Assembly (NCBI RefSeq): GCF_014349105.1
Contig: NZ_JACSJI010000016.1
Location: 1 to 64,000, forward strand
DNA: 64,000 nt
DNA from: Caulobacter sp. 17J80-11
GTDB lineage: Bacteria; Pseudomonadota; Alphaproteobacteria; Caulobacterales; Caulobacteraceae
Direction: 5' to 3'
Of the stretch, positions 1 through 64,000 are shown in pieces. The number at the start of each line of letters is the position of its first letter. The first letter of the stretch is position 1. A program made the position numbers and the translations under genes. Below the pieces are notes generated by a model. The model had not been told where the DNA came from. It saw only the letters and a program-made list of their open reading frames with translations, and searched no databases.

Positions 1-76
1 GGTCGGAGTGGCAGGATTCGAACCTGCGACCCCCGCGTCCCGAACGCGGTGCTCTACCAGACTGAGCCACACTCCG
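1..76 (-). tRNA. tRNA-Pro (anticodon CGG), 3' A off the edge
   Basis: Read on the minus strand the sequence folds as a tRNA: acceptor stem CGGAGTG pairs with CACTCCG (70-76 with 4-10), the D loop contains GGTAGAGC, the anticodon stem is CCGCG/CGCGG with loop TTCGGGA giving anticodon CGG (proline), and the T loop is TTCGAAT. Discriminator A and CC of the encoded CCA tail occupy positions 3-1, so the final A lies just outside the window. This is the tRNA for CCG codons, which are abundant in this genome. Confidence 0.97.
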
Positions 77-233
77 ACTTGAGGAGGGGGCTTATAGCGA
101 CGGGCTTTTCGGCCCGCAAGCGCTCAATGCGACGCAGGCGAAAAGAAGTTTTTCTTCGCCCCTGTTGCATGGCTCAGGGGCTTGGGCTATCTGACCGCCT
201 CCCGCGGCGCTCCCGCGGAATCGCCTTTCCTGC

Positions 234-307
234 TGGGGAATGGTGTAATGGTAACACAGCGGTTTTTGGTACCGTTATTCTAGGTTCGAGTCCTAGTTCC
301 CCAGCCA
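234..307 (+). tRNA. tRNA-Gln (anticodon TTG), CCA encoded
   Basis: A complete 74-base tRNA. Acceptor stem TGGGGAA (234-240) pairs with TTCCCCA (297-303), followed by discriminator G and an encoded CCA at 305-307. The anticodon loop TTTTGGT gives anticodon TTG (glutamine), and the T loop holds the usual GGTTCGAGTCC. It is transcribed away from the tRNA-Pro gene. The 157 bases between the two tRNAs hold no convincing gene. Confidence 0.97.
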
Positions 308-329
308 CTCTCTCCCCTCAATTGAACGC

Positions 330-1106
330 CTAAAGCAGCATCGGCAGTCGGCTTCGCACGCCGATCTGGACGATCCACGCCAGGCGCTCCGCGTCGGTCT
401 CGTTGGGGCCGGTGTAATGCAGCGTTTTCGGCAGGTGGATCGTGGCGCCGCCGGCGGGTAGGGGGCAGGCCACCACCTGGCTCTGATCGAGCGGCGCCGA
501 GACGGTGCGCGGATGCGCGCCCGGCGCGATGCGCCGATGCGGCAACACCGGGCCGGCATGGCTGCCGCGCACGAACTGCATGCAGCCGTTCTCGAGGGTG
601 GCGTCCTGCAGCGGCAGCCACCAGTGCAGCCGGCGCGCCGAAAAGGTCAGCGAGTGGCCGTAGGCGCAGTCCTGGTGCCAGGCGGTCGCCGTGCCGTTGC
701 GCGGCGGCTTGTGAATCACGTGGTCGAACATCAGCCGCGCGGAGGGGCCGTACAGCGCCCGAGTGGTCTGCACCGCGCGACGAAAGAAGCGGGTCTGCAG
801 CAGCCGCGGCTCCAGCCGGGTCAGATTGGTCACCTCGTGGATCGGGCCGTGCTGCCCGCCGCCCAGCTCACGCGACCGGGCGCCGCGGCGCAGGTGCGAT
901 CCGCCGTCCAGCCAGGGCGCGATCAGGTCTCGGATGGTCGCCAGATCGGCGGCGTCGGTGACGTTCTCGAGCGCCAGGAAGCCGTCGCGGAACAGGTCGC
1001 CGCGCGCGTTCAGGTCGAGATGCAGGACTTCGGGAGGTTCCGGGACGCCCAGGCCCGGATGGCGGAAAGCGGGAACGCCACGCGCACGCAACGCCGTCGA
1101 CGCCAT
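330..1106 (-). CDS. Phytanoyl-CoA dioxygenase (PhyH) family protein
   Basis: A 258-residue protein of the PhyH branch of Fe(II)/2-oxoglutarate-dependent oxygenases. The iron site is visible: His and Asp in WHQDCAYGH near residue 142 and the distal His in KTLHYTGPN near residue 227, with Arg later for 2-oxoglutarate. The cupin-like core includes RLHWWLPLQDAT and GCMQFVRGSH, both typical of the family. Substrate cannot be told; family members hydroxylate acyl-CoAs, ectoine or other small molecules. The ATG at 1106 follows a strong AGGGGAGAAGG ribosome-binding site. It stands alone, convergent with tRNA-Gln. Confidence 0.85.
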   Translation of the reverse strand: MASTALRARGVPAFRHPGLGVPEPPEVLHLDLNARGDLFRDGFLALENVTDAADLATIRDLIAPWLDGGSHLRRGARSRELGGGQHGPIHEVTNLTRLEPRLLQTRFFRRAVQTTRALYGPSARLMFDHVIHKPPRNGTATAWHQDCAYGHSLTFSARRLHWWLPLQDATLENGCMQFVRGSHAGPVLPHRRIAPGAHPRTVSAPLDQSQVVACPLPAGGATIHLPKTLHYTGPNETDAERLAWIVQIGVRSRLPMLL

Positions 1107-1201
1107 CGTCCTTCTCCCCTCAGAAGCGACGCCGACTTAACCGTAGGCCGAGCGTGGCGGTTCCACCGCTTGCGGAAAACCCCTGGGGCGCGATCGCGGC
1201 G

Positions 1202-1810
1202 TCAGTGCCGGATCGGCGGCGTCGTCAACAGCAGGACCGGCGCGCGGACCAGCGCCTCGACCCCGGCCGCGGCCTGGGTGACTTCGAAGCTGCCGCCCAG
1301 ATGCTCCGCCAGCCCGCGGACCATAGTCACGGTTTCCTGGCAGTGCCGTTGGTCGAGCGGGGCGCCGTCGTCCTGGACCAGCAGTTCGATCAGACCGCCG
1401 GAGCGTCGGGCGGCGACCTTCACCTGGCCGGCCCGGCTCTCGGAGGAATGGGCGACCGCGCCGCCGATCAATTCGTGGACGATCAGGGCGAGAGTGGCGG
1501 CGACCGCCGGCGGGACCGGGGCCTCGGCCACCTCGAGGTTGAAGGTGATCCGGCGTCCGGCGCAGACCCGTTTCCAAAAACCGACCGCCTCCACGAGGTA
1601 GGCGGCGAAGTCGGCGGGCTCGTCATCGTCGAGGCGGCGGTTCAGCAGTCCTAGCGCCGCGATCACGTCCGCCAGCCAGGCCAGATGCCGGCGGCTTTCC
1701 GGATCGGCGACCGCGCGCAGGCGGGCCGTCACGAGGGTCTGAAGGAGCTGAAGATTGCTCCCCAGCCGATGCCGAAGCTCTGCAAGGCGCAGCCCCTCGC
1801 CCGTACTCAT
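1202..1810 (-). CDS. HisKA_2-type histidine kinase-like protein with degenerate ATPase domain
   Basis: A 202-residue soluble protein with no sensor domain. Residues 10-60 match the HisKA_2/HWE dimerisation helix pair, with ELRHRLGSNLQLLQ placing the phospho-His at residue 14. Residues 97-190 resemble a HATPase domain, but the N-box reads HELIGGAVAHS, with Gly where the Mg-ATP-binding Asn belongs, and the G1 box reads QDDGAPL with its second Gly missing. Inference: it may act as a phosphotransferase (as ChpT does with a similar fold) rather than an autokinase. It is transcribed away from the receiver gene at 1976, 165 bases off, a likely partner. Start ATG 1810 chosen because longer in-frame sequence has no domain. 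Confidence 0.75.
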   Translation of the reverse strand: MSTGEGLRLAELRHRLGSNLQLLQTLVTARLRAVADPESRRHLAWLADVIAALGLLNRRLDDDEPADFAAYLVEAVGFWKRVCAGRRITFNLEVAEAPVPPAVAATLALIVHELIGGAVAHSSESRAGQVKVAARRSGGLIELLVQDDGAPLDQRHCQETVTMVRGLAEHLGGSFEVTQAAAGVEALVRAPVLLLTTPPIRH

Positions 1811-1975
1811 TCTGATTCGTCGCCCCCGAAACGAGTGACATGGGACCCGACCCGCGTTCGTTGAGCAAGCTAAACAAGACTGTTGACCCACCGACAAAAC
1901 GTGTAAGGGAGGCCCGTCGCGCGCCTTAACGAATGTGAACGGTGGGGGCCGGAGGCGCGGCGACGAGGTAGGGGG

Positions 1976-2428
1976 ATGGCTGGGAAGCGGTTGCGCATTC
2001 TGGTCGTCGAGGACCAGTCGATCCTGGCTCTGGAGATCGAACTGGTGCTGCGCGACCTTGGGCATGAGGTGATCGGGACCGCGACGGATCTCGACCACAG
2101 CCTCGCGCTCGCCTCGTCCGAGCAGATCGATCTCGCCCTCGTCGACGTCAACCTGACCGACGGGCCGACCGGTCCCGAGATCGCGCGCCGGCTGGTGGCC
2201 GATCACGGCGCCGTGGTGATCTTCCTGACCGCCAACCCCGAGCAGATCCCGAGCTGCTTCTCCGGCGCGATCGGGGTCATGCCCAAGCCCTTCGACGACG
2301 GCCTGCTGCGTGACGTCCTCGCCTTCGCCGCAAACTTCGTCAGGAACCGGGAGCTCGGACCGGCGCCACGCCAATTCCGGGTCGCGCCTTGGCTGCTGGC
2401 CTCGCCGGATCAGCTGGACGCGTGTTGA
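1976..2428 (+). CDS. Single-domain response regulator (receiver only)
   Basis: A 150-residue CheY-like receiver. Acidic pair Glu12/Asp13 (VVEDQS), phospho-acceptor Asp57 (LALVDVNL), Thr85 (IFLTAN) and Lys104 (MPKPF) are all present. About 30 residues after the receiver have no recognisable output domain, so it probably acts by protein contact or as a phosphorelay intermediate. Receivers of this type, with the N-terminal EDQ and a DVNL active-site strand, commonly accompany HWE/HisKA_2 kinases, which fits the divergent kinase-like gene ending at 1202. Confidence 0.88.
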   Translation: MAGKRLRILVVEDQSILALEIELVLRDLGHEVIGTATDLDHSLALASSEQIDLALVDVNLTDGPTGPEIARRLVADHGAVVIFLTANPEQIPSCFSGAIGVMPKPFDDGLLRDVLAFAANFVRNRELGPAPRQFRVAPWLLASPDQLDAC

Positions 2429-2470
2429 TCGAACGCCGGGTTGTGGCCGGCCCGCCGCTGGCCTAAGGCA

Positions 2471-2487
2471 GCTCCCGTTCCGGGAGC
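2471..2487. terminator. Short GC-rich hairpin between receiver gene and PLP enzyme gene
   Basis: GCTCCCG and CGGGAGC form a perfect 7-bp stem with a TTC loop, 43 bases after the receiver stop and 10 bases before the next GTG start. There is no T-run, so it is at best a weak terminator; its 3' arm also supplies the GGGAGCGAGG that would serve as ribosome-binding site for the next gene, so it could instead affect translation of that gene. Confidence 0.35.
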
Positions 2488-2496
2488 GAGGTTACG

Positions 2497-3780
2497 GTGA
2501 AGGGTTCCAAGAAGCGTACGATCGGCTCGCATCAGTTGCGGCCGGAAAGCTTGATGATGAGCTACGGCTACGATCCCTTCCTGTCGGAAGGCGCGATCAA
2601 GCCGCCGATCTTCCAGACCTCGACCTTCGTGTTCCGCTCCGCCGAGGACGGCAAGCGCTTCTTCGAGGTGGCCTACGGCCTGCGCGAGCGTGAGCCGGAC
2701 GAGGCGCTGGGCCTGATCTACTCGCGCATCAACAACCCCAACCTCGAAATCCTCGAGGACCGCCTGGCCCTGTGGGACGAGGCTGAGCGGGCGCTGGTGT
2801 TCTCCACCGGCATGGCGGCGATCTCGACCACGGTGCTGGCCCTGTGCCGGCCCGGCGACGTGATCGCCTACACCGCGCCGGCCTACGGCGGCACCGAGTA
2901 CCTGTTCGACCGCATCCTGCCGCGCTACGGCGTGCGCGCCCACGCCCTGCCGGCCGGCCTGGCCGAGGCGGAGTTCAAGGCGGCGCTGGGCGAGCTGGCC
3001 AAGGAAGCCGGCGAGCGCGGCGGGCGACTCGCCATGGTCTATGTCGAGACCCCGGCCAACCCGACCAACGAGCTGACCGACATCGCCGGCCTCGCCGAGC
3101 TGCTGAAGGGCTTCGGGCCCGAGCGGCCGGTGCTGGCGGTCGACAACACCTTCCTGGGCCCGCTGTGGCAGAAGCCGCTGTCGCTGGGCGCCGACCTCGT
3201 CCTCTATTCGCTGACCAAGTACGTGGGCGGCCACTCCGACCTGATCGCCGGCGCGGCGCTGGGGTCGGCCGAGCTGATCGCGCGGGTGGCCGAGATGCGC
3301 ACCATCTGCGGCACGGTGAGCGACGCGCACACCGCCTGGCTGCTGCTGCGCAGCCTGGAGACCCTGCAGATCCGCATGGAGCGCTCGGCCGAGAGCGCCA
3401 AGAAGATCGTGGCCTGGCTGGAGAGCCACCCCAAGGTGGAGCGCGTGCTGGTCCCGGGCGGGAAGGGCTGCTCAGAGCGCCAGCGCGAGATCTACGCCCG
3501 CCAGTGCCTGGGCGCGGGCTCGACCCTGGGCGTGCTGCTGAAGGGCGGCGAGAAGGACGCCTTCCGGGTGCTGAACCGCCTGCAACTGTTCAAGCTGGCG
3601 GTCAGCCTGGGCGGCACCGAGAGCCTGGTCTCGCACCCGTCCAGCACCACCCACTCGGACTACACGCCCCAGACCAAGGCCCGCTTCGGCATCGCCGAGA
3701 ACCTGATCCGCCTGTCGGTCGGGGTGGAGAACGCCGACGACCTGATCGCCGACCTGGAGCACGCGCTGGGCGAGGACTAA
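2497..3780 (+). CDS. Cystathionine gamma-synthase/methionine gamma-lyase family PLP enzyme
   Basis: A 427-residue enzyme of the Cys/Met metabolism PLP-dependent family (fold type I). Visible signatures: substrate-loop YSRINNPN near residue 75, STGMAA phosphate contact near 107, VETPANPTN near 190, VDNTF Asp contact near 215, and the Schiff-base Lys in YSLTKYVGGHSD near residue 240. Members catalyse gamma- or beta-elimination/replacement on cystathionine, O-acylhomoserine or methionine, and the sequence alone does not settle which. It starts with GTG after GGGAGCGAGG. Its stop overlaps the convergent acetyltransferase by 4 bases. Confidence 0.88.
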   Translation: MKGSKKRTIGSHQLRPESLMMSYGYDPFLSEGAIKPPIFQTSTFVFRSAEDGKRFFEVAYGLREREPDEALGLIYSRINNPNLEILEDRLALWDEAERALVFSTGMAAISTTVLALCRPGDVIAYTAPAYGGTEYLFDRILPRYGVRAHALPAGLAEAEFKAALGELAKEAGERGGRLAMVYVETPANPTNELTDIAGLAELLKGFGPERPVLAVDNTFLGPLWQKPLSLGADLVLYSLTKYVGGHSDLIAGAALGSAELIARVAEMRTICGTVSDAHTAWLLLRSLETLQIRMERSAESAKKIVAWLESHPKVERVLVPGGKGCSERQREIYARQCLGAGSTLGVLLKGGEKDAFRVLNRLQLFKLAVSLGGTESLVSHPSSTTHSDYTPQTKARFGIAENLIRLSVGVENADDLIADLEHALGED

Positions 3781-4319
3781 CCCCCAAAAGCCCAGCCGTC
3801 GCCGACCGGGGGCGAGGAATCGCCCCCGTTCAGCTCCAGGCGCATCAACACCACGTCGACCCAGCGGCCGTGCTTGAAGCCGGCGCCGCGCAGCACGCCG
3901 GCCATTTCGAAGCCGCAGCTGCGGTGCACGCCGATCGAGCCGGCGTTGCCGCTGTCGCCGATCACCGCCAGCACGCTGCGCAGGCCGATCGCCTCGCAGC
4001 GCTTGCACACCTCTTCCAGCAGGGTGCGCCCGACGCCCTGGCCGGTGCGGTCGGGGGCGACGTAGACGGAGTCCTCGGCGGTGTAGCGATAGGCCGTGCG
4101 CGGGCGGAACAGCCCGGCGTAGGCGAAGCCGACCACCCGGCCGTGCACCTCGGCCACCAGGTAGGGCAGGTCGCGCGATTGCACCGCGGCCATGCGCGCC
4201 GCCATCTCCTCGTGGCCCGGCGGGACCTCCTCGAAGGTGCCGAAGCCGTGCAGGACATGGTGGGCGTAGATCTCGGTGATCGCCGGGACGTCGGCGAGCG
4301 TCGCTTCGCGCACGTTCAC
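3777..4319 (-). CDS. GNAT N-acetyltransferase, phosphinothricin/methionine-sulfone type
   Basis: A 180-residue GNAT acetyltransferase of the PAT/MddA group. The N-terminus REATLADVPAITEIYAHHV and the GTFEEVPP stretch are typical, the acetyl-CoA loop is DRTGQGVGRTLL near residue 95, and the C-terminal GFKHGRWVDVVLM is the conserved end. Such enzymes acetylate the amino group of glutamate-like or methionine-derived compounds. Its GTG start overlaps the TGA of the oligopeptidase gene (GTGA), so translation is probably coupled. It continues about 20 residues beyond the usual family end. Confidence 0.87.
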   Translation of the reverse strand: MNVREATLADVPAITEIYAHHVLHGFGTFEEVPPGHEEMAARMAAVQSRDLPYLVAEVHGRVVGFAYAGLFRPRTAYRYTAEDSVYVAPDRTGQGVGRTLLEEVCKRCEAIGLRSVLAVIGDSGNAGSIGVHRSCGFEMAGVLRGAGFKHGRWVDVVLMRLELNGGDSSPPVGDGWAFGG

Positions 4320-6421
4320 GCCGCGCGCTCCCAGCCCCGGTCCACCGCCCAGACCGCGAAGGCGTAGTCCAGCGCGATCTCCTTCAGGAAGTCGAACCGC
4401 CCCGAGGCGCCGCCGTGGCCGGCCTCCATGTTCATTTTCAGCAGGATCGGGTTCGGCGAGATGGTGCTTTCGCGCAGCTTCGCGGCCCACTTGGACGGCT
4501 CCCAGTAGGTCACCCGCGGGTCCGAGAGACCGCCGGTGGCCAGCACCGCCGGATAGGCGGTCGCGACGACGTTGTCGTAGGGGCTGTAGCTGGCGATGTA
4601 GTCGTAAGCGGCCGCGTCCTCGAGCGGGTTGCCCCACTCGGGCCATTCCGGCGGGGTCAGCGGCAGGGTCACGTCGCTCATGGTGTTGACCACGTCGACG
4701 AACGGCACGGCCCCGATCACCCCGGCCCACAGGTCCGGGCGCAGGTTGTTGGCGGCGCCAACCAGCAGGCCGCCGGCCGAGCCGCCGTAGATCACGATGC
4801 GGCCGGCCCGCCCGTAGCCCTCGGCGACCAGCTTTTCGGCCGAGGCGACGAAGTCGGTGAAGGTGTTCTTCTTGCGGTCCTTGCGGCCGTCCAGGAACCA
4901 GCCCCAGCCCTTTTCCGAGCCGCCGCGCACGTGGGCCGTGGCCCAGATCCAGCCGCGGTCGACCAGCGACAGGTGGCGGATCGAGAAGGCCGGATCCAGC
5001 GAGTGACCGTATGAGCCGTAGCCGTACAGCATCAGCGGCGCCGAGCCGTCGAGCGGGGTGTCCTTCAGCATCAGGACGGTGATCGGCACCTGCTGGCCGT
5101 CCGGCGCGGTCGCGAACAGGCGCCTGGCGACATAGCGGGCCGGATCGTGGCCGGAGGGGATCTCCTGGGTCTTGCGCAAGGTCCGCTCGCGCGTGCGCAT
5201 GTCGTAGTCGAACCATTGCCGGGGCGTCGTCGGCGAGGTGTAGACGAAGCGGGTGAGGTCGGTCTCCCACTCGTAGCCGCCTTCCAGCGACAGCGAATAC
5301 GCCTCCTCCGCGAAGGCGATCTCGTGCTCCGACAGGTCGGCCTTGGCGGTGACCACGATGCGGTTGTTGGCGTCGACCCGCTCCAGCCGCACGTACCAGT
5401 CCTTGTAAGGCGCGCCGCCGACCACGAAGACGCCGGGGCGGTGACCGATCCACTCGCGCCACGTCCGCGCCGAAGGATCGGCCTGGTCGGCCCACATCAG
5501 CTTGAAGTCGATGGCGCCGTCGACATTGGTGCGCACCACGAAGCGGTCGCCCCAGTGGTCCAGCTCGTAGCGCACGCCCTCGCGGCGTGGTTCGACCAGG
5601 CGGGGCGCGGCGGTCGGGTCGGCGCCCGGAATCAGCCAGGCCTCGCTGGTCTCCTGGTTGCCGGCGCCGATGAAGACGAAGGCGTTCGACGAGCTGCGCG
5701 CCACGCCCAGGAAGAAGCCCGGGTCCTTCTCCTCGTAGACGAGAGTGTCCTCGCCACCGCGGGCGGGGCGGCGGAAGATCTTGGCCGGGCGGCCGTTCTC
5801 GTCGCGCCAGGTCCAGAACAGCCACTGGCTGTCGGGTGAGAAGGTGAAGTCGCCGGTCGAGCTCTCGACGGCCGAGGGCAGGGTCTCGCCGGTGGCCAGG
5901 TCCTTGACCCGGATGGCGTAGTACTCCGAGCCCTGCGCGTCCTCGGCCCAGGCGTAGAGCGCGTGGTCGGGGCTGTGGTCGGCGTGGCCGACCTGGAAGT
6001 AGGCGTGCGGCTTGGCCATGGCGTCGACGTCGATCAGGATCAGCTCGTCGTCCAGCCGGCCGCGCGGCCGGCGCGCCAGGATCGGGTGCTGCGCCCCGAT
6101 CTCGAAGCGGCTGTAATAGTCCCAGGGCCCGTCGGGGGAGGGGACCGACGCGTCGTCCTCCTTGATGCGCCCCTTCATCTCGTCGAACATCTTGGCCTGC
6201 AGCGCCTCGGTCGAGGCCAGCATGGCCTTGGTGTAGGCGTTCTCGGCCTCGAGGTGCTCGCGCACGTCGGCGCGCAGCACGGCCGGGTCGCGCATCACCG
6301 CCTGCCAGTTCTCGTCCTTCATCCAGGCGTAGTCGTCGACCCGGACGCGGCCGAGCTGTTCGATGCGGTGAGGGTCTTTGCGGGCGACCGGCGGTATCGG
6401 GTGTGACATGAACGCCGTCAT
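4316..6421 (-). CDS. ptrB: Oligopeptidase B (S9A prolyl oligopeptidase family)
   Basis: A 701-residue serine peptidase with an N-terminal seven-blade propeller (about residues 1-410, opening PPVARKDPHRIEQLGRVRVDDY) and a C-terminal alpha/beta-hydrolase domain. The nucleophile Ser548 lies in GGSAGG, the catalytic His near the C-terminus in EAGHGGASGR. It cleaves short peptides after Arg/Lys in the cytoplasm. Length matches the family (about 690-700). ATG 6421 is preferred over an upstream ATG because GAAGGGGCG precedes it closely. It heads an operon with the acetyltransferase, overlapping by 4 bases. Confidence 0.92.
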   Translation of the reverse strand: MTAFMSHPIPPVARKDPHRIEQLGRVRVDDYAWMKDENWQAVMRDPAVLRADVREHLEAENAYTKAMLASTEALQAKMFDEMKGRIKEDDASVPSPDGPWDYYSRFEIGAQHPILARRPRGRLDDELILIDVDAMAKPHAYFQVGHADHSPDHALYAWAEDAQGSEYYAIRVKDLATGETLPSAVESSTGDFTFSPDSQWLFWTWRDENGRPAKIFRRPARGGEDTLVYEEKDPGFFLGVARSSSNAFVFIGAGNQETSEAWLIPGADPTAAPRLVEPRREGVRYELDHWGDRFVVRTNVDGAIDFKLMWADQADPSARTWREWIGHRPGVFVVGGAPYKDWYVRLERVDANNRIVVTAKADLSEHEIAFAEEAYSLSLEGGYEWETDLTRFVYTSPTTPRQWFDYDMRTRERTLRKTQEIPSGHDPARYVARRLFATAPDGQQVPITVLMLKDTPLDGSAPLMLYGYGSYGHSLDPAFSIRHLSLVDRGWIWATAHVRGGSEKGWGWFLDGRKDRKKNTFTDFVASAEKLVAEGYGRAGRIVIYGGSAGGLLVGAANNLRPDLWAGVIGAVPFVDVVNTMSDVTLPLTPPEWPEWGNPLEDAAAYDYIASYSPYDNVVATAYPAVLATGGLSDPRVTYWEPSKWAAKLRESTISPNPILLKMNMEAGHGGASGRFDFLKEIALDYAFAVWAVDRGWERAA

Positions 6422-6515
6422 GGACGCCCCTTCGGTCGCTCGCAAGGGGCGGGCGCTTGTGCGGAAAGCGTGGCCGCGTTCAAATCGTCTTCAGTGACGG
6501 TGAAGGGGCGCGTCC

Positions 6516-7334
6516 GTGGACCTTACGGTCGAGTTGATCAACGCGACGGTGCAGATCGAGCAGGTGCGTGCGGACGGCGAACGTACGACCGGCACCGGGT
6601 TCCTCATCCGGGCGCCCAAGCCGGACGGGACGCCGCGCGTGGTGCTGGTCACCGCCGCACACGTGCTCACCGAGATGACGGACCCGCAGGCCAGCATCGG
6701 CTGGCGGTTCGCCGACGCGGGCGGCGGCTGGCGGTTCGCGCCTGCGCCGCTGAAGATCCGCGACGGCTCCCTGCCGCTGTGGACCCGGCACCCCATCCGC
6801 GACGTCGCCGCCATGGAGATCAAGGCGCCGCCCGAATTCGCCAAGGCGGCCATCCCGCTGGCGTGGCTGGCGAGCGAGACCACCTTCGAGGACACGCAGG
6901 TTGGACCGGGCGAAGAGATGATGGGGCTGGGCTTCCCGCGCGGCCTGTCGTCCAACATGGCCGGCTTCCCGATCCTGCGGTACGGGCGGGTGGCGTCCTA
7001 TCCGGTGTCGCCGTCCGCGGCCTTTCCGACCTTCCTGGTCGACTTCACCGTGTTCCCGGGCAATTCGGGCGGGCCGGTGTTCATGGTCGACGCGGCGCGA
7101 CGCGCGGACGGGGACGCCGCGCGCGGCCCGTTCGTCGCGGGCCTGGTGACCAGCATGGTGACCCACGATCAGAACCGCGAGAGCCTGGAGATCGGCGTGG
7201 TCACCCACGCCAGCTACATCCGTGAGACGGTGGCCATGCTGGACCAGCCCGTGCCGATCGCCGCCCCGCCGCCGACGGTGACGGCGGGCGCGCCCTCGCG
7301 CTCGCCGCCGTCGCCCCAGCCGGTCAGGCGCTGA
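6516..7334 (+). CDS. Trypsin-like (S1/HtrA-fold) serine protease domain protein
   Basis: A 272-residue chymotrypsin-fold protein. The triad is readable: His in VTAAHVL (about residue 49), Asp in RDVAAME (about 97) and Ser in PGNSGGPVF (about 185). There is no PDZ domain and no signal peptide or membrane helix at the N-terminus, which begins directly with a beta-strand-like MDLTVELINATVQI. About 25 Pro/Ala/Ser-rich residues end the protein. It starts with GTG after GAAGGGGCG, divergent from ptrB. Its substrate is unknown; a cytoplasmic location is inferred only from the missing signal. Its 3' end overlaps the next gene by 11 bases. Confidence 0.8.
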   Translation: MDLTVELINATVQIEQVRADGERTTGTGFLIRAPKPDGTPRVVLVTAAHVLTEMTDPQASIGWRFADAGGGWRFAPAPLKIRDGSLPLWTRHPIRDVAAMEIKAPPEFAKAAIPLAWLASETTFEDTQVGPGEEMMGLGFPRGLSSNMAGFPILRYGRVASYPVSPSAAFPTFLVDFTVFPGNSGGPVFMVDAARRADGDAARGPFVAGLVTSMVTHDQNRESLEIGVVTHASYIRETVAMLDQPVPIAAPPPTVTAGAPSRSPPSPQPVRR

Positions 7335-9105
7335 GCGCGCGCTCGTCCAGGGCGGCCAGCGCCTCGGCCCCCTGCGTGACGGCCGCCGCCCGCGCCGGCG
7401 CCTGGGCCAGCACGTTGTCGGCGTAGACCTGCAGCAGGTTCAGCTTGCCGTTCAGCCAGGCCTGGTCGCCCGCGCCTTCGGTCAGGCCGCGCGCGGCCGC
7501 CTGGGCGCCCTTGGCCAGCATCCAGCCGCCGGCCACGTCGCCGGTCAGGGCCAGGTAGGCGCTGGCGCCGGCCAGCACGTCGGCCGGCCGGTCGGCCTTG
7601 CGCTCCAGCAGCCAGGCGGTGGTCGCCTCCAGCGCGTCGGCGCCGGCGGCCAGCTTCGCGACGGCCGGGGCCAGGCGCGGATCGCCGGCCATGACCAGGA
7701 TGTCGGCGCGGATGTCGTCGACCAGTTCGTGCGCGGCCTGACCGGCGCCGACCGACAGCTTGCGGCCGGTCAGGTCGACGGCCTGGATGCCGTTGGTGCC
7801 TTCGTAGATCGGGGCGATGCGGGCGTCGCGGTAGTGCTGGGCCGCGCCGGTCTCCTCGATGAAGCCCATGCCGCCGTGCACCTGCACGCCCAGCGACGAG
7901 ACCTCGACGCCGACGTCGGTCGACCAGGCCTTGGCGACCGGCACGAACAGGTCCTCGCGGCGTTTCCAGCGGGCGCGCTCGTCTTCGGTCGCGGCGTGCT
8001 CGGCCAGGCCCGCGGCCACCGCGGTCGACAGGCAGATGCCCCGCGCGGCTTCGATCTTGGCCTTGGAAACGGCCAGCATGCGCCGCACGTCCGGGTGGTC
8101 GAAGATCCGGGCTGAGGCTTCGCCGGTCCAGGCCGAGCGGCCCTGGCGTCGTTCCAGGGCGTAGGCCAGGGCGTGCTGGTAGGCGCGTTCGGCGATGCCG
8201 ACGCCTTCGCCCCCGACCGCCAGGCGCGCGGCGTTCATCATGGTGAACATGTGGGCGAGGCCCTGGTTGAGCTCGCCGACCAGTTCGGCCCGCGCGCCCT
8301 CGTAGGCCATGACGCAGGTGGGGGAGGCGTGGATGCCCAGCTTGTGCTCGACGCCGACCGGGCGGAAGGCGTTGCGCGCGCCCAGCTTGCCGTCGTCGGC
8401 GACGTCGAACTTGGAGGTCAGGAACAGCGAGATGCCCTTCACGCCCGCCGGGGCGTCGGGCAGGCGGGCCAGCACGAAGTGCACGATGTTGTCGGTGCAG
8501 TCGTGGTCGCCCCAGGTGATGAAGATCTTCTGGCCGTGCAGGGCGTAGGTTCCGTCGCCGTTCGGCTCGGCGCGGGTGCGCAGCGTGCCGAGGTCGGAGC
8601 CCGATTGCGGCTCGGTCAGCACCATGGCCCCGGTCCATTCGCCGGAGATCAGCTTGGGCAGGTACAGCGCGTTCTGGCGCTCGGTGCCGTGCGCCTGCAG
8701 CGCCTCGATCCCGGCCAGGGTCAGCATAGGGCAGAGGCCGAACGCCATGTTGGCGGCGTGGAACATCTCGAACGCGGCCAGCTCCAGCGCCTTGGGCAGG
8801 CCCTGGCCGCCGTACTGGGTTTCCGCCGCCAGCCCGTGCCAGCCGCCCTCGGCGAAGGCCTTGTAAGCGTCGCGGAAGCCAGGGGCGGCGGTCACCGCGC
8901 CGTTGGCGTACTTCGCGCCGTTCAGGTCGCCCTGGCGGTTCAACGGAGCCAGGACGTCGGTGGCCAGTTCGCCCGCGTGCTCCAGCACCGCGCCGGCGAG
9001 GTCGCGGTCCAGGTCGGGCCAGGCGCCGGTCTCGATCAGCCGGTCGAGGCCGGCGACTTCGGTCAGGCTGAACAGCAGGTCGCGGACAGGGGCGCGGAAG
9101 CTCAT
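7324..9105 (-). CDS. Acyl-CoA dehydrogenase, long DmdC-like type
   Basis: A 593-residue flavoenzyme with an N-terminal segment SFRAPVRDLLF, the usual N, middle and C acyl-CoA dehydrogenase domains, and an extra C-terminal helical domain typical of the roughly 590-residue DmdC/FadE-like family. FAD/substrate motifs include LTEPQSGSDLG near residue 160 and YEGTNGIQAVDL near 425, whose Glu is the expected catalytic base. It oxidises an acyl-CoA to the enoyl-CoA, passing electrons to ETF. Chain-length preference cannot be read. A paralog of the same length lies at 46363-48147. ATG 9105 begins the conserved N-terminus. Confidence 0.9.
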   Translation of the reverse strand: MSFRAPVRDLLFSLTEVAGLDRLIETGAWPDLDRDLAGAVLEHAGELATDVLAPLNRQGDLNGAKYANGAVTAAPGFRDAYKAFAEGGWHGLAAETQYGGQGLPKALELAAFEMFHAANMAFGLCPMLTLAGIEALQAHGTERQNALYLPKLISGEWTGAMVLTEPQSGSDLGTLRTRAEPNGDGTYALHGQKIFITWGDHDCTDNIVHFVLARLPDAPAGVKGISLFLTSKFDVADDGKLGARNAFRPVGVEHKLGIHASPTCVMAYEGARAELVGELNQGLAHMFTMMNAARLAVGGEGVGIAERAYQHALAYALERRQGRSAWTGEASARIFDHPDVRRMLAVSKAKIEAARGICLSTAVAAGLAEHAATEDERARWKRREDLFVPVAKAWSTDVGVEVSSLGVQVHGGMGFIEETGAAQHYRDARIAPIYEGTNGIQAVDLTGRKLSVGAGQAAHELVDDIRADILVMAGDPRLAPAVAKLAAGADALEATTAWLLERKADRPADVLAGASAYLALTGDVAGGWMLAKGAQAAARGLTEGAGDQAWLNGKLNLLQVYADNVLAQAPARAAAVTQGAEALAALDERALSA

Positions 9106-9298
9106 CGACTTGGACTCTCCACCCGGCGGACGAGGCCCCACGCCCCGTCGCCACGCACGTAGGCGTGCGTGAATCGGGGTCGGCTTAGCACGCCGCGCGG
9201 CGATCCCCGCCGTCATTTTCGCCGGTTTCGCGCCGCTTCCGGCTCGAATATCTGCGCGTTAGGCTCTGTGAGGGTCGGTCCTCGGAGGAGGTGTCCGG

Positions 9299-9919
9299 AT
9301 GGTTCGCGTGGCGTGCGTGCTTTCGGCGGCGATCGTGATGGGCTTCGCGGCCCCGGCGGCTGGGGCCGGGCCGGTCCAGGACGCGCCTGCCGAGCGTGCG
9401 GCGGGGACGACGCCGGGCGTCTACACCCTCGACCTCGGGCGCTCCAGTCTGAGCGCGCGGGTGACGCAGCTGGGCGTGACCACCCACACCCTGACGTTCG
9501 CCCGGTTCGAGGGAACGCTCGACGTGTCGTCAGACCCGACGGCGTCGAAGGTGTCGGTCGTCGTGGACGCGACCTCGGCGGAGGCGGGATCTTCGGCGTT
9601 CGACAAGCGGGTCGCCGACGCCATGCTCGACCCCGCGCAGTATCCGCAGATGAAGTTCGTCTCGACCCGCATCGAGCGGACCGGGCCGACCAGCGGCAAG
9701 ATCCATGGCGACCTGACGTTCCGCGGCGTGACCCGGCCGCTGACCCTGGACGCGAAGATCTCCGACATCGCCTCGGGCCCCGACGGCCGCCCTCGCGTGG
9801 GGGTGTCGGCAAAGGGATCGTTCAAGCGCAGCGAGTTCGGGTCCACCGAATACCAGCTCCTGGCCTCCGACGACGTGCAGCTTCAGATCGAGGCGGAGTT
9901 CAGCCGCTCGGCCGGGTGA
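9299..9919 (+). CDS. YceI family periplasmic protein (copy 1)
   Basis: A 206-residue exported protein. An Ala-rich signal peptide (residues 1-23, cleavage near AAGAG) precedes a YceI lipocalin-like barrel: GVYTLDLGRSSLSARV, then FARFEGTLDVS, DPAQYPQMKFVST, GDLTFRGVTRPL and FKRSEFG, all family hallmarks. YceI barrels bind polyisoprenoid or quinone-like lipids in the periplasm. A GGAGGAGG ribosome-binding site precedes the ATG. It is first of a cluster of three YceI genes and one cytochrome b561 gene on the same strand. Confidence 0.9.
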   Translation: MVRVACVLSAAIVMGFAAPAAGAGPVQDAPAERAAGTTPGVYTLDLGRSSLSARVTQLGVTTHTLTFARFEGTLDVSSDPTASKVSVVVDATSAEAGSSAFDKRVADAMLDPAQYPQMKFVSTRIERTGPTSGKIHGDLTFRGVTRPLTLDAKISDIASGPDGRPRVGVSAKGSFKRSEFGSTEYQLLASDDVQLQIEAEFSRSAG

Positions 9920-10005
9920 TCACGGTTTCGTGAGTCGGGCTTCCGTCGAGCTTGGCGGTCGGCAATATCCGCAACAGCGAAAATGACAGTTCGGGAAGCC
10001 GTCAC

Positions 10006-10611
10006 ATGATCCGCGCCACCTTGATCGCCCTGGCGGCCGCCGCCGCGTTCGCCGGAACCGCCGACGCCCAGGGGCGCGGCTGGTCGGGCAATCCGGCGGA
10101 TCAGCCGGCGGGGACCTATGCGGTCGACGCACGCCACTCGAGCGCGACGGTGCGCGGCGTGCACATGGGTTTCTCCAACTATACGTTCCGGATCGACGGC
10201 GTGGGCGGGACGCTGAAGTTTGACCCGAAGGACGCTTCGGCCATTTCGATCACCGCCACCCTCGACCCGGCCACGGTCCACACAGGACTGCCCGATTTCG
10301 ACAAGGAGATTGGCGGCGCCTTCTTCGGCGGCACGCCGATCACCTTCGTGTCGAAGAGCGTGGTCCCGCAGGGCGGTAACGCCGCGAAGGTGGCCGGCGA
10401 CCTGACCCTGAACGGCGTGACCAAGCCGGTCACCCTGGACGTGACCTTCATCGGGGGCGGCCCGCACCCCTTCAAGGGCAAGCCGGTGCTGGGCTTCCAG
10501 GCCGAGGGCGCGTTCAAGCGTTCCGACTTCGACGTTGCGCCGAAGCTGCCGGCCAACGTCTTTTCGGACGAGGTGCGGGTTTCCATTTCGGCCGAGTTCG
10601 ACAAACAGTGA
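10006..10611 (+). CDS. YceI family periplasmic protein (copy 2)
   Basis: A 201-residue YceI protein with a signal peptide ending near TADAQG (residues 1-22). The barrel shows GTYAVDARHSSATVRGVHMGFSNYTFRI, GDLTLNGVTKPVTLDV and FKRSDFDV. It differs from copy 1 in a longer N-terminal linker and the HPFKGKPVLGF loop. ATG 10006 is chosen because it begins the signal peptide; an in-frame ATG at 9952 would put about 18 polar residues before it. It lies 86 bases after copy 1 and about 40 before the cytochrome. Confidence 0.9.
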   Translation: MIRATLIALAAAAAFAGTADAQGRGWSGNPADQPAGTYAVDARHSSATVRGVHMGFSNYTFRIDGVGGTLKFDPKDASAISITATLDPATVHTGLPDFDKEIGGAFFGGTPITFVSKSVVPQGGNAAKVAGDLTLNGVTKPVTLDVTFIGGGPHPFKGKPVLGFQAEGAFKRSDFDVAPKLPANVFSDEVRVSISAEFDKQ

Positions 10612-10650
10612 TGGGCGAGGGTGGGCGCCCTCGCAATGCCGGAGCGACTG

Positions 10651-11208
10651 ATGGCTGAACCGCGCGACCGCTATTCGACGGTGTCGATCCTGCTGCACTG
10701 GACCATCGCCGCGCTGATCGTGATCAACGTGTGGTTCGGCTGGCAGATGGACGAGGCCAAGGGGCTGGAAAAGTTCCAGCTGTTCCAGACGCACAAGTCG
10801 GTCGGCCTGACGGTTCTGCTGCTCAGCCTGGCGCGGCTGGGCTGGCGTATCGCCAATCCGGCCCCGCCCCTGCCGGCGCACATGGCGCGCTGGGAGAAGC
10901 TGCTCGCCCGCGCCACCCACGTCGCCCTGTATGTCCTGATGATCGGCGTTCCGCTGTTCGGCTGGGCGACGGTGTCGTCGAGCCCGCTCAACATCCCGAC
11001 CGAATTCTGGGGCGTCGTGCCCTGGCCGCACCTGCCGCTGCCGCACTCGAAAGCGCTGTCCGACCAGTTGGGAGACGTGCACGTCGCCCTGGTGCTCTCT
11101 ACATTCGGCGTCCTGGCCCTGCACGTGGCCGGGGCGTTGAAGCATCAGTTCGTGGACCGGGACGAAGTCCTGTGGCGCATGCTGCCGATCGTGGGGAGAC
11201 CGCGTTGA
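10651..11208 (+). CDS. Cytochrome b561 (CybB-type, four-helix)
   Basis: A 185-residue inner-membrane b-type cytochrome with four hydrophobic helices. Likely haem-ligand His residues sit in ILLHWTIA, QTHKSVG, ATHVALYV and LHVAGALKH. It probably passes electrons between the quinone pool and a periplasmic acceptor. In Escherichia coli yceI is also beside a cytochrome b561 gene (yceJ), so this pairing recurs. ATG 10651 is preferred because GGAG sits 6 bases upstream; ATG 10636 and GTG 10621 are longer alternatives. It overlaps the next gene by TTGA. Confidence 0.9.
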   Translation: MAEPRDRYSTVSILLHWTIAALIVINVWFGWQMDEAKGLEKFQLFQTHKSVGLTVLLLSLARLGWRIANPAPPLPAHMARWEKLLARATHVALYVLMIGVPLFGWATVSSSPLNIPTEFWGVVPWPHLPLPHSKALSDQLGDVHVALVLSTFGVLALHVAGALKHQFVDRDEVLWRMLPIVGRPR

Positions 11209-11774
11209 TCCGTAGAGCACTCCTGGGCGCCGCCGCCGCGCTGCTGCTGACCGTCCCCGCCTCCGCCGCCCCGGCCGCGACCTGGACGGTCGACAAGGCC
11301 GCCTCGGTCCTGGGCTTCAAGGCCAGCGCCTCCGGCGTCGCCTTCAACGGCCGCTTCCAGCGCTGGGATTCGGCGATTGCGTTCGATCCGAAGAACCTGG
11401 CCGCCTCGTCCGTGACCACCACGATCGACGTCGCTTCGGTGACCACCGGCGACAAGGACCGCGACGAGCTGCTGCCCACCGCCGAATGGTTCGCCGTGGC
11501 CAAGTACCCGAAGGCGACCTTCGTCAGCCGCAGCTTCGTCGACAAGGGCGGCGGCAATTACGAGGCGCAGGGCGACCTGACCATCAAGGGCGTGAAAAGG
11601 CCCGTGGTTCTGCCGTTCAAGCTTGCGATCACCGGCAACGTGGCGAAGATGACCGGCTCGCTGGTGCTGGATCGCACCGCTTTCGGCGTGGGAACGGGAC
11701 AGTGGAAGTCCGACGACACGGTCTCGACCAAGGTGACGGTGCTGGTGAATCTGACGGCCCGCAAGGCGGGCTGA
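11205..11774 (+). CDS. YceI family periplasmic protein (copy 3)
   Basis: A 189-residue YceI protein starting with TTG inside the stop of the cytochrome gene (TTGA), implying translational coupling. Residues 1-20 form a signal peptide ending at PASAAPA. The barrel shows TWTVDKAASVLGFKASASGV, FQRWDSAIAFDP, YPKATFVSRSF, GDLTIKGVKRPVVLPF and DRTAFGVG. It is closest in pattern to E. coli-type YceI partners of cytochrome b561. No ATG or GTG alternative precedes the signal peptide. Confidence 0.88.
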   Translation: MIRRALLGAAAALLLTVPASAAPAATWTVDKAASVLGFKASASGVAFNGRFQRWDSAIAFDPKNLAASSVTTTIDVASVTTGDKDRDELLPTAEWFAVAKYPKATFVSRSFVDKGGGNYEAQGDLTIKGVKRPVVLPFKLAITGNVAKMTGSLVLDRTAFGVGTGQWKSDDTVSTKVTVLVNLTARKAG

Positions 11775-11785
11775 CGCCGTCCAGC

Positions 11786-12691
11786 GTGGAGGCCGGGGCG
11801 CGCGCCCTGGCCGCCGGCGAACTGGTGCTGATGCCGACCGAGACCGTCTACGGCCTGGCCGCGGACGCCTCCAATCCGATCGCGGTGGCCCGGATCTTCG
11901 AGGCGAAAGGCCGGCCACGCTTCAATCCCCTGATCGCCCACGTCGAGGATCTGGACGCGGCCGAGCGCGTCGCGGTGTTCGGGGACAAGGCGCGCCGGCT
12001 GGCCGAGGCCTTCTGGCCGGGGCCGCTGACCCTGGTGCTGCCGGTGCGCGATCCTCAGCGGGTGTGCGATCTGGCGCGCGCGGGCCTGTCGACCGTGGCG
12101 GTGCGCGTGCCGGGCCACGCGAAGGCGCGCGAGCTGATCGGCCGGTTCGGCGGGGCGGTGGTCGCGCCGTCGGCCAACCGGTCCGGCCGGCCCAGCCCCA
12201 CGACCTTCGCCGACGCCATGGACGAGACCGGCTTCGCCGTCGCCGCGGCGCTGGACGGCAATCACTGCGCGGTCGGCATCGAGTCGACCGTGGTGTCGGT
12301 GAACGACGGCGAGGTGCGGCTGCTACGGCCGGGCGCGGTGACCCGCCAGGACCTGGAGGCGGTGGTCGGCCCGCTGGCCGAGGCCGGCGACGACGCCAAA
12401 CGCTCGCCCGGCCGGCTGGCCCTGCACTACGCTCCGGACGCGCCGGTGCGGCTGGAGGCGGACGGGGCCGGGGAGGGCGAGGCCTATCTCGCATTTGGTG
12501 CCGGAAGCGCCTCGCCGTTCAATCTGAGCCCGAGCGGCGACCTGCGCGAGGCGGCCGCCAACCTGTTCCGGCTGCTGCGCGAGGCGGACCGGACCAAGCC
12601 TGCCGCCATCGCCGTCGCGCCGATCCCACGCGAGGGTTTGGGTGAGGCGATCAACGACCGGCTGAAGCGCGCGGCCGGCTATGTCGGCTAG
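11786..12691 (+). CDS. tsaC: Threonylcarbamoyl-AMP synthase, Sua5 type
   Basis: A 301-residue Sua5/YrdC protein that makes threonylcarbamoyl-AMP from threonine, bicarbonate and ATP for the t6A37 modification of ANN-decoding tRNAs. The YrdC domain (residues 1-200) shows FPTETVYGL-like LMPTETVYGLAADA, KGRPRFNPLI, WPGPLTLVL and PSANRSGRPSPT. The linker SPGRLALHYAPDAPV and the C-terminal Sua5 domain follow. Start is uncertain: GTG 11786 is chosen; CTG 11771 overlapping the upstream stop is possible. It lies close behind the third YceI gene. Confidence 0.9.
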   Translation: MEAGARALAAGELVLMPTETVYGLAADASNPIAVARIFEAKGRPRFNPLIAHVEDLDAAERVAVFGDKARRLAEAFWPGPLTLVLPVRDPQRVCDLARAGLSTVAVRVPGHAKARELIGRFGGAVVAPSANRSGRPSPTTFADAMDETGFAVAAALDGNHCAVGIESTVVSVNDGEVRLLRPGAVTRQDLEAVVGPLAEAGDDAKRSPGRLALHYAPDAPVRLEADGAGEGEAYLAFGAGSASPFNLSPSGDLREAAANLFRLLREADRTKPAAIAVAPIPREGLGEAINDRLKRAAGYVG

Positions 12692-12693
12692 GC

Positions 12694-13569
12694 CTACTGC
12701 GCCGTCCAGCCGCCGTCGACCTGGTAGGCGGCGCCGTTGGCCGAAGCGCCGGCGTCGGACACCAGGTACAGCAGCATGCCGTTCAGCTGGTCGAAGGTGA
12801 CGAACTGCTTGGTCGGCTGGGCCGCCAGCATGACGTTCTTGACCACCTCTTCCTCGGTGATGCCGCGAGTGCGGGCCTGGTCGGCGATCTGGTTCTGCAC
12901 GATCGGCGTCATCACGTAGCCGGGGCAGACCGCGTTGCAGGTGATCCCGAACGTCGCGACTTCCAGCGCCACCGTCTTGGTGAAGCCCAGCAGGCCATGC
13001 TTGGCGGCCACGTAGGCGGATTTGAACGGCGAGGCGACCAGGGCGTGGGCCGAGGCGATGTTGACGATGCGGCCGCGGCCCTGCGCCTTCATGTGCGGCA
13101 CCGCCGCCTTGGTGGCGTGGAAGGCCGAGGTCAGGTTGATCGCGATGATCTGGTCCCATTTTTCGGTCGGGAAGTTCTCGACCGCCTCGACGTGCTGGAC
13201 GCCGGCGTTGTTGACCAGGATGTCCAGCCGGCCGAACTCGCGCTTGGCGTACTCGACCAGGTCGGCGATCTCGTCGGGCTTCAGCATGTTGGCGCCGTGA
13301 TAGCGGACCAGCGCGCCGGTCTCCGCTTCCAGCCCTGCGCGGGCCTTCTCGATCGCGGCCGCATCGCCCAGTCCGTTCAGCACGACCTTCACACCGCGCT
13401 CCGACAGGGCGCGCGCCATCGCCAGGCCGATCCCGGAGGTCGAGCCGGTCACCACCGCGACCTGGCCTTTCAGGCTGGCGAACGGGTCGGTCGGCATCGG
13501 TCGCGTCTCCGTGGGCTGCTGCGCGGGCGTCGGTTTAGCGGGCGCAGGCTTCTTGAACCAGCCGAACAT
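12694..13569 (-). CDS. bdhA: 3-hydroxybutyrate dehydrogenase (SDR)
   Basis: A 291-residue short-chain dehydrogenase. The Rossmann motif is TGSTSGIG near residue 42, NNAG near 120, and the catalytic Ser/Tyr/Lys set in NIASAHALVASPFKSAYVAAKHG. The C-terminal VMLAAQPTKQFVT and QVDGGWTAQ match bacterial D-3-hydroxybutyrate dehydrogenases, which interconvert 3-hydroxybutyrate and acetoacetate with NAD, usually in polyhydroxybutyrate or ketone-body use. It carries a Pro-rich extension of about 24 residues (MFGWFKKPAP) before the usual start; codon third positions in the extension look coding. An alternative start is ATG 13497. Confidence 0.88.
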   Translation of the reverse strand: MFGWFKKPAPAKPTPAQQPTETRPMPTDPFASLKGQVAVVTGSTSGIGLAMARALSERGVKVVLNGLGDAAAIEKARAGLEAETGALVRYHGANMLKPDEIADLVEYAKREFGRLDILVNNAGVQHVEAVENFPTEKWDQIIAINLTSAFHATKAAVPHMKAQGRGRIVNIASAHALVASPFKSAYVAAKHGLLGFTKTVALEVATFGITCNAVCPGYVMTPIVQNQIADQARTRGITEEEVVKNVMLAAQPTKQFVTFDQLNGMLLYLVSDAGASANGAAYQVDGGWTAQ

Positions 13570-13740
13570 CGGAATTCCACTGTCGGTGAATTTAATCCAC
13601 CGTAGCGTCTACGGCCGAGCTTGGCCAGCAGCGCATTTCCAGCCGAAGTGGGCGCCGGTTCGGCGACAAGGAAATGCGCCACTCGAGATTCGTCCGAACC
13701 TGATCCAATCCAAGAGGATCCGATCAGGTTCGAGGCGGGC
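13570..13740. other. Intergenic region with two strong inverted repeats
   Basis: This 171-base gap separates the SDR stop from the bdhA start, both on the minus strand. It holds two perfect dyads. Arms GCGCATTTCC (13631-13640) and GGAAATGCGC (13670-13679) enclose a second dyad GCCGAA/TTCGGC. Arms CGAACCTGATC (13695-13705) and GATCAGGTTCG (13722-13732) lie 8 bases after the SDR stop. No T-run follows either on the minus strand, so they are not standard intrinsic terminators. The bdhA promoter should also lie here. Confidence 0.6.
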
Positions 13741-14436
13741 TCACCAGCCGAACTGCTTGCCGTCCCAGCTCAGGAACCGGCCGGTGTCGGCCATGGTGTA
13801 GCGGGCGATCCGCTCCTTCATGGCGGCGATCGACTGTTCGGGCGTGATGTGCGCGCCCGCGCCGCCCATGTCGGTCTTCACCCAGCCGGGATTGAGCGCG
13901 ACGCAGACGATCCGGTCGTCGCGCAGCGCGATCGACAGGTTGCGCATGACGTTGTTCAGCGCCGCCTTGGAGGAGCGGTAGGCGAAGTAGCCGCCGCTGG
14001 ATTCCGAGGTCGAGCCCATGCCGCTGGTGATGGCCACCAGCTTCTTCTCGTGGCCGGCGCGCAGGTTGTCGACGAAGGCGTCGGCCAGGCGGGCGGGGCC
14101 CAGGGTGTTGACCGACAGGGTGCGCATCCATTCGGCGAAATCGATGTCGCCCAGTTGCTGCTGGCGATCGCCGCCCATCACGCCGGCCACCGCCAGCAGA
14201 ATGTCGACCGGCTGGTCGCCGACCTCGGCCTTGAAGGCGGCGACCGAGGCGTCGTCGGCGGTGTCGAGCCGGTGGACGGTGACTGCGCCGCCGGAAGCCT
14301 TCGCGATCTCGTTGAGCTCGCTCGCCTTGGCGGGATCGCGTACGCCGGCGATCACCCGCGCGCCGTCGGCGGCGTACTGGCGAACGAATTCCAGCCCTAA
14401 GCCTCGGTTGGCGCCGGCGACGAGGACGGTCGGCAT
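13741..14436 (-). CDS. SDR family oxidoreductase, C-factor-like
   Basis: A 231-residue short-chain dehydrogenase of the CsgA/C-factor-like group. It has VAGANRGLGLEFV (cofactor loop, residues 5-17), LDTADDASV, LAVAGVMG (in place of the NNAG motif) and the catalytic Ser-Tyr-Lys in ITSGMG and YFAYRSSKAALN. The NPGWVKTDMGG stretch near residue 180 is typical of this subgroup. Substrate is unknown. ATG 14436 follows AAGGAG by 6 bases. It sits 23 bases after yaaA and is probably cotranscribed with it. Confidence 0.85.
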   Translation of the reverse strand: MPTVLVAGANRGLGLEFVRQYAADGARVIAGVRDPAKASELNEIAKASGGAVTVHRLDTADDASVAAFKAEVGDQPVDILLAVAGVMGGDRQQQLGDIDFAEWMRTLSVNTLGPARLADAFVDNLRAGHEKKLVAITSGMGSTSESSGGYFAYRSSKAALNNVMRNLSIALRDDRIVCVALNPGWVKTDMGGAGAHITPEQSIAAMKERIARYTMADTGRFLSWDGKQFGW

Positions 14437-14459
14437 GGCGGCTCCTTGTGCGGGCCCCC

Positions 14460-15221
14460 TCAGGGGTGTCGCCGCACGAACGTCCAATCGGCCTCCGTCG
14501 ATCCCGCCTCGTCGAACCGGTAGCCGGCCACGTCGAAGCGTTTCAGGCCGACGGCGATCTCGATCCGGTTCTCGATGGCGTAGCGCGCCATCAGCCCGCG
14601 CGCCTTCTTGGCGTAGAAGCTGATCACCCGCGCGTCGCCGTCCTTGTCCTCAAGGAAGCGGATGTTGACCAGCGGCAGCTTCAGCGCGCGGGCGTCGACC
14701 GCGCCGAAGTATTCCTGGCTGGCCAGGTTCACCAGGGTCGGGTCGGTGTGCTTGGCGGCGACCTTGTTCAGGCGCTCGGCGATCTTGGCGCCCCAGAAAT
14801 CGTAGAGGGTCGTGCCGCGCTCGGTGCGCAGCCTGGCGCCCATCTCAAGACGGTAGGGCTCGATGCAGTCCAGCGGGCGCAGCACGCCGTACAGGCCCGA
14901 CAGAATGCGCAGGTGGTCCTGCGCCCACTCCAGCGACGCGAGATCCAGGCTGCGCGCGTCCAGGCCGTCGTAGACGTCGCCGGCGAAGGCCAGGGCGGCC
15001 TGCACCTTCGCCTTGCCCTTGAACGCCTGGAAGCGCTCGAAATTCAGGTCGGCCAGCTTCTCGGAGATGTGCATCAGCGAGCGCAGGTCCGAGCGGGTCA
15101 GCTTGCGGGCCACCTCGACCAGCTCGGCGGTGTCGGCCTTCAGCTCCGGCTTGGTGGACGGCACCTCCGCCGGGGCCGGGGTGAAGTCGAGCGACTTGGC
15201 GGGGGACAGGACGATCAGCAT
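14460..15221 (-). CDS. yaaA: Peroxide stress protein YaaA
   Basis: A 253-residue DUF328/UPF0246 protein. Hallmarks are the N-terminal LIVLSPAKSLDF, SGLYGVLRPLDCIEPYRLEMG near residue 120, NLASQEYF near 170 and ISFYAKKARGLMARY near 205. E. coli YaaA limits free iron and oxidative DNA damage during peroxide stress. Length equals the usual 250-260 residues. It is the upstream gene of a likely two-gene unit with the SDR at 13741. Confidence 0.93.
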   Translation of the reverse strand: MLIVLSPAKSLDFTPAPAEVPSTKPELKADTAELVEVARKLTRSDLRSLMHISEKLADLNFERFQAFKGKAKVQAALAFAGDVYDGLDARSLDLASLEWAQDHLRILSGLYGVLRPLDCIEPYRLEMGARLRTERGTTLYDFWGAKIAERLNKVAAKHTDPTLVNLASQEYFGAVDARALKLPLVNIRFLEDKDGDARVISFYAKKARGLMARYAIENRIEIAVGLKRFDVAGYRFDEAGSTEADWTFVRRHP

Positions 15222-15490
15222 GCGGCCTCGCGCGGGAACGACGCGCAGATAGGCTGCGCCGCCGCGCTTGGGAAGCGCTGGATCGGCGGTTCAGCCTGCG
15301 GAAGCGAGCGCGCGCGGGCGGGGCGCCGGCGCGGGGCGGGCGGCGGAGGCCTCTTCCTCGTGGTCCTGCGCCGCGCCCCAGAACTCGGTCAGCAGCGGAC
15401 CGTTCCGCAGGTGGCGGTCGCGGAAACGCTCAGCCTGGCGGTCGCCGGCGTCGCTGTGGTCGCGACCGGCGCCTGGCTTCTGTACCGCGC
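15222..15490. other. 269-base interval with no assignable gene
   Basis: Between the yaaA start and the flavoprotein stop nothing could be assigned. A 44-codon reading frame on the plus strand (GTG 15360 to TAG 15494) has a GGAGG 10 bases upstream and a hydrophobic C-terminal stretch (VAGVAVVATGAWLLY). A minus-strand frame ending at 15291 reads like coding sequence (GPLLTEFWGAAQDHEEEA) but has no start codon after the upstream gene. Both frames have high third-position G/C because they lie antisense to each other. Confidence 0.4.
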
Positions 15491-16900
15491 CTAGAACAGC
15501 ACCCGCGGGTTCATGATCCGCTTGGGGTCGAGCGCCGCGCGGATCGCCCGCATGGCCTCGACCTGCACCGGCGACTTGTAGCGGAGCGCCTCGGCCGACT
15601 TCATGCGGCCCAGGCCGTGCTCGGCCGAGATCGAGCCGTCGTAGGCGGCGACCAGGTCATGGATGATCTTGGAGCCCTCGTCGCGCAGGGCGGAGAAGGC
15701 GGCCCCGTCGGCGCCGACCGGCTGCAGCACGTCGAAGTGGACGTTGCCGTCGCCGACGTGACCGAAGGCGACCACGCGCGCGCCGGGATGGAAGCGCTCG
15801 GCCGCGGCGGTGGCCTCGACGATGAAGTCGGCGATGCGCGACAGCGGCACCGAGACGTCGTGCTTCCAGGCCGCGCCCTCGGGCTTCTGGCCGGCCGACT
15901 GGTCCTCGCGCACCCGCCAGAAGGCCTTGGCCTGGGCCTCGTTCTGGGCCAGCGCCGCGTCGGCGATCAGGCCCTCCTCGAAGGCGGCGGCCAGCAGGCG
16001 CTCCATGCCGGCCTCGGCCGCGCCGGGCTCGCCGCTGGTCAGCTCGATCAGCACGTACCAGGGGTGCGGCTCGGACAGCATCTCGCGGGTGTCGGGGATG
16101 TTCTTGAGCACGTTCTCCACGCCGCGCCGGCCCATCAGCTCGAAGGCCTCGACCCCGCCGCCGGTCTCGGCCTTGGCGCGGACCAGCAAATCGACGGCGG
16201 CCTGCGGGCTGGCCAGGCCGACCACGGCGGTGGCGCGCGAGACCATCACCGGGAACAGCTTCAGGCTGGCGGCGGTGATCACGCCGAGCGTCCCCTCGGC
16301 GCCGATCAGCAGCTGCTTCAGGTCGTAGCCGGTGTTGTCCTTGCGCAGGCGCTTCAGGCCCTGGAACACCTCGCCGTTCGGCAGCACCGCCTCCAGCCCC
16401 AGCACCAGGTCGCGCATGACGCCGTAGCGCAGCACCGCCGTGCCGCCGGCGTTGGTCGAGATGTTGCCGCCGATGGTGGCGGTGCCCTCGGCCGCCAGGC
16501 TGAGCGGGAAGAACCGGCCGGCTTCCGCAGCGGCCTGCTGGGTCTCGAGTAGGGTGACGCCGGCCTCGACCACGATGCAGTCGTCGATCGGCGCGACGTC
16601 GCGCACCCGGCGCAGCCGTTCGGTGGAGAGCAGGATCTCGCCCTCGGGGATCTGGCCGCCGACCAGGCCGGTGTTGCCGCCCTGGGGCGTGATCGCCACG
16701 CCGTGCTCGAAGCAGATGCCGACCACGGCGGCGACCTCTTCGGTGGTGCGCGGCAGGGCCAGCAGCGGCGTCTCGCCCCGCCAGCGGCCGCGCCATTCCA
16801 CCAGCTTGGGCGCGAGGCGGTCCGGATCGACGCTCCAGCCGTCGGGGCCGAGCACGGATTTCAGCTTGGAGAGGACGTCGGCGGGAACGGGCAGAGTCAT
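15491..16900 (-). CDS. FAD-binding oxidase, GlcD/D-2-hydroxyglutarate dehydrogenase-like
   Basis: A 469-residue VAO-family flavoprotein. The PCMH FAD-binding domain (about residues 35-215) shows PQGGNTGLVGGQIP, GTATIGGNISTNAGG and YDLKQLLIGAEGTLGVIT. The FAD-oxidase C domain carries metal/substrate-binding HVGDGNVHFDV and SAEHGLGRMK. Such enzymes oxidise D-2-hydroxy acids (D-lactate, D-2-hydroxyglutarate, glycolate). No glcE/glcF-type partners lie nearby, which favours a single-subunit dehydrogenase. The ATG at 16900 has only a weak ribosome-binding site; an upstream in-frame ATG at 16930 is the alternative. Confidence 0.88.
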   Translation of the reverse strand: MTLPVPADVLSKLKSVLGPDGWSVDPDRLAPKLVEWRGRWRGETPLLALPRTTEEVAAVVGICFEHGVAITPQGGNTGLVGGQIPEGEILLSTERLRRVRDVAPIDDCIVVEAGVTLLETQQAAAEAGRFFPLSLAAEGTATIGGNISTNAGGTAVLRYGVMRDLVLGLEAVLPNGEVFQGLKRLRKDNTGYDLKQLLIGAEGTLGVITAASLKLFPVMVSRATAVVGLASPQAAVDLLVRAKAETGGGVEAFELMGRRGVENVLKNIPDTREMLSEPHPWYVLIELTSGEPGAAEAGMERLLAAAFEEGLIADAALAQNEAQAKAFWRVREDQSAGQKPEGAAWKHDVSVPLSRIADFIVEATAAAERFHPGARVVAFGHVGDGNVHFDVLQPVGADGAAFSALRDEGSKIIHDLVAAYDGSISAEHGLGRMKSAEALRYKSPVQVEAMRAIRAALDPKRIMNPRVLF

Positions 16901-16992
16901 GGGGCCAGCATATCGGCCGCGCGCGCCCATGAAAGGGCGGTGTTCGCCGGACGGGATTTGCTATCAGCGGAGGCGCGGGCGGGGAGGGGACG

Positions 16993-17433
16993 ATGACGGA
17001 CCAGACGACGGGCGAGGGCGCATCCCGGCCGGTCGCGGCGGTGGGCGTGGTCTGCCTGCGCGGCGACGAGGTGCTGCTGATCCGGCGCGGAACGCCGCCG
17101 CGGGTGGGCGAATGGAGCCTGCCGGGCGGGCGCATCGAGTGGGGCGAACGGGCCGAAGACGCGGCCCTGCGCGAGCTGATGGAGGAGACCGGCGTCGAGG
17201 CCGAACTGGCCGGCCTGCTGGACGTGGTCGACGGGATTTTCCCCGGCGAGCCGGGGCGCCACTACGTGCTGATCGACTACGCGGCGCGCTGGGTTTCGGG
17301 CGAGCCGCGGGCCGGCGACGACGCCGCGGACGCGGCCTTCAAGCCATTGAACATGCTCGACGAACTGGTCGCCTGGGAGGAGACTCGCCGGATCGTGAAG
17401 CTGGCGGTTTCGCGTCTGACGGATGCTCCGTAG
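16993..17433 (+). CDS. Nudix hydrolase
   Basis: A 146-residue Nudix protein. The Nudix box runs from GGRIEWGERAEDAALRELMEE to TGVE (about residues 45-69), with all the metal-binding Glu residues. The N-terminal beta-strand VAAVGVVCLRGDEVLLIRRG and the late KPLNMLDELVAWEET place it near ADP-ribose or dinucleotide pyrophosphatases, but substrate is not determinable. GGGGAGGGGACG precedes the ATG. It is followed by two small exported proteins in the same direction. Confidence 0.9.
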   Translation: MTDQTTGEGASRPVAAVGVVCLRGDEVLLIRRGTPPRVGEWSLPGGRIEWGERAEDAALRELMEETGVEAELAGLLDVVDGIFPGEPGRHYVLIDYAARWVSGEPRAGDDAADAAFKPLNMLDELVAWEETRRIVKLAVSRLTDAP

Positions 17434-17487
17434 ACGCCGGGAATTCCCCTCGTTAGGGTCCCGGCATTCGGGGGGAGTACGCTTCCA

Positions 17488-17829
17488 ATGATAAAAAGAG
17501 CCGTCGCCGTGATGGCCGCCGCAGCCTGCCTGACCTCGTTCGCGATCGGCGTCAGCGCCAAGACGGACGAACCCATGACCTTCCGGGTCGAGAACGCTTC
17601 GGGCGCGACCCTGACGGCGCTCTACGTGTCCACGCCGTCGGCCCTGGACTTCGACGCCGACGTGCTGGGCCGCAAGGTGGTGCGCTCGGGCGAGATCGCG
17701 TCGATTTCGGTCGACAGCAGCGTCTGCGACCGCGACCTTCGGGCCGAGTTCTCCGATGGAGAAACGGCCGATATGCGTGAGGTCGACCTGTGCAAGCTCA
17801 AGGGCGCTCCGCTCACCGTCGGCGGCTGA
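17488..17829 (+). CDS. Small exported protein, unknown function
   Basis: A 113-residue protein with a clear Sec signal peptide (KRAVAVMAAAACLTSFAIGVSA, cleavage near residue 24). The mature part has the pattern FRVENASGATLTALYVS, DADVLGRKVVRSGE, CDRDLRAEFSDGE and REVDLC, with two Cys that could form a disulfide. I recognise this layout from small periplasmic proteins in other proteobacteria but know no function. A GGGGGAG ribosome-binding site precedes the ATG. Its last 40 bases overlap the next gene in another frame. Confidence 0.75.
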   Translation: MIKRAVAVMAAAACLTSFAIGVSAKTDEPMTFRVENASGATLTALYVSTPSALDFDADVLGRKVVRSGEIASISVDSSVCDRDLRAEFSDGETADMREVDLCKLKGAPLTVGG

Positions 17830-18188
17830 CCGCAGCCGCGATCGTCATCCTCGTCGCCGGTCCGGCCCCGGCCCTGACTTGGGCTCAGGACCGGCCGCCG
17901 GCCGCGCGCCAGTCGCTGCTTGAACTCGCCTGGGTGCTGGGCCAGTCGCACGCCCTGACCCAGGCCTGTGCGCCTGAAGACCAGACCTGGCGCGCGCGCA
18001 TGACCCGGCTGATCGCGGTGGAGACCCCCGATCAGGCCTTCGAGGCGCGCCTGGCGGAGCAGTTCAACGCCGGTTTCGCCGCCGCCCGCCAGAGCTTTCC
18101 GACCTGCGCGCCGGCCTCGAAGGCCGAAGCGGCGAAGGTCGCCAAGCGCGGCCAGGAACTCTCGGCCGCCTTGTCCCGCACGCCGTAG
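17790..18188 (+). CDS. TIGR02301-like exported protein
   Basis: A 132-residue protein starting with GTG inside the preceding gene, 40 bases before that gene's stop. Residues 8-33 form a signal peptide (RRRLTAAAIVILVAGPAPALTWA). The mature part, LLELAWVLGQSHALTQAC, WRARMTRLIAVE and AEQFNAGFAAARQSFPTC, matches the alphaproteobacterial family TIGR02301 of unknown function as I remember it, including two conserved Cys. Location next to a Nudix gene is, to my knowledge, a recurring arrangement. GTG 17790 is the only usable start before the signal peptide. Confidence 0.75.
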   Translation: MQAQGRSAHRRRLTAAAIVILVAGPAPALTWAQDRPPAARQSLLELAWVLGQSHALTQACAPEDQTWRARMTRLIAVETPDQAFEARLAEQFNAGFAAARQSFPTCAPASKAEAAKVAKRGQELSAALSRTP

Positions 18189-18246
18189 CGGTCGCGCGCC
18201 CGGTCCGATACCCTTGGTCCGAAAACGACTCGGGGGTTTTAGTTCT

Positions 18247-19188
18247 ATGTCCTGGTTCGCCTTGGCGCTGCTGGCGCTGGCCCTGACCATTCTGTTCAGC
18301 GTGGTGAAGATCGTCCCGCAGGGGCGCGAGTACACGGTCGAGCGGTTCGGCCGCTACACCCGCACGCTCAAGCCCGGCATCTCCTTCCTGACGCCGTTCG
18401 TGGAGAACATCCGCCGGCGCATGAACATGATGGAGCAGGTCCTCGACGTTCCGCAGCAGGAGGTCATCACCAAGGACAACGCCATGGTGAAGGTCGACGC
18501 CATCGTCTTCATCCAGGTGATCGACGCCGCCGCCGCCGCCTACCGCGTCGACAACCTGCTCTACGCCATCGGCCAGCTGGCCATGACCAACCTGCGTACG
18601 GTGGTCGGCTCGATGGAGCTGGACGAGGTGCTGTCCGAGCGCGAGGCGATCAACACCCGCCTGCTGACGGTGGTCGACTCCGCCACCGGCCCGTGGGGCG
18701 TGAAGGTCAACCGTATCGAGATCAAGGACCTGCAGCCGCCGGCCGACATCACCAACGCCATGGCTCGGCAGATGAAGGCCGAGCGCGAGCGGCGCGCGGT
18801 GATCACCGAGGCCGACGGCGAGAAGTCCGCCGCCATCGCGCGGGCCGAGGGCGCCAAGCAGTCGGCCATCCTGGAGGCCGAGGGCCGCAAGGAAGCCGCC
18901 TTCCGCGACGCCGAGGCGCGCGAGCGCGCCGCCGAGGCCGAGGCCAAGGCGACGGCCATGGTGTCCGACGCCATCGCCAAGGGCGACGTGAACGCCATCA
19001 ACTACTTCGTGGCCCAGAAATACGTGGAGGCCTTCGCCAAGCTGGCGACTTCGCCGCAGCAGAAGACGGTGATCGTGCCGGCCGAGATGAGCGGCCTGGT
19101 CGGCAGCCTGGCCGGCATCACCGAACTGGTGAGCAAGGCGCGCGACCAGCAGCACGCCGCGCCGCGCGGCTCGGTCCCGCGGAGCTAA
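18247..19188 (+). CDS. SPFH/band-7 membrane protein, QmcA-like
   Basis: A 313-residue stomatin-like protein. One N-terminal membrane helix (residues 3-21) is followed by the SPFH domain (VPQGREYTVERFGRYTRTLKPG to about residue 190, including VDAIVFIQVIDAAAAAYRV and NLRTVVGSMELDEVLSER). A long Ala/Glu-rich coiled coil (residues 190-250) follows. Such proteins oligomerise at the inner membrane, organise lipid domains and modulate FtsH. ATG 18247 begins the helix. The NfeD-like gene follows after 12 bases, the standard partner. Confidence 0.92.
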   Translation: MSWFALALLALALTILFSVVKIVPQGREYTVERFGRYTRTLKPGISFLTPFVENIRRRMNMMEQVLDVPQQEVITKDNAMVKVDAIVFIQVIDAAAAAYRVDNLLYAIGQLAMTNLRTVVGSMELDEVLSEREAINTRLLTVVDSATGPWGVKVNRIEIKDLQPPADITNAMARQMKAERERRAVITEADGEKSAAIARAEGAKQSAILEAEGRKEAAFRDAEARERAAEAEAKATAMVSDAIAKGDVNAINYFVAQKYVEAFAKLATSPQQKTVIVPAEMSGLVGSLAGITELVSKARDQQHAAPRGSVPRS

Positions 19189-19200
19189 GGAGAGCGGACC

Positions 19201-19662
19201 ATGGAGGTCGTGACCTCGCTCTACGAGACTCACCCGTTCTGGGTGTGGCTGACGTTCGGCGCCGCCCTCTTGGCGATCGAGGCGGCGGCCAACACCGAGT
19301 GGCTGCTGTGGCCGGCCGCCGCGGCCGGGCTGACCGCCCTGTTCACCCTGCTGGGCCTGCGCCTGGGCGCGCCGGTCGAGCTGCTCGTGTTCGCCGGCCT
19401 GACCCTGCTGACCACGTTGGGCGGCCGCAAGCTGGTCAGCCGCGTCCAGGGCGTGGGCCACGACATCAACGACCAGCGCCTGCGCCTGATCGGCCTGGCC
19501 GGCCAAGCCGCCGGCCCGATCGCCGCCGGCCATGGCCGCGTCTTCGTCGACGGGGCCGAATGGCCGGCCGAGCTGGAAGGCGGCGGCGACCTGCCGGCCG
19601 GCGCGCGGGTGACGGTCACCAACGTCAGCGGCGCGCGCCTGACGGTGCGGGCGGTGGGGTGA
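19201..19662 (+). CDS. NfeD-like membrane protein
   Basis: A 153-residue short NfeD-type protein with three or four membrane helices in residues 10-80 and a C-terminal OB-fold (residues 95-153: RLIGLAGQAAGPIAAGHGRVFVDGAEWPA, then ARVTVTNVSGARLTV). It is the usual partner of band-7 proteins (the E. coli ybbK-qmcA pairing), thought to help in membrane-protein quality control. A GGAGAGCGG ribosome-binding site lies between the two genes, 12 bases apart, so they form an operon. Confidence 0.9.
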   Translation: MEVVTSLYETHPFWVWLTFGAALLAIEAAANTEWLLWPAAAAGLTALFTLLGLRLGAPVELLVFAGLTLLTTLGGRKLVSRVQGVGHDINDQRLRLIGLAGQAAGPIAAGHGRVFVDGAEWPAELEGGGDLPAGARVTVTNVSGARLTVRAVG

Positions 19663-19677
19663 GGGCGGCGGGGCGCG

Positions 19678-20130
19678 CTACTTCGCCCCGGCCTGCTTCA
19701 GTTGCTCGATCCCGAAGTTGGCCAGCTGGTCGGCGCGCTCGTTGCCCGCAATCCCGGCGTGGCCCTTCACCCATTTCCAGCTGACGTCGTGGCGCGAGCG
19801 GGCCGCGTCGAGGCGCTTCCACAGGTCGTCGTTCTTCACCGGCTTCTTGTCGGCGGTCAGCCAGCCGCGCGCCTTCCAGCCGCGCAGCCACTCGGTGATG
19901 CCCTGCATCACGTACTTGCTGTCGGTGTTGAGCTCGACCTTGCACGGCTTCTTCAGCGCCTCGAGCGCCATGATCGCCGCCATCATCTCCATGCGGTTGT
20001 TGGTGGTCAGCGGCTCGCCGCCCCACAACTCCTTCTCGTGCGCGCCCGCGCGCAGCACCGCGCCCCAGCCGCCGGGGCCGGGGTTACCCTTGCAGGCGCC
20101 GTCCGTGTAGATGATGACCTTGGTGTCCAT
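19678..20130 (-). CDS. rnhA: Ribonuclease HI
   Basis: A 150-residue RNase HI that cuts the RNA strand of RNA-DNA hybrids. The four acidic residues are visible: Asp10 in [16 protein letters not shown], Glu48 in [10 protein letters not shown], Asp70 in [11 protein letters not shown] and the late Asp in [10 protein letters not shown] near residue 134, together with KGHAG. Length matches E. coli RNase HI (155). It lies 41 bases after ispH on the same strand; in many alphaproteobacteria thrB lies between the two, but not here. Confidence 0.96.
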
Positions 20131-20171
20131 CGGGGCCGTCTAGCCGGAGTCGCGCGCGCGGCGCGACCCAA

Positions 20172-21131
20172 TCACTCCGCCAGCACCCGCGGCAGTTTGA
20201 ACGACACCGTCTCGCGCGCGCCGGAGTCCTCCGACACCTCGGCGTCGAAGCGGGCGGCGATGGCCGCGACCAGGGCCTCGATCAGGGGCTCCGGGGCCGA
20301 GGCGCCGGCGGTGACGCCGACGGTGGAGACGTTCTCGAACCAGCTCCAGTCCACCGCGCCGGCGTCGTCCACCAGGCGCGCGTCGCGGGCGCCGGCGCGC
20401 AGCGCGACCTCGACCAGGCGCTGGGAATTCGAAGAGTTCTGCGAACCGACCACCAGCACCAGGTCGCAAGTCGCCGCCACCCGCTTCACCGCCTCCTGGC
20501 GGTTGGTGGTGGCGTAGCAAATGTCTTCCTTGTGCGGGTCGGGCAGGCCGGGGAAGCGCTTCTTCAGGGCGGAGACGATGCCGGCGGTGTCGTCGACCGA
20601 CAGGGTGGTCTGGGTGACGTAGGCCAGCTTGTCCGGATCGCGCGGCTGGAAGGCCTCGGCGTCCTCGACCGTCTCGATCAGGGTGATGGCCGCCTGCGGC
20701 AGCTGGCCCATGGTGCCGATCACCTCCGGGTGGCCGGCGTGGCCGATCAGCACGATCTCGCGGCCCGCGGCGTAGTGCCGCTCGGCCTCGACGTGCACCT
20801 TCGAGACCAGCGGGCAGGTGGCGTCCAGGAAGAACAGCTCGCGGCGTTTCGCCTCGGCCGGCACCGCCTTCGGCACGCCGTGGGCGGAGAACACCACCGG
20901 CCGGTCGTCGGGGCACTGGTCGAGGTCGGTGACGAACACCGCGCCCATGGCCTTCAGCCGTTCCACCACATGGCGGTTGTGCACGATCTCGTGGCGCACG
21001 TAGACCGGAGGCCCGTACTTCTCCAGCGCGCGCTCGACGATCTGGATGGCGCGGTCGACGCCGGCGCAGAAGCCGCGCGGGGTGGCGAGCAGGACCTGAA
21101 TCGGGCGGCGGGAAGGGAAGGGCGCGTTCAT
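20172..21131 (-). CDS. ispH: 4-hydroxy-3-methylbut-2-enyl diphosphate reductase
   Basis: A 319-residue IspH (LytB), the last enzyme of the MEP isoprenoid pathway, making IPP and DMAPP with an iron-sulfur cluster. The three cluster Cys are in [24 protein letters not shown] and [18 protein letters not shown]. Other family motifs are [23 protein letters not shown] and [14 protein letters not shown] 21131 gives the usual length; ATG 21185 would add 18 atypical residues. It presumably supplies precursors for the ubiquinone side chain also used by UbiA at 37836. Confidence 0.96.
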
Positions 21132-21251
21132 CGGGCGCGAACTTAAGGCGCGCGGCGCTCCGGCGCCAGCGACCGTTCGGTTCATTGCGGCCCCGTCGTT
21201 TAACCTCTATCAATCCTCCACAAGTCGCACCTTCATCGGCGGAACCCCTTC

Positions 21252-21944
21252 ATGCGTCGCTTCCTGCTCGCGCTCAGCGCCTTGGCTATCGCCTCGTCCG
21301 TAGCGGTCCCGACCGACGTCCTGGCGCAGCAGCGCGGGAAGAAGGAGGACGCCAAGCCCTCCGAGAAGGAAAAGAAGAAGAAGGAGTGGGAGATCACCCA
21401 GCGGCCGCTGAAAGACCGGCCGAACGCGGGTCCCTGCCCCTATGTGAAGGTGCTGTACGACGCGGCCCGCTACATCGAGTTCGACGGCAAGGAAGCCTCC
21501 TCGGCGGTCGGCTTCTCGGGCGAGGTCGAGGGCGTGAAGGCCAAGTGCGAGTACCGCGAGAGCGACCCGATCAAGGTTCAGATGGACCTGCTGTTCGCGC
21601 TCGGCCGCGGGCCCAAGGCCGACGGCCAGCAGAAGACCTACCGCTACTGGGTGGCGGTCACCGACCGTAACCGCTCGGTGCTGGCCAAGCAGTACTTCGA
21701 CCTGCCGGTCACCTTCCAGCCGGGCACGGACCGCATGTACGTGAACGACGACGTCACCGGCATCGTCATTCCGCGCCTCGACCAGGCCACCAGCGGCGCC
21801 AACTTCGAGATCCTGGTGGGGCTGGACGTGACGCCGGAGATGGCCGCGTTCAACCGCGCCGGCAAACGCTTCCGCATCAATGCGGGCCAGACCCAGAGCG
21901 CCCAGACTCAAGGCGCCCCCGCGCAGGGCCAGACGCAGCAGTAA
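21252..21944 (+). CDS. Exported protein of unknown function upstream of argS
   Basis: A 230-residue protein with a Sec signal peptide (RRFLLALSALAIASSVAVPTDVLAQ, cleaved near residue 26). A Lys/Glu-rich linker (residues 28-48) is followed by a domain with two Cys (GPCPYVKVLYDAARYIEF and KAKCEYRE) and YRYWVAVTDRNRSVLAKQYFDLPV. The C-terminal tail is Gln/Thr-rich (residues 216-230). No lipobox is present. I do not recognise a named family beyond conserved alphaproteobacterial exported proteins. Its TAA is immediately followed by the argS ATG with no spacer. Confidence 0.75.
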   Translation: MRRFLLALSALAIASSVAVPTDVLAQQRGKKEDAKPSEKEKKKKEWEITQRPLKDRPNAGPCPYVKVLYDAARYIEFDGKEASSAVGFSGEVEGVKAKCEYRESDPIKVQMDLLFALGRGPKADGQQKTYRYWVAVTDRNRSVLAKQYFDLPVTFQPGTDRMYVNDDVTGIVIPRLDQATSGANFEILVGLDVTPEMAAFNRAGKRFRINAGQTQSAQTQGAPAQGQTQQ

Positions 21945-23744
21945 ATGTCCGACCTCAAGTCCGTCCTCAGCGAAGCGGCGGCCGCCGCCTTCGCCGCCGA
22001 AGGTTTGGCCGGTGAATTCGGCCGGGTGACCGTGTCCGACCGCCCGGACCTCGCCGACTTCCAGTGCAACGGCGCCCTGGCCGCCGCCAAGGCCGCCAAG
22101 GCCAATCCGCGCGAGATCGCCGGCCGCATCGTCGAGCGCCTGAAGGACGACGCGCGCCTGCAGTCGATCGAAATCGCCGGGCCGGGCTTCATCAACTTCC
22201 GGGTCACCGACGCGGCCCTGACCGAGCGCGCCGCCGAGATCGCCGGCGACGTGCGCGCGGGCGCGGGCAAGGTCTCCCAGCCGCGCCGCGTGGTCGTCGA
22301 CTACGGCGGCCCGAACGTGGCCAAGCCGATGCACGTCGGCCACCTGCGCTCTTCGATCATCGGCGAGTCGCTGAAGCGCCTGTACCGTTTCCGCGGCGAC
22401 CAGGTCTGGGGCGACGCCCACTTCGGCGACTGGGGCTTCCAGATGGGGCTCTTGATCGTCGCCCTCGGCGACGAGGGCCGCGCCGCCGAGTTCATGGCCG
22501 AGGGCCCGGGGCCGTTCCCGGCCGAGAGCCCGGTCACCCTCGAGGACCTCGAGCGGCTCTACCCGTCCGCCGCCGCCAAGGCCAAGGAAGACGTCGCGTT
22601 CCGCGACCGCGCGCGCAAGGCCACCGCCGAGCTGCAGGGCGGCCGCGCCGGCTACCGCGCGCTGTGGAAGCACTTCCACGACGTGTCCATGGCCGCGCTG
22701 AAGCGCGACTTCGGCGCGCTCGACGTCTGGTTCGATCTCTGGAAGGGCGAGAGCGACGCCGATCCGCTGATCCCGGAAATGGTCGAGGACCTGAAGGCCA
22801 AGGGCCTGCTGGTCGAGGACCGGGGCGCCCAGGTCGTGCACGTCGCCCGTCCGGGGGAGACGAAAAAGAAGAAGCTGCCGGACGGCACGGTCGTCGTGGT
22901 CCCCAGCCCGGACCCGCTGCTGGTGGTCTCGTCGGAAGGCTCGGCCATGTACGGCACGACCGACCTGGCCACCATTCTCGACCGTCGCCGGTCCGAGGAG
23001 GCGGAGCTGATCCTCTACGTGGTGGACCAGCGCCAGGCCGACCACTTCGAGCAGGTGTTCCGCGCCGCTTACCTGGCCGGCTACGCCGCCGAGGGCGCGC
23101 TGGAGCATCTCGGCTTCGGCACCATGAACGGGCCCGACGGCACGCCGTTCAAGACCCGCGCCGGCGGCGTGCTGAAGCTGAACGACCTGATCGAGATGAC
23201 CCGCGAGAAGGCCCGCGCCCGCCTGCATGAGGCCGGTCTGGGCGAAGCGCTGGACGAAGCCGAATTCGAGGACACCGCCCACAAGGTGGCCGTCTCGGCC
23301 CTCAAGTTCTCCGACCTGTCGAACTTCCGCGGCACCTCCTACGTCTTCGACCTCGACCGCTTCACCAGCTTCGAGGGCAAGACCGGGCCGTACCTGCTGT
23401 ACCAGGCCGTCCGCATCAAATCGCTGCTGCGCAAGGCGGCGGCCGAGGGCGCGGCGGCCGGTCCGATCGCGATCGTCGAGCCGGCCGAGCGCGACCTGGC
23501 CCTGACGCTCGACGCCTTCGAACAGGCCCTGGTCGACGCCTACGACAAGCGCGCGCCGAACTACATCGCCGAGCACGCCTACCGGCTGGCCCAGAGCTTC
23601 TCGAAGTTCTACGCCGCCTGCCCGGTGCTGGCCGCGCCCGACGTCGCCACCCGCGGCTCGCGCCTGCGGATGGTCGAGGCGACGCTGCAGCAGCTGGAAG
23701 TGGCGATGTCGCTGCTGGGCATCGAGACGCCCGAGCGGATGTGA
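21945..23744 (+). CDS. argS: Arginyl-tRNA synthetase
   Basis: A 599-residue class I ArgRS. It has the N-terminal tRNA-recognition domain (residues 1-105), the HIGH signature in [18 protein letters not shown] near residue 130, the catalytic Rossmann domain with [13 protein letters not shown] and [14 protein letters not shown], and the C-terminal DALR anticodon-binding domain (about residues 480-599). [14 protein letters not shown] replaces a KMSKS loop, as usual in this enzyme. Its ribosome-binding site must lie in the 3' end of the upstream exported-protein gene, so the two are cotranscribed. Confidence 0.97.
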
Positions 23745-23750
23745 TCCGGA

Positions 23751-23770
23751 GCCGGCGCTGTAGCGCCGGC
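23751..23770. terminator. Perfect 8-bp hairpin after argS
   Basis: GCCGGCGC and GCGCCGGC pair perfectly with loop TGTA, starting 6 bases after the argS stop. No T-run follows, so it is a GC-rich stem that may stall polymerase or protect the 3' end rather than a textbook intrinsic terminator. Confidence 0.5.
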
Positions 23771-23830
23771 GACACGGACTCTTCCAGCTGGACCGGCTTA
23801 TGGTGAGCGGCGAGGTAACGTCGTTCGTCC

Positions 23831-24565
23831 ATGCCGCCCCGTCAGGCTCGTCAGCGCGAAGTTCCGGTCGTCCGCACGGACGGCTTCCACCTGCCGGTGT
23901 TCCGGCGGCGGGCGGCGCTGTATGTCGACGGCTTCAACCTCTACCACGCCATCGACGAGCTGAAGCGGCCCTACCTGAAGTGGCTGGACCTGAAGGCTCT
24001 GGCCCGGGTGATCGCGCCGCGCTCGGAGGTGGTGCGCAAGGTCACCTGGTGCACCGCTTTCCGCCCGGCCTCGCGCAGCAAGCTGGTGCGCCATCAGCTC
24101 TACCTGGCGGCGCTGGAGGCCCAGGGCGTGATCTGCCGCACCGGCCACTTCGTGGTCCACGCCGACGGCTGCAACGCCTGCGGGCACATGTGGCAGGTGG
24201 CGACCGAGAAGCAGGGCGACGTGAACCTGGCCCTGTCGGTGCTGGACGACGCGCACGAGAACCGCTTCGATGTCTGCTACCTGATGACCACCGACGGCGA
24301 CCACGCCGCCACCGCCCGCTGGCTGAAGCAGCGGTTTCCGCAGAAGAAGCTGGTCTCGGTGGCTCCGCCCGGGCGCGGCCATAACCGCCACGTCCTGACC
24401 TGGGCCGACGCGCAGGTCAGCCTGACGCCCGAGCACCTGGAGCAGGCGCTGCTGCCGGAGATGCTGAACAGCCGCGAGGGCGTCATCCAGCGTCCGGCCA
24501 GCTATCTCCCGCCGGGCGTGCCGCGGGTGAAGCGGCATTTGACCCTGGTCAGCTCCCAAAGCTGA
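23831..24565 (+). CDS. NYN-domain (PIN-like) putative ribonuclease
   Basis: A 244-residue NYN (LabA/DUF88) protein. The PIN-like acidic residues are readable: Asp in LYVDGFNLYHAID near residue 33, Asp in EKQGDVNLALSVLDDA near 137, and Asp in TTDGDHAATARWLK near 158. A CNAC Cys pair with an upstream His (HADGCNACGH) precedes the second acidic motif and could bind zinc. The family is inferred to cleave RNA with a divalent metal. The N-terminal 28 residues are basic and look unstructured. It is separated from argS by a hairpin. Confidence 0.85.
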   Translation: MPPRQARQREVPVVRTDGFHLPVFRRRAALYVDGFNLYHAIDELKRPYLKWLDLKALARVIAPRSEVVRKVTWCTAFRPASRSKLVRHQLYLAALEAQGVICRTGHFVVHADGCNACGHMWQVATEKQGDVNLALSVLDDAHENRFDVCYLMTTDGDHAATARWLKQRFPQKKLVSVAPPGRGHNRHVLTWADAQVSLTPEHLEQALLPEMLNSREGVIQRPASYLPPGVPRVKRHLTLVSSQS

Positions 24566-24596
24566 AACCCGCTCGGTGCCGGGGAGTTCTGCCCCC

Positions 24597-25025
24597 GTGG
24601 CCCGCAAGTCCAAGTATCAGACGCTCGCCGACCATCTGGCGGCCTTCGAAGGCTTCGAATGGCGTGCGACCTTCGCCGAAGTCGAGCAGGTCATGGGCGC
24701 CGCCCTGCCGAAGGGGGCGCGCGCGCGCGAGGACTGGTGGGAGGCGGCCGACACCCGCCAGTCGCAGGCCTGGCTGCCGGTCGGTTGGGAGGTGGTGCGC
24801 GCCGACGTCGAGGACCGCACCGTCACCTTCCGTCGCCGCCCGGTCGACGCCGCCCCGGAGACGCCCGAGAAGGACGTCGCGCCGTGGATCCCGATCACCG
24901 CCTGGGCCGTGCTGGGCGGGCTGCTGCTGACGCTGGGCGCGGTCGCGGCGCGAAAGCGCAGCCGTAAGTCCGGGATGAGGAACCAAGATCCTGCTCGAAC
25001 GTTCGCGCGTCAGCGTGCGTTGTAA
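24597..25025 (+). CDS. DUF7662-like protein with C-terminal membrane helix
   Basis: A 142-residue protein. Residues 4-80 match the DUF7662 pattern: KYQTLADHLAAFEG, WRATFAEVEQVMGAALP, AREDWWEAAD, QAWLPVGWEVVRADVEDRTVTFRR. That domain, of unknown function, is usually found alone or in small predicted nucleic-acid-associated proteins. Here a Pro/Glu linker leads to a membrane helix (ITAWAVLGGLLLTLGAVA, about residues 102-119) and a basic tail. GTG 24597 is preferred over GTG 24576 because GGGGAG sits 10 bases upstream. The 3' end contains the promoter of the next gene. Confidence 0.65.
   Translation: MARKSKYQTLADHLAAFEGFEWRATFAEVEQVMGAALPKGARAREDWWEAADTRQSQAWLPVGWEVVRADVEDRTVTFRRRPVDAAPETPEKDVAPWIPITAWAVLGGLLLTLGAVAARKRSRKSGMRNQDPARTFARQRAL
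24979..25003 (+). promoter_or_regulatory. EcfG (SigT)-type general stress promoter
   Basis: GGAAC (24979-24983) and CGTT (25000-25003) are separated by 16 bases, an exact match to the alphaproteobacterial EcfG consensus GGAAC-N16/17-CGTT. The start site would be near 25010, about 60 bases before the small gene at 25073. It lies inside the last codons of the upstream gene. About one such match per window is expected by chance, so position is the main support. Confidence 0.55.
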
Positions 25026-25072
25026 ATTCGGCGGCGCGCGCCATCTTGGACTTTCGAGGAGAGGAGCGCGCG

Positions 25073-25330
25073 ATGACGATCGACCTCTATGGTGGTGGCC
25101 GAGCCGTCGATGATCGCGCGCTGGACCTCGTCCGCCTGGGGACCTCCCTGCAGGAAGAGGCCAAGACCCTGACGGCCGACGTGAACGCGTCCTACCGCCT
25201 GGTGCACGAAGTGCTGAGCGAGGCCATGATCGGCCATCCGGCCCGCCCGGCCGACATCGGCGTCCTGCGCCGCAACCTGCGCGCCAAGCTGAGGGTCATG
25301 CGCCCGGACCTGGACGACGACTTCGACTGA
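25073..25330 (+). CDS. Small helical protein, possible general stress gene
   Basis: An 85-residue soluble protein of unknown function, predicted mostly helical: DDRALDLVRLGTSLQEEAKTL, ADVNASYRLVHEVLSEAM, then DIGVLRRNLRAKLRVM and an acidic end. No named domain is recognised; it lacks the NepR or Sigma-factor signatures I would look for. GAGGAGAGGAG directly precedes the ATG at 25073; an earlier in-frame ATG (25046) lacks such a site. A GGAAC-N16-CGTT promoter about 70 bases upstream suggests expression under stress. Confidence 0.75.
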   Translation: MTIDLYGGGRAVDDRALDLVRLGTSLQEEAKTLTADVNASYRLVHEVLSEAMIGHPARPADIGVLRRNLRAKLRVMRPDLDDDFD

Positions 25331-25428
25331 GGCGCCCGCTGGTGAACAGTTGAGGGCTAAAGCTTCGCCGACCTAGCGTAGCGGCGCAGATCGGTCCTAT
25401 GGTTCCGGCGATTTCGGCCGGAGACCTC

Positions 25429-26427
25429 ATGCACCTCGCCCGTTTCCCGCGGCGGCGTTACACGCCGCACCCAACCCCGATCGAGCACCTCAAGCACCTG
25501 AGCCGTGAGCTCGGCGGTCCGGAGATCTGGGTCAAGCGCGACGACCTGCTGGGCCTGGCCGCGGGCGGCAACAAGACCCGCAAGCTGGAGTTCCTGGTCG
25601 CCGACGCCCTGGCCAAGGGCGCCGACACCCTGATCACCGTTGGCGCAGTGCAGTCCAATCACTGCCGCCTGACCCTGGCGGCCGCGGTGAAGGAAGGGCT
25701 GAAGTGCCGCCTGGTGCTCGAACAGCGGGTGCCGGGCAGCTACGACCCCAAGGCCTCGGGCAACAACTTCCTGTTCGACCTGCTGGGCGTGGACGGGATC
25801 ACCGTCGTCGAGGGCGGGAGCGATCTCGCCGCCGCCATGAACGCGGTGGCCGACGACGTCCGCGCGGCCGGCGGCACGCCCTACGTCATTCCGGGCGGCG
25901 GGTCGAACGCGTTGGGCGCGCTGGGCTACGTCGCCTGCGCCGAGGAGATCCTGGCCCAGACCTTCGACATGGGCCTGCCGATGGACCAGGTGGTCTGCGC
26001 CAGCGGCAGCGCCGGCACCCACGCCGGTCTGCTCACCGGCCTCGTCGGCGCCTCCAGCGGCCTGCCGCTGACCGGGATCAACGTGCGGCGCACCCGTGAG
26101 GAGCAGGAGCCGAACGTGCACAAGCTGGCGACGGAGACCGCGGCCCTGCTGGGCATCGCCGCGCCGGCGCGCGAGGCGGTGGTCGCGCTGGGCGACTGGG
26201 TCGGCGGCGGCTACTCGATCCCGACGCCCGAGATGATCGAGGCGGTGCGCATGCTGGCCAGCCTGGAAGGCGTGCTGCTGGACCCGGTCTACACCGGCAA
26301 GGCCATGGCCGGCCTGATCGGCCTGATCCGGCGCGGCCACTTCAAGAAGGGCGAGCGGGTGCTGTTCCTGCATACCGGCGGCGCGCCGGCGCTCTACGCC
26401 TACCAGCCGGTGCTGCAGGGCGCGTGA
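25429..26427 (+). CDS. dcyD: D-cysteine desulfhydrase
   Basis: A 332-residue PLP enzyme of the ACC deaminase/D-cysteine desulfhydrase family (fold type II). VKRDDLLGLAAGGNKTRKLEFL near residue 40 carries the Schiff-base Lys, AVQSNHCRLTL near 80 the substrate contact, IPGGGSNALGALGY near 160 and ASGSAGTHAGLL near 195 the phosphate loop. It converts D-cysteine to pyruvate, sulfide and ammonia. Length fits (about 330). ATG 25429 has GGAG 5 bases upstream. It overlaps the racemase gene by GTGA, forming an operon that looks devoted to D-amino acids. Confidence 0.88.
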   Translation: MHLARFPRRRYTPHPTPIEHLKHLSRELGGPEIWVKRDDLLGLAAGGNKTRKLEFLVADALAKGADTLITVGAVQSNHCRLTLAAAVKEGLKCRLVLEQRVPGSYDPKASGNNFLFDLLGVDGITVVEGGSDLAAAMNAVADDVRAAGGTPYVIPGGGSNALGALGYVACAEEILAQTFDMGLPMDQVVCASGSAGTHAGLLTGLVGASSGLPLTGINVRRTREEQEPNVHKLATETAALLGIAAPAREAVVALGDWVGGGYSIPTPEMIEAVRMLASLEGVLLDPVYTGKAMAGLIGLIRRGHFKKGERVLFLHTGGAPALYAYQPVLQGA

Positions 26428-27146
26428 GCGTGACCGTTCGTAAGACCGTCGGCGTGCTGGGCGGCTTCGGCCCGGCCGCCACGGTCGACTTCTTCGACCG
26501 GGTGCTGAAGGCGACGCCGGCCAGCCGGGATCAGGACCACCTGCGCCTGATCATCGACAACAACCCGTTGGCGCCCGACCGCAACTCCGCGATCGCCGGG
26601 ACCGGCCCCTCGCCGGGGCCGGCGCTGGCGGTCATGGCCCAGGGGCTGGAGCGGGCCGGGGCGGATTTCCTGGTCATGCCCTGCAACACCGCCCACGCCT
26701 TCCAGGCCGAGATCGAGGCGGCGACGCGGCTGCCCTTCGTCAGCCTGATCGCGGAGACGGTGAAGGCCGCGCGCGCCGAGCGTCCGGACGCGCGTCGCGT
26801 CGGCGTGCTGGCCACCTCCGGCTGCCTGACCGCGGGCCTCTATCCGAAGGCCTTCGCCGCCGAGGGCGTGGACACGGTCGTGCCCGAGGGCGAGCTGCTC
26901 GAGCGGTTCATGACGCTGATCTACGCGATCAAGGCGGGCGACACCGGCCCGGCCGCGCGTGCGGAGATGGCGGCGATCGGCCAGGCTCTGGTCGACCAGG
27001 GGGCCGAGGCGCTGATCGCCGGCTGCACCGAGGTGCCGCTGGTGCTGGGCGCTGGGGATGCGGCCGTCCCATTGATCAGTTCCACCGACGTGCTGGTGGC
27101 CCGCACCGTCGCCTACGCGCTGGGCGAGCCGCTGCCGGAACGGTGA
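26424..27146 (+). CDS. Aspartate/glutamate racemase family protein
   Basis: A 240-residue Asp/Glu racemase-superfamily protein. The two catalytic Cys are in VMPCNTAH near residue 84 and AGCTEVPLVL near residue 194; the N-terminal VGVLGGFGPAATVDFFDRV and DNNPLAPDR are typical of the YgeA/aspartate racemase branch. Members interconvert D- and L-amino acids without cofactor. The GTG start is embedded in the stop of the D-cysteine desulfhydrase gene (GTGA). The actual substrate is not known. Confidence 0.87.
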   Translation: MSVTVRKTVGVLGGFGPAATVDFFDRVLKATPASRDQDHLRLIIDNNPLAPDRNSAIAGTGPSPGPALAVMAQGLERAGADFLVMPCNTAHAFQAEIEAATRLPFVSLIAETVKAARAERPDARRVGVLATSGCLTAGLYPKAFAAEGVDTVVPEGELLERFMTLIYAIKAGDTGPAARAEMAAIGQALVDQGAEALIAGCTEVPLVLGAGDAAVPLISSTDVLVARTVAYALGEPLPER

Positions 27147-27155
27147 ACCGTTCTT

Positions 27156-27188
27156 CTCCTCCCCCGCGGCTTCGCCGCAGGGGAGGAG
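27156..27188. terminator. Bidirectional hairpin between convergent genes
   Basis: CTCCTCCCCCGCGGC (27156-27170) and GCCGCAGGGGAGGAG (27174-27188) pair over 15 positions with one mismatch and a TTC loop. It lies between the racemase stop and the uvrD stop, so it can end both transcripts. The CCTCCCC-stem-GGGGAGG form also resembles a dispersed palindrome type common in alphaproteobacterial intergenic regions. Confidence 0.7.
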
Positions 27189-27194
27189 AGGGGG

Positions 27195-29510
27195 TCACGC
27201 CTTCTCGACGAAGGTGTCGATCACCTTCTTCTCGCCGGCCTTGTCGAAGGCGACGGTGAGCTTGTTGCCCTCGACCGCGCGGACCGCGCCGTAGCCGAAC
27301 TTCTGGTGGAAGACCCGGTCGCCGCGCTTGTAGCCGTTGCCGGCCGACGGCTCGGACACGGCCACCAGCTTGGCCTGGCCTTCGATCACCGGCTTGCGCG
27401 CCGACCCGCCGGTGAAGCTCGCGCCGCGCTCCTGGGCGCGGCGCCAACCCGGCGAGTCGTACGAGGACGAGCCGAAGGACGGGGCCTGGTCCCAGCGGCT
27501 GGCGGCCTGCTGCATGCCCGGGCCGCCGCCGTAGTAACCGGTCTCGCTCTTGGCCTCGACGTGGTCGATCGGCAGCTCGTCGACGAACCGCGAGGGCAGC
27601 TGGGTGGTCCAGCGGCCGTAGACCTGGCGGTTGGCGACGAAGGAGATGCGCGCCTCTTCCTTGGCGCGGGTGACGCCGACATAGGCCAGGCGGCGCTCTT
27701 CCTCCAGGCCCTTCTCGCCCTTCTCGTCGATCGAGCGCTGGGACGGGAACACGCCTTCCTCCCAGCCGGGGAGGAAGACCAGCGGGAACTCCAGCCCCTT
27801 GGCGGCGTGCAGGGTCATGATCTGCACCTGGTCGTCGCCGCGGTCGGCGCGCTCCAGGTCCATGACCAGCGACACGTGTTCCAGGTAGGCGCCCAGCGTG
27901 TCGAAGGCCTGCATGGCCTGGACCAGCTCCTTCAGGTTGTCGAGGCGGGTCTGGCCGGTGGCGCGGTCCTGGCGCCACATGTCGGTGTAGCCGCTCTCTT
28001 CGAGCACGGTCTCGGCCAGCTCGTAGTGCGGCTTGTGCGCGGCCAAGGCGCGCCAGCGGTCGAGGTCGCGGATGAAGTTTCCGAGCGCCGTGCGGGTGCG
28101 GGCCGGCAGCTCGTCCGAGCCCAGCAGGTCGCGGCTGGCGCGCATGGCCGACACCCCGGCCAACCGGGCCATGGACAGGATCTTCTGCACGCTGGCCTCG
28201 CCCACGCCGCGCTTGGGCGTGTTGACGATGCGCTCGAACGCCAGGTCGTCGTCCTCGGACTGGATCAGCCGCAGGTAGGCGTGGGCGTCGCGGATTTCCG
28301 CCCGCTCGAAGAAGCGCGGGCCGCCGACCACCGTGTAGGGGATCTGCAGCATCAGGAACCGCTCTTCGAAGGCGCGCATCTGGAAGGAGGCGCGCACCAG
28401 GACGGCGATGTCCTTGTACTTGCGGCCCTTGCGCCGGGCGGTTTCGATCTCGTCGGCGATCAGCCGGCTCTCGGCCTCGCCGTCCCAGACGCCGCGCACG
28501 GCGACCTTCTCGCCGCCCGTGGCCTCGGTCCACAGGGTCTTGCCGAGCCGGCCCTTGTTGGCGCGGATCAGGCCCGAGGCCGCGCCCAGGATGTGCGAGG
28601 TCGAGCGGTAGTTGCGTTCCAGGCGCACGACCTCGGCGCCGGGAAAGTCGCGCTCGAAGCGCAGGATGTTGTCCACCTCCGCGCCGCGCCAGCCGTAGAT
28701 CGACTGGTCGTCGTCGCCGACGCAGCAGACGTTCTTGTGCGCCGAGGCCAGCAGCCGCAGCCACAGATACTGGGCCACGTTGGTGTCCTGGTACTCGTCG
28801 ACCAGCACGTAGCGGAAGCGCCGGTGGAATTCGGCCAGCACGTCCGGGTGCTGGACGAAGATCGTCAGGTTGTGCAGCAGCAGGTCGCCGAAGTCGCAGG
28901 CGTTCAGCACCCGCAATCGGTCCTGGTAGAGGGCGTAGAGCTTCTGCGCCTTGCCGTTGGCGAACTCGTTCTCCGTGCCCGGCAGCTTCTCGGGCGTCCA
29001 GCCGCGGTTCTTCCAGTGGTCGACCAGGCCCGCGAAGGCGCGCGGGGTGAAGCGCTTGGAGTCGATGTTTTCGGCCTCGAGCAATTGCTTGATCAGCCGC
29101 TCCTGGTCGTCGGTGTCCAGGATGGTGAAGTTCGAGCGCAGGCCGACCAGCTCGGCGTGCCGGCGCAGGATCTGCGCGGCGATGGCGTGGAAGGTGCCCA
29201 GCCACCGCAGGCCTTCCGCGTCCGGACCGATGATGTGGGTGATCCGCTCACGCATCTCGCGGGCGGCCTTGTTCGTAAAGGTGACCGCCAGCAGTTCCCA
29301 CGGCTTGGCCTTGCCGGTGGCCAGGATGTGCGCCAGCCGGGTGGTCAGCACCCGCGTCTTGCCGGTGCCCGCGCCGGCCAGCACCAGCACCGGGCCTTCG
29401 GTCGCGAGCACGGCCTGGCGCTGCTCGGGGTTCAGACCCTCGAGGTAGGGCGGGGGCGGCGGCGCCGCGCGGGCCAGGTCGGAAATGCGGGGGCTGGGGT
29501 AATCGGTCAT
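27195..29510 (-). CDS. uvrD: ATP-dependent DNA helicase UvrD/PcrA
   Basis: A 771-residue SF1A helicase. Walker A is AGAGTGKTRVLTTR near residue 52, motif Ia/II DEYQDTN near 250, motif III DDDQSIYGWRGA near 275, motif IV LERNYRSTSHIL, motif V TLHAAKGLEFPLVFL near 570 and motif VI ERRLAYVGVTRAK near 610. The last 50 residues form the PcrA-type Tudor-like RNA-polymerase contact (GDRVFHQKFGYGAV). It unwinds DNA in nucleotide-excision and mismatch repair. ATG 29510 begins the conserved N-terminus; a long upstream in-frame extension is noncoding by comparison with the family. Confidence 0.95.
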   Translation of the reverse strand: MTDYPSPRISDLARAAPPPPPYLEGLNPEQRQAVLATEGPVLVLAGAGTGKTRVLTTRLAHILATGKAKPWELLAVTFTNKAAREMRERITHIIGPDAEGLRWLGTFHAIAAQILRRHAELVGLRSNFTILDTDDQERLIKQLLEAENIDSKRFTPRAFAGLVDHWKNRGWTPEKLPGTENEFANGKAQKLYALYQDRLRVLNACDFGDLLLHNLTIFVQHPDVLAEFHRRFRYVLVDEYQDTNVAQYLWLRLLASAHKNVCCVGDDDQSIYGWRGAEVDNILRFERDFPGAEVVRLERNYRSTSHILGAASGLIRANKGRLGKTLWTEATGGEKVAVRGVWDGEAESRLIADEIETARRKGRKYKDIAVLVRASFQMRAFEERFLMLQIPYTVVGGPRFFERAEIRDAHAYLRLIQSEDDDLAFERIVNTPKRGVGEASVQKILSMARLAGVSAMRASRDLLGSDELPARTRTALGNFIRDLDRWRALAAHKPHYELAETVLEESGYTDMWRQDRATGQTRLDNLKELVQAMQAFDTLGAYLEHVSLVMDLERADRGDDQVQIMTLHAAKGLEFPLVFLPGWEEGVFPSQRSIDEKGEKGLEEERRLAYVGVTRAKEEARISFVANRQVYGRWTTQLPSRFVDELPIDHVEAKSETGYYGGGPGMQQAASRWDQAPSFGSSSYDSPGWRRAQERGASFTGGSARKPVIEGQAKLVAVSEPSAGNGYKRGDRVFHQKFGYGAVRAVEGNKLTVAFDKAGEKKVIDTFVEKA

Positions 29511-29590
29511 CGAGTCGCGAACATTCGAAATTCGGGCGGAACATAAGGTGCACGCGCGCCCGCGTGAACCCGCTGCGACCGAGGGGACGC

Positions 29591-29615
29591 GGAACCTGCC
29601 CCCGCGCCCCCCGTT
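29591..29615 (+). promoter_or_regulatory. EcfG (SigT)-type general stress promoter
   Basis: GGAAC (29591-29595) and CGTT (29612-29615) are spaced by 16 bases, matching the EcfG consensus. Transcription would begin near 29622, leaving a leader of about 14 bases that contains the AAGGAGG ribosome-binding site of the small membrane protein at 29636. The exact fit of promoter, leader and start makes this the stronger of the two matches in the window. Confidence 0.65.
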
Positions 29616-29635
29616 CCGTTCCGTAAGGAGGAACC

Positions 29636-29875
29636 ATGGCGGCTCGCATGCCATCCAACGCGCCGTGGATTGCTTTGCTGGTCGGGGCCCTTTTGGTGGC
29701 CCTGGCGCTGATCGGCTGGACCGCCTGGTCCGCTTCGCGGCTGGCCCAGGCCGCACGCGACGTGAAGATCGACGTCGACGTGCCCAAGCCGAGAATTCCC
29801 GACGTGCCGACGCCTGATCCTCAGCCCTCGGCGACCTCGCCCGGGGCGGAGGCGGCCACGGCGCCGCCGGCCTGA
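29636..29875 (+). CDS. Small single-pass membrane protein
   Basis: A 79-residue protein with one strongly hydrophobic helix (WIALLVGALLVALALIGWTAW, residues 10-30), then a charged segment (DVKIDVDVPKPRIPD) and a Pro/Ala/Thr-rich tail. It should sit in the inner membrane with a short periplasmic or cytoplasmic tail. No family is recognised. The ATG follows a perfect AAGGAGG and an EcfG-type promoter, so it may be part of the general stress response. Its last 55 bases overlap an antisense gene. Confidence 0.75.
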   Translation: MAARMPSNAPWIALLVGALLVALALIGWTAWSASRLAQAARDVKIDVDVPKPRIPDVPTPDPQPSATSPGAEAATAPPA

Positions 29876-30075
29876 ATCCAGGCCAGGGCGCTCACCCGGC
29901 AGGCCGAGGCCAGCGGACGTCGCCCGCGGCCGGCGTCCAGCGCCAGGATCAGGCCGGCGAGGCTGAGGCCGCGCGCCTGCGCCATGTCCTCCAGCACGGC
30001 CCAGAATTCGGGCTCCAGCGCCAGGGAGGTGGCATGACCGGCCAGGCTGACGGACCGCTTCTTGAGGTTGACCAT
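29821..30075 (-). CDS. Ribbon-helix-helix domain protein (RHH_4-like)
   Basis: An 84-residue protein matching the RHH_4 family: KKRSVSLAGHATSLALEPEFWAVLEDMAQARG, then LAGLILALDAGRG and ASACRVSALAWIQ. The family is predicted to bind DNA through the N-terminal beta-strand (RSVSLAGH). The usual family ends near residue 70, and about 14 Ala/Gly-rich residues follow. ATG 30075 is chosen; GTG 30081 is two residues longer. It is divergent from coq4, 57 bases away, and its 3' end overlaps the small membrane-protein gene. Confidence 0.75.
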   Translation of the reverse strand: MVNLKKRSVSLAGHATSLALEPEFWAVLEDMAQARGLSLAGLILALDAGRGRRPLASACRVSALAWIQAGGAVAASAPGEVAEG

Positions 30076-30132
30076 GGACACTTGCCGGAAAGGGGAACGA
30101 CGTTCACCTTACAGGCGTCCGTGAGATCCGCC

Positions 30133-30915
30133 ATGACCTCAGCCCTGACGACCGCCGCCGAACCCGCCGTTTTCGAGAAACCCGTCCTCGAAAAGTACGA
30201 CCGCCGGCTGCAGCCGCTGCGTGCGGCGCGCGCCTTCAGGCAACTGATGGCCGACAAGGAAGACACCACCCAGGTCTTCGTGATCATGGAAGCCCTGACC
30301 GGGCGCTCGACCACCAAGGGCTACGCCCGCCTGCTGGCCTCGCCGGGCGGCGGCCGCATCGCCTACGCCCAGGAGGAGCTGTCGCAGCGCTTCTCCGACC
30401 GCGACTGGCTGAAGAGCTTCGCGCCGGGCACGGTGGGCGCCGCCTACCGCGACTTCATGTGGAGCGAGAACCTCTCGGCCGAGGGCCTGGCCATGGAGAG
30501 CCGCAAGGTCGAGGCCCACATCGACGATCCGCACGTCTACGCCTGGTATTCGCGCCGGCTGCGCGACATCCATGACGTCTGGCACGTGCTGACCGGCTAC
30601 GGCCGCGACGCCCTGGGCGAGGCCTGCGTGGTCAGCTTCTCCTACGGCCAGACCCAGAGCCTGGGTTTCGCCTTCATCGGCCTGGGCGCGGCCCAGGAGA
30701 TCCATCGCGAGAACAGCGCCGTGCCGGCCCGTCGCGCGGTCCTGGAGGCCTGGCGCAATGGCCGCCGGGCGGCCTGGCTGCCCGCGGTGAACTACGCCGA
30801 ACTGTTCGCCGAGCCGCTGGAGGACGCCCGCCGGCGGCTGAACATCCGCACCCCGACGACCTACGCCTCGGTCGCCAAGGACGTCCGCGACGCCCTGAAG
30901 CTGAGGGCTGCGTAA
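30133..30915 (+). CDS. Coq4 family ubiquinone biosynthesis protein
   Basis: A 260-residue Coq4-like protein. The metal-binding HDxxH motif is HDVWHVLTGYGRDALGE near residue 157. Other family stretches are MEALTGRSTTKGYARLLASPGGGRIAY and FAPGTVGAAYRDFM. Coq4 is needed for ubiquinone synthesis in mitochondria and in alphaproteobacteria that use it for ring decarboxylation-hydroxylation. ATG 30133 is chosen; GTG 30121 is possible. It is followed 11 bases later by a monooxygenase-fold gene. Confidence 0.9.
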   Translation: MTSALTTAAEPAVFEKPVLEKYDRRLQPLRAARAFRQLMADKEDTTQVFVIMEALTGRSTTKGYARLLASPGGGRIAYAQEELSQRFSDRDWLKSFAPGTVGAAYRDFMWSENLSAEGLAMESRKVEAHIDDPHVYAWYSRRLRDIHDVWHVLTGYGRDALGEACVVSFSYGQTQSLGFAFIGLGAAQEIHRENSAVPARRAVLEAWRNGRRAAWLPAVNYAELFAEPLEDARRRLNIRTPTTYASVAKDVRDALKLRAA

Positions 30916-30926
30916 AGGAGGAACCG

Positions 30927-31238
30927 ATGATCGCGCGCTTCTGGCACGGCCGGGTCCCTCAGGAGAAGGCGGACCGGTACGCCGAGTACATGCGCGCGGT
31001 CGTGCTTCCGGACTATCGCGGCGTGCCGGGCAACCGCGGAGCCTGGTGCATGCGCCGCGACGACGGTGAGATCGTCCACTTTGAGCTGCTGAGCTTCTGG
31101 GACGACGTGGAAGCGGTGAAGCTGTTCGCCGGCGAGGACCACGAGATCGCCCGCTACTACGACTTCGACGACCTGTACCTGATCGAGAAGGAAGCGCACG
31201 TGCTGCACTACGAGGTGTGCGCCGGCACCGGCGTCTGA
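30927..31238 (+). CDS. Antibiotic biosynthesis monooxygenase-like (ABM fold) protein
   Basis: A 103-residue protein predicted to adopt a dimeric ferredoxin-like alpha/beta barrel: MIARFWHGRVPQEKADRYAEYM, LPDYRGVPGNRGAWCMRR, VHFELLSFWDDVEAVKLFAGED, then YYDFDDLYLIE. The RFWHG opening and the SFWDD strand are typical of ABM-fold proteins of unknown reaction. A perfect AAAGGAGGAACC precedes the ATG. Its position in the coq4 transcript may mean a link to quinone metabolism, but that is inference only. Confidence 0.75.
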   Translation: MIARFWHGRVPQEKADRYAEYMRAVVLPDYRGVPGNRGAWCMRRDDGEIVHFELLSFWDDVEAVKLFAGEDHEIARYYDFDDLYLIEKEAHVLHYEVCAGTGV

Positions 31239-31245
31239 GCCTCGG

Positions 31246-31659
31246 TCAGCGGGCGGCCTGCAGCACGATCTCGACGTCGCTGGGCGCGCCCTGGGTCAGG
31301 ACGGCGTGGCGCGTCGTGGTCGTGAAGCGCAGCGCGCCCTCCGGATCGTGGATCTCGGCGCGGACGGCGTAGGTGTGGTTGGGTTCGATCCAGCCCGGCT
31401 CGTACTTCAAGCGGAACGAATAGGGCGGGGCTGTCGGGCCGATCACCCGGGTCTGCTCGGCCAGGGTCTTGGCCGGCGCGTCGGCCAGGCTGACGTCCTC
31501 CAGCCGCACCGTCAGGGTCGAGGTCGGCGGCAGCAGGATCCGCTCGCGGTAGGTCACCGTTCCGGTCACCGCGGACGCCGTGGCGGGCGCGGGCTTCTCC
31601 GGCGACGCGCAGGCGGCCAGCAGGAAAGCGCACAAGGCGGGGAGAGCGGAGCGGCGCAT
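31246..31659 (-). CDS. YbaY-like lipoprotein
   Basis: A 137-residue lipoprotein. The signal peptide has a lipobox LLAAC with Cys near residue 17, and no Asp at +2, so outer-membrane sorting is likely. The mature domain, VTGTVTYRERILLPPTSTLTVRLEDVS, VIGPTAPPYSFRLKYEPGWI, YAVRAEIHDPEGALRFTTT and VEIVLQ, matches the YbaY/HslJ-linked beta-sandwich family found in periplasmic lipoproteins. GGAGG precedes ATG 31659. It is convergent with the ABM-fold gene, 7 bases apart. Confidence 0.83.
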   Translation of the reverse strand: MRRSALPALCAFLLAACASPEKPAPATASAVTGTVTYRERILLPPTSTLTVRLEDVSLADAPAKTLAEQTRVIGPTAPPYSFRLKYEPGWIEPNHTYAVRAEIHDPEGALRFTTTTRHAVLTQGAPSDVEIVLQAAR

Positions 31660-31796
31660 ACGGACCTCCGGCGCGGGCTTCGCCGCAGCAATCGCCGCGG
31701 CCGATGAAACGTTCCGGCGCAAGATGTGACAGGACGCTTCCGGCGAAGCCGTGTTAGGCGGGGGCGCCTCCGCTCCTCCCGTTCGGGCGTCCGACC

Positions 31797-32708
31797 TTGA
31801 CCGATCTCGCCGTATCCCGGCCGTCGCCCGCGACGGTCGCCGTCCTCTCCGTCGCGGCCTGCAGCGTGATCTGGGGCACCACCTGGTACGCCATCACCCT
31901 GCAGCTGGGCGTGGTGCCGACGGTCGCCTCGATCACCTATCGCTTCGGCCTGGCGGCGCTGATCCTGTTCGCGATCTGCCTGATCACGCGCAAGCCGGCG
32001 GGCCTGACCAAGGCCCAGCACGTGGCGGCGTTCGGGCAGGGCCTGTTCACCTTCGCGGTCGACTACGCCTTCGTCTATTTCGCCGAGGAGCGGGTCGCTT
32101 CGGCCGTGGTGGCGGTGATCTTCGCGGGCCTGGCCTTCCTGAACCTGGTGCTGTTCCGCCTGTTCGCCGGCCAGAAGGCCCCGAAGGCGGCCTGGGCCGG
32201 GGCGGCGCTGGGCATGGCCGGCGTGGGGGTGCTGTCGGCGGCGGAGCTGTTCAAGGCCGAGCTGGACCCGCGCGCCATCGCCGGCGTCGGCTGCGCGGTG
32301 CTGGCGGTGATCGGCGCCGGCGTCGGCAATCTGTTCGCCTGGCGCGGCCAGAAGGCCGGCGCGCCGGTGCTGCAGGCCACCGCCTGGGCCATGGCCTACG
32401 GCACGGGCCTGCTGTTCCTCTACGGCCTGGTCACCGGGGTGCAGTGGACCTTCAGCTTCACTCCGTCCTACGTGCTGTCGCTGCTGCACCTGGCGGTGTT
32501 CGGCTCGGTGGTCGCCTTCCTGATCTACTTCTCGCTGGCCCGCAGCAGCGGCTACGCCCTGGCCTCCTACGTCTCGGCCCTGACCCCGCCCGTGGCCATG
32601 CTGATGTCGGTGGCCTTCGAGCACGCCAGCTTCGGCCTGGGCGCGCTGGGCGGCCTGGTCCTGGTGCTGGGCGGTCAGGTGCTGCTGATCAAGGGGAAAG
32701 AGGCGTAG
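31797..32708 (+). CDS. EamA/DMT superfamily transporter
   Basis: A 303-residue inner-membrane protein with ten predicted helices in two five-helix EamA repeats (about residues 12-145 and 160-300). The start AACSVIWGTTWYAIT and the second repeat's LHLAVFGSVVAFLIYFSLA and SALTPPVAMLMSVAF are typical of drug/metabolite exporters. Substrate is unknown. The start is TTG 31797; no ATG or GTG is available before the first helix, so the start carries some doubt. Confidence 0.85.
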   Translation: MTDLAVSRPSPATVAVLSVAACSVIWGTTWYAITLQLGVVPTVASITYRFGLAALILFAICLITRKPAGLTKAQHVAAFGQGLFTFAVDYAFVYFAEERVASAVVAVIFAGLAFLNLVLFRLFAGQKAPKAAWAGAALGMAGVGVLSAAELFKAELDPRAIAGVGCAVLAVIGAGVGNLFAWRGQKAGAPVLQATAWAMAYGTGLLFLYGLVTGVQWTFSFTPSYVLSLLHLAVFGSVVAFLIYFSLARSSGYALASYVSALTPPVAMLMSVAFEHASFGLGALGGLVLVLGGQVLLIKGKEA

Positions 32709-32710
32709 CC

Positions 32711-32735
32711 CTCATCCTGGGCTTGTCGAAGGACG
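32711..32735. repeat. Fragment of a dispersed intergenic repeat
   Basis: The stretch CCTCATCCTGGGCTTGTCGA at 32711-32730, continuing AGGA, is a sequence I know as a frequently repeated intergenic element in Caulobacterales and other proteobacteria (reverse form TCCTTCGACAAGCCCAGG). Here only one copy is in the window, between two convergent genes. It is reported from memory of the family, not from a second copy here. Confidence 0.45.
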
Positions 32736-32748
32736 ACGCCGCGTCCGG

Positions 32749-33096
32749 CTACGCCTTGGTCCACACCGCCAGCACGTTGCCGGCCGGGTCGGTGAAGTGG
32801 AAGCGCCGCCCGCCGGGGAAGCTGAAGATCGGCTTGATCACCGTGCCGCCGGCCGCCTCGACCGCCGCCAGCATGCCCTCCAGGTCGTCGGCGTAGAGCA
32901 CGACCAGCGGCCCGCTCAGCTCCTGGCCGTCGATGTCGAAGCCGCCGTCCACGCCGGCCTGGGCGGCGTCGAAGGCGGCGTAGGCCGGACCGTAGTCGAC
33001 GAATTCCCAGCCGAAGGTCTCGCCGTAGAAGGCCTTCATCGCCGCCATGTCCCGGCCGGGCAGCTCCACGTAGTCGATCGTCCGGTCCTTAGACAT
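32749..33096 (-). CDS. VOC (glyoxalase-fold) protein
   Basis: A 115-residue single-domain vicinal oxygen chelate protein. It opens DYVELPGRDMAAMKAFYGETFGWEF, followed by LVVLYADDLEGMLAAVEAAGGTVIKP and the terminal GRRFHFTDPAGNVLAVW, the common layout of small VOC proteins resembling glyoxalase/bleomycin-resistance domains. Reaction unknown. GAGGGAGCG precedes ATG 33096, ruling out longer forms. It is convergent with the EamA gene. Confidence 0.88.
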   Translation of the reverse strand: MSKDRTIDYVELPGRDMAAMKAFYGETFGWEFVDYGPAYAAFDAAQAGVDGGFDIDGQELSGPLVVLYADDLEGMLAAVEAAGGTVIKPIFSFPGGRRFHFTDPAGNVLAVWTKA

Positions 33097-33148
33097 GTCG
33101 GCGCTCCCTCTTGTTGCTGTTTTGTTCCAATTCCGGCTGCGCGTCAAT

Positions 33149-33904
33149 TCACGCCCACGGCCGAACCGGCGTGCAGCCAGGATTCGGCGCGAACCCGTAT
33201 CGGCCACGGCACGCGTAGGCTGTCGGCGGCGCCCCAGTGGCTTCAAACAGCGCCCAACCCTCCGAAAGGTTCGCCCAGAACGCAGCCGAGCGGTCGCTTC
33301 GGTGGCGCGCGAGGTTTTCCGGCGTCATGGCGAAGGGGAATACGTGAACCGGCACGCCGGCCTGGCCCTCGCGCAAGGCGGCCTCCACCAGTCCGTAGAT
33401 CTCCTCGACCTGACCGTCGGTCATCGCAAAGCAGCCGGCCGAAGCGCAGGCGCCGTGGACCATCAACGCCGATCCGGTGCGGCCCTGGCCGGCGTCGTAA
33501 GCGTTGGGAAAGCCCAGGTTGAAAGCCAGATGGTAGGCGCTGTGCGGGTTCAGTTGTTTCGGGCCGACGAGATAAAAGCCCTCCGGCGCCTGGCCGTCGC
33601 CTTCCTTCAGCTTCGGTCCGAGCCCGCCGGATCGGGCGCAGATGCGATAGCTCTCAAACTGTCGCCACCCGTCCGCGCGGCGCATCCAGAGCTCAAGCCG
33701 TCCTTCTTGCTTCAGGATGCGCAGGAACACCGGCTGCCCCCGACGGAAGCCCCCGGCCGCCAGCCGCTCCGGAAGCGGTTTGCGGGCCGCATGCTCGCGC
33801 GAGATCGCGCGTTCTCGAAGCGTTGTCGGCGCGAGCATGGTCACCGCGCCGGCGGCGGCTAATCCGGCCACGAGCGACCCGACGGTCAGCCAGCGCGCCT
33901 TCAT
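33149..33904 (-). CDS. YafK-type L,D-transpeptidase/DpaA-like protein
   Basis: A 251-residue protein with an N-terminal signal anchor (VGSLVAGLAAAGAVTML, residues 8-24) and a YkuD-fold catalytic domain. The HG-x3-S-x-GC active site is complete: His150, Ser155 and Cys158 in VHGACASAGCFAM. GFYLVGPKQLNPHSAYHLAFNLGFPN near residue 110 is typical of the YafK branch. E. coli YafK (DpaA/LdtF) detaches the Braun lipoprotein from peptidoglycan; the exact role here is unproven. Its ATG overlaps the stop of the methyltransferase gene (ATGA). Confidence 0.87.
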   Translation of the reverse strand: MKARWLTVGSLVAGLAAAGAVTMLAPTTLRERAISREHAARKPLPERLAAGGFRRGQPVFLRILKQEGRLELWMRRADGWRQFESYRICARSGGLGPKLKEGDGQAPEGFYLVGPKQLNPHSAYHLAFNLGFPNAYDAGQGRTGSALMVHGACASAGCFAMTDGQVEEIYGLVEAALREGQAGVPVHVFPFAMTPENLARHRSDRSAAFWANLSEGWALFEATGAPPTAYACRGRYGFAPNPGCTPVRPWA

Positions 33905-34551
33905 GCGATGGTCCAAACGCCGGTGCGCTTCACCTCTTGGTCCTCCAACTCGCGCGTGGTCGGCACCTGATACTCGGCCAGTCGCCTCAGCCCCTCCTTG
34001 GGGAAGTAGCTGCGGCCGGGATCGCCGATCAGCACCTGGACGCCCCGGGCGTGGGCCTCGTGCAGCCAAGCCAGCACGCGCTCGGTCATCGGCTTTTCGT
34101 AGCAGACGTCGCCGGCGCAGATCAGGTCGACCGCAGGCGCGGGACGGTCCAGCAGGTTCTCGGCCGTGAAGGTCATCTCGACGCCGTTGGCGGCGGCGTT
34201 GACCCGCACCGCCGCGGCGCAGAAGTCGTCGATGTCGGCCCCCAGCGCCGAGGCGGCTCCGGCCTTCAGGGCGGCGATGGCGACCATCCCCGAGCCGGTG
34301 GCGAAATCCAGCACCCGCTTGCCGGCGACCTGTTCGGGGTGGTCCAGCAGCCATCGCGCCAGCGCCTGCCCGCCGGCCCAGGCGAAGGCCCAGAACGGCG
34401 GCGGCAGGCCCATCTCGCCCAGCTCTTCCTCCGTCAGCCGCCAGATCGGGGTGATCTCGTCGGCCAGGTGCAGCTGCAGCTCCGGCGCGTGCGGCGGCTG
34501 CTGCAGCCGGGTGTGGCTGCGAATGAAGGCGAGGCGGTCGTGGATGGTCAT
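33901..34551 (-). CDS. ETF-beta lysine methyltransferase-like class I methyltransferase
   Basis: A 216-residue SAM-dependent methyltransferase. FIRSHTRLQQPPHAPELQLHLADEITPIW and LPPPFWAFAWAGGQALARWLLDHPE are hallmarks of the family containing human ETFBKMT and its alphaproteobacterial homologs. SAM-binding motifs are VLDFATGSGMVAIAA near residue 80 and GADIDDFCAAAV near 105; the DxVCYE stretch AGDVCYEKPM near 148 follows. The likely substrate is the ETF beta subunit, which serves the acyl-CoA dehydrogenases coded in this window. It is coupled by ATGA to the transpeptidase gene. Confidence 0.85.
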   Translation of the reverse strand: MTIHDRLAFIRSHTRLQQPPHAPELQLHLADEITPIWRLTEEELGEMGLPPPFWAFAWAGGQALARWLLDHPEQVAGKRVLDFATGSGMVAIAALKAGAASALGADIDDFCAAAVRVNAAANGVEMTFTAENLLDRPAPAVDLICAGDVCYEKPMTERVLAWLHEAHARGVQVLIGDPGRSYFPKEGLRRLAEYQVPTTRELEDQEVKRTGVWTIA

Positions 34552-34659
34552 CGGGGGCCGGTCTAGGGCGCCGGTGCGGCGGGCCCAAGGCGGAAAGCGT
34601 CGCAGTCTCGCGCACCGGTGGTTTTCCCGCCAGTATGCGCGTCCGCCGGGAGGGAAAGC

Positions 34660-35235
34660 ATGTTCGACAAGTCTTGGATCCGCCGCGCCGCCCTGGTGCT
34701 GGCCGGACCGGCGGCCGCCTTCGCCCTGTCGGCCGGCGCGATCGTCGCCGACGGCCTGACCGACGACGTCCGGCGCAGCGACGTGGCGGTGGTGTTGGGC
34801 GCCAAGGTCTATCCCAGCGGCCGCCCGGCCCCGAACCTGGCCGCGCGCCTGAACAAGGCGGTCGAGCTGCATCGCTCCGGCTTGGTACGGGCGGTGATTG
34901 TCAGCGGCGGCTTCGGCAAGGAGGGCCACGACGAGGCGACCGTGATGCGGCGCTACCTGATCGCCCACGGCGTGCCGACGGACGCGATCCTGGTCGACCA
35001 CGCCGGGGTGAACACCATGGCCACCGCGCGCAACGCGGCGACGATCATGCGCGCGCACGGCTTCCACAGCGCCGTGATCGTCACCGAGTACTTCCACGTC
35101 TCGCGCACGCGGCTGGCGTTCGAGAAGCAGGGGCTGGCCGGGGCCTCGACGGTGCACGCCGACTGGTTCGACGTCCGCAATCTCTATTCCGTGCCCCGCG
35201 AGGTGGTGGGCTACGCGGCCTACTTGGTCCGCTAG
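34660..35235 (+). CDS. YdcF/SanA-like DUF218 protein
   Basis: A 191-residue membrane-anchored protein. One N-terminal helix (ALVLAGPAAAFALSAGAIVA, residues 9-28) is followed by a DUF218 domain: DVAVVLGAKVYPSGRPAPNLAARL, AVIVSGGFGKEGHDEATVM, NTMATARNAATIM and VIVTEYFHVSRTRLAFEKQG. DUF218 proteins such as SanA and ElyC act in envelope integrity. GGGAGGG precedes the ATG at 34660. Its 3' end overlaps the desaturase gene by 4 bases (convergent). Confidence 0.88.
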   Translation: MFDKSWIRRAALVLAGPAAAFALSAGAIVADGLTDDVRRSDVAVVLGAKVYPSGRPAPNLAARLNKAVELHRSGLVRAVIVSGGFGKEGHDEATVMRRYLIAHGVPTDAILVDHAGVNTMATARNAATIMRAHGFHSAVIVTEYFHVSRTRLAFEKQGLAGASTVHADWFDVRNLYSVPREVVGYAAYLVR

Positions 35236-36161
35236 ACCGGCTTCCCCGAGGCCGCCTTCAGCACCGCCATATACCCCGGCGCGGTCTCCATGCGCGGCCA
35301 CACGCCCTTGGCGCCCAGCAGCCGGTGGGCCTTGGGCAGGCTCCAGCAGGGCAGGTACATGAACATGTGGTGCTCGCAGTGGAAGTTGACCCAGTAGGGC
35401 GCGATCAGGGCGCGCTCGACCAGGTTGGCGCGGGTGGTGCGAGCGTGGCGCAGAGGGTCGTCCAGGGCCGGCGTGCAGGCGTGCTCGGCGATGTTGCGCA
35501 GCCGGGTGACCATCGGGAACCAGGTCGCCATCGGCAGCAGCCACAGGACGAAGTACGCCCACCAGAGCCCCGCCAGGCCCAGCGCCAGCACCAGGACGCC
35601 GTTGACCAGGAAGAAGGGCGCGACCGACCGGGCGGTGACCTGCGCCGCCTCGAGCGTGTTCGGGTCTCGGCGGCCCGCGCGCAGCAGGGGGACGATCCGC
35701 TGTTTGAAATAGGTCTGACCGGTCAGGTCGCGCACGATCTTGCGACGCAGGGAGGCGCGGGTGACCGGGAAGGGAGCGGACAGCGGCAGGTCGGGATCCT
35801 CGGCCTGCTGGGCGTACTTGTGGTGGCTGAGATGATAGGGTCGGTAGCTCGCCAGGCTGGCCCCGATCGGCACGGCGCACAGCCAGTGGCCGAGGAAGTC
35901 GTTTACGCGCGCGTTCGGATGCAGGCCGCCGTGGGCCGCCTCGTGCATCAGGATCGCCAGGCCCAGCTGGCGGGTGCCGACGATCATCACCGCAAGCGGG
36001 ATCAGCACCGGCCAGACCACGGCGGCGGCGACCGCCAGCCCGATCACGCCCCAGGCGTGGGCGACGAGCGCCAGGCCTTTCCACGAGGAGCGCCGGATCA
36101 GCGGCTCCCATTCTTCAGAGGTGAAGAAGTCCTTCGGTTGAACGCGGGCGGCGGCGGGCAT
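35232..36161 (-). CDS. Membrane fatty acid desaturase-like protein
   Basis: A 309-residue integral membrane di-iron protein. All three His boxes are present: HEAAHGG near residue 85, HLSHHKYAQQAEDPD near 120 and NFHCEHHMF near 268, with four hydrophobic segments around them. It belongs to the fatty acid desaturase/hydroxylase superfamily; position of the double bond, or a carotenoid or sphingolipid substrate, cannot be read. AGGAG precedes ATG 36161. No acyl-carrier or cytochrome domain is attached. Confidence 0.87.
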   Translation of the reverse strand: MPAAARVQPKDFFTSEEWEPLIRRSSWKGLALVAHAWGVIGLAVAAAVVWPVLIPLAVMIVGTRQLGLAILMHEAAHGGLHPNARVNDFLGHWLCAVPIGASLASYRPYHLSHHKYAQQAEDPDLPLSAPFPVTRASLRRKIVRDLTGQTYFKQRIVPLLRAGRRDPNTLEAAQVTARSVAPFFLVNGVLVLALGLAGLWWAYFVLWLLPMATWFPMVTRLRNIAEHACTPALDDPLRHARTTRANLVERALIAPYWVNFHCEHHMFMYLPCWSLPKAHRLLGAKGVWPRMETAPGYMAVLKAASGKPV

Positions 36162-36244
36162 GGTCGGCTCCTGAACGGCGATTACCGCACGGCCCGCGCC
36201 CGCTCGCAACGGCAGGGGGCAAAGCCCCTACCCAATCCGGGCCG

Positions 36245-36943
36245 TCAGCCGACGATCCGCTCCGCCAGGGCCGGCACCTGGTCGATGCGCTCCAGCTGGA
36301 AGTAGCGTGGGCTGTCCAACGGAGGCTCGGCCCGCTCCAGCTCCCAGGTGGTGTGGTAGGGGATGTAGGCGCCCCACGCCCCGACCTCGACGGCCGGCAG
36401 GATGTCGGACTTCATCGAATTGCCGACCATCATCGCCTTGTCAGCGCCGTCGCCGTGGCGGGCGAACAGGCGGGCGTAGGTGGCGGCGTCCTTCTCGCTG
36501 ACGATCTCGACCGCGGCGAACAGCTCGCCCAGGCCCGATTGGGCCACCTTCTGCTCCTGGTGGAACAGGTCGCCCTTGGTGATCAGCACCAGCCGCCAGC
36601 GGTCGGCCAGGGCCTCCAGCGTCTGGCGCACGCCGGGCAGGGTCTCGACAGGATGGGCCAGCATGTCGCGCCCGGCGCGCAGGATGGCCTGGATCACCGA
36701 GGCCGGCGCGCGGCCCTCGGTCAGCTCCATGGCGGTCTCGATCATCGACAGGGTGAAGCCCTTCACCCCGTAGCCGTAGACCTTGAGGTTGCGCTTCTCG
36801 GTCTCCAGCAGGCGCGCGGCCAGCGTGTCCGGATCCGCCCATTCCGACAGCAGCTCGGTGAACCGTTCCTCGGTCAGGCGGAACAGGCTCTCGTTGTGCC
36901 AGAGGGTGTCGTCGGCGTCGAAGCCGATGGTGGTCAGCGTCAT
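36245..36943 (-). CDS. HAD family hydrolase
   Basis: A 232-residue haloacid dehalogenase-like phosphatase. Motif I is GFDADDTLW (Asp nucleophile near residue 9), motif II LITKGD near 115, motif III Lys in SEKDAATY near 148, and motif IV MMVGNSMKSDI near 170. A four-helix cap domain covers residues 18-95. The YjjG/YigB-like start suggests a nucleotide or sugar phosphatase, but the substrate is unknown. Confidence 0.88.
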   Translation of the reverse strand: MTLTTIGFDADDTLWHNESLFRLTEERFTELLSEWADPDTLAARLLETEKRNLKVYGYGVKGFTLSMIETAMELTEGRAPASVIQAILRAGRDMLAHPVETLPGVRQTLEALADRWRLVLITKGDLFHQEQKVAQSGLGELFAAVEIVSEKDAATYARLFARHGDGADKAMMVGNSMKSDILPAVEVGAWGAYIPYHTTWELERAEPPLDSPRYFQLERIDQVPALAERIVG

Positions 36944-36984
36944 GGCGCGCGCTTTAGCCCGCCGCCGCAGCGCCGGGAAGCGCG

Positions 36985-37824
36985 TCAGCGCGCCTCGGCG
37001 GTCCGCAGCACCGGCGCGCCGGCGAACTCGTCGGCGTAGGCAGGCGCCAGGTAGGGCGCGAACACCTCGTAGGGGACGGTGACCTCGTAAGCGCCTTCCG
37101 CATAGGGCCCGATCGCGTAGGGCGGGAACAGGAAGATCAGCCCGCCGGCCTTGCCGGCCTGGTTGGAGGGGGCGAGCACGAAGGTCGACTCGCGCCACTT
37201 CGGGCAGGTCCACATCTCGCCGCCCAGCGGCGTGGCGCCGGGACGCTCGGTCTTGGCGCGCGTGACGGCGGCGCACAGGGCGGCGTCCAGGCGGCCGAAG
37301 TCGGCGTCCTTGCGCAACAGGGCGCCCGGCGCGACGCCGCGCTTCATCGCCTTGTCCCAGATCAACGCCCCATAGGCGGAGTTGGAGTGGGCGCCGCCGG
37401 CGTACTCGTATTCCTTCTTCTCCAGGCTGAGCAGCTTGGAGGTCTCGGCCGAGGTCGACCAGGCGACGCCGCGCGCGTAGGGCGGCCCGCTCACGCCCTC
37501 TTCGGCCATTTCGCTGCGCTCGGCCGCCGCGCCTTCGGCGAAGGCCTTCAGGTCCTTCACCCCCGCCGCGTAGAGCTGGGCGTGCAGGTCGGGCTGGGCC
37601 TTCAGCGCGGCGGGCAGGGTCAGTTCGACCTGGGCGTCCGGCGAGGTGGTCTTGTAGCTGAAGGGCGCCGCCGCCTCGGCCGGGGTCACCACCGCAGAGG
37701 CCACGCCGGGCTGGGCCGGGGCGGACGTCTCCGCCTTGTCTTCCTTGCGCTTGCACCCGCCGGCGGTCAGGACCAGGCCGACCGCAGCCAGGGCGGCCAC
37801 GCGGGAAAACCGGACGAAGCTCAT
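36985..37824 (-). CDS. DUF3298 (RsiV-like) lipoprotein
   Basis: A 279-residue exported protein. Residues 1-23 form a signal peptide ending VLTAGGC, an imperfect lipobox with Cys at about residue 24. The mature part has a DUF3298 domain, recognised by the YEYAGGAHSNSAYGALIWDKA stretch, and FLFPPYAIGPYAEGAYEVTVPYEVF near the end. Related domains occur in the anti-sigma factor RsiV, where they bind lysozyme, but no sigma factor lies here. GAGGAG precedes ATG 37824. It follows ubiA by 11 bases and is likely in its operon. Confidence 0.82.
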   Translation of the reverse strand: MSFVRFSRVAALAAVGLVLTAGGCKRKEDKAETSAPAQPGVASAVVTPAEAAAPFSYKTTSPDAQVELTLPAALKAQPDLHAQLYAAGVKDLKAFAEGAAAERSEMAEEGVSGPPYARGVAWSTSAETSKLLSLEKKEYEYAGGAHSNSAYGALIWDKAMKRGVAPGALLRKDADFGRLDAALCAAVTRAKTERPGATPLGGEMWTCPKWRESTFVLAPSNQAGKAGGLIFLFPPYAIGPYAEGAYEVTVPYEVFAPYLAPAYADEFAGAPVLRTAEAR

Positions 37825-37835
37825 GCGCGCGCTCC

Positions 37836-38768
37836 TCATCCCTTGAAGGCCCCCGCCGCCAAGGCGGCGAACAATAGCAGGCCTGCGCCTCGATTCGACT
37901 TGAAAAGCTTCAGCGCCAACGCCGGGTCGTCGAGCTTCAAACGGCGCACCTGGTTGGACAGATGCATGGCGAACAGGGCGAAGGGCGGGAAAAACAGCGG
38001 GCCCAGCCTGGCCGGCAGCCAGACGCTCACGGCCAGCAGGGAGGCCAGCATGTAGAAGGCCAGGATGCCCTGCGGGGCGGCGCGGCCCAGACGGCGGGCG
38101 GTCGACTTCACGCCGACCAGCGCGTCGTCCTCGATGTCCTGCAGGGCGTAGATGGTGTCGTAGCCGAGCGTCCAGAAAATGCCCGAGGCGTACAGCAGCA
38201 GGGCCGGCAGGGTGAGCTCGCCGGTCATGGCCGCGTAGCCCATCAGCGCGCCCCAGTTGAAGGTCAGGCCCAGCCACGCCTGCGGCCACCAGGTGATCCG
38301 CTTCATGAACGGATAGCCGGCGACCAGCAGCAGCGAGCCGACGCCCAGCGCGATGGTGAAGGGGTTGAGCGCCAGCAGGATCAGCAGGCTGAGCAGGCAG
38401 CAGCCGGCCACGAAGGCCCAGGCCTGCTTGACGCTGATGCGGCCCGACGGGATCGGACGGTCGGCCGTGCGGGCGACCTTGGCGTCGAAGTCGCGGTCGA
38501 CGATGTCGTTGTAGGCGCAGCCGGCGGCGCGCATCAGCGCCGCGCCGACGGCGAAGGCCAGCATCAGCGGAAGCCAGGCGCGCCAGTCCATGATCCGGCC
38601 GTGCTCGGCCGCGGCCAGGGCGATGCCCTGCCAGCCCGGCAGCATGAGCAGCCAGATGCCGATCGGCCGGTCGAACCGGCCGAGCTTCAGCCAGGGCTTC
38701 AGGCGCTCAGGCGCGTGGCGGTCGACCCAGTTGGCCGGGCGTGCGTCGGGCAGGACGGTGTCGGTCAT
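37836..38768 (-). CDS. ubiA: 4-hydroxybenzoate polyprenyltransferase
   Basis: A 310-residue membrane prenyltransferase with about eight helices. The two Asp-rich motifs for the metal-diphosphate are NDIVDRDFDAKV near residue 82 and LQDIEDDALVGVKS near 212. GRFDRPIGIWLLMLPGWQG is the usual opening. It attaches the polyprenyl tail to 4-hydroxybenzoate in ubiquinone biosynthesis, the same pathway as Coq4 at 30133 and the isoprenoid supplier IspH at 20172. Start ATG 38768 is preferred over GTG 38771. Confidence 0.95.
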   Translation of the reverse strand: MTDTVLPDARPANWVDRHAPERLKPWLKLGRFDRPIGIWLLMLPGWQGIALAAAEHGRIMDWRAWLPLMLAFAVGAALMRAAGCAYNDIVDRDFDAKVARTADRPIPSGRISVKQAWAFVAGCCLLSLLILLALNPFTIALGVGSLLLVAGYPFMKRITWWPQAWLGLTFNWGALMGYAAMTGELTLPALLLYASGIFWTLGYDTIYALQDIEDDALVGVKSTARRLGRAAPQGILAFYMLASLLAVSVWLPARLGPLFFPPFALFAMHLSNQVRRLKLDDPALALKLFKSNRGAGLLLFAALAAGAFKG

Positions 38769-38820
38769 CACGCGGCGTGACTAGCACGGCCGAAGGACGC
38801 GCGGGAGGCGGCTGGACGCG

Positions 38821-39342
38821 TCAGAGGTCGCCCTTGGAGACCTTGTCGGCGAAGCGGTCGAAGGCGGTCTGGGCGGTGGACCAGACGCCGGCGCCGACGA
38901 CGTCGGCGAGGTTGCGGTCGTACCACTTGTAGGCCACCGGCGTGCTGCTGCCGTCGGCGTGGACCAGGCGGCCCTGGATCTCGGCGCCGCCGATGCTGAG
39001 GCTGGCCATCGACAGGCCCGGCTTGTCCTTCAGCTGCTCCAGGGTCGGCCGGTTGGGGACGGCGTCGACCAGCACCAGTTCCAGCCGGTCCGCGCCGGTG
39101 TCCGCGGCGCCCGAGAGCCGCCCCTTGCGGGCCAGGGCCTTCTCGACGTCGGCTTCCAGATCGGCGGCCAGGCCTTCGATCTCCTTGGCGCCGTATTCGT
39201 CGGCCTTCTCGCGCAGCTCGGGGCTGACCGAGACGGTGACGTCGGCCACGGCCGCGCGGTTCGGGTTCGACTGGGCGAAGGCGGGGGCAGCGGAGAAGAT
39301 CAGGGCGGCGGCGAGGGCGAACTTACGCACGGGGAAGCTCAT
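38821..39342 (-). CDS. Exported protein, tandem paralog A
   Basis: A 173-residue periplasmic protein with a signal peptide ending AAPAFAQS (residues 1-24). The mature domain shows VTVSVSPELREKADEYGAKEI, a helical region LEADVEKALARKG, the strong strand RLELVLVDAVPNRPT, GAEIQGRLVHADGS and VAYKWYDRNL. The neighbour at 39448 shares the same order of motifs. It has no family known to me; the central strand and the TPVAYKWY stretch look like a conserved domain. CGGAGCG precedes the ATG. Confidence 0.78.
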   Translation of the reverse strand: MSFPVRKFALAAALIFSAAPAFAQSNPNRAAVADVTVSVSPELREKADEYGAKEIEGLAADLEADVEKALARKGRLSGAADTGADRLELVLVDAVPNRPTLEQLKDKPGLSMASLSIGGAEIQGRLVHADGSSTPVAYKWYDRNLADVVGAGVWSTAQTAFDRFADKVSKGDL

Positions 39343-39447
39343 GGGACGCTCCGGTGAAGCTTGCCCATGAGAATTAGGTGTCGCGCGGAGCTTCGCCAGA
39401 GGCGAGCGTCAAAAATCGACAAACGCCAAGTGCGGCGAGGTAACCGC

Positions 39448-39939
39448 CTAGTACTCGCCCCGGGCCAGGCGATCGGCGAACTTGTCGAAGGCGTAGCCGG
39501 CGTCGGTCCAGGTGCCCGAGCCGTAAGAGAAGCGGATGTCGGTCTGGTACCACTTGTAGGCGACCGGCGTGGTCTTGCCGTCGGCGCCGATCAGGCGGCC
39601 TTCGATCGCCGCGCCTCCGGTGCCGATCCCGCGCCGGGTCATCCAGGGCGTGGCGGTCAGCTGCTGGTCGGTCGGGCGGTTCGGGACGGCGTCGACCAGC
39701 ACCAGCTCCAGGCGACCGCCGCCGTGATCGGCCAGACGTCCGCCGCGCTTGAGCGCGCGTTCGACGTCGGTCTCCAGGTCGGCGGCCAGTTGCCTGACCT
39801 CGGCGACGCCGTACTCCTTTTCGGCCTTGGTCTGCAGCGCCGGGCCGATGGTGACGGTGACCTCGGAGATCGGCGGGCCGGCCGCCAGGACGGGGCCGGC
39901 GGTGAGGGCGAGGGCGAGGGCCAGCACGACGCTGCGCAT
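39448..39939 (-). CDS. Exported protein, tandem paralog B
   Basis: A 163-residue periplasmic protein with a signal peptide ending AGPVLAAG (residues 1-20). It aligns along its length with the gene at 38821: VTVTIGPALQTKAEKEYG, LETDVERALKRGG, RLELVLVDAVPNRPTDQQL, GAAIEGRLIGADGK and TPVAYKWYQTDI, ending FDKFADRLARGEY. The two genes are 105 bases apart on the same strand, a clear tandem duplication. GGAGG precedes the ATG. Function unknown. Confidence 0.78.
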   Translation of the reverse strand: MRSVVLALALALTAGPVLAAGPPISEVTVTIGPALQTKAEKEYGVAEVRQLAADLETDVERALKRGGRLADHGGGRLELVLVDAVPNRPTDQQLTATPWMTRRGIGTGGAAIEGRLIGADGKTTPVAYKWYQTDIRFSYGSGTWTDAGYAFDKFADRLARGEY

Positions 39940-40013
39940 GGAAGCCTCCGAAAGCGCGCACCCTGAGATGAGGGCGATCGGTTCCGCGGCTAGGGCCTGT
40001 CCCCGAAAAGTGA

Positions 40014-41369
40014 TCAGCCGGGCAGGCGGACCAGGGCGCGCAGGCCGCCCATACTGCTGCGGTCCAGGGTGACGTCGCCGCCGTGGCTGCGGGCCACGTC
40101 GCGGGCGATGGCCAGGCCCAGGCCCACGCCCTTGACGTTCTGGTTGCGCGCCTCGTCCAGGCGCGAGAACGGCTTGAACGCTTCCTCGTAATTCTCGGGC
40201 TCGATGCCTGGGCCGTCGTCGTCGACGGCGAACTCCACGCCGCCGGAGGGCAGGGTGCGGGCTGCGACCCGGATCTTCTCGCCGTGGGCCGCGGCGTTCA
40301 TCACCAGGTTGGACAGGGCGCGCCGGACGGCGTTGGGGCGCAGGGTGGCCTCCAGGCCGGGATCGGCCTCCACCTCGACACTCGCGCCGACCCGGCGCGC
40401 GCCTTCGGCCACGCCGTCGATCAGCTCGCGCACCGCCACGGTCTCGAGCATCTCGCCGCCCTCGCCGCGGGCGAAGGCGAGGTACTCGTCGATCATGTGC
40501 TCCATCTCGCCGAGGTCACGCTTCATGTCGTTCACCCGCCGCGACGGTTCGGCCAGGGCGAGCTCGAGCTTGAGGCGGGTGAGCGGGGTGCGCAGGTCGT
40601 GGCTGACCGAGGCGAGCAGGGCGGTGCGCTGTTCGAAATGGCGTTGGATGCGTTCGCGCATGTCCAGGAAGGCGTGCGCCGCCTGGCGCACCTCCTTGGC
40701 CCCGTGCGGCTTGAAGTCGGGGACCTCGGCCCCGCGGCCGAAAGCGTCGGCGGCCGAGGCCAGCCGCTCGATGGCGCGCACCTGATTGCGGATGAACAGG
40801 ATGGCGACGGAGGTCAGCAGCACGGTCGCCCCGCCCAGCCACAGCAGGAAGATGTGGCCGCGGGTGGCCACCGCCCGGTCGCGCGGGGCGATGATCCGCA
40901 TCACGCCGTGGGGGACCTGCACGCGGATGTCGACATAGGCCGGGTAGCGCCGGCCCGAGGCGTCGAACCAGAACGGATCGTCCAGCCTGGAATCGAGCGC
41001 CTGCGACAACGAGCGGTCCAGCGCCCCGAACAGGGAGCCGCGGCGCCGGCCGCCGCCGGGCAGGCTGCGGCCCTCCTGCAGCACGATCGACAGCTGCATG
41101 GACCGCTCGGCCCGGTCGGCGATTTCGCGCAGGTTCTCAGGGCGCGGGTCTTCCTTGTAGCTCTCCACCGCCCAGGCGATGTCGCCCGCCAGGCCTTCCG
41201 ACAGGCGCGCGGTCACCGTCTGCCAGTGGGCGTCGAAGAACACCCAGGTCACCGCCACCTGCATCAGGGCGACGGGCAGGACGATGATCAGCAGCGCCCG
41301 CCCCCACAGAGAGGAGGGCAGGCGTCGCTTCAGAAAGCGCGGCCAGAGGCGGGCGGGCAGCAGGCGCAT
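40014..41369 (-). CDS. Sensor histidine kinase, EnvZ-like
   Basis: A 451-residue membrane sensor kinase. Helices at about residues 24-44 and 171-193 flank a periplasmic domain of about 125 residues; HAMP runs to residue 245. The H-box is SVSHDLRTPLTRLK with His257, and the HATPase domain has RRALSNLVMNAAAHG, VDDDGPGIEP and GVGLGLAIARDVA. It phosphorylates the OmpR-type regulator whose stop codon it overlaps (ATGA). Its signal cannot be read; the layout resembles EnvZ and alphaproteobacterial kinases paired with PetR-like regulators. Confidence 0.92.
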   Translation of the reverse strand: MRLLPARLWPRFLKRRLPSSLWGRALLIIVLPVALMQVAVTWVFFDAHWQTVTARLSEGLAGDIAWAVESYKEDPRPENLREIADRAERSMQLSIVLQEGRSLPGGGRRRGSLFGALDRSLSQALDSRLDDPFWFDASGRRYPAYVDIRVQVPHGVMRIIAPRDRAVATRGHIFLLWLGGATVLLTSVAILFIRNQVRAIERLASAADAFGRGAEVPDFKPHGAKEVRQAAHAFLDMRERIQRHFEQRTALLASVSHDLRTPLTRLKLELALAEPSRRVNDMKRDLGEMEHMIDEYLAFARGEGGEMLETVAVRELIDGVAEGARRVGASVEVEADPGLEATLRPNAVRRALSNLVMNAAAHGEKIRVAARTLPSGGVEFAVDDDGPGIEPENYEEAFKPFSRLDEARNQNVKGVGLGLAIARDVARSHGGDVTLDRSSMGGLRALVRLPG

Positions 41370-42058
41370 CAGTCCGGGGCGAGCATGTAGCCCACGCCGC
41401 GCACGGTCTGCAGGTAGCGGGGGTTGCGCGGATCGGTTTCGATCTTTCGGCGCAGGCGGGTGACCTGCACGTCGACGGCGCGGCCGGCCGCGTCGGCGCT
41501 GTCGCGGGCCAGGTCGATCCGGTCGACCGCCGCGTGGGCGTTGACGGCCAGCAGCTTCAGCAGCTGAGCCTCGGCCTCGGTCAGACGGACCAGCGAGCCG
41601 TCGCAGGTGAGCTCGGCGCGCTCAAGGTCGAAGTCGTAGGACCCCAGCTTGACGCTCTTGGGACCGGTCGGCTTCGGCCCGGCGCGGCGCAGGATGGCCT
41701 CGATGCGAAGCAGCAGTTCCTGCGGCTCGAACGGCTTGCCCAGATAGTCGTCGGCGCCCAGGCGCAGGCCTTCGATGCGGTCCTGCGGCAGGCCGCGCGC
41801 GGTCAGCAGCAGCACCGGCGCGGCGCCGCGGCTGCGCACCCAGGCGGTCAGGGAGAAGCCGTCCTCGCCCGGCATCATCACGTCGAGCACGATGAGGTCG
41901 AAGTCGAGCAACTCCATGAGGCGACGCGCCGCACCGGCGTGGGCGGCGGTGGTGACCCGGAAGCCGGAGCGGGTGAGGAACTCCTTGAGGAGATCACGGA
42001 TGCGGTCGTCGTCGTCGACCACCAGCAGGTGTCTTTGACCCGATTCCGACCCGATCAC
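41369..42058 (-). CDS. OmpR/PetR-like response regulator
   Basis: A 229-residue two-domain regulator. The receiver has VVDDDDRIR (residues 13-21), phospho-Asp59 in LIVLDVMMPGEDGFSL and Lys in LGKPFEPQELL. The C-terminal winged helix (about residues 140-229) shows AEAQLLKLLA, RAVDVQVTRLRRKIE and TVRGVGYML. It resembles PetR of other alphaproteobacteria. It starts with GTG 42058 behind GGAGGTG, divergent from ilvE with 85 bases between, and is the first gene of the pair with the kinase. Confidence 0.92.
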   Translation of the reverse strand: MIGSESGQRHLLVVDDDDRIRDLLKEFLTRSGFRVTTAAHAGAARRLMELLDFDLIVLDVMMPGEDGFSLTAWVRSRGAAPVLLLTARGLPQDRIEGLRLGADDYLGKPFEPQELLLRIEAILRRAGPKPTGPKSVKLGSYDFDLERAELTCDGSLVRLTEAEAQLLKLLAVNAHAAVDRIDLARDSADAAGRAVDVQVTRLRRKIETDPRNPRYLQTVRGVGYMLAPD

Positions 42059-42143
42059 GTTTCACCTCCAAGGACAGCCGCGCGGTTGACGCGTCCGGGA
42101 AAGAGGCGTCTAAACTCCGGCCGAATTAGGGAGAAAACGTTCA

Positions 42144-43037
42144 ATGTCGTTCGTTCCTTTCGACGATCGTGACGGCTGGATCTGGATGAACGGCGAATTC
42201 GTGCCCTGGCGCGAAGCGAAGACCCACGTTCTGACCCACGCGCTGCACTACGGCTCCTCGGTGTTCGAGGGCGAGCGCATGTACAACGGCGAGATCTTCA
42301 AGCTGCGGGAGCATACCGAGCGTCTGTTCCGGTCCGCGGAGATGCTGGACTTCCAGATTCCTTACAGCGTGGCCGAGATCGATCAGGCCTGCAAGGACAC
42401 CTGCGCCCGCGCCGGCCTGACCGACTGCTACATCCGCCCGGTCGCCTTCCGCGGCGCCGAGCAGATCGGCGTGTCGGCCCCTAACTCGAAGATCCATGTA
42501 GCGATCGCCGCGTGGGAGTGGCCGAGCTATTTCGACGCAGCCACCAAGATGAAGGGCATCCGCCTGGCCTGGGCGAAGTACCGCCGGCCGGACCCGCTGA
42601 CCGCCCCCAGCGCCGCCAAGGCCGCCGGCCTCTACATGATCTGCACCATCTCCAAGATGGCGGCGGAGCGTGAAGGCTACGCCGACGCCATGATGCTGGA
42701 CTGGCGCGGCTACGTGGCCGAGGCCACCGGCGCCAACGTGTTCTTCATCAAGGACGGCGTGGTCCACACCCCGCCGGTCGACGCCATCCTGGACGGCATC
42801 ACTCGTCAGACGGTGATCGAGCTGGCCAAGGCCCGCTGCCTGGAAGTGGTGGTCCGCCACATCCGCCCCGAGGAACTGGCCGACTTCACCGAGTGCTTCG
42901 TCACCGGCACCGCCGCCGAGGTCACCCCGGTCGCCGAGATCGGCGAGTACAAGTTCACCCCCGGCGCCCTGAGCAAGGCGCTGATGGACGACTACAGCCG
43001 CCTGGTGCGGCGCGAGGCCCAGTCGGTCGCCGCTTAA
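42144..43037 (+). CDS. ilvE: Branched-chain amino acid aminotransferase
   Basis: A 297-residue class IV PLP aminotransferase that interconverts leucine, isoleucine and valine with their keto acids. LTHALHYGSSVFEGERMY near residue 35, RPVAFRGAEQIGV near 108, SAAKAAGLYM holding the Schiff-base Lys near 155, and EATGANVFFIKDGVVHTPP near 190 are the signatures. Length fits IlvE. AGGGAG precedes the ATG. It is divergent from the PetR-like regulator and followed by an intrinsic terminator. Confidence 0.94.
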   Translation: MSFVPFDDRDGWIWMNGEFVPWREAKTHVLTHALHYGSSVFEGERMYNGEIFKLREHTERLFRSAEMLDFQIPYSVAEIDQACKDTCARAGLTDCYIRPVAFRGAEQIGVSAPNSKIHVAIAAWEWPSYFDAATKMKGIRLAWAKYRRPDPLTAPSAAKAAGLYMICTISKMAAEREGYADAMMLDWRGYVAEATGANVFFIKDGVVHTPPVDAILDGITRQTVIELAKARCLEVVVRHIRPEELADFTECFVTGTAAEVTPVAEIGEYKFTPGALSKALMDDYSRLVRREAQSVAA

Positions 43038-43064
43038 CGAACCGATCCCTCGTGAGTGCGAAAG

Positions 43065-43093
43065 GCCCCGCTTCGTAAGAGGCGGGGCTTTTT
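43065..43093 (+). terminator. Intrinsic terminator of ilvE
   Basis: GCCCCGC (43065-43071) pairs with GCGGGGC (43082-43088), followed immediately by TTTTT at 43089-43093 and more T after one G. It sits 28 bases after the ilvE stop. The A-run before the stem (AAAG) gives some function for the convergent hybrid-kinase transcript as well. Confidence 0.9.
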
Positions 43094-43111
43094 GTTTTCG
43101 GCTCCTGGGGT

Positions 43112-44983
43112 TCAGGCGACCGCGCGATCCGCCGGTTCCGCTTCCGCGGCGGAGAGGACCTCGGACAGGGCGCCCAGCAGGCGGGCCGGATCCAGCGGCT
43201 TGGACACGAAGTAGGTCATGCCCGCGGCCATGCAGGCGGCGACGTCGTCGTCGCCGGTGTCGGCGGTCACCGCGATCACCGGGGTGTGCTGGTTGGGGCC
43301 GGCGGCGGCGCGCAGGCGGCGCGTGGTCTCTCTGCCGTCCATCTCCGGCATGCGCACGTCCATGAAGATGACGTCGAAGGCCTCGGCCCCGGCCATCTCC
43401 AGGGCCATGCGGCCGTGCGAGGCGGTGGCGATGTCGGCGCCCAGCGGCTGCAGCACCAGCTGCACGGCGCGGCGGTTGATCTCATGGTCGTCGACGATCA
43501 GCACGCGCAGCGGACGCTCGTCGCCTTCGTCGGCGGCTTCCGGCCCGGCGGGTTCGGCGGCGACCGTCGGCGCCGGCTCGACCGCGGGCGCGACCGGCTC
43601 GGGCGCGGGCGCGAAGCCGCGGGCCTGGAAGACGAACGGCTCGGTCTGAGCCGGGTTGTCAGCGGCCGCCACGGCCAGAGGCAGGGTCAGGGCCAGGGTG
43701 AAGACCGAGCCCTGGTCCTTTACGCTGAAGGCGACCAGATGACCGCCCATCAGACGGGCCAGCTGGCGGCTGATGGCCAGGCCCAGGCCCGTGCCGCCGT
43801 GACGGCGCGCGGCGTCGGCGTCGAGCTGTTCGAACGGGGTGAACAGGCGGCCCAGCTGCTCGGCGTCCATGCCCGTGCCGGTGTCGGCCACCTGGAAGCG
43901 CAGGGCCACGGCGCCGTCCTCCGCCGGCCAGGCCGACAGGCGCAGGGTGACAGAGCCCTGCTTGGTGAACTTCACCGCGTTCGAGATCAGGTTGTTGAGG
44001 ATCTGGCGCAGGCGGGTCGGGTCGCCCTCGACGAAGTTCGGCAGGCCGGCCGAGCCTTCGACACGCAGGCGCAGGCCCTGCTTGCGGGCTTCCGCGCCCC
44101 AGAAGCGGGCGGTCTGGGCCAGCACGCCGCGCAAGTCGAAGGCGACGTTCTCGACCGACATGCGGCCGGCTTCCAGCTTGGAGTGGTCCAGCAGGTCGTC
44201 CAGCAGCGCCTTCATCATGCGTGCGGCGTCGGAGATCAGGGCGGCGTTTGAGCGGGCGCCGGAATCGCGGGCGGTGCGCTCCAGTTCGGCGGCGCCGGCC
44301 AGCATGCCGCTGATCGGGGTGCGCAGCTCGTGGCTGACGGTGGCGACAAAGGCGGTGCGGGCGGCGTTGGCGGCTTCGGCCTCGGCGCGCTTGCGCTCGC
44401 TCTCGGCCCGGGCGGCGGCTTCAGAGGCGCGCGTCCCGTCCAGCGCCTTCCACAGGAAGGCCGAGTTGCCGAAGAAGATCACCGCGCCCATGACGATGGC
44501 GGTGTCGTAGGCGCCGCTGCCGCCGAAATAGCGGACGAACAGCGGCGTGGTGATCAGGTAGATGAAATAGGGCGCCAGCGTCACGCTGATGGCCAGGCGC
44601 GAGGTGGGCGTGTTGACCACGCCGTTGATCACTGCGGCCGACAGCACGAAGGCGGCGCAGACCCCGCCCAGCGGCCCGCCGAGGATCCACAGCGGCACCG
44701 ACAGGGCGCCGAAGATCGCCCCGCTGGCGAACAGGCAGGCCGAGCCCAGGGCGGCGCGCCAGACGGGGAGGCGCGCGGTTTCCGGGGGCAGGGGGCCGAA
44801 GGCGGCGACTTCGGCCAGCTGGGTCGCCCCGTAGGCGACCATCCAGGCCATGCTGATTTCCCAGCCCAGCAGCCGGCTCATCGCCAGGGCGGCCAGCGAC
44901 GCCAGCACGAAACGACGGGCCAGATGCGTCCGGCGCGTGCGCGCGGCCTGCACCAATCCCGTCGATTCGACCGCAGCCGTCAT
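43112..44983 (-). CDS. Hybrid sensor histidine kinase/response regulator
   Basis: A 623-residue membrane hybrid kinase. Five or six helices in residues 25-180 form a MASE-like integral membrane input without a large periplasmic loop. A short coiled coil (residues 185-212) leads to the H-box TVSHELRTPISGML with His218, then HATPase with LNNLISNAVKFT, VADTGTGM and GGTGLGLAI. A Pro/Ala linker (450-485) joins a C-terminal receiver with phospho-Asp542 (IFMDVRMPEMDG) and Lys595. GGAAGGA precedes ATG 44983. No output domain follows, so phosphotransfer to another protein is expected. Confidence 0.9.
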   Translation of the reverse strand: MTAAVESTGLVQAARTRRTHLARRFVLASLAALAMSRLLGWEISMAWMVAYGATQLAEVAAFGPLPPETARLPVWRAALGSACLFASGAIFGALSVPLWILGGPLGGVCAAFVLSAAVINGVVNTPTSRLAISVTLAPYFIYLITTPLFVRYFGGSGAYDTAIVMGAVIFFGNSAFLWKALDGTRASEAAARAESERKRAEAEAANAARTAFVATVSHELRTPISGMLAGAAELERTARDSGARSNAALISDAARMMKALLDDLLDHSKLEAGRMSVENVAFDLRGVLAQTARFWGAEARKQGLRLRVEGSAGLPNFVEGDPTRLRQILNNLISNAVKFTKQGSVTLRLSAWPAEDGAVALRFQVADTGTGMDAEQLGRLFTPFEQLDADAARRHGGTGLGLAISRQLARLMGGHLVAFSVKDQGSVFTLALTLPLAVAAADNPAQTEPFVFQARGFAPAPEPVAPAVEPAPTVAAEPAGPEAADEGDERPLRVLIVDDHEINRRAVQLVLQPLGADIATASHGRMALEMAGAEAFDVIFMDVRMPEMDGRETTRRLRAAAGPNQHTPVIAVTADTGDDDVAACMAAGMTYFVSKPLDPARLLGALSEVLSAAEAEPADRAVA

Positions 44984-45105
44984 GCCGGATCCTTCCGCCC
45001 CGAAGCCGATACCGCCGTTAGGTGAGCGCATTCGGTAGCGATCGAGCCTAGACGAACGAGACTAACGGGGCGTGAAGGAAAACCGGATTTCGAGGTTAAG
45101 GCGGC

Positions 45106-46269
<1,164 letters not shown>

Positions 46270-46323
46270 CGGCGGGCTTCCTCGGTACGCTTCTTGTCGT
46301 GTGTTCAGGGGGGGGCTGAAACG

Positions 46324-46354
46324 AAAACGCCGGCGGCCTTTCGGGCCGCCGGCG
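46324..46354 (-). terminator. Intrinsic terminator after the long acyl-CoA dehydrogenase gene
   Basis: CGCCGGCGGCC (46328-46338) and GGCCGCCGGCG (46344-46354) form a perfect 11-bp stem with a 5-base loop. Read on the minus strand the stem is followed by TTTT (46327-46324). It follows the stop at 46363 by 8 bases and separates this unit from the next acyl-CoA dehydrogenase. Confidence 0.85.
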
Positions 46355-46362
46355 TCGTCGGA

Positions 46363-48147
46363 TCAGAAGGCTTCGGCCGGCAGGGCCATCATGGTGTCGG
46401 CGCCGGTCTTCAGCTTGGCCAGGTGGCCGGCCGCGTCGGGCAGGATCCGCTCCAGGAAGAAGCGGCCGGTGGTCAGCTTGCTCGCGTAGAAGGGATCGGT
46501 GTCGCCGGCGGCGATCTTGGCCTGGGCGGCCTCGGCCATCTGCGCCCACATGTAGGCCAGCGCGGTCAGGCCGAAGACGTGCAGGTAGTCGGTCGAGGCG
46601 GCGCCGGCGTTGTCCGGGTTGGCCACGCCGTTCTGCATCAGCCAGAAGGTGGCCTCCTGCAGCTTGGCCTTGGTGTCGGCCAGGCCGTCCAGGAACGGCT
46701 TCAGCTCGGCGTTCGCCTGGCGCTCGGCGACGTAGGCGTCGACTTCCTGGAAGAAGGTCATCACCGCGCGGCCGCCGTTGGCGGCCAGCTTGCGGCCGAC
46801 CAGGTCCAGGGCCTGCACGCCGTTGGTGCCCTCGTAGATCATGGTGATGCGGGCGTCGCGCAGGTACTGCGAGGCCGGGAAGTGCTCGGTGTAGCCCGAG
46901 CCGCCGTGCACCTGCATGGCCTGCGAGGCGACGTGGAAGCCGCGGTCGGTCAGGTAGGCTTTCAGCACCGGGGTCAGCAGGCCCATGTAGTCCTTGGCCT
47001 TGGTGGCCACGGCCTCGTCGGGCGAGTGCTGCAGGTCGGCGTGCAGCGCGGTCCACAGCACGAAGGCCTGGCCGCCTTCGATGAAGGCCTTGGACTCCAT
47101 CAGCATGCGGCGCACGTCCGGGTGGACGATGATCGGGTCCGCCGGGCCGTCCGGGTTCTTCGGGCCGGTCAGGGAGCGGCCCTGCAGGCGCTCCTTGGCG
47201 AACTCGACGGCCGCCTGGTAGGCGGCGGCGCCGATCGACAGGCCCTGCAGGCCGGTGCCGAGGCGCGCCTCGTTCATCATCACGAACATGGCCTTGAGGC
47301 CTTCGTTCTCCTTGCCGACGAGCCAGCCCTTGGCGTCGTCGTAGGCCATCACGGCGGTGGCGTTGCCGTGGATGCCCATCTTGTGCTCGAGGCCGGCGCA
47401 CTTGGCGTTGTTGCGCTCGCCCAGGCTGCCGTCGGCGTTGACGAAGAACTTGGGCACCACGAACAGGCTGATGCCCTTCACGCCCTGGGGCGCGCCTTCG
47501 ATGCGGGCCAGCACCAGGTGGATGATGTTGTCGGTGAAGTCGTGCTCGCCGGAGCTGATCCAGATCTTCTGGCCGGTGATTTGGTAGCTGCCGTCGCCGT
47601 TCGGCACGGCCTTGGTGCGGATCATGCCCAGGTCCGTGCCGCACTGCGGCTCGGTCAGGTTCATGGTGCCGCCCCACTCGCCGGAGACCAGCTTGGGCAG
47701 GTAGGTGGCCTTCTGCTCCTCGGAGCCGGCCGCGATCAGGGCCGAGTACACGCCGTGGGTCAGGCCCGGGTACATGGAGAAGGCGGCGCTGGCGGCGGCG
47801 GTCATCTGGCCGTAGGCCATCGACACCACGGCCGGCATGCCCTGGCCGCCGTAGGCCGGGTCGGAGCTGAGCGCCGGCCAGCCGGCCTCGACCATCTGCT
47901 TGTAGGCGGCGCGCCAGCCGGTCGGCGTGGTCACCGTGCCGTCGGCGTTCAGCTTGCAGCCTTCCTGGTCGCCCGTCTTGTTCAGCGGCGCGATCACTTC
48001 CTCGGCGAACTTCGCGCCCTCCTCGAGGATCTGGGCCACCAGGTCGGAGGAGGCGTCGGCGAAGCCCGGCAGGTTCGAATACCGGTCGATGTCGAGGACG
48101 TCGGTCAGCAGGAAGGTGAAGTCGCGGACGGGCGCTTTGTAGGCCAT
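46363..48147 (-). CDS. Acyl-CoA dehydrogenase, long DmdC-like type
   Basis: A 594-residue acyl-CoA dehydrogenase with the extra C-terminal domain, of the same family and length as the one at 7324. It opens YKAPVRDFTFLLTDVLDI, has LTEPQCGTDLGMIRTKA near residue 160 and MIYEGTNGVQALDLVGRK near 437, the Glu being the expected base. It is 18 bases after the MerR gene, so it is in that operon and probably under its control. Substrate not determinable; fatty-acid or branched acyl-CoA degradation is likely. Confidence 0.92.
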   Translation of the reverse strand: MAYKAPVRDFTFLLTDVLDIDRYSNLPGFADASSDLVAQILEEGAKFAEEVIAPLNKTGDQEGCKLNADGTVTTPTGWRAAYKQMVEAGWPALSSDPAYGGQGMPAVVSMAYGQMTAAASAAFSMYPGLTHGVYSALIAAGSEEQKATYLPKLVSGEWGGTMNLTEPQCGTDLGMIRTKAVPNGDGSYQITGQKIWISSGEHDFTDNIIHLVLARIEGAPQGVKGISLFVVPKFFVNADGSLGERNNAKCAGLEHKMGIHGNATAVMAYDDAKGWLVGKENEGLKAMFVMMNEARLGTGLQGLSIGAAAYQAAVEFAKERLQGRSLTGPKNPDGPADPIIVHPDVRRMLMESKAFIEGGQAFVLWTALHADLQHSPDEAVATKAKDYMGLLTPVLKAYLTDRGFHVASQAMQVHGGSGYTEHFPASQYLRDARITMIYEGTNGVQALDLVGRKLAANGGRAVMTFFQEVDAYVAERQANAELKPFLDGLADTKAKLQEATFWLMQNGVANPDNAGAASTDYLHVFGLTALAYMWAQMAEAAQAKIAAGDTDPFYASKLTTGRFFLERILPDAAGHLAKLKTGADTMMALPAEAF

Positions 48148-48165
48148 GGTTTTCCTGGTCCTCGT

Positions 48166-48660
48166 TTAGGCGGTCTTGCGGGTGGGGGCGGGCGCGTCGT
48201 CGGCGGCGTCTTCGCCGAGCCGGGCGCGCAGCAGGGTCTCGTAGTCGGCCGCCTGGGGCAGCAGGTCCGGGCGGTGCTCGGCCACCTTCTCCTCCAGCCA
48301 GGCGCAGCCCTTCTCGACGGTGTCGATGGCCTCGTCGAGGTCCTGCCGCTGGCGCTTGAGGGTGTCGAGCTGGGCGCGGAAACGCTTCAGCGTCTCGGCC
48401 ATCTGCACGGCGTTGCCGTCCTTGCGGTCGTAGAGCTCGAGCAGCTCGCGGATCTCCACCAGGGAGAAGCCGATGCGCTTGCCGCGCAGGATCAGCTGCA
48501 GCCGGGCGCGGTCGCGCGCGGAGAACACCCGCGTCTGTCCGCGGCGGGACGGGAACAGCAGTTCCTTGTCTTCGTAGAAGCGCAGCGCGCGCGCGGTGAC
48601 GTCGAACTCGCGGCAGAGCTGGCGGATCGAATAGGTCCGGCGGTCGTCGGCGATGGTCAT
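48166..48660 (-). CDS. MerR family regulator (LiuR-like)
   Basis: A 164-residue MerR regulator. The N-terminal winged helix shows TYSIRQLCREFDVTARALRFYEDKELLFPSRRGQTRVFS, followed by KRIGFSLVEIRELLELYD and a long coiled coil (residues 85-125). No Cys-rich metal site is present, so it is not a metal sensor. Regulators of this shape (LiuR, acyl-CoA-pathway MerRs) control branched-chain or fatty-acid catabolism, which fits its operon with an acyl-CoA dehydrogenase. A paired dyad just upstream is a likely autoregulatory operator. Confidence 0.88.
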   Translation of the reverse strand: MTIADDRRTYSIRQLCREFDVTARALRFYEDKELLFPSRRGQTRVFSARDRARLQLILRGKRIGFSLVEIRELLELYDRKDGNAVQMAETLKRFRAQLDTLKRQRQDLDEAIDTVEKGCAWLEEKVAEHRPDLLPQAADYETLLRARLGEDAADDAPAPTRKTA

Positions 48661-48674
48661 GGCTCAAATCTAAC

Positions 48675-48719
48675 TTGACGCGTGCGTAAAGGGAAGGTCC
48701 ATCTTTACGCTCGCGTCAA
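48675..48719. promoter_or_regulatory. Paired palindromic operator upstream of the MerR operon
   Basis: TTGACGCGTGCGTAAAG (48675-48691) is the near-perfect inverted repeat of CTTTACGCTCGCGTCAA (48703-48719), 16 of 17 positions, spaced by 11 bases. Each arm is itself an imperfect palindrome of form TTTACGC-n-CGCGTCAA, similar to published LiuR-type sites as I recall them. It starts 15 bases before the MerR ATG, so it is likely the regulator's own operator and promoter. Confidence 0.75.
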
Positions 48720-48753
48720 CGGCAATCGCCACGCCTGCGGCGCGGCGCCGCGC

Positions 48754-49590
48754 TCAGTGCCCGCCGCCGAAGCCCATCTGCCAGAGGGTCAGCACGATCT
48801 CGGCGGCGATCAGCAGCACGATCAGGATTTCCAACCGCAGCGACCGCTGGGTGTCGATCAGGTCGGTCAGGGCGGTCGCGGTCTTGCCGATCACCTCGAT
48901 CTTGCGGTTCAGGGTGTCGGCCCGCTCGGTCAGCTCGTACTCGTCCTCCAGGCGCGAATAGAGCCGGTCCAGGTCGGGGCGGTCCCACAGCACGTCGGGC
49001 CGCTCCTGCACCGCCACCCGCGCCGACACTCGGTGCTGGACCAGCAGGGCCGAGCCGATCAGCTTCAGCATGGCGCGCCGGCCGCCGGGCGCGCGCCCGT
49101 CCGCGGCCAACCGCCCGGCGAACGGCTCGAGCGTGTCGAACACCGAGGCCACCTGCCGCTCGTCGTGGGCCAGGGCCGTGCTCTTGGCCAGCACGTCGGC
49201 CACGACCATCAGATGCTCGGGGCTGAAGGCGCGCAACTGCACCGTCCCGTCCGGCCCGACGCCTTCCTCGCCTTCGCGCGCGAGTCGGATCGGCACGGCC
49301 TCTTCCTCGCGCGTCTCCACCGGTTCGCTGACCCGCGGCCTCAGCCCGCGCAGCACCTCGTCCTCTTCCAGCGGGGTCAGGCCGACCAGCACGACGACGC
49401 CGTAGCGGAACACCGCCGCAAAGCCGTCGCCGACGCGGAAGCACAGGGGCGAGGTGGCGTAGACGTCGCTGCGCTCCAGCCCGGCGGTGTTGATCCGGTC
49501 GCCGAGCAGCAGCGCGCGCGCCGTCGCCATCGGTCGTCCGCTGAGCAGCGGCCGGGGCGGGGCGGGGGCAGGCGGCACGACGTCGGCCAT
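48754..49590 (-). CDS. RMND1/DUF155 family protein
   Basis: A 278-residue protein of the RMD1/Sif2 (DUF155) family. The N-terminal conserved part shows ARALLLGDRINTAGLERSD and FAAVFRYGVVVLVGLTPLEEDEVL; the C-terminal part has QERPDVLWDRPDLDRLYSRLEDEYEL, RADTLNRKIEVIGKTATALTDLIDTQR and a terminal membrane helix (EILIVLLIAAEIVLTLW). The human homolog RMND1 supports mitochondrial translation; the bacterial role is unknown. ATG 49590 has a weak site; a later ATG near 49531 is possible. It is divergent from the HAD gene. Confidence 0.85.
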   Translation of the reverse strand: MADVVPPAPAPPRPLLSGRPMATARALLLGDRINTAGLERSDVYATSPLCFRVGDGFAAVFRYGVVVLVGLTPLEEDEVLRGLRPRVSEPVETREEEAVPIRLAREGEEGVGPDGTVQLRAFSPEHLMVVADVLAKSTALAHDERQVASVFDTLEPFAGRLAADGRAPGGRRAMLKLIGSALLVQHRVSARVAVQERPDVLWDRPDLDRLYSRLEDEYELTERADTLNRKIEVIGKTATALTDLIDTQRSLRLEILIVLLIAAEIVLTLWQMGFGGGH

Positions 49591-49668
49591 CGGGCGGGGG
49601 CTCACGGCTTTGCGCCCGGCGCGACGCAGCCTAGACCGGGCGTCGCGGTAACCACCCGGAGCGCCTGC

Positions 49669-50343
49669 ATGTTCGACGCCGTGATCTTCGATTGCGACGG
49701 TGTCCTGGTTGACAGCGAGGTGCTGTCGCTGGAGGTCGAGCTGGAGGCGATGGCCGAGCTCGGCGTGACCTACGACCTGGTCGAGTACAAGGCGCGCTTT
49801 CTGGGCCTGCCGCCGGGGCCGCTGCTGGAAGCGCTGGACGCGGACTGCCGCGCCGCCACCGGGCGCCCGCTGGCCGAGAACTTCATGCCCGACCTGCAGG
49901 CGCGCTTCGTCGCCGCCTGCGCCGAGCGTCTGGCCGAGATCGCCGGGGTCGCGGCGGCGGTCGAAGCCCTGCCGCTGGCCCGGGCGGTGGCCAGCTCCAG
50001 CGGCGCGGTCCACCTCCGCAAGAAGCTGGACCAGACCGGTCTGCTGCCGTTGTTCGATCCGCACGTCTATTCGGCCGAGCTGGTCGCGCGCGGCAAGCCG
50101 CACCCCGACGTCTTCCTCTACGCCGCCGACAGGATCAGGGCCGATCCGCGCCGCTGCCTGGCGCTGGAAGACAGCCTCAACGGCGTGCGCGCGGCGCTGG
50201 CGGCCGGCATGACGGTCTGGGGGTTCGCGGGCGGGGGCCACATGGATCCGGTCACCGCCGGGCGGCTGGCCGAGGCGGGGGCGGAACGGGTGCTGGGCTC
50301 CTGGGCCGAGGCCGAGGCGTTGTGGAGCGGCTGGGGACGTTGA
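49669..50343 (+). CDS. HAD family phosphatase (beta-phosphoglucomutase-like)
   Basis: A 224-residue HAD subfamily IA hydrolase. Motif I is [11 protein letters not shown] (Asp8 and Asp10), the cap spans about residues 18-85, motif II is ASSSGA near 105, motif III Lys in [13 protein letters not shown] near 143 and motif [11 protein letters not shown] near 165. It resembles YieH-type 6-phosphogluconate and sugar phosphatases. It lies 32 bases before lysK and may be cotranscribed. Confidence 0.9.
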
Positions 50344-50375
50344 CCCGGGGCGGCGCGCCGCCTAAGCCCCGCGCC

Positions 50376-52064
50376 ATGCAACACGGTCTCTCTTCGATCG
50401 CCCGCGACGGCCGGGCCTGGCCCTTCGAGCAAGCGCGCAACCTGCTGGCGCGGCTCCTGAAAACGCGTCTGAACGACGACGCGGAACGCGACCTGGCGGC
50501 CAGCCTGCTGCAGAAAGGCAAGGCGGACGAGGCGGTGACCACCTTCCCGGCGCTGGGGCGGGCGGTGATCTTCGAGACCGGCTACGGCCCCTCGGGCCTG
50601 CCGCACATCGGCACCTTCGGCGAAGTGGCGCGCACCTCCATGGTGCGCGCGGCTTTCCGCGCGCTCACCGACGACCACCTGCCGACCCGGCTGGTCTGCT
50701 TCTCGGACGACATGGACGGCCTGCGCAAGGTGCCGGACAACGTGCCGAACAAGGAGATGCTGGCCGAGGACCTGGGCAAGCCGCTGACCGTGGTGCGCGA
50801 CCCGTTCGGCGAGCACGACAGCTTCGGCCGCCACAACAACGCGCGCCTGCGCGCCTTCCTGGACTCGTTCGGCTTCGACTACGAGTTCCTGTCGGCCACC
50901 GACTGCTACCGCTCGGGCCGCTTCGACGAGACCCTGCTGAAGGCGCTGGCGCGCTTCGACGAAATCCAGGCGGTGATGCTGCCGACCCTGGGGCCGGACC
51001 GGCGCGCCACCTACTCGCCCTTCCTTCCCGTGAGCCCGACCACCGGCCGGGTGCTGCAGGTCCCCACCCTGGAGCGCAACGTCGAGCGCGGCACCATCGT
51101 GTTCGAGGACGAGAACGGCCAGCGGGTCGAACAGTCGGTCACCGGCGGCCTGGTGAAGATGCAGTGGAAGCCCGACTGGGCCATGCGCTGGGTCGCGCTG
51201 GGCGTCGACTACGAGATGGCCGGCAAGGACCTGATCGACTCGGTCAAGGTGTCGTCGCGCATCGCCCGCATCCTGGGCGGCGAGCCGCCGGAGGGCTTCA
51301 ACTACGAGCTCTTCCTGGACGAGAACGGCGAGAAGATCTCCAAGTCCAAGGGCAACGGCCTGACCATGGAGGACTGGCTGCGGTACGGCGCGCCGGAGAG
51401 CCTCGCCTACTACATGTTCCAGTCCCCCAAGTCGGCCAAGAAGCTGCACTTCGACGTGGTGCCGAAGGCGACCGACGAGTACCTGCAGCAGCTGGACGCC
51501 TACAACCGCACGGTTACCGAGGGCGCGAACGCCACGCCGATCGAGAACCCGGTCTGGCACGTCCACAACGGCCAGCCGCCGAAGAAGGGCCCACCGGTCA
51601 CCTTCGGCCTGATGCTGAACCTGGTCTCGGCCGCCAACGCCGCCGACAAGGCGACCCTGTGGGGCTTCCTGTCGCGCTACGCGCCGGACGCGACGCCGCA
51701 GAGCGAGCCGCTGCTCGACCGCTTGGCCGGCTACGCGCTGAATTATTACGAGGACTTCGTCCGCCCGGCCAAGCAGTTCCGCCTGCCCGACCCCAGGGAG
51801 AAGGCCGCGCTGGAGGACCTGGCCACGCGCCTGAAGGCCCTGCCGGCCGACTGCAAGGACGGCGAGCTGATCCAGAACGAGGTCTATGCGGTCGGCAAGG
51901 ACCACGGCTTCGAGCCGCTGCGGGCCTGGTTCGGGGCGCTCTACGAGGTGCTGCTGGGCCAGACCCAGGGGCCGCGCTTCGGCTCGTTCGCGGCGATCTT
52001 CGGCCTGGACCGGACGGTCGCCCTGATCGAGCAGGGCGCGCGCGGCGAGTTGGTGGCCGGCTGA
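50376..52064 (+). CDS. lysK: Lysyl-tRNA synthetase, class I
   Basis: A 562-residue class I LysRS, the archaeal/alphaproteobacterial type and unrelated to the common class II LysS. The HIGH signature is [14 protein letters not shown] near residue 70, the KMSKS loop is [12 protein letters not shown] near residue 320, and [11 protein letters not shown] and [11 protein letters not shown] are typical. The C-terminal helical domain (about 390-562) recognises the anticodon. No class II lysS is in the window. ATG 50376 fits the family start. A 10-bp hairpin follows the stop. Confidence 0.94.
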
Positions 52065-52074
52065 TGCTTGTACG

Positions 52075-52097
52075 GAGGCGAGCCGGCGGCTCGCCTC
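52075..52097. terminator. Hairpin between lysK and a convergent gene
   Basis: GAGGCGAGCC (52075-52084) and GGCTCGCCTC (52088-52097) form a perfect 10-bp stem with a GGC loop, followed by TTA. It begins 10 bases after the lysK stop and ends right at the stop of the convergent membrane-protein gene, so it probably ends both transcripts. Confidence 0.7.
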
Positions 52098-52532
52098 TTA
52101 CTTCTGGGTGAACCCCAGGGCCTCCCGCTCACGCCACACACGCCAGGTGCCGACCGCCAGAGCGCCGAGGGCGCCGTAGCTGGAGATCGCCAGGGCGGCG
52201 ATGTAAGCGCGGGTTCCGATCGAGAGGTCGAGCAGGAAGGCGATGTGAATGACGACCGCGATCGACTGGAACGCGGCGGCGAATATCGGCCAGCTGCGCT
52301 GCGACTTCCAGGCGATCCCGACGAACACGGCGAGCACGCTCGTGTCGATCGCCAGCCAAAGGTGCTCAGGCGTAAAACTCGCCGTGTCGTCCTGTGCGAA
52401 GACGGTGGCGAGCCAACTGATCAGGCAAACGACCGCGGCGGTCTGCTCGGGCCGGTCCCCCTTCAACAGGGCGAGGCCGCACGTGAGCAAAAGGGCGACC
52501 GCCCAGATCTGCGAGTAGATCGAGTCGAACAA
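52098..52532 (-). CDS. Small multi-pass membrane protein, unknown function
   Basis: A roughly 144-residue protein with about five hydrophobic segments (IWAVALLLTCGLALLKG, TAAVVCLISWLATVF, LWLAIDTSVLAVFVGIAW, IFAAAFQSIAVVIHIAFLL, IAALAISSYGALGALAV). No family is recognised. The start is doubtful: TTG 52532 or TTG 52538 are the only usable codons before the first helix, and both lie in the T-rich tail of an upstream terminator; ATGs further upstream fall in the hairpin itself. Confidence 0.6.
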   Translation of the reverse strand: MFDSIYSQIWAVALLLTCGLALLKGDRPEQTAAVVCLISWLATVFAQDDTASFTPEHLWLAIDTSVLAVFVGIAWKSQRSWPIFAAAFQSIAVVIHIAFLLDLSIGTRAYIAALAISSYGALGALAVGTWRVWREREALGFTQK

Positions 52533-52565
52533 AACCAAACGCCCCCGAGGCTGACCTCGGGGGCG
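52528..52565 (-). terminator. Intrinsic terminator after the CtrA-boxed small gene
   Basis: CGCCCCCGAGG (52540-52550) and CCTCGGGGGCG (52555-52565) make an 11-bp GC-rich stem with loop CTGA. On the minus strand it is followed by TTTGGTTTTGTT. It is 47 bases after the stop at 52612 and so ends that transcript. The start of the next minus-strand gene overlaps its T-rich tail. Confidence 0.85.
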
Positions 52566-52611
52566 AAAGTGGCAGACTCGCATCCTTGGCCGCAAGCGGC
52601 CCCGGATTAAT

Positions 52612-52953
52612 TTACTGAGAGGCCGCGACGCGGAGAGCCGGGCGAACGCCCGATTCTTGATCCGGCTTCTGGCCTTGGCCGAACTCGTTGTCGCCCATGC
52701 CCATCTTGCTCTGCAGGTTCGCCAGGGCGCCGTGCGCGGCCATGACCGAACGGCGCGCTTCCGACAGGGCGGAGATCGCCTCGGCGACGCGGCTGGTGGC
52801 GACTTCGCCGGCGACGGCCGACAGGTTCAGCTCGCGGCGGGCTTCAACCATCGATTCAAGGAAGCGCGACGCGCTGACCATGGCTTCATCGACGGCGTGC
52901 TCGGTGGCGAACAGCTTGTCGGCGACGTTCTTGGCGACTTCGATCTTGTGCAT
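52612..52953 (-). CDS. Small helical protein with CtrA-type box upstream
   Basis: A 113-residue, almost wholly helical protein: KIEVAKNVADKLFATEHAVDEAM, RFLESMVEARRELNLSAVAGEVA, RVAEAISALSEARRSVMAAHGALANLQSKMG, then an unstructured tail. I recognise it only as a conserved Caulobacterales-type small protein; function unknown. ATG 52953 is chosen because the conserved MHKIEVAK start is there. A TTAA-N7-TTAA box at 52980-52994 lies 27 bases upstream, so cell-cycle regulation is likely. Its transcript ends at a strong terminator. Confidence 0.8.
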   Translation of the reverse strand: MHKIEVAKNVADKLFATEHAVDEAMVSASRFLESMVEARRELNLSAVAGEVATSRVAEAISALSEARRSVMAAHGALANLQSKMGMGDNEFGQGQKPDQESGVRPALRVAASQ

Positions 52954-52979
52954 TTGTGACCCGCCCACTGAATAGGAAG

Positions 52980-52994
52980 TTAACAAGGTCTTAA
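52980..52994. promoter_or_regulatory. CtrA-type binding site (TTAA-N7-TTAA)
   Basis: TTAA (52980-52983), seven bases, TTAA (52991-52994), exactly the CtrA consensus of Caulobacter and relatives. It lies 27 bases upstream of the ATG of the small helical gene, where the -35/-10 region should be. Further TTAAC half-sites follow at about 53008 and 53032. The intergenic region between 52954 and 53111 holds no other gene. Confidence 0.75.
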
Positions 52995-53111
52995 CACCCT
53001 TCCGTCGTTAACGGTAGAGCTTAGGGACTTGTTAACCACGATTTCGCGGGCAAGCGGAGGCGTTCGTCAAGCGTAGCCGCTGACGAACACTCGCCCGGAA
53101 GGCGAGAAACG

Positions 53112-53534
53112 TTAATTTTCCTCGATTTGCGACAGCAGGAAGTGGGCGTGCAGGGACGCGATCGGGGCGGCGCGGGTCTCCTGCCAGGCCTCGACGTGGA
53201 CGTTGGCGATTCGCCGGCCCGCCTTCTTGATCTGGGCGCGGGCGTAGGTGGTCAGCGGCCGGCCCGAGCGCAGGTACTGCACCGTCACGCCGATCGGCCG
53301 GGGCAGGCGCGGGCGGCGCTCGACGATGGCCAGCTGGGCCATCGCGGTCAGCTCCATGAAGGCGCCGGTGACGCCGCCGTGCAGGGCCGGCAGCAGCGGG
53401 TTGCCGATCAGGTGCTCGGCGAAGGGCATGATCGCCGTCATCTCGTCGCCGGCCAGCTCGGCGCGCAGGCCGAGGAACCGCGCGTAGGGGATGCGGCCGA
53501 GAATCGCTTCGAGGGTTTCCGCCGCTTCGTTCAC
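53112..53534 (-). CDS. PaaI-type thioesterase (hotdog fold), copy 1
   Basis: A 140-residue single hotdog-domain protein. The opening RIPYARFLGLRAELAGDEMTAIMPF, GNPLLPALHGGVTGAFMELTA with the HGG active-site helix, and GVTVQYLRSGRPLTTYARAQI are typical of PaaI/YbgC-like thioesterases that hydrolyse acyl- or aryl-CoA. It starts with GTG 53534 within the stop of the upstream thioesterase gene (GTGA), behind GGAGG. Confidence 0.87.
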   Translation of the reverse strand: MNEAAETLEAILGRIPYARFLGLRAELAGDEMTAIMPFAEHLIGNPLLPALHGGVTGAFMELTAMAQLAIVERRPRLPRPIGVTVQYLRSGRPLTTYARAQIKKAGRRIANVHVEAWQETRAAPIASLHAHFLLSQIEEN

Positions 53535-54010
53535 GCGCCCGCCTCCGTGGAAGAGGGCCGCAGATTCGCGCCCGGCTTCCGGCCGGCGTCGGAGTCCAGC
53601 ATGAAGGCCGACTGGGCGGCCGCCACCGGGTCCTCCGGATCCTCGTCGTAGGCCCAGGCCCGCACGAAGGCGACCGAGCGGGTGAGCTTGTAGCAGCGCG
53701 CCTGGGCCATCAGGGCCAGGCCCGGCTTGGCCGGGCGCATGTAGTCGATGCGCAGGTCGAGCGTGGCGATCGAGGTGAACCGGTTCATCGCCGCCCACAC
53801 CGCCATGCCGCAGGCGTGGTCGAGCACGGCCGTCACCACGCCGCCGGCCAGCACCTTGGTGTCGGGATCGCCCACCAAGTCTTCGCGGTAGGGCGCCCTC
53901 AGGGTGACCAAGTCGCCCTCCACCGAAACCAGGGACAGGCCCAGCGCGTGGGTGTGCGGGCTGCTGCTGACGAGGCGGTCGAGCAGGTCGGCGATGGGAG
54001 GCTGGCTCAT
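53531..54010 (-). CDS. PaaI-type thioesterase (hotdog fold), copy 2
   Basis: A 159-residue hotdog-fold thioesterase. GLSLVSVEGDLVTLRAPYREDLVGDPDTKVLAGGVVTAVLDHACGMAV carries the usual active-site helix, with Asp in place of a general base His region (GGVVTAVLDHA), and LDLRIDYMRPAKPG the second conserved strand. It ends in a 25-residue polar tail. It overlaps the thioesterase at 53112 (GTGA) and starts inside the stop of the DUF2306 gene (ATGA). Confidence 0.87.
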   Translation of the reverse strand: MSQPPIADLLDRLVSSSPHTHALGLSLVSVEGDLVTLRAPYREDLVGDPDTKVLAGGVVTAVLDHACGMAVWAAMNRFTSIATLDLRIDYMRPAKPGLALMAQARCYKLTRSVAFVRAWAYDEDPEDPVAAAQSAFMLDSDAGRKPGANLRPSSTEAGA

Positions 54011-54480
54011 GAGCCGCTTATAGCCGCGGGCGCTTCGCCCGGGAAAGCGATGGCCAAGACGGGGCCGGCCACCGGCGCGGCCATTATGCGGCTCAGCAGG
54101 CGCCCCGGGGTGAGGGCGAACAGGCCCGCGGTCAGCAGGACGCCGGCGAACACCCCCACCATCACCGCCCGGTGCAGCAGCACGCGGCGCGTGCGCGCGG
54201 CCCACAGGCCCAGCGGCAGGCCGACCACGGCCAGCAGGGTGAACAGGTGCAGGGAGGAGAACGGTCCCAGCCGCGGCACGCCGGCGACCTGGTCTTGCAG
54301 CAGGGCCGAGGTCGCGACGGCGAGGCCGAACACGCCGGCCCACAGCCAGCCGAGCACGCGATGGGGCAGGGCGCCCTTGGGCGCCGCCAGCTGGACCGCG
54401 CCCAGCGCGACCGCCGCGGCGGCGGACGCGAGATGCGCCTCCACCAGCCAGGGCGCGTCGTGGACGGCTTCCAGGTTCAC
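54007..54480 (-). CDS. DUF2306-like membrane protein
   Basis: A 157-residue inner-membrane protein with four or five helices. EAHLASAAAAVALGAVQLAAPKGALPHRVLGWLWAG, SSLHLFTLLAVVGLPLGLWAAR and LLHRAVMVGVFAGVLLTAGLFALTPGRLL match the DUF2306/YozB-type layout of conserved His around the helices. Function unknown; related proteins are thought to be haem or redox membrane proteins. It starts with GTG 54480 and is the first gene of a three-gene overlapping operon with two thioesterases. Confidence 0.78.
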   Translation of the reverse strand: MNLEAVHDAPWLVEAHLASAAAAVALGAVQLAAPKGALPHRVLGWLWAGVFGLAVATSALLQDQVAGVPRLGPFSSLHLFTLLAVVGLPLGLWAARTRRVLLHRAVMVGVFAGVLLTAGLFALTPGRLLSRIMAAPVAGPVLAIAFPGEAPAAISGS

Positions 54481-54597
54481 CGCTCGATCCCTTCGTCGGC
54501 GACGGAATTTCTGAAACCTCGCCCTCGTCTCGGTCCTATATGAAAACCCGGAGCCCCGCGTGGTGCGGCGGCTGCGGCATAGCGCCGGAGGCGAGCG

Positions 54598-55599
54598 GTG
54601 AGGCCCGAGAAGATCCTGTGCCCCCGGCCCGAGGGGCTGTGGTGCGCGCCGGGGAGCTTCTACGTCGATCCGGTCCGCCCGGTGGAGCGGGCCGTGATCA
54701 CCCACGGCCACGCCGACCACGCCCGCGCCGGTCACGGCGTGGTGCTGGCCACGCGCGAGACCCTGGCGATCATGGCCGAGCGTTACGGGGCGGACTTCGC
54801 CGGCTCGACCCAAGCCCTGGCCTACGGCGAGGTCGTTTCGCGCGACGGGGTCGAGGTCAGCCTGGCCCCGGCGGGCCACGTGCTGGGCTCGGCCCAGGCG
54901 GTGGTGCGCCACGCCGGCCTGACCCTGGTGGTTTCGGGCGATTACAAGCGCCGGCGCGACCCGACCTGTCCGCCGTTCGAGCCGGTGCCCTGCGACGTCT
55001 TCGTCACCGAGGCGACCTTCGGCCTGCCGGTGTTCCGCCATCCCGACGACCGGCACGAGATCTACAAGCTGATCCGCTCGACCGAGCAGTTTCCCGACCG
55101 CGCCCACCTGGTCGGCGCCTATGCGCTGGGTAAGGCGCAGCGGCTGATCTGCCTGCTGCGCGAGGCGGGCTGGACGCGGACCATCTACGTCCACGGGGCG
55201 ATGGAGCGGCTGAACGCTCTGTACCAGGCGCACGGGGTCGATCTGGGGCCGCTGGCCCCGGCGACTGGCGCCAAAGGCGGACTGGGCGGCGAGATCATCA
55301 TCGCCCCGCCCTCGGCCCTGAACGACCGCTGGGCCCGGCGCTTCGCCGATCCGGTGGGCGCCTTCGCCTCCGGCTGGATGGGCGTGCGGGCGCGGGCGCG
55401 TCAGCGCGGGGTGGAGCTGCCGCTCGTGGTCTCCGACCACGCCGACTGGGACGAGCTGACCGCGACCGTCCGCGACGTCGCGCCGGGCGAGCTCTGGATC
55501 ACCCACGGGCGCGAGGAAGGCCTGCTGCGCTGGTCCGAGCTGAACGGCGTGCGAGCCCGCGCCCTGGCCCTGGTCGGCTACGAGGACGAGGACGACTGA
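54598..55599 (+). CDS. Ligase-associated DNA exonuclease (MBL fold)
   Basis: A 333-residue metallo-beta-lactamase/beta-CASP protein of the TIGR04122 type. THGHADHARAG near residue 38 holds the HxHxDH motif, with metal ligands in GHVLGSAQ, VSGDYKRRRDPTCPPFEPV and later VVSDHADWDE. Members are usually next to an ATP-dependent DNA ligase and an SF2 helicase in a repair operon; here neither lies adjacent. It starts with GTG 54598. It is divergent from the DUF2306 operon. Confidence 0.87.
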   Translation: MRPEKILCPRPEGLWCAPGSFYVDPVRPVERAVITHGHADHARAGHGVVLATRETLAIMAERYGADFAGSTQALAYGEVVSRDGVEVSLAPAGHVLGSAQAVVRHAGLTLVVSGDYKRRRDPTCPPFEPVPCDVFVTEATFGLPVFRHPDDRHEIYKLIRSTEQFPDRAHLVGAYALGKAQRLICLLREAGWTRTIYVHGAMERLNALYQAHGVDLGPLAPATGAKGGLGGEIIIAPPSALNDRWARRFADPVGAFASGWMGVRARARQRGVELPLVVSDHADWDELTATVRDVAPGELWITHGREEGLLRWSELNGVRARALALVGYEDEDD

Positions 55600-55655
55600 T
55601 TGGCCGGGCGCTTACGGCTCTGCTAACGTCGGTATCGGGCGCGTTGGGGGTACCG

Positions 55656-56369
55656 GTGCGGCGCAATCTTGAATCGGCCGACGTGGTCGCCACCCTGGAA
55701 CGCCTGCATGCGCGGATGGCGGAGCGGTTTCCGAACGCGGGCCTGACCGCGGTCTGCAAGGACCTGAACGAGGTGGCCCGCACGGTATCGCGCCGCGCCC
55801 GGCGGATCGGGCGTCCCTACCTGTTGCTGCGCGCCGGCGTGCTGGCCGTCGCGGTGGGGGCGGTGGCCTTGCAGGTCTGGGCCTTCGGCTTCGTGCAGTG
55901 GGACCGGTTCAAGGTCGGCGACGACGTGGCCGACCTGACCCAGGCGCTGGAGTCGGCCGTGAACCTGCTGATCCTGGGCGGGGCGGCGGTGTGGTTCCTG
56001 TTGGGCATCGAGGAGCGGTTGAAGCGCCGGCGCGCGCTGGCCGACCTGCACGAGCTGCGCTCGTTCGCCCACGTCGTGGACATGCACCAGCTGACCAAGG
56101 ATCCGACCATCACCACCGGCGAGGGGACGCCGACCGCCGCCTCGCCCAAGCGGACCATGACCGGCTTCGAACTGAACCGGTATCTCGACTACTGCGCCGA
56201 GATGCTGTCGCTGATCGGCAAGCTGGCGGCGCTCTACGCCGAGCACACCCGCGACGCGCGGCTGGTGGCGGCGGTCAACGACGTCGAGGCGCTGAGCACC
56301 GACCTGGCCCGCAAGATCTGGCAGAAGATCACCGTGCTCAGCGTCCTCGAGCAGGACGGGGCGGCTTAA
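55656..56369 (+). CDS. Two-helix membrane protein, unknown function
   Basis: A 237-residue protein with an N-terminal cytoplasmic helix region (SADVVATLERLHARMAERFPNAGLTAVCKDLNEVARTV), two membrane helices (LLLRAGVLAVAVGAVALQVWAFGF and LLILGGAAVWFLLGIEE) and a long helical C-terminal region. No named family is recognised. GTG 55656 is preferred because TGGGGG precedes it; TTG 55644 is the longer alternative. It stands between the exonuclease and host-attachment genes on the same strand. Confidence 0.7.
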   Translation: MRRNLESADVVATLERLHARMAERFPNAGLTAVCKDLNEVARTVSRRARRIGRPYLLLRAGVLAVAVGAVALQVWAFGFVQWDRFKVGDDVADLTQALESAVNLLILGGAAVWFLLGIEERLKRRRALADLHELRSFAHVVDMHQLTKDPTITTGEGTPTAASPKRTMTGFELNRYLDYCAEMLSLIGKLAALYAEHTRDARLVAAVNDVEALSTDLARKIWQKITVLSVLEQDGAA

Positions 56370-56450
56370 GCCCGTTTCCGTCCGGCGGAGCCGCGAACTC
56401 CCCGACCGCCTCCCGCGTTGTCTGCCGGCGTAGGCGTCAGGAGTAAGTAC

Positions 56451-56885
56451 ATGGGAAGCAAGACCACTTGGGTCGCGACCTTCGACGGCGCGGAAGCCCG
56501 CGTGTTCACCCGCGATCGTGAGACCGGCTATCTCCAGGCGCTGGAGACCGAGGGCCTGTCCGGGCCGCACCGGCCTGACATCGAGCGCGAACGCACCATC
56601 ACCTACGCCCGCGTCGGTCCGGGCCGCAGCGCCGTCGAGCCGGCCGTCACCCCGGAAATGATGCTGGAGAGCACCTTCATCCAGAAGGTCGCCGACCAGT
56701 TGGCCGACCGGGCCCAGAAGGGCGCCTTCGATCGGCTGATCGTCGCCGCCGGCCCGCGCGCGCTGGGCATGTTCCGCAAGCACGCCTCCGAGCCGCTGAA
56801 AGACAAGATCGTGGTCGAGGTCGACAAGGACCACGTCCACACACCGGTGAAGCAACTGGAGCAGGCGCTCTCGGGGCACTTTTGA
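56451..56885 (+). CDS. Host attachment protein domain (PF10116-like)
   Basis: A 144-residue protein with the host-attachment domain, named from a plant-pathogen locus. It opens TTWVATFDGAEARVFTRD, has ESTFIQKVADQLADRAQKG, FDRLIVAAGPRALGMFRKHASEPLKDKIVVEVDKD and HTPVKQLEQAL. The domain resembles eRF1-domain-2-like or ribosome-associated folds; a role in attachment is by name only. CAGGAG precedes ATG 56451. Its stop contains the TTG start of glucokinase (TTGA). Confidence 0.83.
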   Translation: MGSKTTWVATFDGAEARVFTRDRETGYLQALETEGLSGPHRPDIERERTITYARVGPGRSAVEPAVTPEMMLESTFIQKVADQLADRAQKGAFDRLIVAAGPRALGMFRKHASEPLKDKIVVEVDKDHVHTPVKQLEQALSGHF

Positions 56886-57877
56886 CCGACGACGGCGGCT
56901 CCCTCGATCCCGCCGGGCTCGGCCTGGTCGGCGACATCGGCGGCACCAACGCGCGCTTCGGCCTGGTGCGCGTGGGTGAGGAGCCGCCCGAAGTGATGCG
57001 GCCGCGCGCCTACGTGGGCCGCGACTTCGCTTCGGTCGAGCAGGCGATCGACACCTACCTCGCCACCGTACGGGTGCGGCGTCCGTCGATGGTCGCCCTG
57101 GCGGTGGCCGGACCGGTGCGCGACGGGGTGATCCACTTCACCAACCTCGACAAGACGCTCTCGGAAGCGGACCTGCGGGGCCACGGCTTCCGCGAAGCGC
57201 GGCTGCTCAACGACTACGCCGCCCTGGCCATGGCCGCCCTGTGCCTGGGGGGCGGGGACCTGCGCCAGATCGGCGGGCCGTCCGAGGCGCCGCCCGGGCG
57301 CACCGTCGCCGTCGCCGGGCCGGGCACCGGTTTCGGCGCCTCGGCCCTGGTGCGCCGGAACGGCCAGGCCGTGCCGCTGTCCGGCGAGGCCGGCCACACC
57401 AGCTTCGCCCCGCAGGACGAGGTCGAGCTTGAGGTTCTGCGCATCCTGAAGGCGCGCTTCGGGCGCGTGTCGGTCGAGCGTATCCTGTCCGGGCAGGGAC
57501 TGGTCAACCTGCACGCCGCCCTGGCCCGGATCGACGGGCGCGATCCGGGCGACCTGTCGCCGGCGGCCATCACCGACAAAGCGCTGGAGGGCGACGCCCC
57601 CTGCTTGGCCACGGTCGAGCGGTTCTGCGCCATCCTCGGCGACGTGCTGGGCGACTACGCCCTGGCCGTCGGGGCCGAAGGCGGGGTCTATATCGGCGGG
57701 GGCATCGCGCCGCGCATCCTGCCGGTCCTGGAGCGCAGCGACTTCCGCGCCCGCTTCGAATCCAAGGGCCGATTCGTCGACTACATGCGCGCGATCCCGA
57801 CCTGGCTGATCGTCCATCCGCTGGCCACCCTGCTCGGTGCGGCCGAAGCCCTGAGCGAACTGGCCCGCGGGCGCTAA
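56882..57877 (+). CDS. glk: Glucokinase
   Basis: A 331-residue glucokinase of the Glk (ROK-independent) family, phosphorylating glucose with ATP. LVGDIGGTNARFGLV near residue 15 is the phosphate loop, VAVAGPGTGFG near 140 the glucose and ATP loop, SGEAGHTSFAP near 168 the substrate Glu, and GAEGGVYIGGGIAPR near 262 the C-terminal phosphate contact. It starts with TTG 56882 inside the preceding stop; no other start gives the N-terminal motif. Confidence 0.92.
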   Translation: MTDDGGSLDPAGLGLVGDIGGTNARFGLVRVGEEPPEVMRPRAYVGRDFASVEQAIDTYLATVRVRRPSMVALAVAGPVRDGVIHFTNLDKTLSEADLRGHGFREARLLNDYAALAMAALCLGGGDLRQIGGPSEAPPGRTVAVAGPGTGFGASALVRRNGQAVPLSGEAGHTSFAPQDEVELEVLRILKARFGRVSVERILSGQGLVNLHAALARIDGRDPGDLSPAAITDKALEGDAPCLATVERFCAILGDVLGDYALAVGAEGGVYIGGGIAPRILPVLERSDFRARFESKGRFVDYMRAIPTWLIVHPLATLLGAAEALSELARGR

Positions 57878-58084
57878 AAAATTTCCGGCCTCGAAGAACG
57901 GCGTTTGCAGGCGTGGGATCGCGTCCGGCCGCAGTCGCGGATGCGAGGCGTTCTCCCCTGCTTGTTCATCTTGCAATTTTTCACCCCAAGGCGCGGCACG
58001 TTCCGCGTCCTTAGGTAAAAATCGCCCTTGCCGCTGCGTTTTTGGCTGGTCGAAATGCCGCCTCCGAAAAGTCCGGACGCGTCC

Positions 58085-59499
58085 ATGAGCCGCTCGCCCA
58101 GCTTCGTTCGAACCATCCGCCGGCCGCCGGCCAAGACCGCGGCGGGCAAGCGCGTGCGCGCCTTCACCGAGATCGTCGCCGACTTCGCCGGCGGTGCGGC
58201 GGGCGAGCAGGCGTCGCGCTGCTCGGACTGCGGCGTGCCGTTCTGCCAATCGGCCTGTCCCCTGCACAACGACATCCCCGACTGGCTGCGCCTGACCGGC
58301 GAGGGCCGGCTGCGCGAGGCCTGGGAGCTCGCCGCGGCCACCAGCGCCATGCCCGAGATCTGCGGCCGCATCTGCCCGCAGGACCGGCTGTGCGAGGGGC
58401 TGTGCGTGCTGGAGCAGTCCGGCTGGGGCGCGGTCACGATCGGGTCGGTCGAACGCCACCTGGGCGACCTGGCCTGGACCAACGGCTGGATCGAGCCGAT
58501 CCGGCCCACGCGCGAACGCGACGCCTCCATCGGCATCATCGGGGCCGGGCCCGCGGGCCTGGCCGCGGCCGACCGGCTGCGCTCTGAAGGCTGGGCGGTG
58601 ACGATCTACGACCGCCACGACCGGCCCGGCGGCCTGCTGATCTACGGCATTCCCGGCTTCAAGCTGGAAAAGGACGTGGTCGACCGGCGCACACGCCGGC
58701 TGGCCGACGGCGGCGTGGTGTTCGAGCTCAGCTGCGACGTCGGCGCCGACGTGAGTCTGGAGGAGCTTCGGGCCCGCCACGACGCCGTGCTGGTGGCGGT
58801 CGGGACCTATCAGGCGCGGGCGCTCGCGGGACCCGGCTTCGGCCCGACTACGACCGTCCCGGCCCTGGAGTACCTGATCGCCTCCAACCGCGTGGGCCTG
58901 GGCGACACGGTGCCCGACTACGACAGCGGACGGCTCGACGCGGAGGGCGAGCACGTCGTCGTGGTCGGCGGCGGCGACACCGCCATGGACTGCGTGCGCA
59001 CCGCCGTGCGCCAGGGCGCGGCCTCGGTCACCTGCCTCTACCGCCGCGACCGCGAGAACATGCCGGGCTCGCGTCGCGAGGTGGAGCACGCCGAAGAGGA
59101 GGGCGTGCGCTTCGAGTGGCTGGGCGCGCCCAAGGCCCTGCTGGGCGACGGCGTGCGCTGCGCGCGCATGCGCCTGTCGGCTCCGGATGCGGCTGGCCGG
59201 CGGGGCGTCGAGGAAGTCCCGGGCGGCGAGTTCGACCTGCCCGCGACCCTGGTGATCGAGGCGCTGGGCTATTCGCCGGAAGACCTGCCCGAGCGCTTTG
59301 GCGCGCCCGAGCTCGCGGTGCGCAAGGGCGGCGAGCTGCGGGTCGATCCGAAGAGCTTCATGACCGGCCTGGAGGGCGTCTTCGCGGCCGGGGACGTCGT
59401 GCGCGGGCCCTCGCTGGTCGCCTGGGCGGTGCGCGACGGCCAGGACGCGGCGGCGGCGATCCACCGCTGGCTGCAGGCGCGGGTTCAGGAGCAGGCGGC

Positions 59500-59503
<4 letters not shown>
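58085..59503 (+). CDS. gltD: Glutamate synthase [NADPH] small subunit
   Basis: A 472-residue GltD, which takes electrons from NADPH and passes them to GltB. Two Cys clusters for [4Fe-4S] centres are CSDCGVPFCQSACPLHN near residue 47 and CGRICPQDRLCEGLC near 95. The FAD site is GIIGAGPAGLAAADRL near 150 and the NADPH site VVGGGDTAMDCVRTA near 295; AGDVVRGPSLVAWAVRDGQDAA closes the FAD domain. ATG 58085 is chosen; ATG 58055 and TTG 58028 are longer options. GltD precedes GltB here, the reverse of E. coli gltBD, and overlaps it by 4 bases. Confidence 0.95.
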
Positions 59504-63996
<4,493 letters not shown>

Positions 63997-64000
63997 ATCG

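Follow-up and report, generated by a model that had tools for sequence, protein, structure and literature searches.

A candidate CtrA-controlled hmrB-hmrC gene pair without an adjacent hmrA in Caulobacter sp. 17J80-11

The closest described system is that of Caulobacter crescentus, where the CC_3218 cluster was named hmrA, hmrB and hmrC in mBio in 2024 (PMC11481889). The hmr genes favour motility over holdfast in this species: hmr deletions lead to more biofilm and holdfast and to poorer swimming, the hmrA, hmrB and hmrC deletions share phenotypes, and the double mutants resemble the single ones (PMC11481889). HmrB is there a helical hairpin of 108 aa, described as a putative atypical phosphotransferase and published with a dimer model, and HmrC has five transmembrane helices (PMC11481889). 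The H50A and H74A versions of HmrB each failed to complement, and the model exposes both histidines (PMC11481889). CC_3218 (hmrB) and CC_3219 are listed as direct CtrA targets with cell-cycle regulation, and carbon starvation raises them 2.1-fold and 2.5-fold, respectively (PMC3073932, Table 2 for the targets). Furthermore, CCNA_03325 belongs to a small group of genes that depend on GcrA and are also bound by it (PMC3667746), and hmrABCX is among the regulators missing from genomes without flagellar and holdfast genes (PMC12700997).

Here we compare with this system a locus from the window, i.e. the whole stretch of 64,000 nucleotides that was analysed (contig NZ_JACSJI010000016.1). Its features are the following.

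52612..52953, minus strand: hmrB-like gene, ATG start, 113 aa, stop included (translation, family alignment, AF2 helical hairpin)
52980-52994: perfect CtrA-type box TTAA-N7-TTAA, TTAACAAGGTCTTAA, in minus-strand reading TTAAGACCTTGTTAA, conserved upstream in relatives
53021..53035, minus strand: second CtrA-type box with one mismatch, TTAACAAGTCCCTAA; locus L009 keeps the same layout
53008..53011, minus strand: single TTAA half-site between both boxes
52540..52565, minus strand: 11-bp hairpin CGCCCCCGAGG-TCAG-CCTCGGGGGCG between hmrB and hmrC
52098..52532, minus strand: hmrC-like gene, 144 aa, TTG start most likely
53112..54010, minus strand: two hotdog thioesterase (PaaI-like) genes, Pfam 4HBT in both, as upstream context
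50394..52064, plus strand: class I lysyl-tRNA synthetase gene (NF001968, 851 bits), as convergent context

The first-pass annotation had drawn attention to a perfect box upstream of a small helical protein. Indeed, all 8 specified bases of TTAA-N7-TTAA are matched (8/8), and the 113-residue helical protein runs from the ATG at 52953 to the stop at 52612, with AF2 helices at 3-41 and 50-83. The extra TTAA half-sites announced nearby are also there, at 53035, 53011 and 53115 on the minus strand, the last within the end of the upstream gene; no GANTC occurs in the 158 bp between that gene and the hmrB ATG. The box was correctly placed, but its distance has to be corrected from 27 bases: the minus-strand order is box, 26 bases, ATG, 113 codons and stop. 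Two other elements of that annotation do not hold. The protein was given an unknown role, whereas the HmrB family received a phenotype and a name in 2024 (PMC11481889); and it went unnoticed that the gene is half of a two-gene module, the conserved membrane-protein gene directly downstream having been overlooked. Of the proposed uncharacterised cell-cycle-controlled protein, we therefore keep the CtrA control, in line with the conservation of the box and the label of CC_3218 in PMC3073932, and drop the word uncharacterised.

The 113-aa protein very probably belongs to the HmrB family. Matches to profile A1 and a joint tree indicate that it is homologous to the Caulobacteraceae family that occurs at hmrA loci. 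In one group of these genomes a hybrid histidine kinase, which we take to be the counterpart of CC_3219, is encoded divergently from the pair, and genes that are presumably serC and serA lie nearby. Gene order, sizes, helix content and residue numbers, together with the HmrA and HmrC companions, are the basis for calling the protein HmrB, C. crescentus CC_3218 being compared through its published description rather than its sequence. With C. crescentus HmrB/HmrC (CC_3218/CC_3217; CCNA_03325/CCNA_03324), also from the Caulobacteraceae, the window pair shares a helical hairpin bearing H74 (108 aa there, 113 here), a five-helix membrane protein encoded next to it and a CtrA-linked promoter. It differs in lying between the PaaI-like genes and the class I lysyl-tRNA synthetase gene, in having no adjacent hmrA and no full-length HmrA sensor match in the genome, and in carrying E50 in place of H50.

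How widespread is this family? A single-query search matched 24 of 60 genomes, its own included, all within the window genome's own family, and a 30-row profile matched 351 of 390 genomes of the same family. A class-wide draw of 289 genomes gave 6 matches, three from that family (window genome included) and three from one other. The sets of 85 and 150 proteins used below are a convenience sample of profile matches from related genomes, and non-redundant counts refer to a 75% identity cut. The AF2 single-chain model is a hairpin with a loose tail (mean pLDDT 87.7). Pfam (0 families at E<=1) and NCBIfam returned nothing for the window HmrB, PHROGs gave six family members only matches at E>=0.02, and one query (L016) found no homologue in phages or plasmids. 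A PDB profile search gave 9 matches at E<=10, the best at 0.11 (dTor_6x35L), and Foldseek, with both HmrB and HmrC, returned nothing at E<=0.001, only generic helical bundles. An apparent second copy in the same genome (E 9e-5) was rejected, as it falls in a 521-aa ORF of L002 that we read as a signal-recognition-particle GTPase. Tandem hmrB copies before one hmrC were seen in L027/L144, L028, L085/L120, L183-L188, L190, L192 and L193; in L120 and L144 they are followed by an XRE/S24 gene, presumably LexA-like.

The association with hmrC is a constant feature of the family. In 41 wide loci, whose genes were called by a crude script of our own, the family gene is usually followed by a small membrane protein on the same strand. 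With a partner profile, hmrC was found at most 900 nt downstream in 84 of 85 members (in 3 of them beyond a second, tandem hmrB), the sole exception having only 129 nt of sequence remaining. In the enlarged set it follows the 3′ side of hmrB in 147 of the 147 members with room for it, a count in which the HmrC profile was itself built from 33 of these loci and a single hmrC was counted for both copies of a tandem. Among 65 proteins new in the later-fetched regions, 64 have hmrC and one lies at a contig end. In the window, hmrC is directly downstream of hmrB (52098-52532); alternative starts are TTG at 52538, ATG at 52583 and TTG at 52595, and a TTG stands at the matching place in the hmrC of L009 and L010. 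Folded from 52538 (146 aa), the protein gave five helices in AF2 (pLDDT 93). Pfam and NCBIfam hold nothing for it; of four more HmrC proteins compared with Pfam, three gave nothing and one gave DUF4131 (0.021) and Bax1-I (0.58), both below cut-off.

The kinase is less constant. No divergent hmrA hybrid kinase stands beside the pair in the window. A profile of the HmrA sensor (A3), made from nine hmrA loci, was run against 24 chosen genomes. Fifteen of them, five of which had contributed to the profile, gave a match spanning positions 1-229 (1-228 in one case); these 15 matches have E values of 9.9e-54 or better, and each lies within about 0.4 kb of hmrB. At a threshold of 0.001 all 24 genomes show some match. 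For five of the remaining nine the values were 8.6e-27, 1.7e-20, 1.9e-17, 2.5e-12 and 1.3e-9, the matches being partial or lying in ORFs of a different size, and the last four, the window genome included, reached only 7e-7 to 1.2e-5. The best sensor match of the window genome (1.2e-5) covers profile positions 149-219 only. With the whole of HmrA as query, this genome has 25 matches at 1e-20, the best at 45% over residues 161-613, and none of them covers the sensor; the genus mate G001 has one match over 69-620, at 41%. Since hmrC is linked in all members with room for it and the HmrA sensor in only 15 of 24 genomes, HmrBC rather than HmrA is the conserved unit; and since HmrBC exists in genomes without HmrA, HmrA cannot be its general partner.

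Several hybrid kinases were noticed in the course of this search. One, a 649-aa open frame at 43115-45061 on the minus strand, lies 8 kb from hmrB, beyond the context scanned for kinases around the pair, and matches HmrA over the kinase and receiver only. In G003, G007 and G117 a hybrid kinase of 540-608 aa is encoded near the pair, and we asked whether it could stand in for HmrA. It was rejected as an HmrA, its matches (36-38%) covering kinase and receiver only; its likely counterpart in the window genome is on another contig. Orthologous kinases of this size, 57-74% mutually identical, lie 1-3 kb upstream of hmrB in L120, L124 and L144.

That hmrB-hmrC is under CtrA control in this organism is a prediction in which we place considerable confidence. 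The regulator is present, as ctrA was found in the same genome (L004:1686-2375, NF045991, 418.9 bits against a cut-off of 350), with a perfect TTAA-N7-TTAA of its own at L004:1501-1515, 170 nt upstream. Could the box at hmrB nevertheless be due to chance, or serve something else in this genome? The window contains one perfect match and 100 dinucleotide shuffles of it none; the whole 3.8-Mb genome contains 6, against 4 for a reversed control pattern, so that the perfect pattern by itself is hardly above chance genome-wide, and the main support for the box is its conservation in the sequences compared. Within 200 bp upstream, a box with at most one mismatch is present in 50 of 85 unique family members (12 perfect), in 99 of 149 members of the enlarged set (17 perfect) and in 42 of 81 non-redundant ones (<75% identity; 9 perfect), compared to 9 of 232 other genes in the 41 wide loci (1 perfect). 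Genomes in which the search did not detect the HmrA sensor keep the box as well, and we consider a fortuitous box very improbable. The boxes are mostly confined to one side of the family tree (49/52 members vs 1/33), in a midpoint-rooted tree with many long branches flagged and weak support (37) for the split itself; inside the boxed side, a group of 45 with hmrA-linked genes has support 98, and the window HmrB groups with L009 (92) and L012 (89).

The second issue is what HmrB does. All 150 of the 150 proteins carry H74 and E18, with no further invariant position between 3 and 89, whereas position 50 is His in only 3 of 150. This points to H74 as the site that matters for function; the failure of H50A in C. 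crescentus would then have a different origin. As judged from the helix limits of the model, H74 and E18 would face each other across the hairpin. Phosphotransfer through H74 is putative, and we give it slightly less than an even chance. Like ChpT and Spo0B, which are dimeric hairpin phosphotransferases, HmrB could dimerise into a His-bearing four-helix bundle; it lacks their C-terminal ATPase-like domain, and phosphotransfer by HmrB is putative only. By analogy, the position of the residue would count against this role, as H74 is on helix 2 while the phosphorylated His33 of ChpT is on helix 1 (PMC3433190). With the canonical monomeric HPt domain HmrB shares a small, all-helical build and a candidate His, but it has no HxxKG (the window reads H74-GALA), no Pfam HPt match and two helices in the model. 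Moreover, phosphotransfer by H74 only leaves the non-complementation by H50A unexplained (PMC11481889). HmrB could instead be a soluble regulatory subunit of HmrC. In that case E18-H74 would be a polar pair within the hairpin, with a structural role or one in sensing metal or pH, and HmrA would be one client of several. The linkage to hmrC in 147/147 members, against 15/24 genomes for the HmrA sensor, fits this, as does the lack of kinase enrichment near the other copies: among 31 HmrBC loci without HmrA, a kinase resembling those collected here lies in the 12-15-kb context of 6. A helical wheel places H74 close to the hydrophobic side when the whole helix is considered (22 degrees), which also fits this reading, but not when the direction is taken locally (74 degrees). 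However, the shared phenotypes of the three C. crescentus deletions, with doubles equal to singles, and the exposure of both histidines in the authors' model (PMC11481889) argue against a mere subunit of HmrC, and we hold this possibility to be unlikely.

The third issue is the hairpin preceding hmrC. Its 11-bp stem ends 7 nt ahead of the likely TTG start, the junction folds at -52.4 kcal/mol (z -5.6), and the G-run of its 3′ arm is likely the hmrC ribosome-binding site. Of the non-redundant boxed members, 23/28 have a stem of at least 10 bp in the 50 nt that precede the start codon; the same holds for 5/27 others and 17/524 control genes (in the enlarged non-redundant set, for 35/42 boxed members and 9/31 others). 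Mean pairing of the ribosome-binding stretch exceeds 0.8 in 75% of 48 boxed members (36/48); for 33 others the share is 33%, and for 524 controls it is 8%. The window's own value, 0.73-0.76, is under that line. An action of the hairpin on hmrC translation is a tentative prediction, at somewhat less than even odds. The hairpin could instead be only an intrinsic terminator or attenuator, or a DNA operator, with no translational role, for which the chances are little short of even. Indeed, the window hairpin is followed by TTTGGTTTTG, and was called terminator-like; 15 of the 28 stems of at least 11 bp carry a T-rich tail (>=5 T in the 8 bases after the stem), which weakens the translational reading; a T-tailed hairpin lies far upstream of hmrC in L016, L049 and L079; and UzcR is reported to act at the C. 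crescentus hmrC promoter (PMC11481889), the accessible text of PMC12864828 giving no motif letters for it. Yet such a tail is absent from the other 13 stems, the 3′ arm contains a purine 4-mer resembling a ribosome-binding site in 27 of the 28, and in 34 of 35 boxed cases 0-8 nt separate the end of the stem from the start codon. In addition, stem sequences vary between genera while pairing is kept, with at least 4 pair types at each of 11 positions; this loop-anchored count favours pairing, which was the criterion for choosing the stems, and the enrichment counts are the less biased measure. MAFFT opened gaps when aligning the hairpins, so that structure pairs counted on its alignment were unusable, and Rfam gave 3 matches on 52400-53200 (best E 0.16), all far under gathering scores. 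The hairpin may thus limit translation, end transcription, or both.

As a whole, the explanation that we favour, with somewhat better than even confidence, is a CtrA-controlled hmrB-hmrC unit with an H74 relay and an inter-gene hairpin. CtrA~P would bind the box or boxes just upstream and time hmrB-hmrC to the CtrA-high part of the cell cycle. The HmrB hairpin would probably dimerise into a four-helix bundle and act as an atypical histidine phosphotransfer or relay protein via His74, apposed to Glu18, and HmrC, encoded in the same gene pair, would be its five-helix membrane partner. The hairpin would set the amount of HmrC by covering the ribosome-binding site, by ending transcription, or both, and the output, by homology, would be the balance of motile versus holdfast-bearing cells. 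As the unit would run without HmrA in this organism, it would have to be fed by another hybrid kinase or by HmrC itself. In a bolder extension, quite unlikely in our estimation, HmrB-HmrC would be ancestral as a signalling unit and HmrA would have been recruited later, when CtrA timing was already in place; the His74-Glu18 dyad on opposite helices would be the active centre, and the RNA hairpin over the hmrC ribosome-binding site would set the dosage of the membrane sensor family-wide, perhaps by temperature or metal.

What appears new from these sequence comparisons is HmrBC as a conserved unit, the boxes on one side of the tree, the H74/E18 invariance and the hairpin before hmrC. The literature covered contains one paper on the system, PMC11481889, and a few others in which it is cited or listed. 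The accessible text of PMC11481889 mentions neither paralogous pairs nor a variant without HmrA, nor the invariance or the hairpin, and the word paralog is absent from its main text; most subscription literature was outside the search. As H50A and H74A both failed to complement (PMC11481889) and only H74 is conserved, H74, with E18, should be the functional pair, and this open point of the 2024 paper becomes directly testable. The genomes carrying HmrBC without HmrA are natural experiments, and in the hairpin the proposed HmrC sensor has a control point that can be tested.

Other elements were noticed around these genes. In many loci (L046, L043, L020 and relatives) the hairpin is preceded by a TTGC(A/G)ATAG(T/A)TTAA stretch. 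This stretch is still close to hmrC in L049 and L064, whose hmrC has no hairpin next to it, and it is possibly a separate hmrC promoter. Another perfect TTAA-N7-TTAA of the window genome, at L006:1501-1515, lies about 145 nt upstream of an ORF whose N-terminus resembles PodJ, in a region with no NCBIfam match at 1e-5. Finally, another small conserved gene (cluster 4) precedes ten hmrBC copies without CtrA box (L106, L112, L115, L118, L122, L126, L128, L133, L136 and L138). An XRE-type regulator is encoded close to several of these copies, which together with the preceding gene possibly form a three-gene module.
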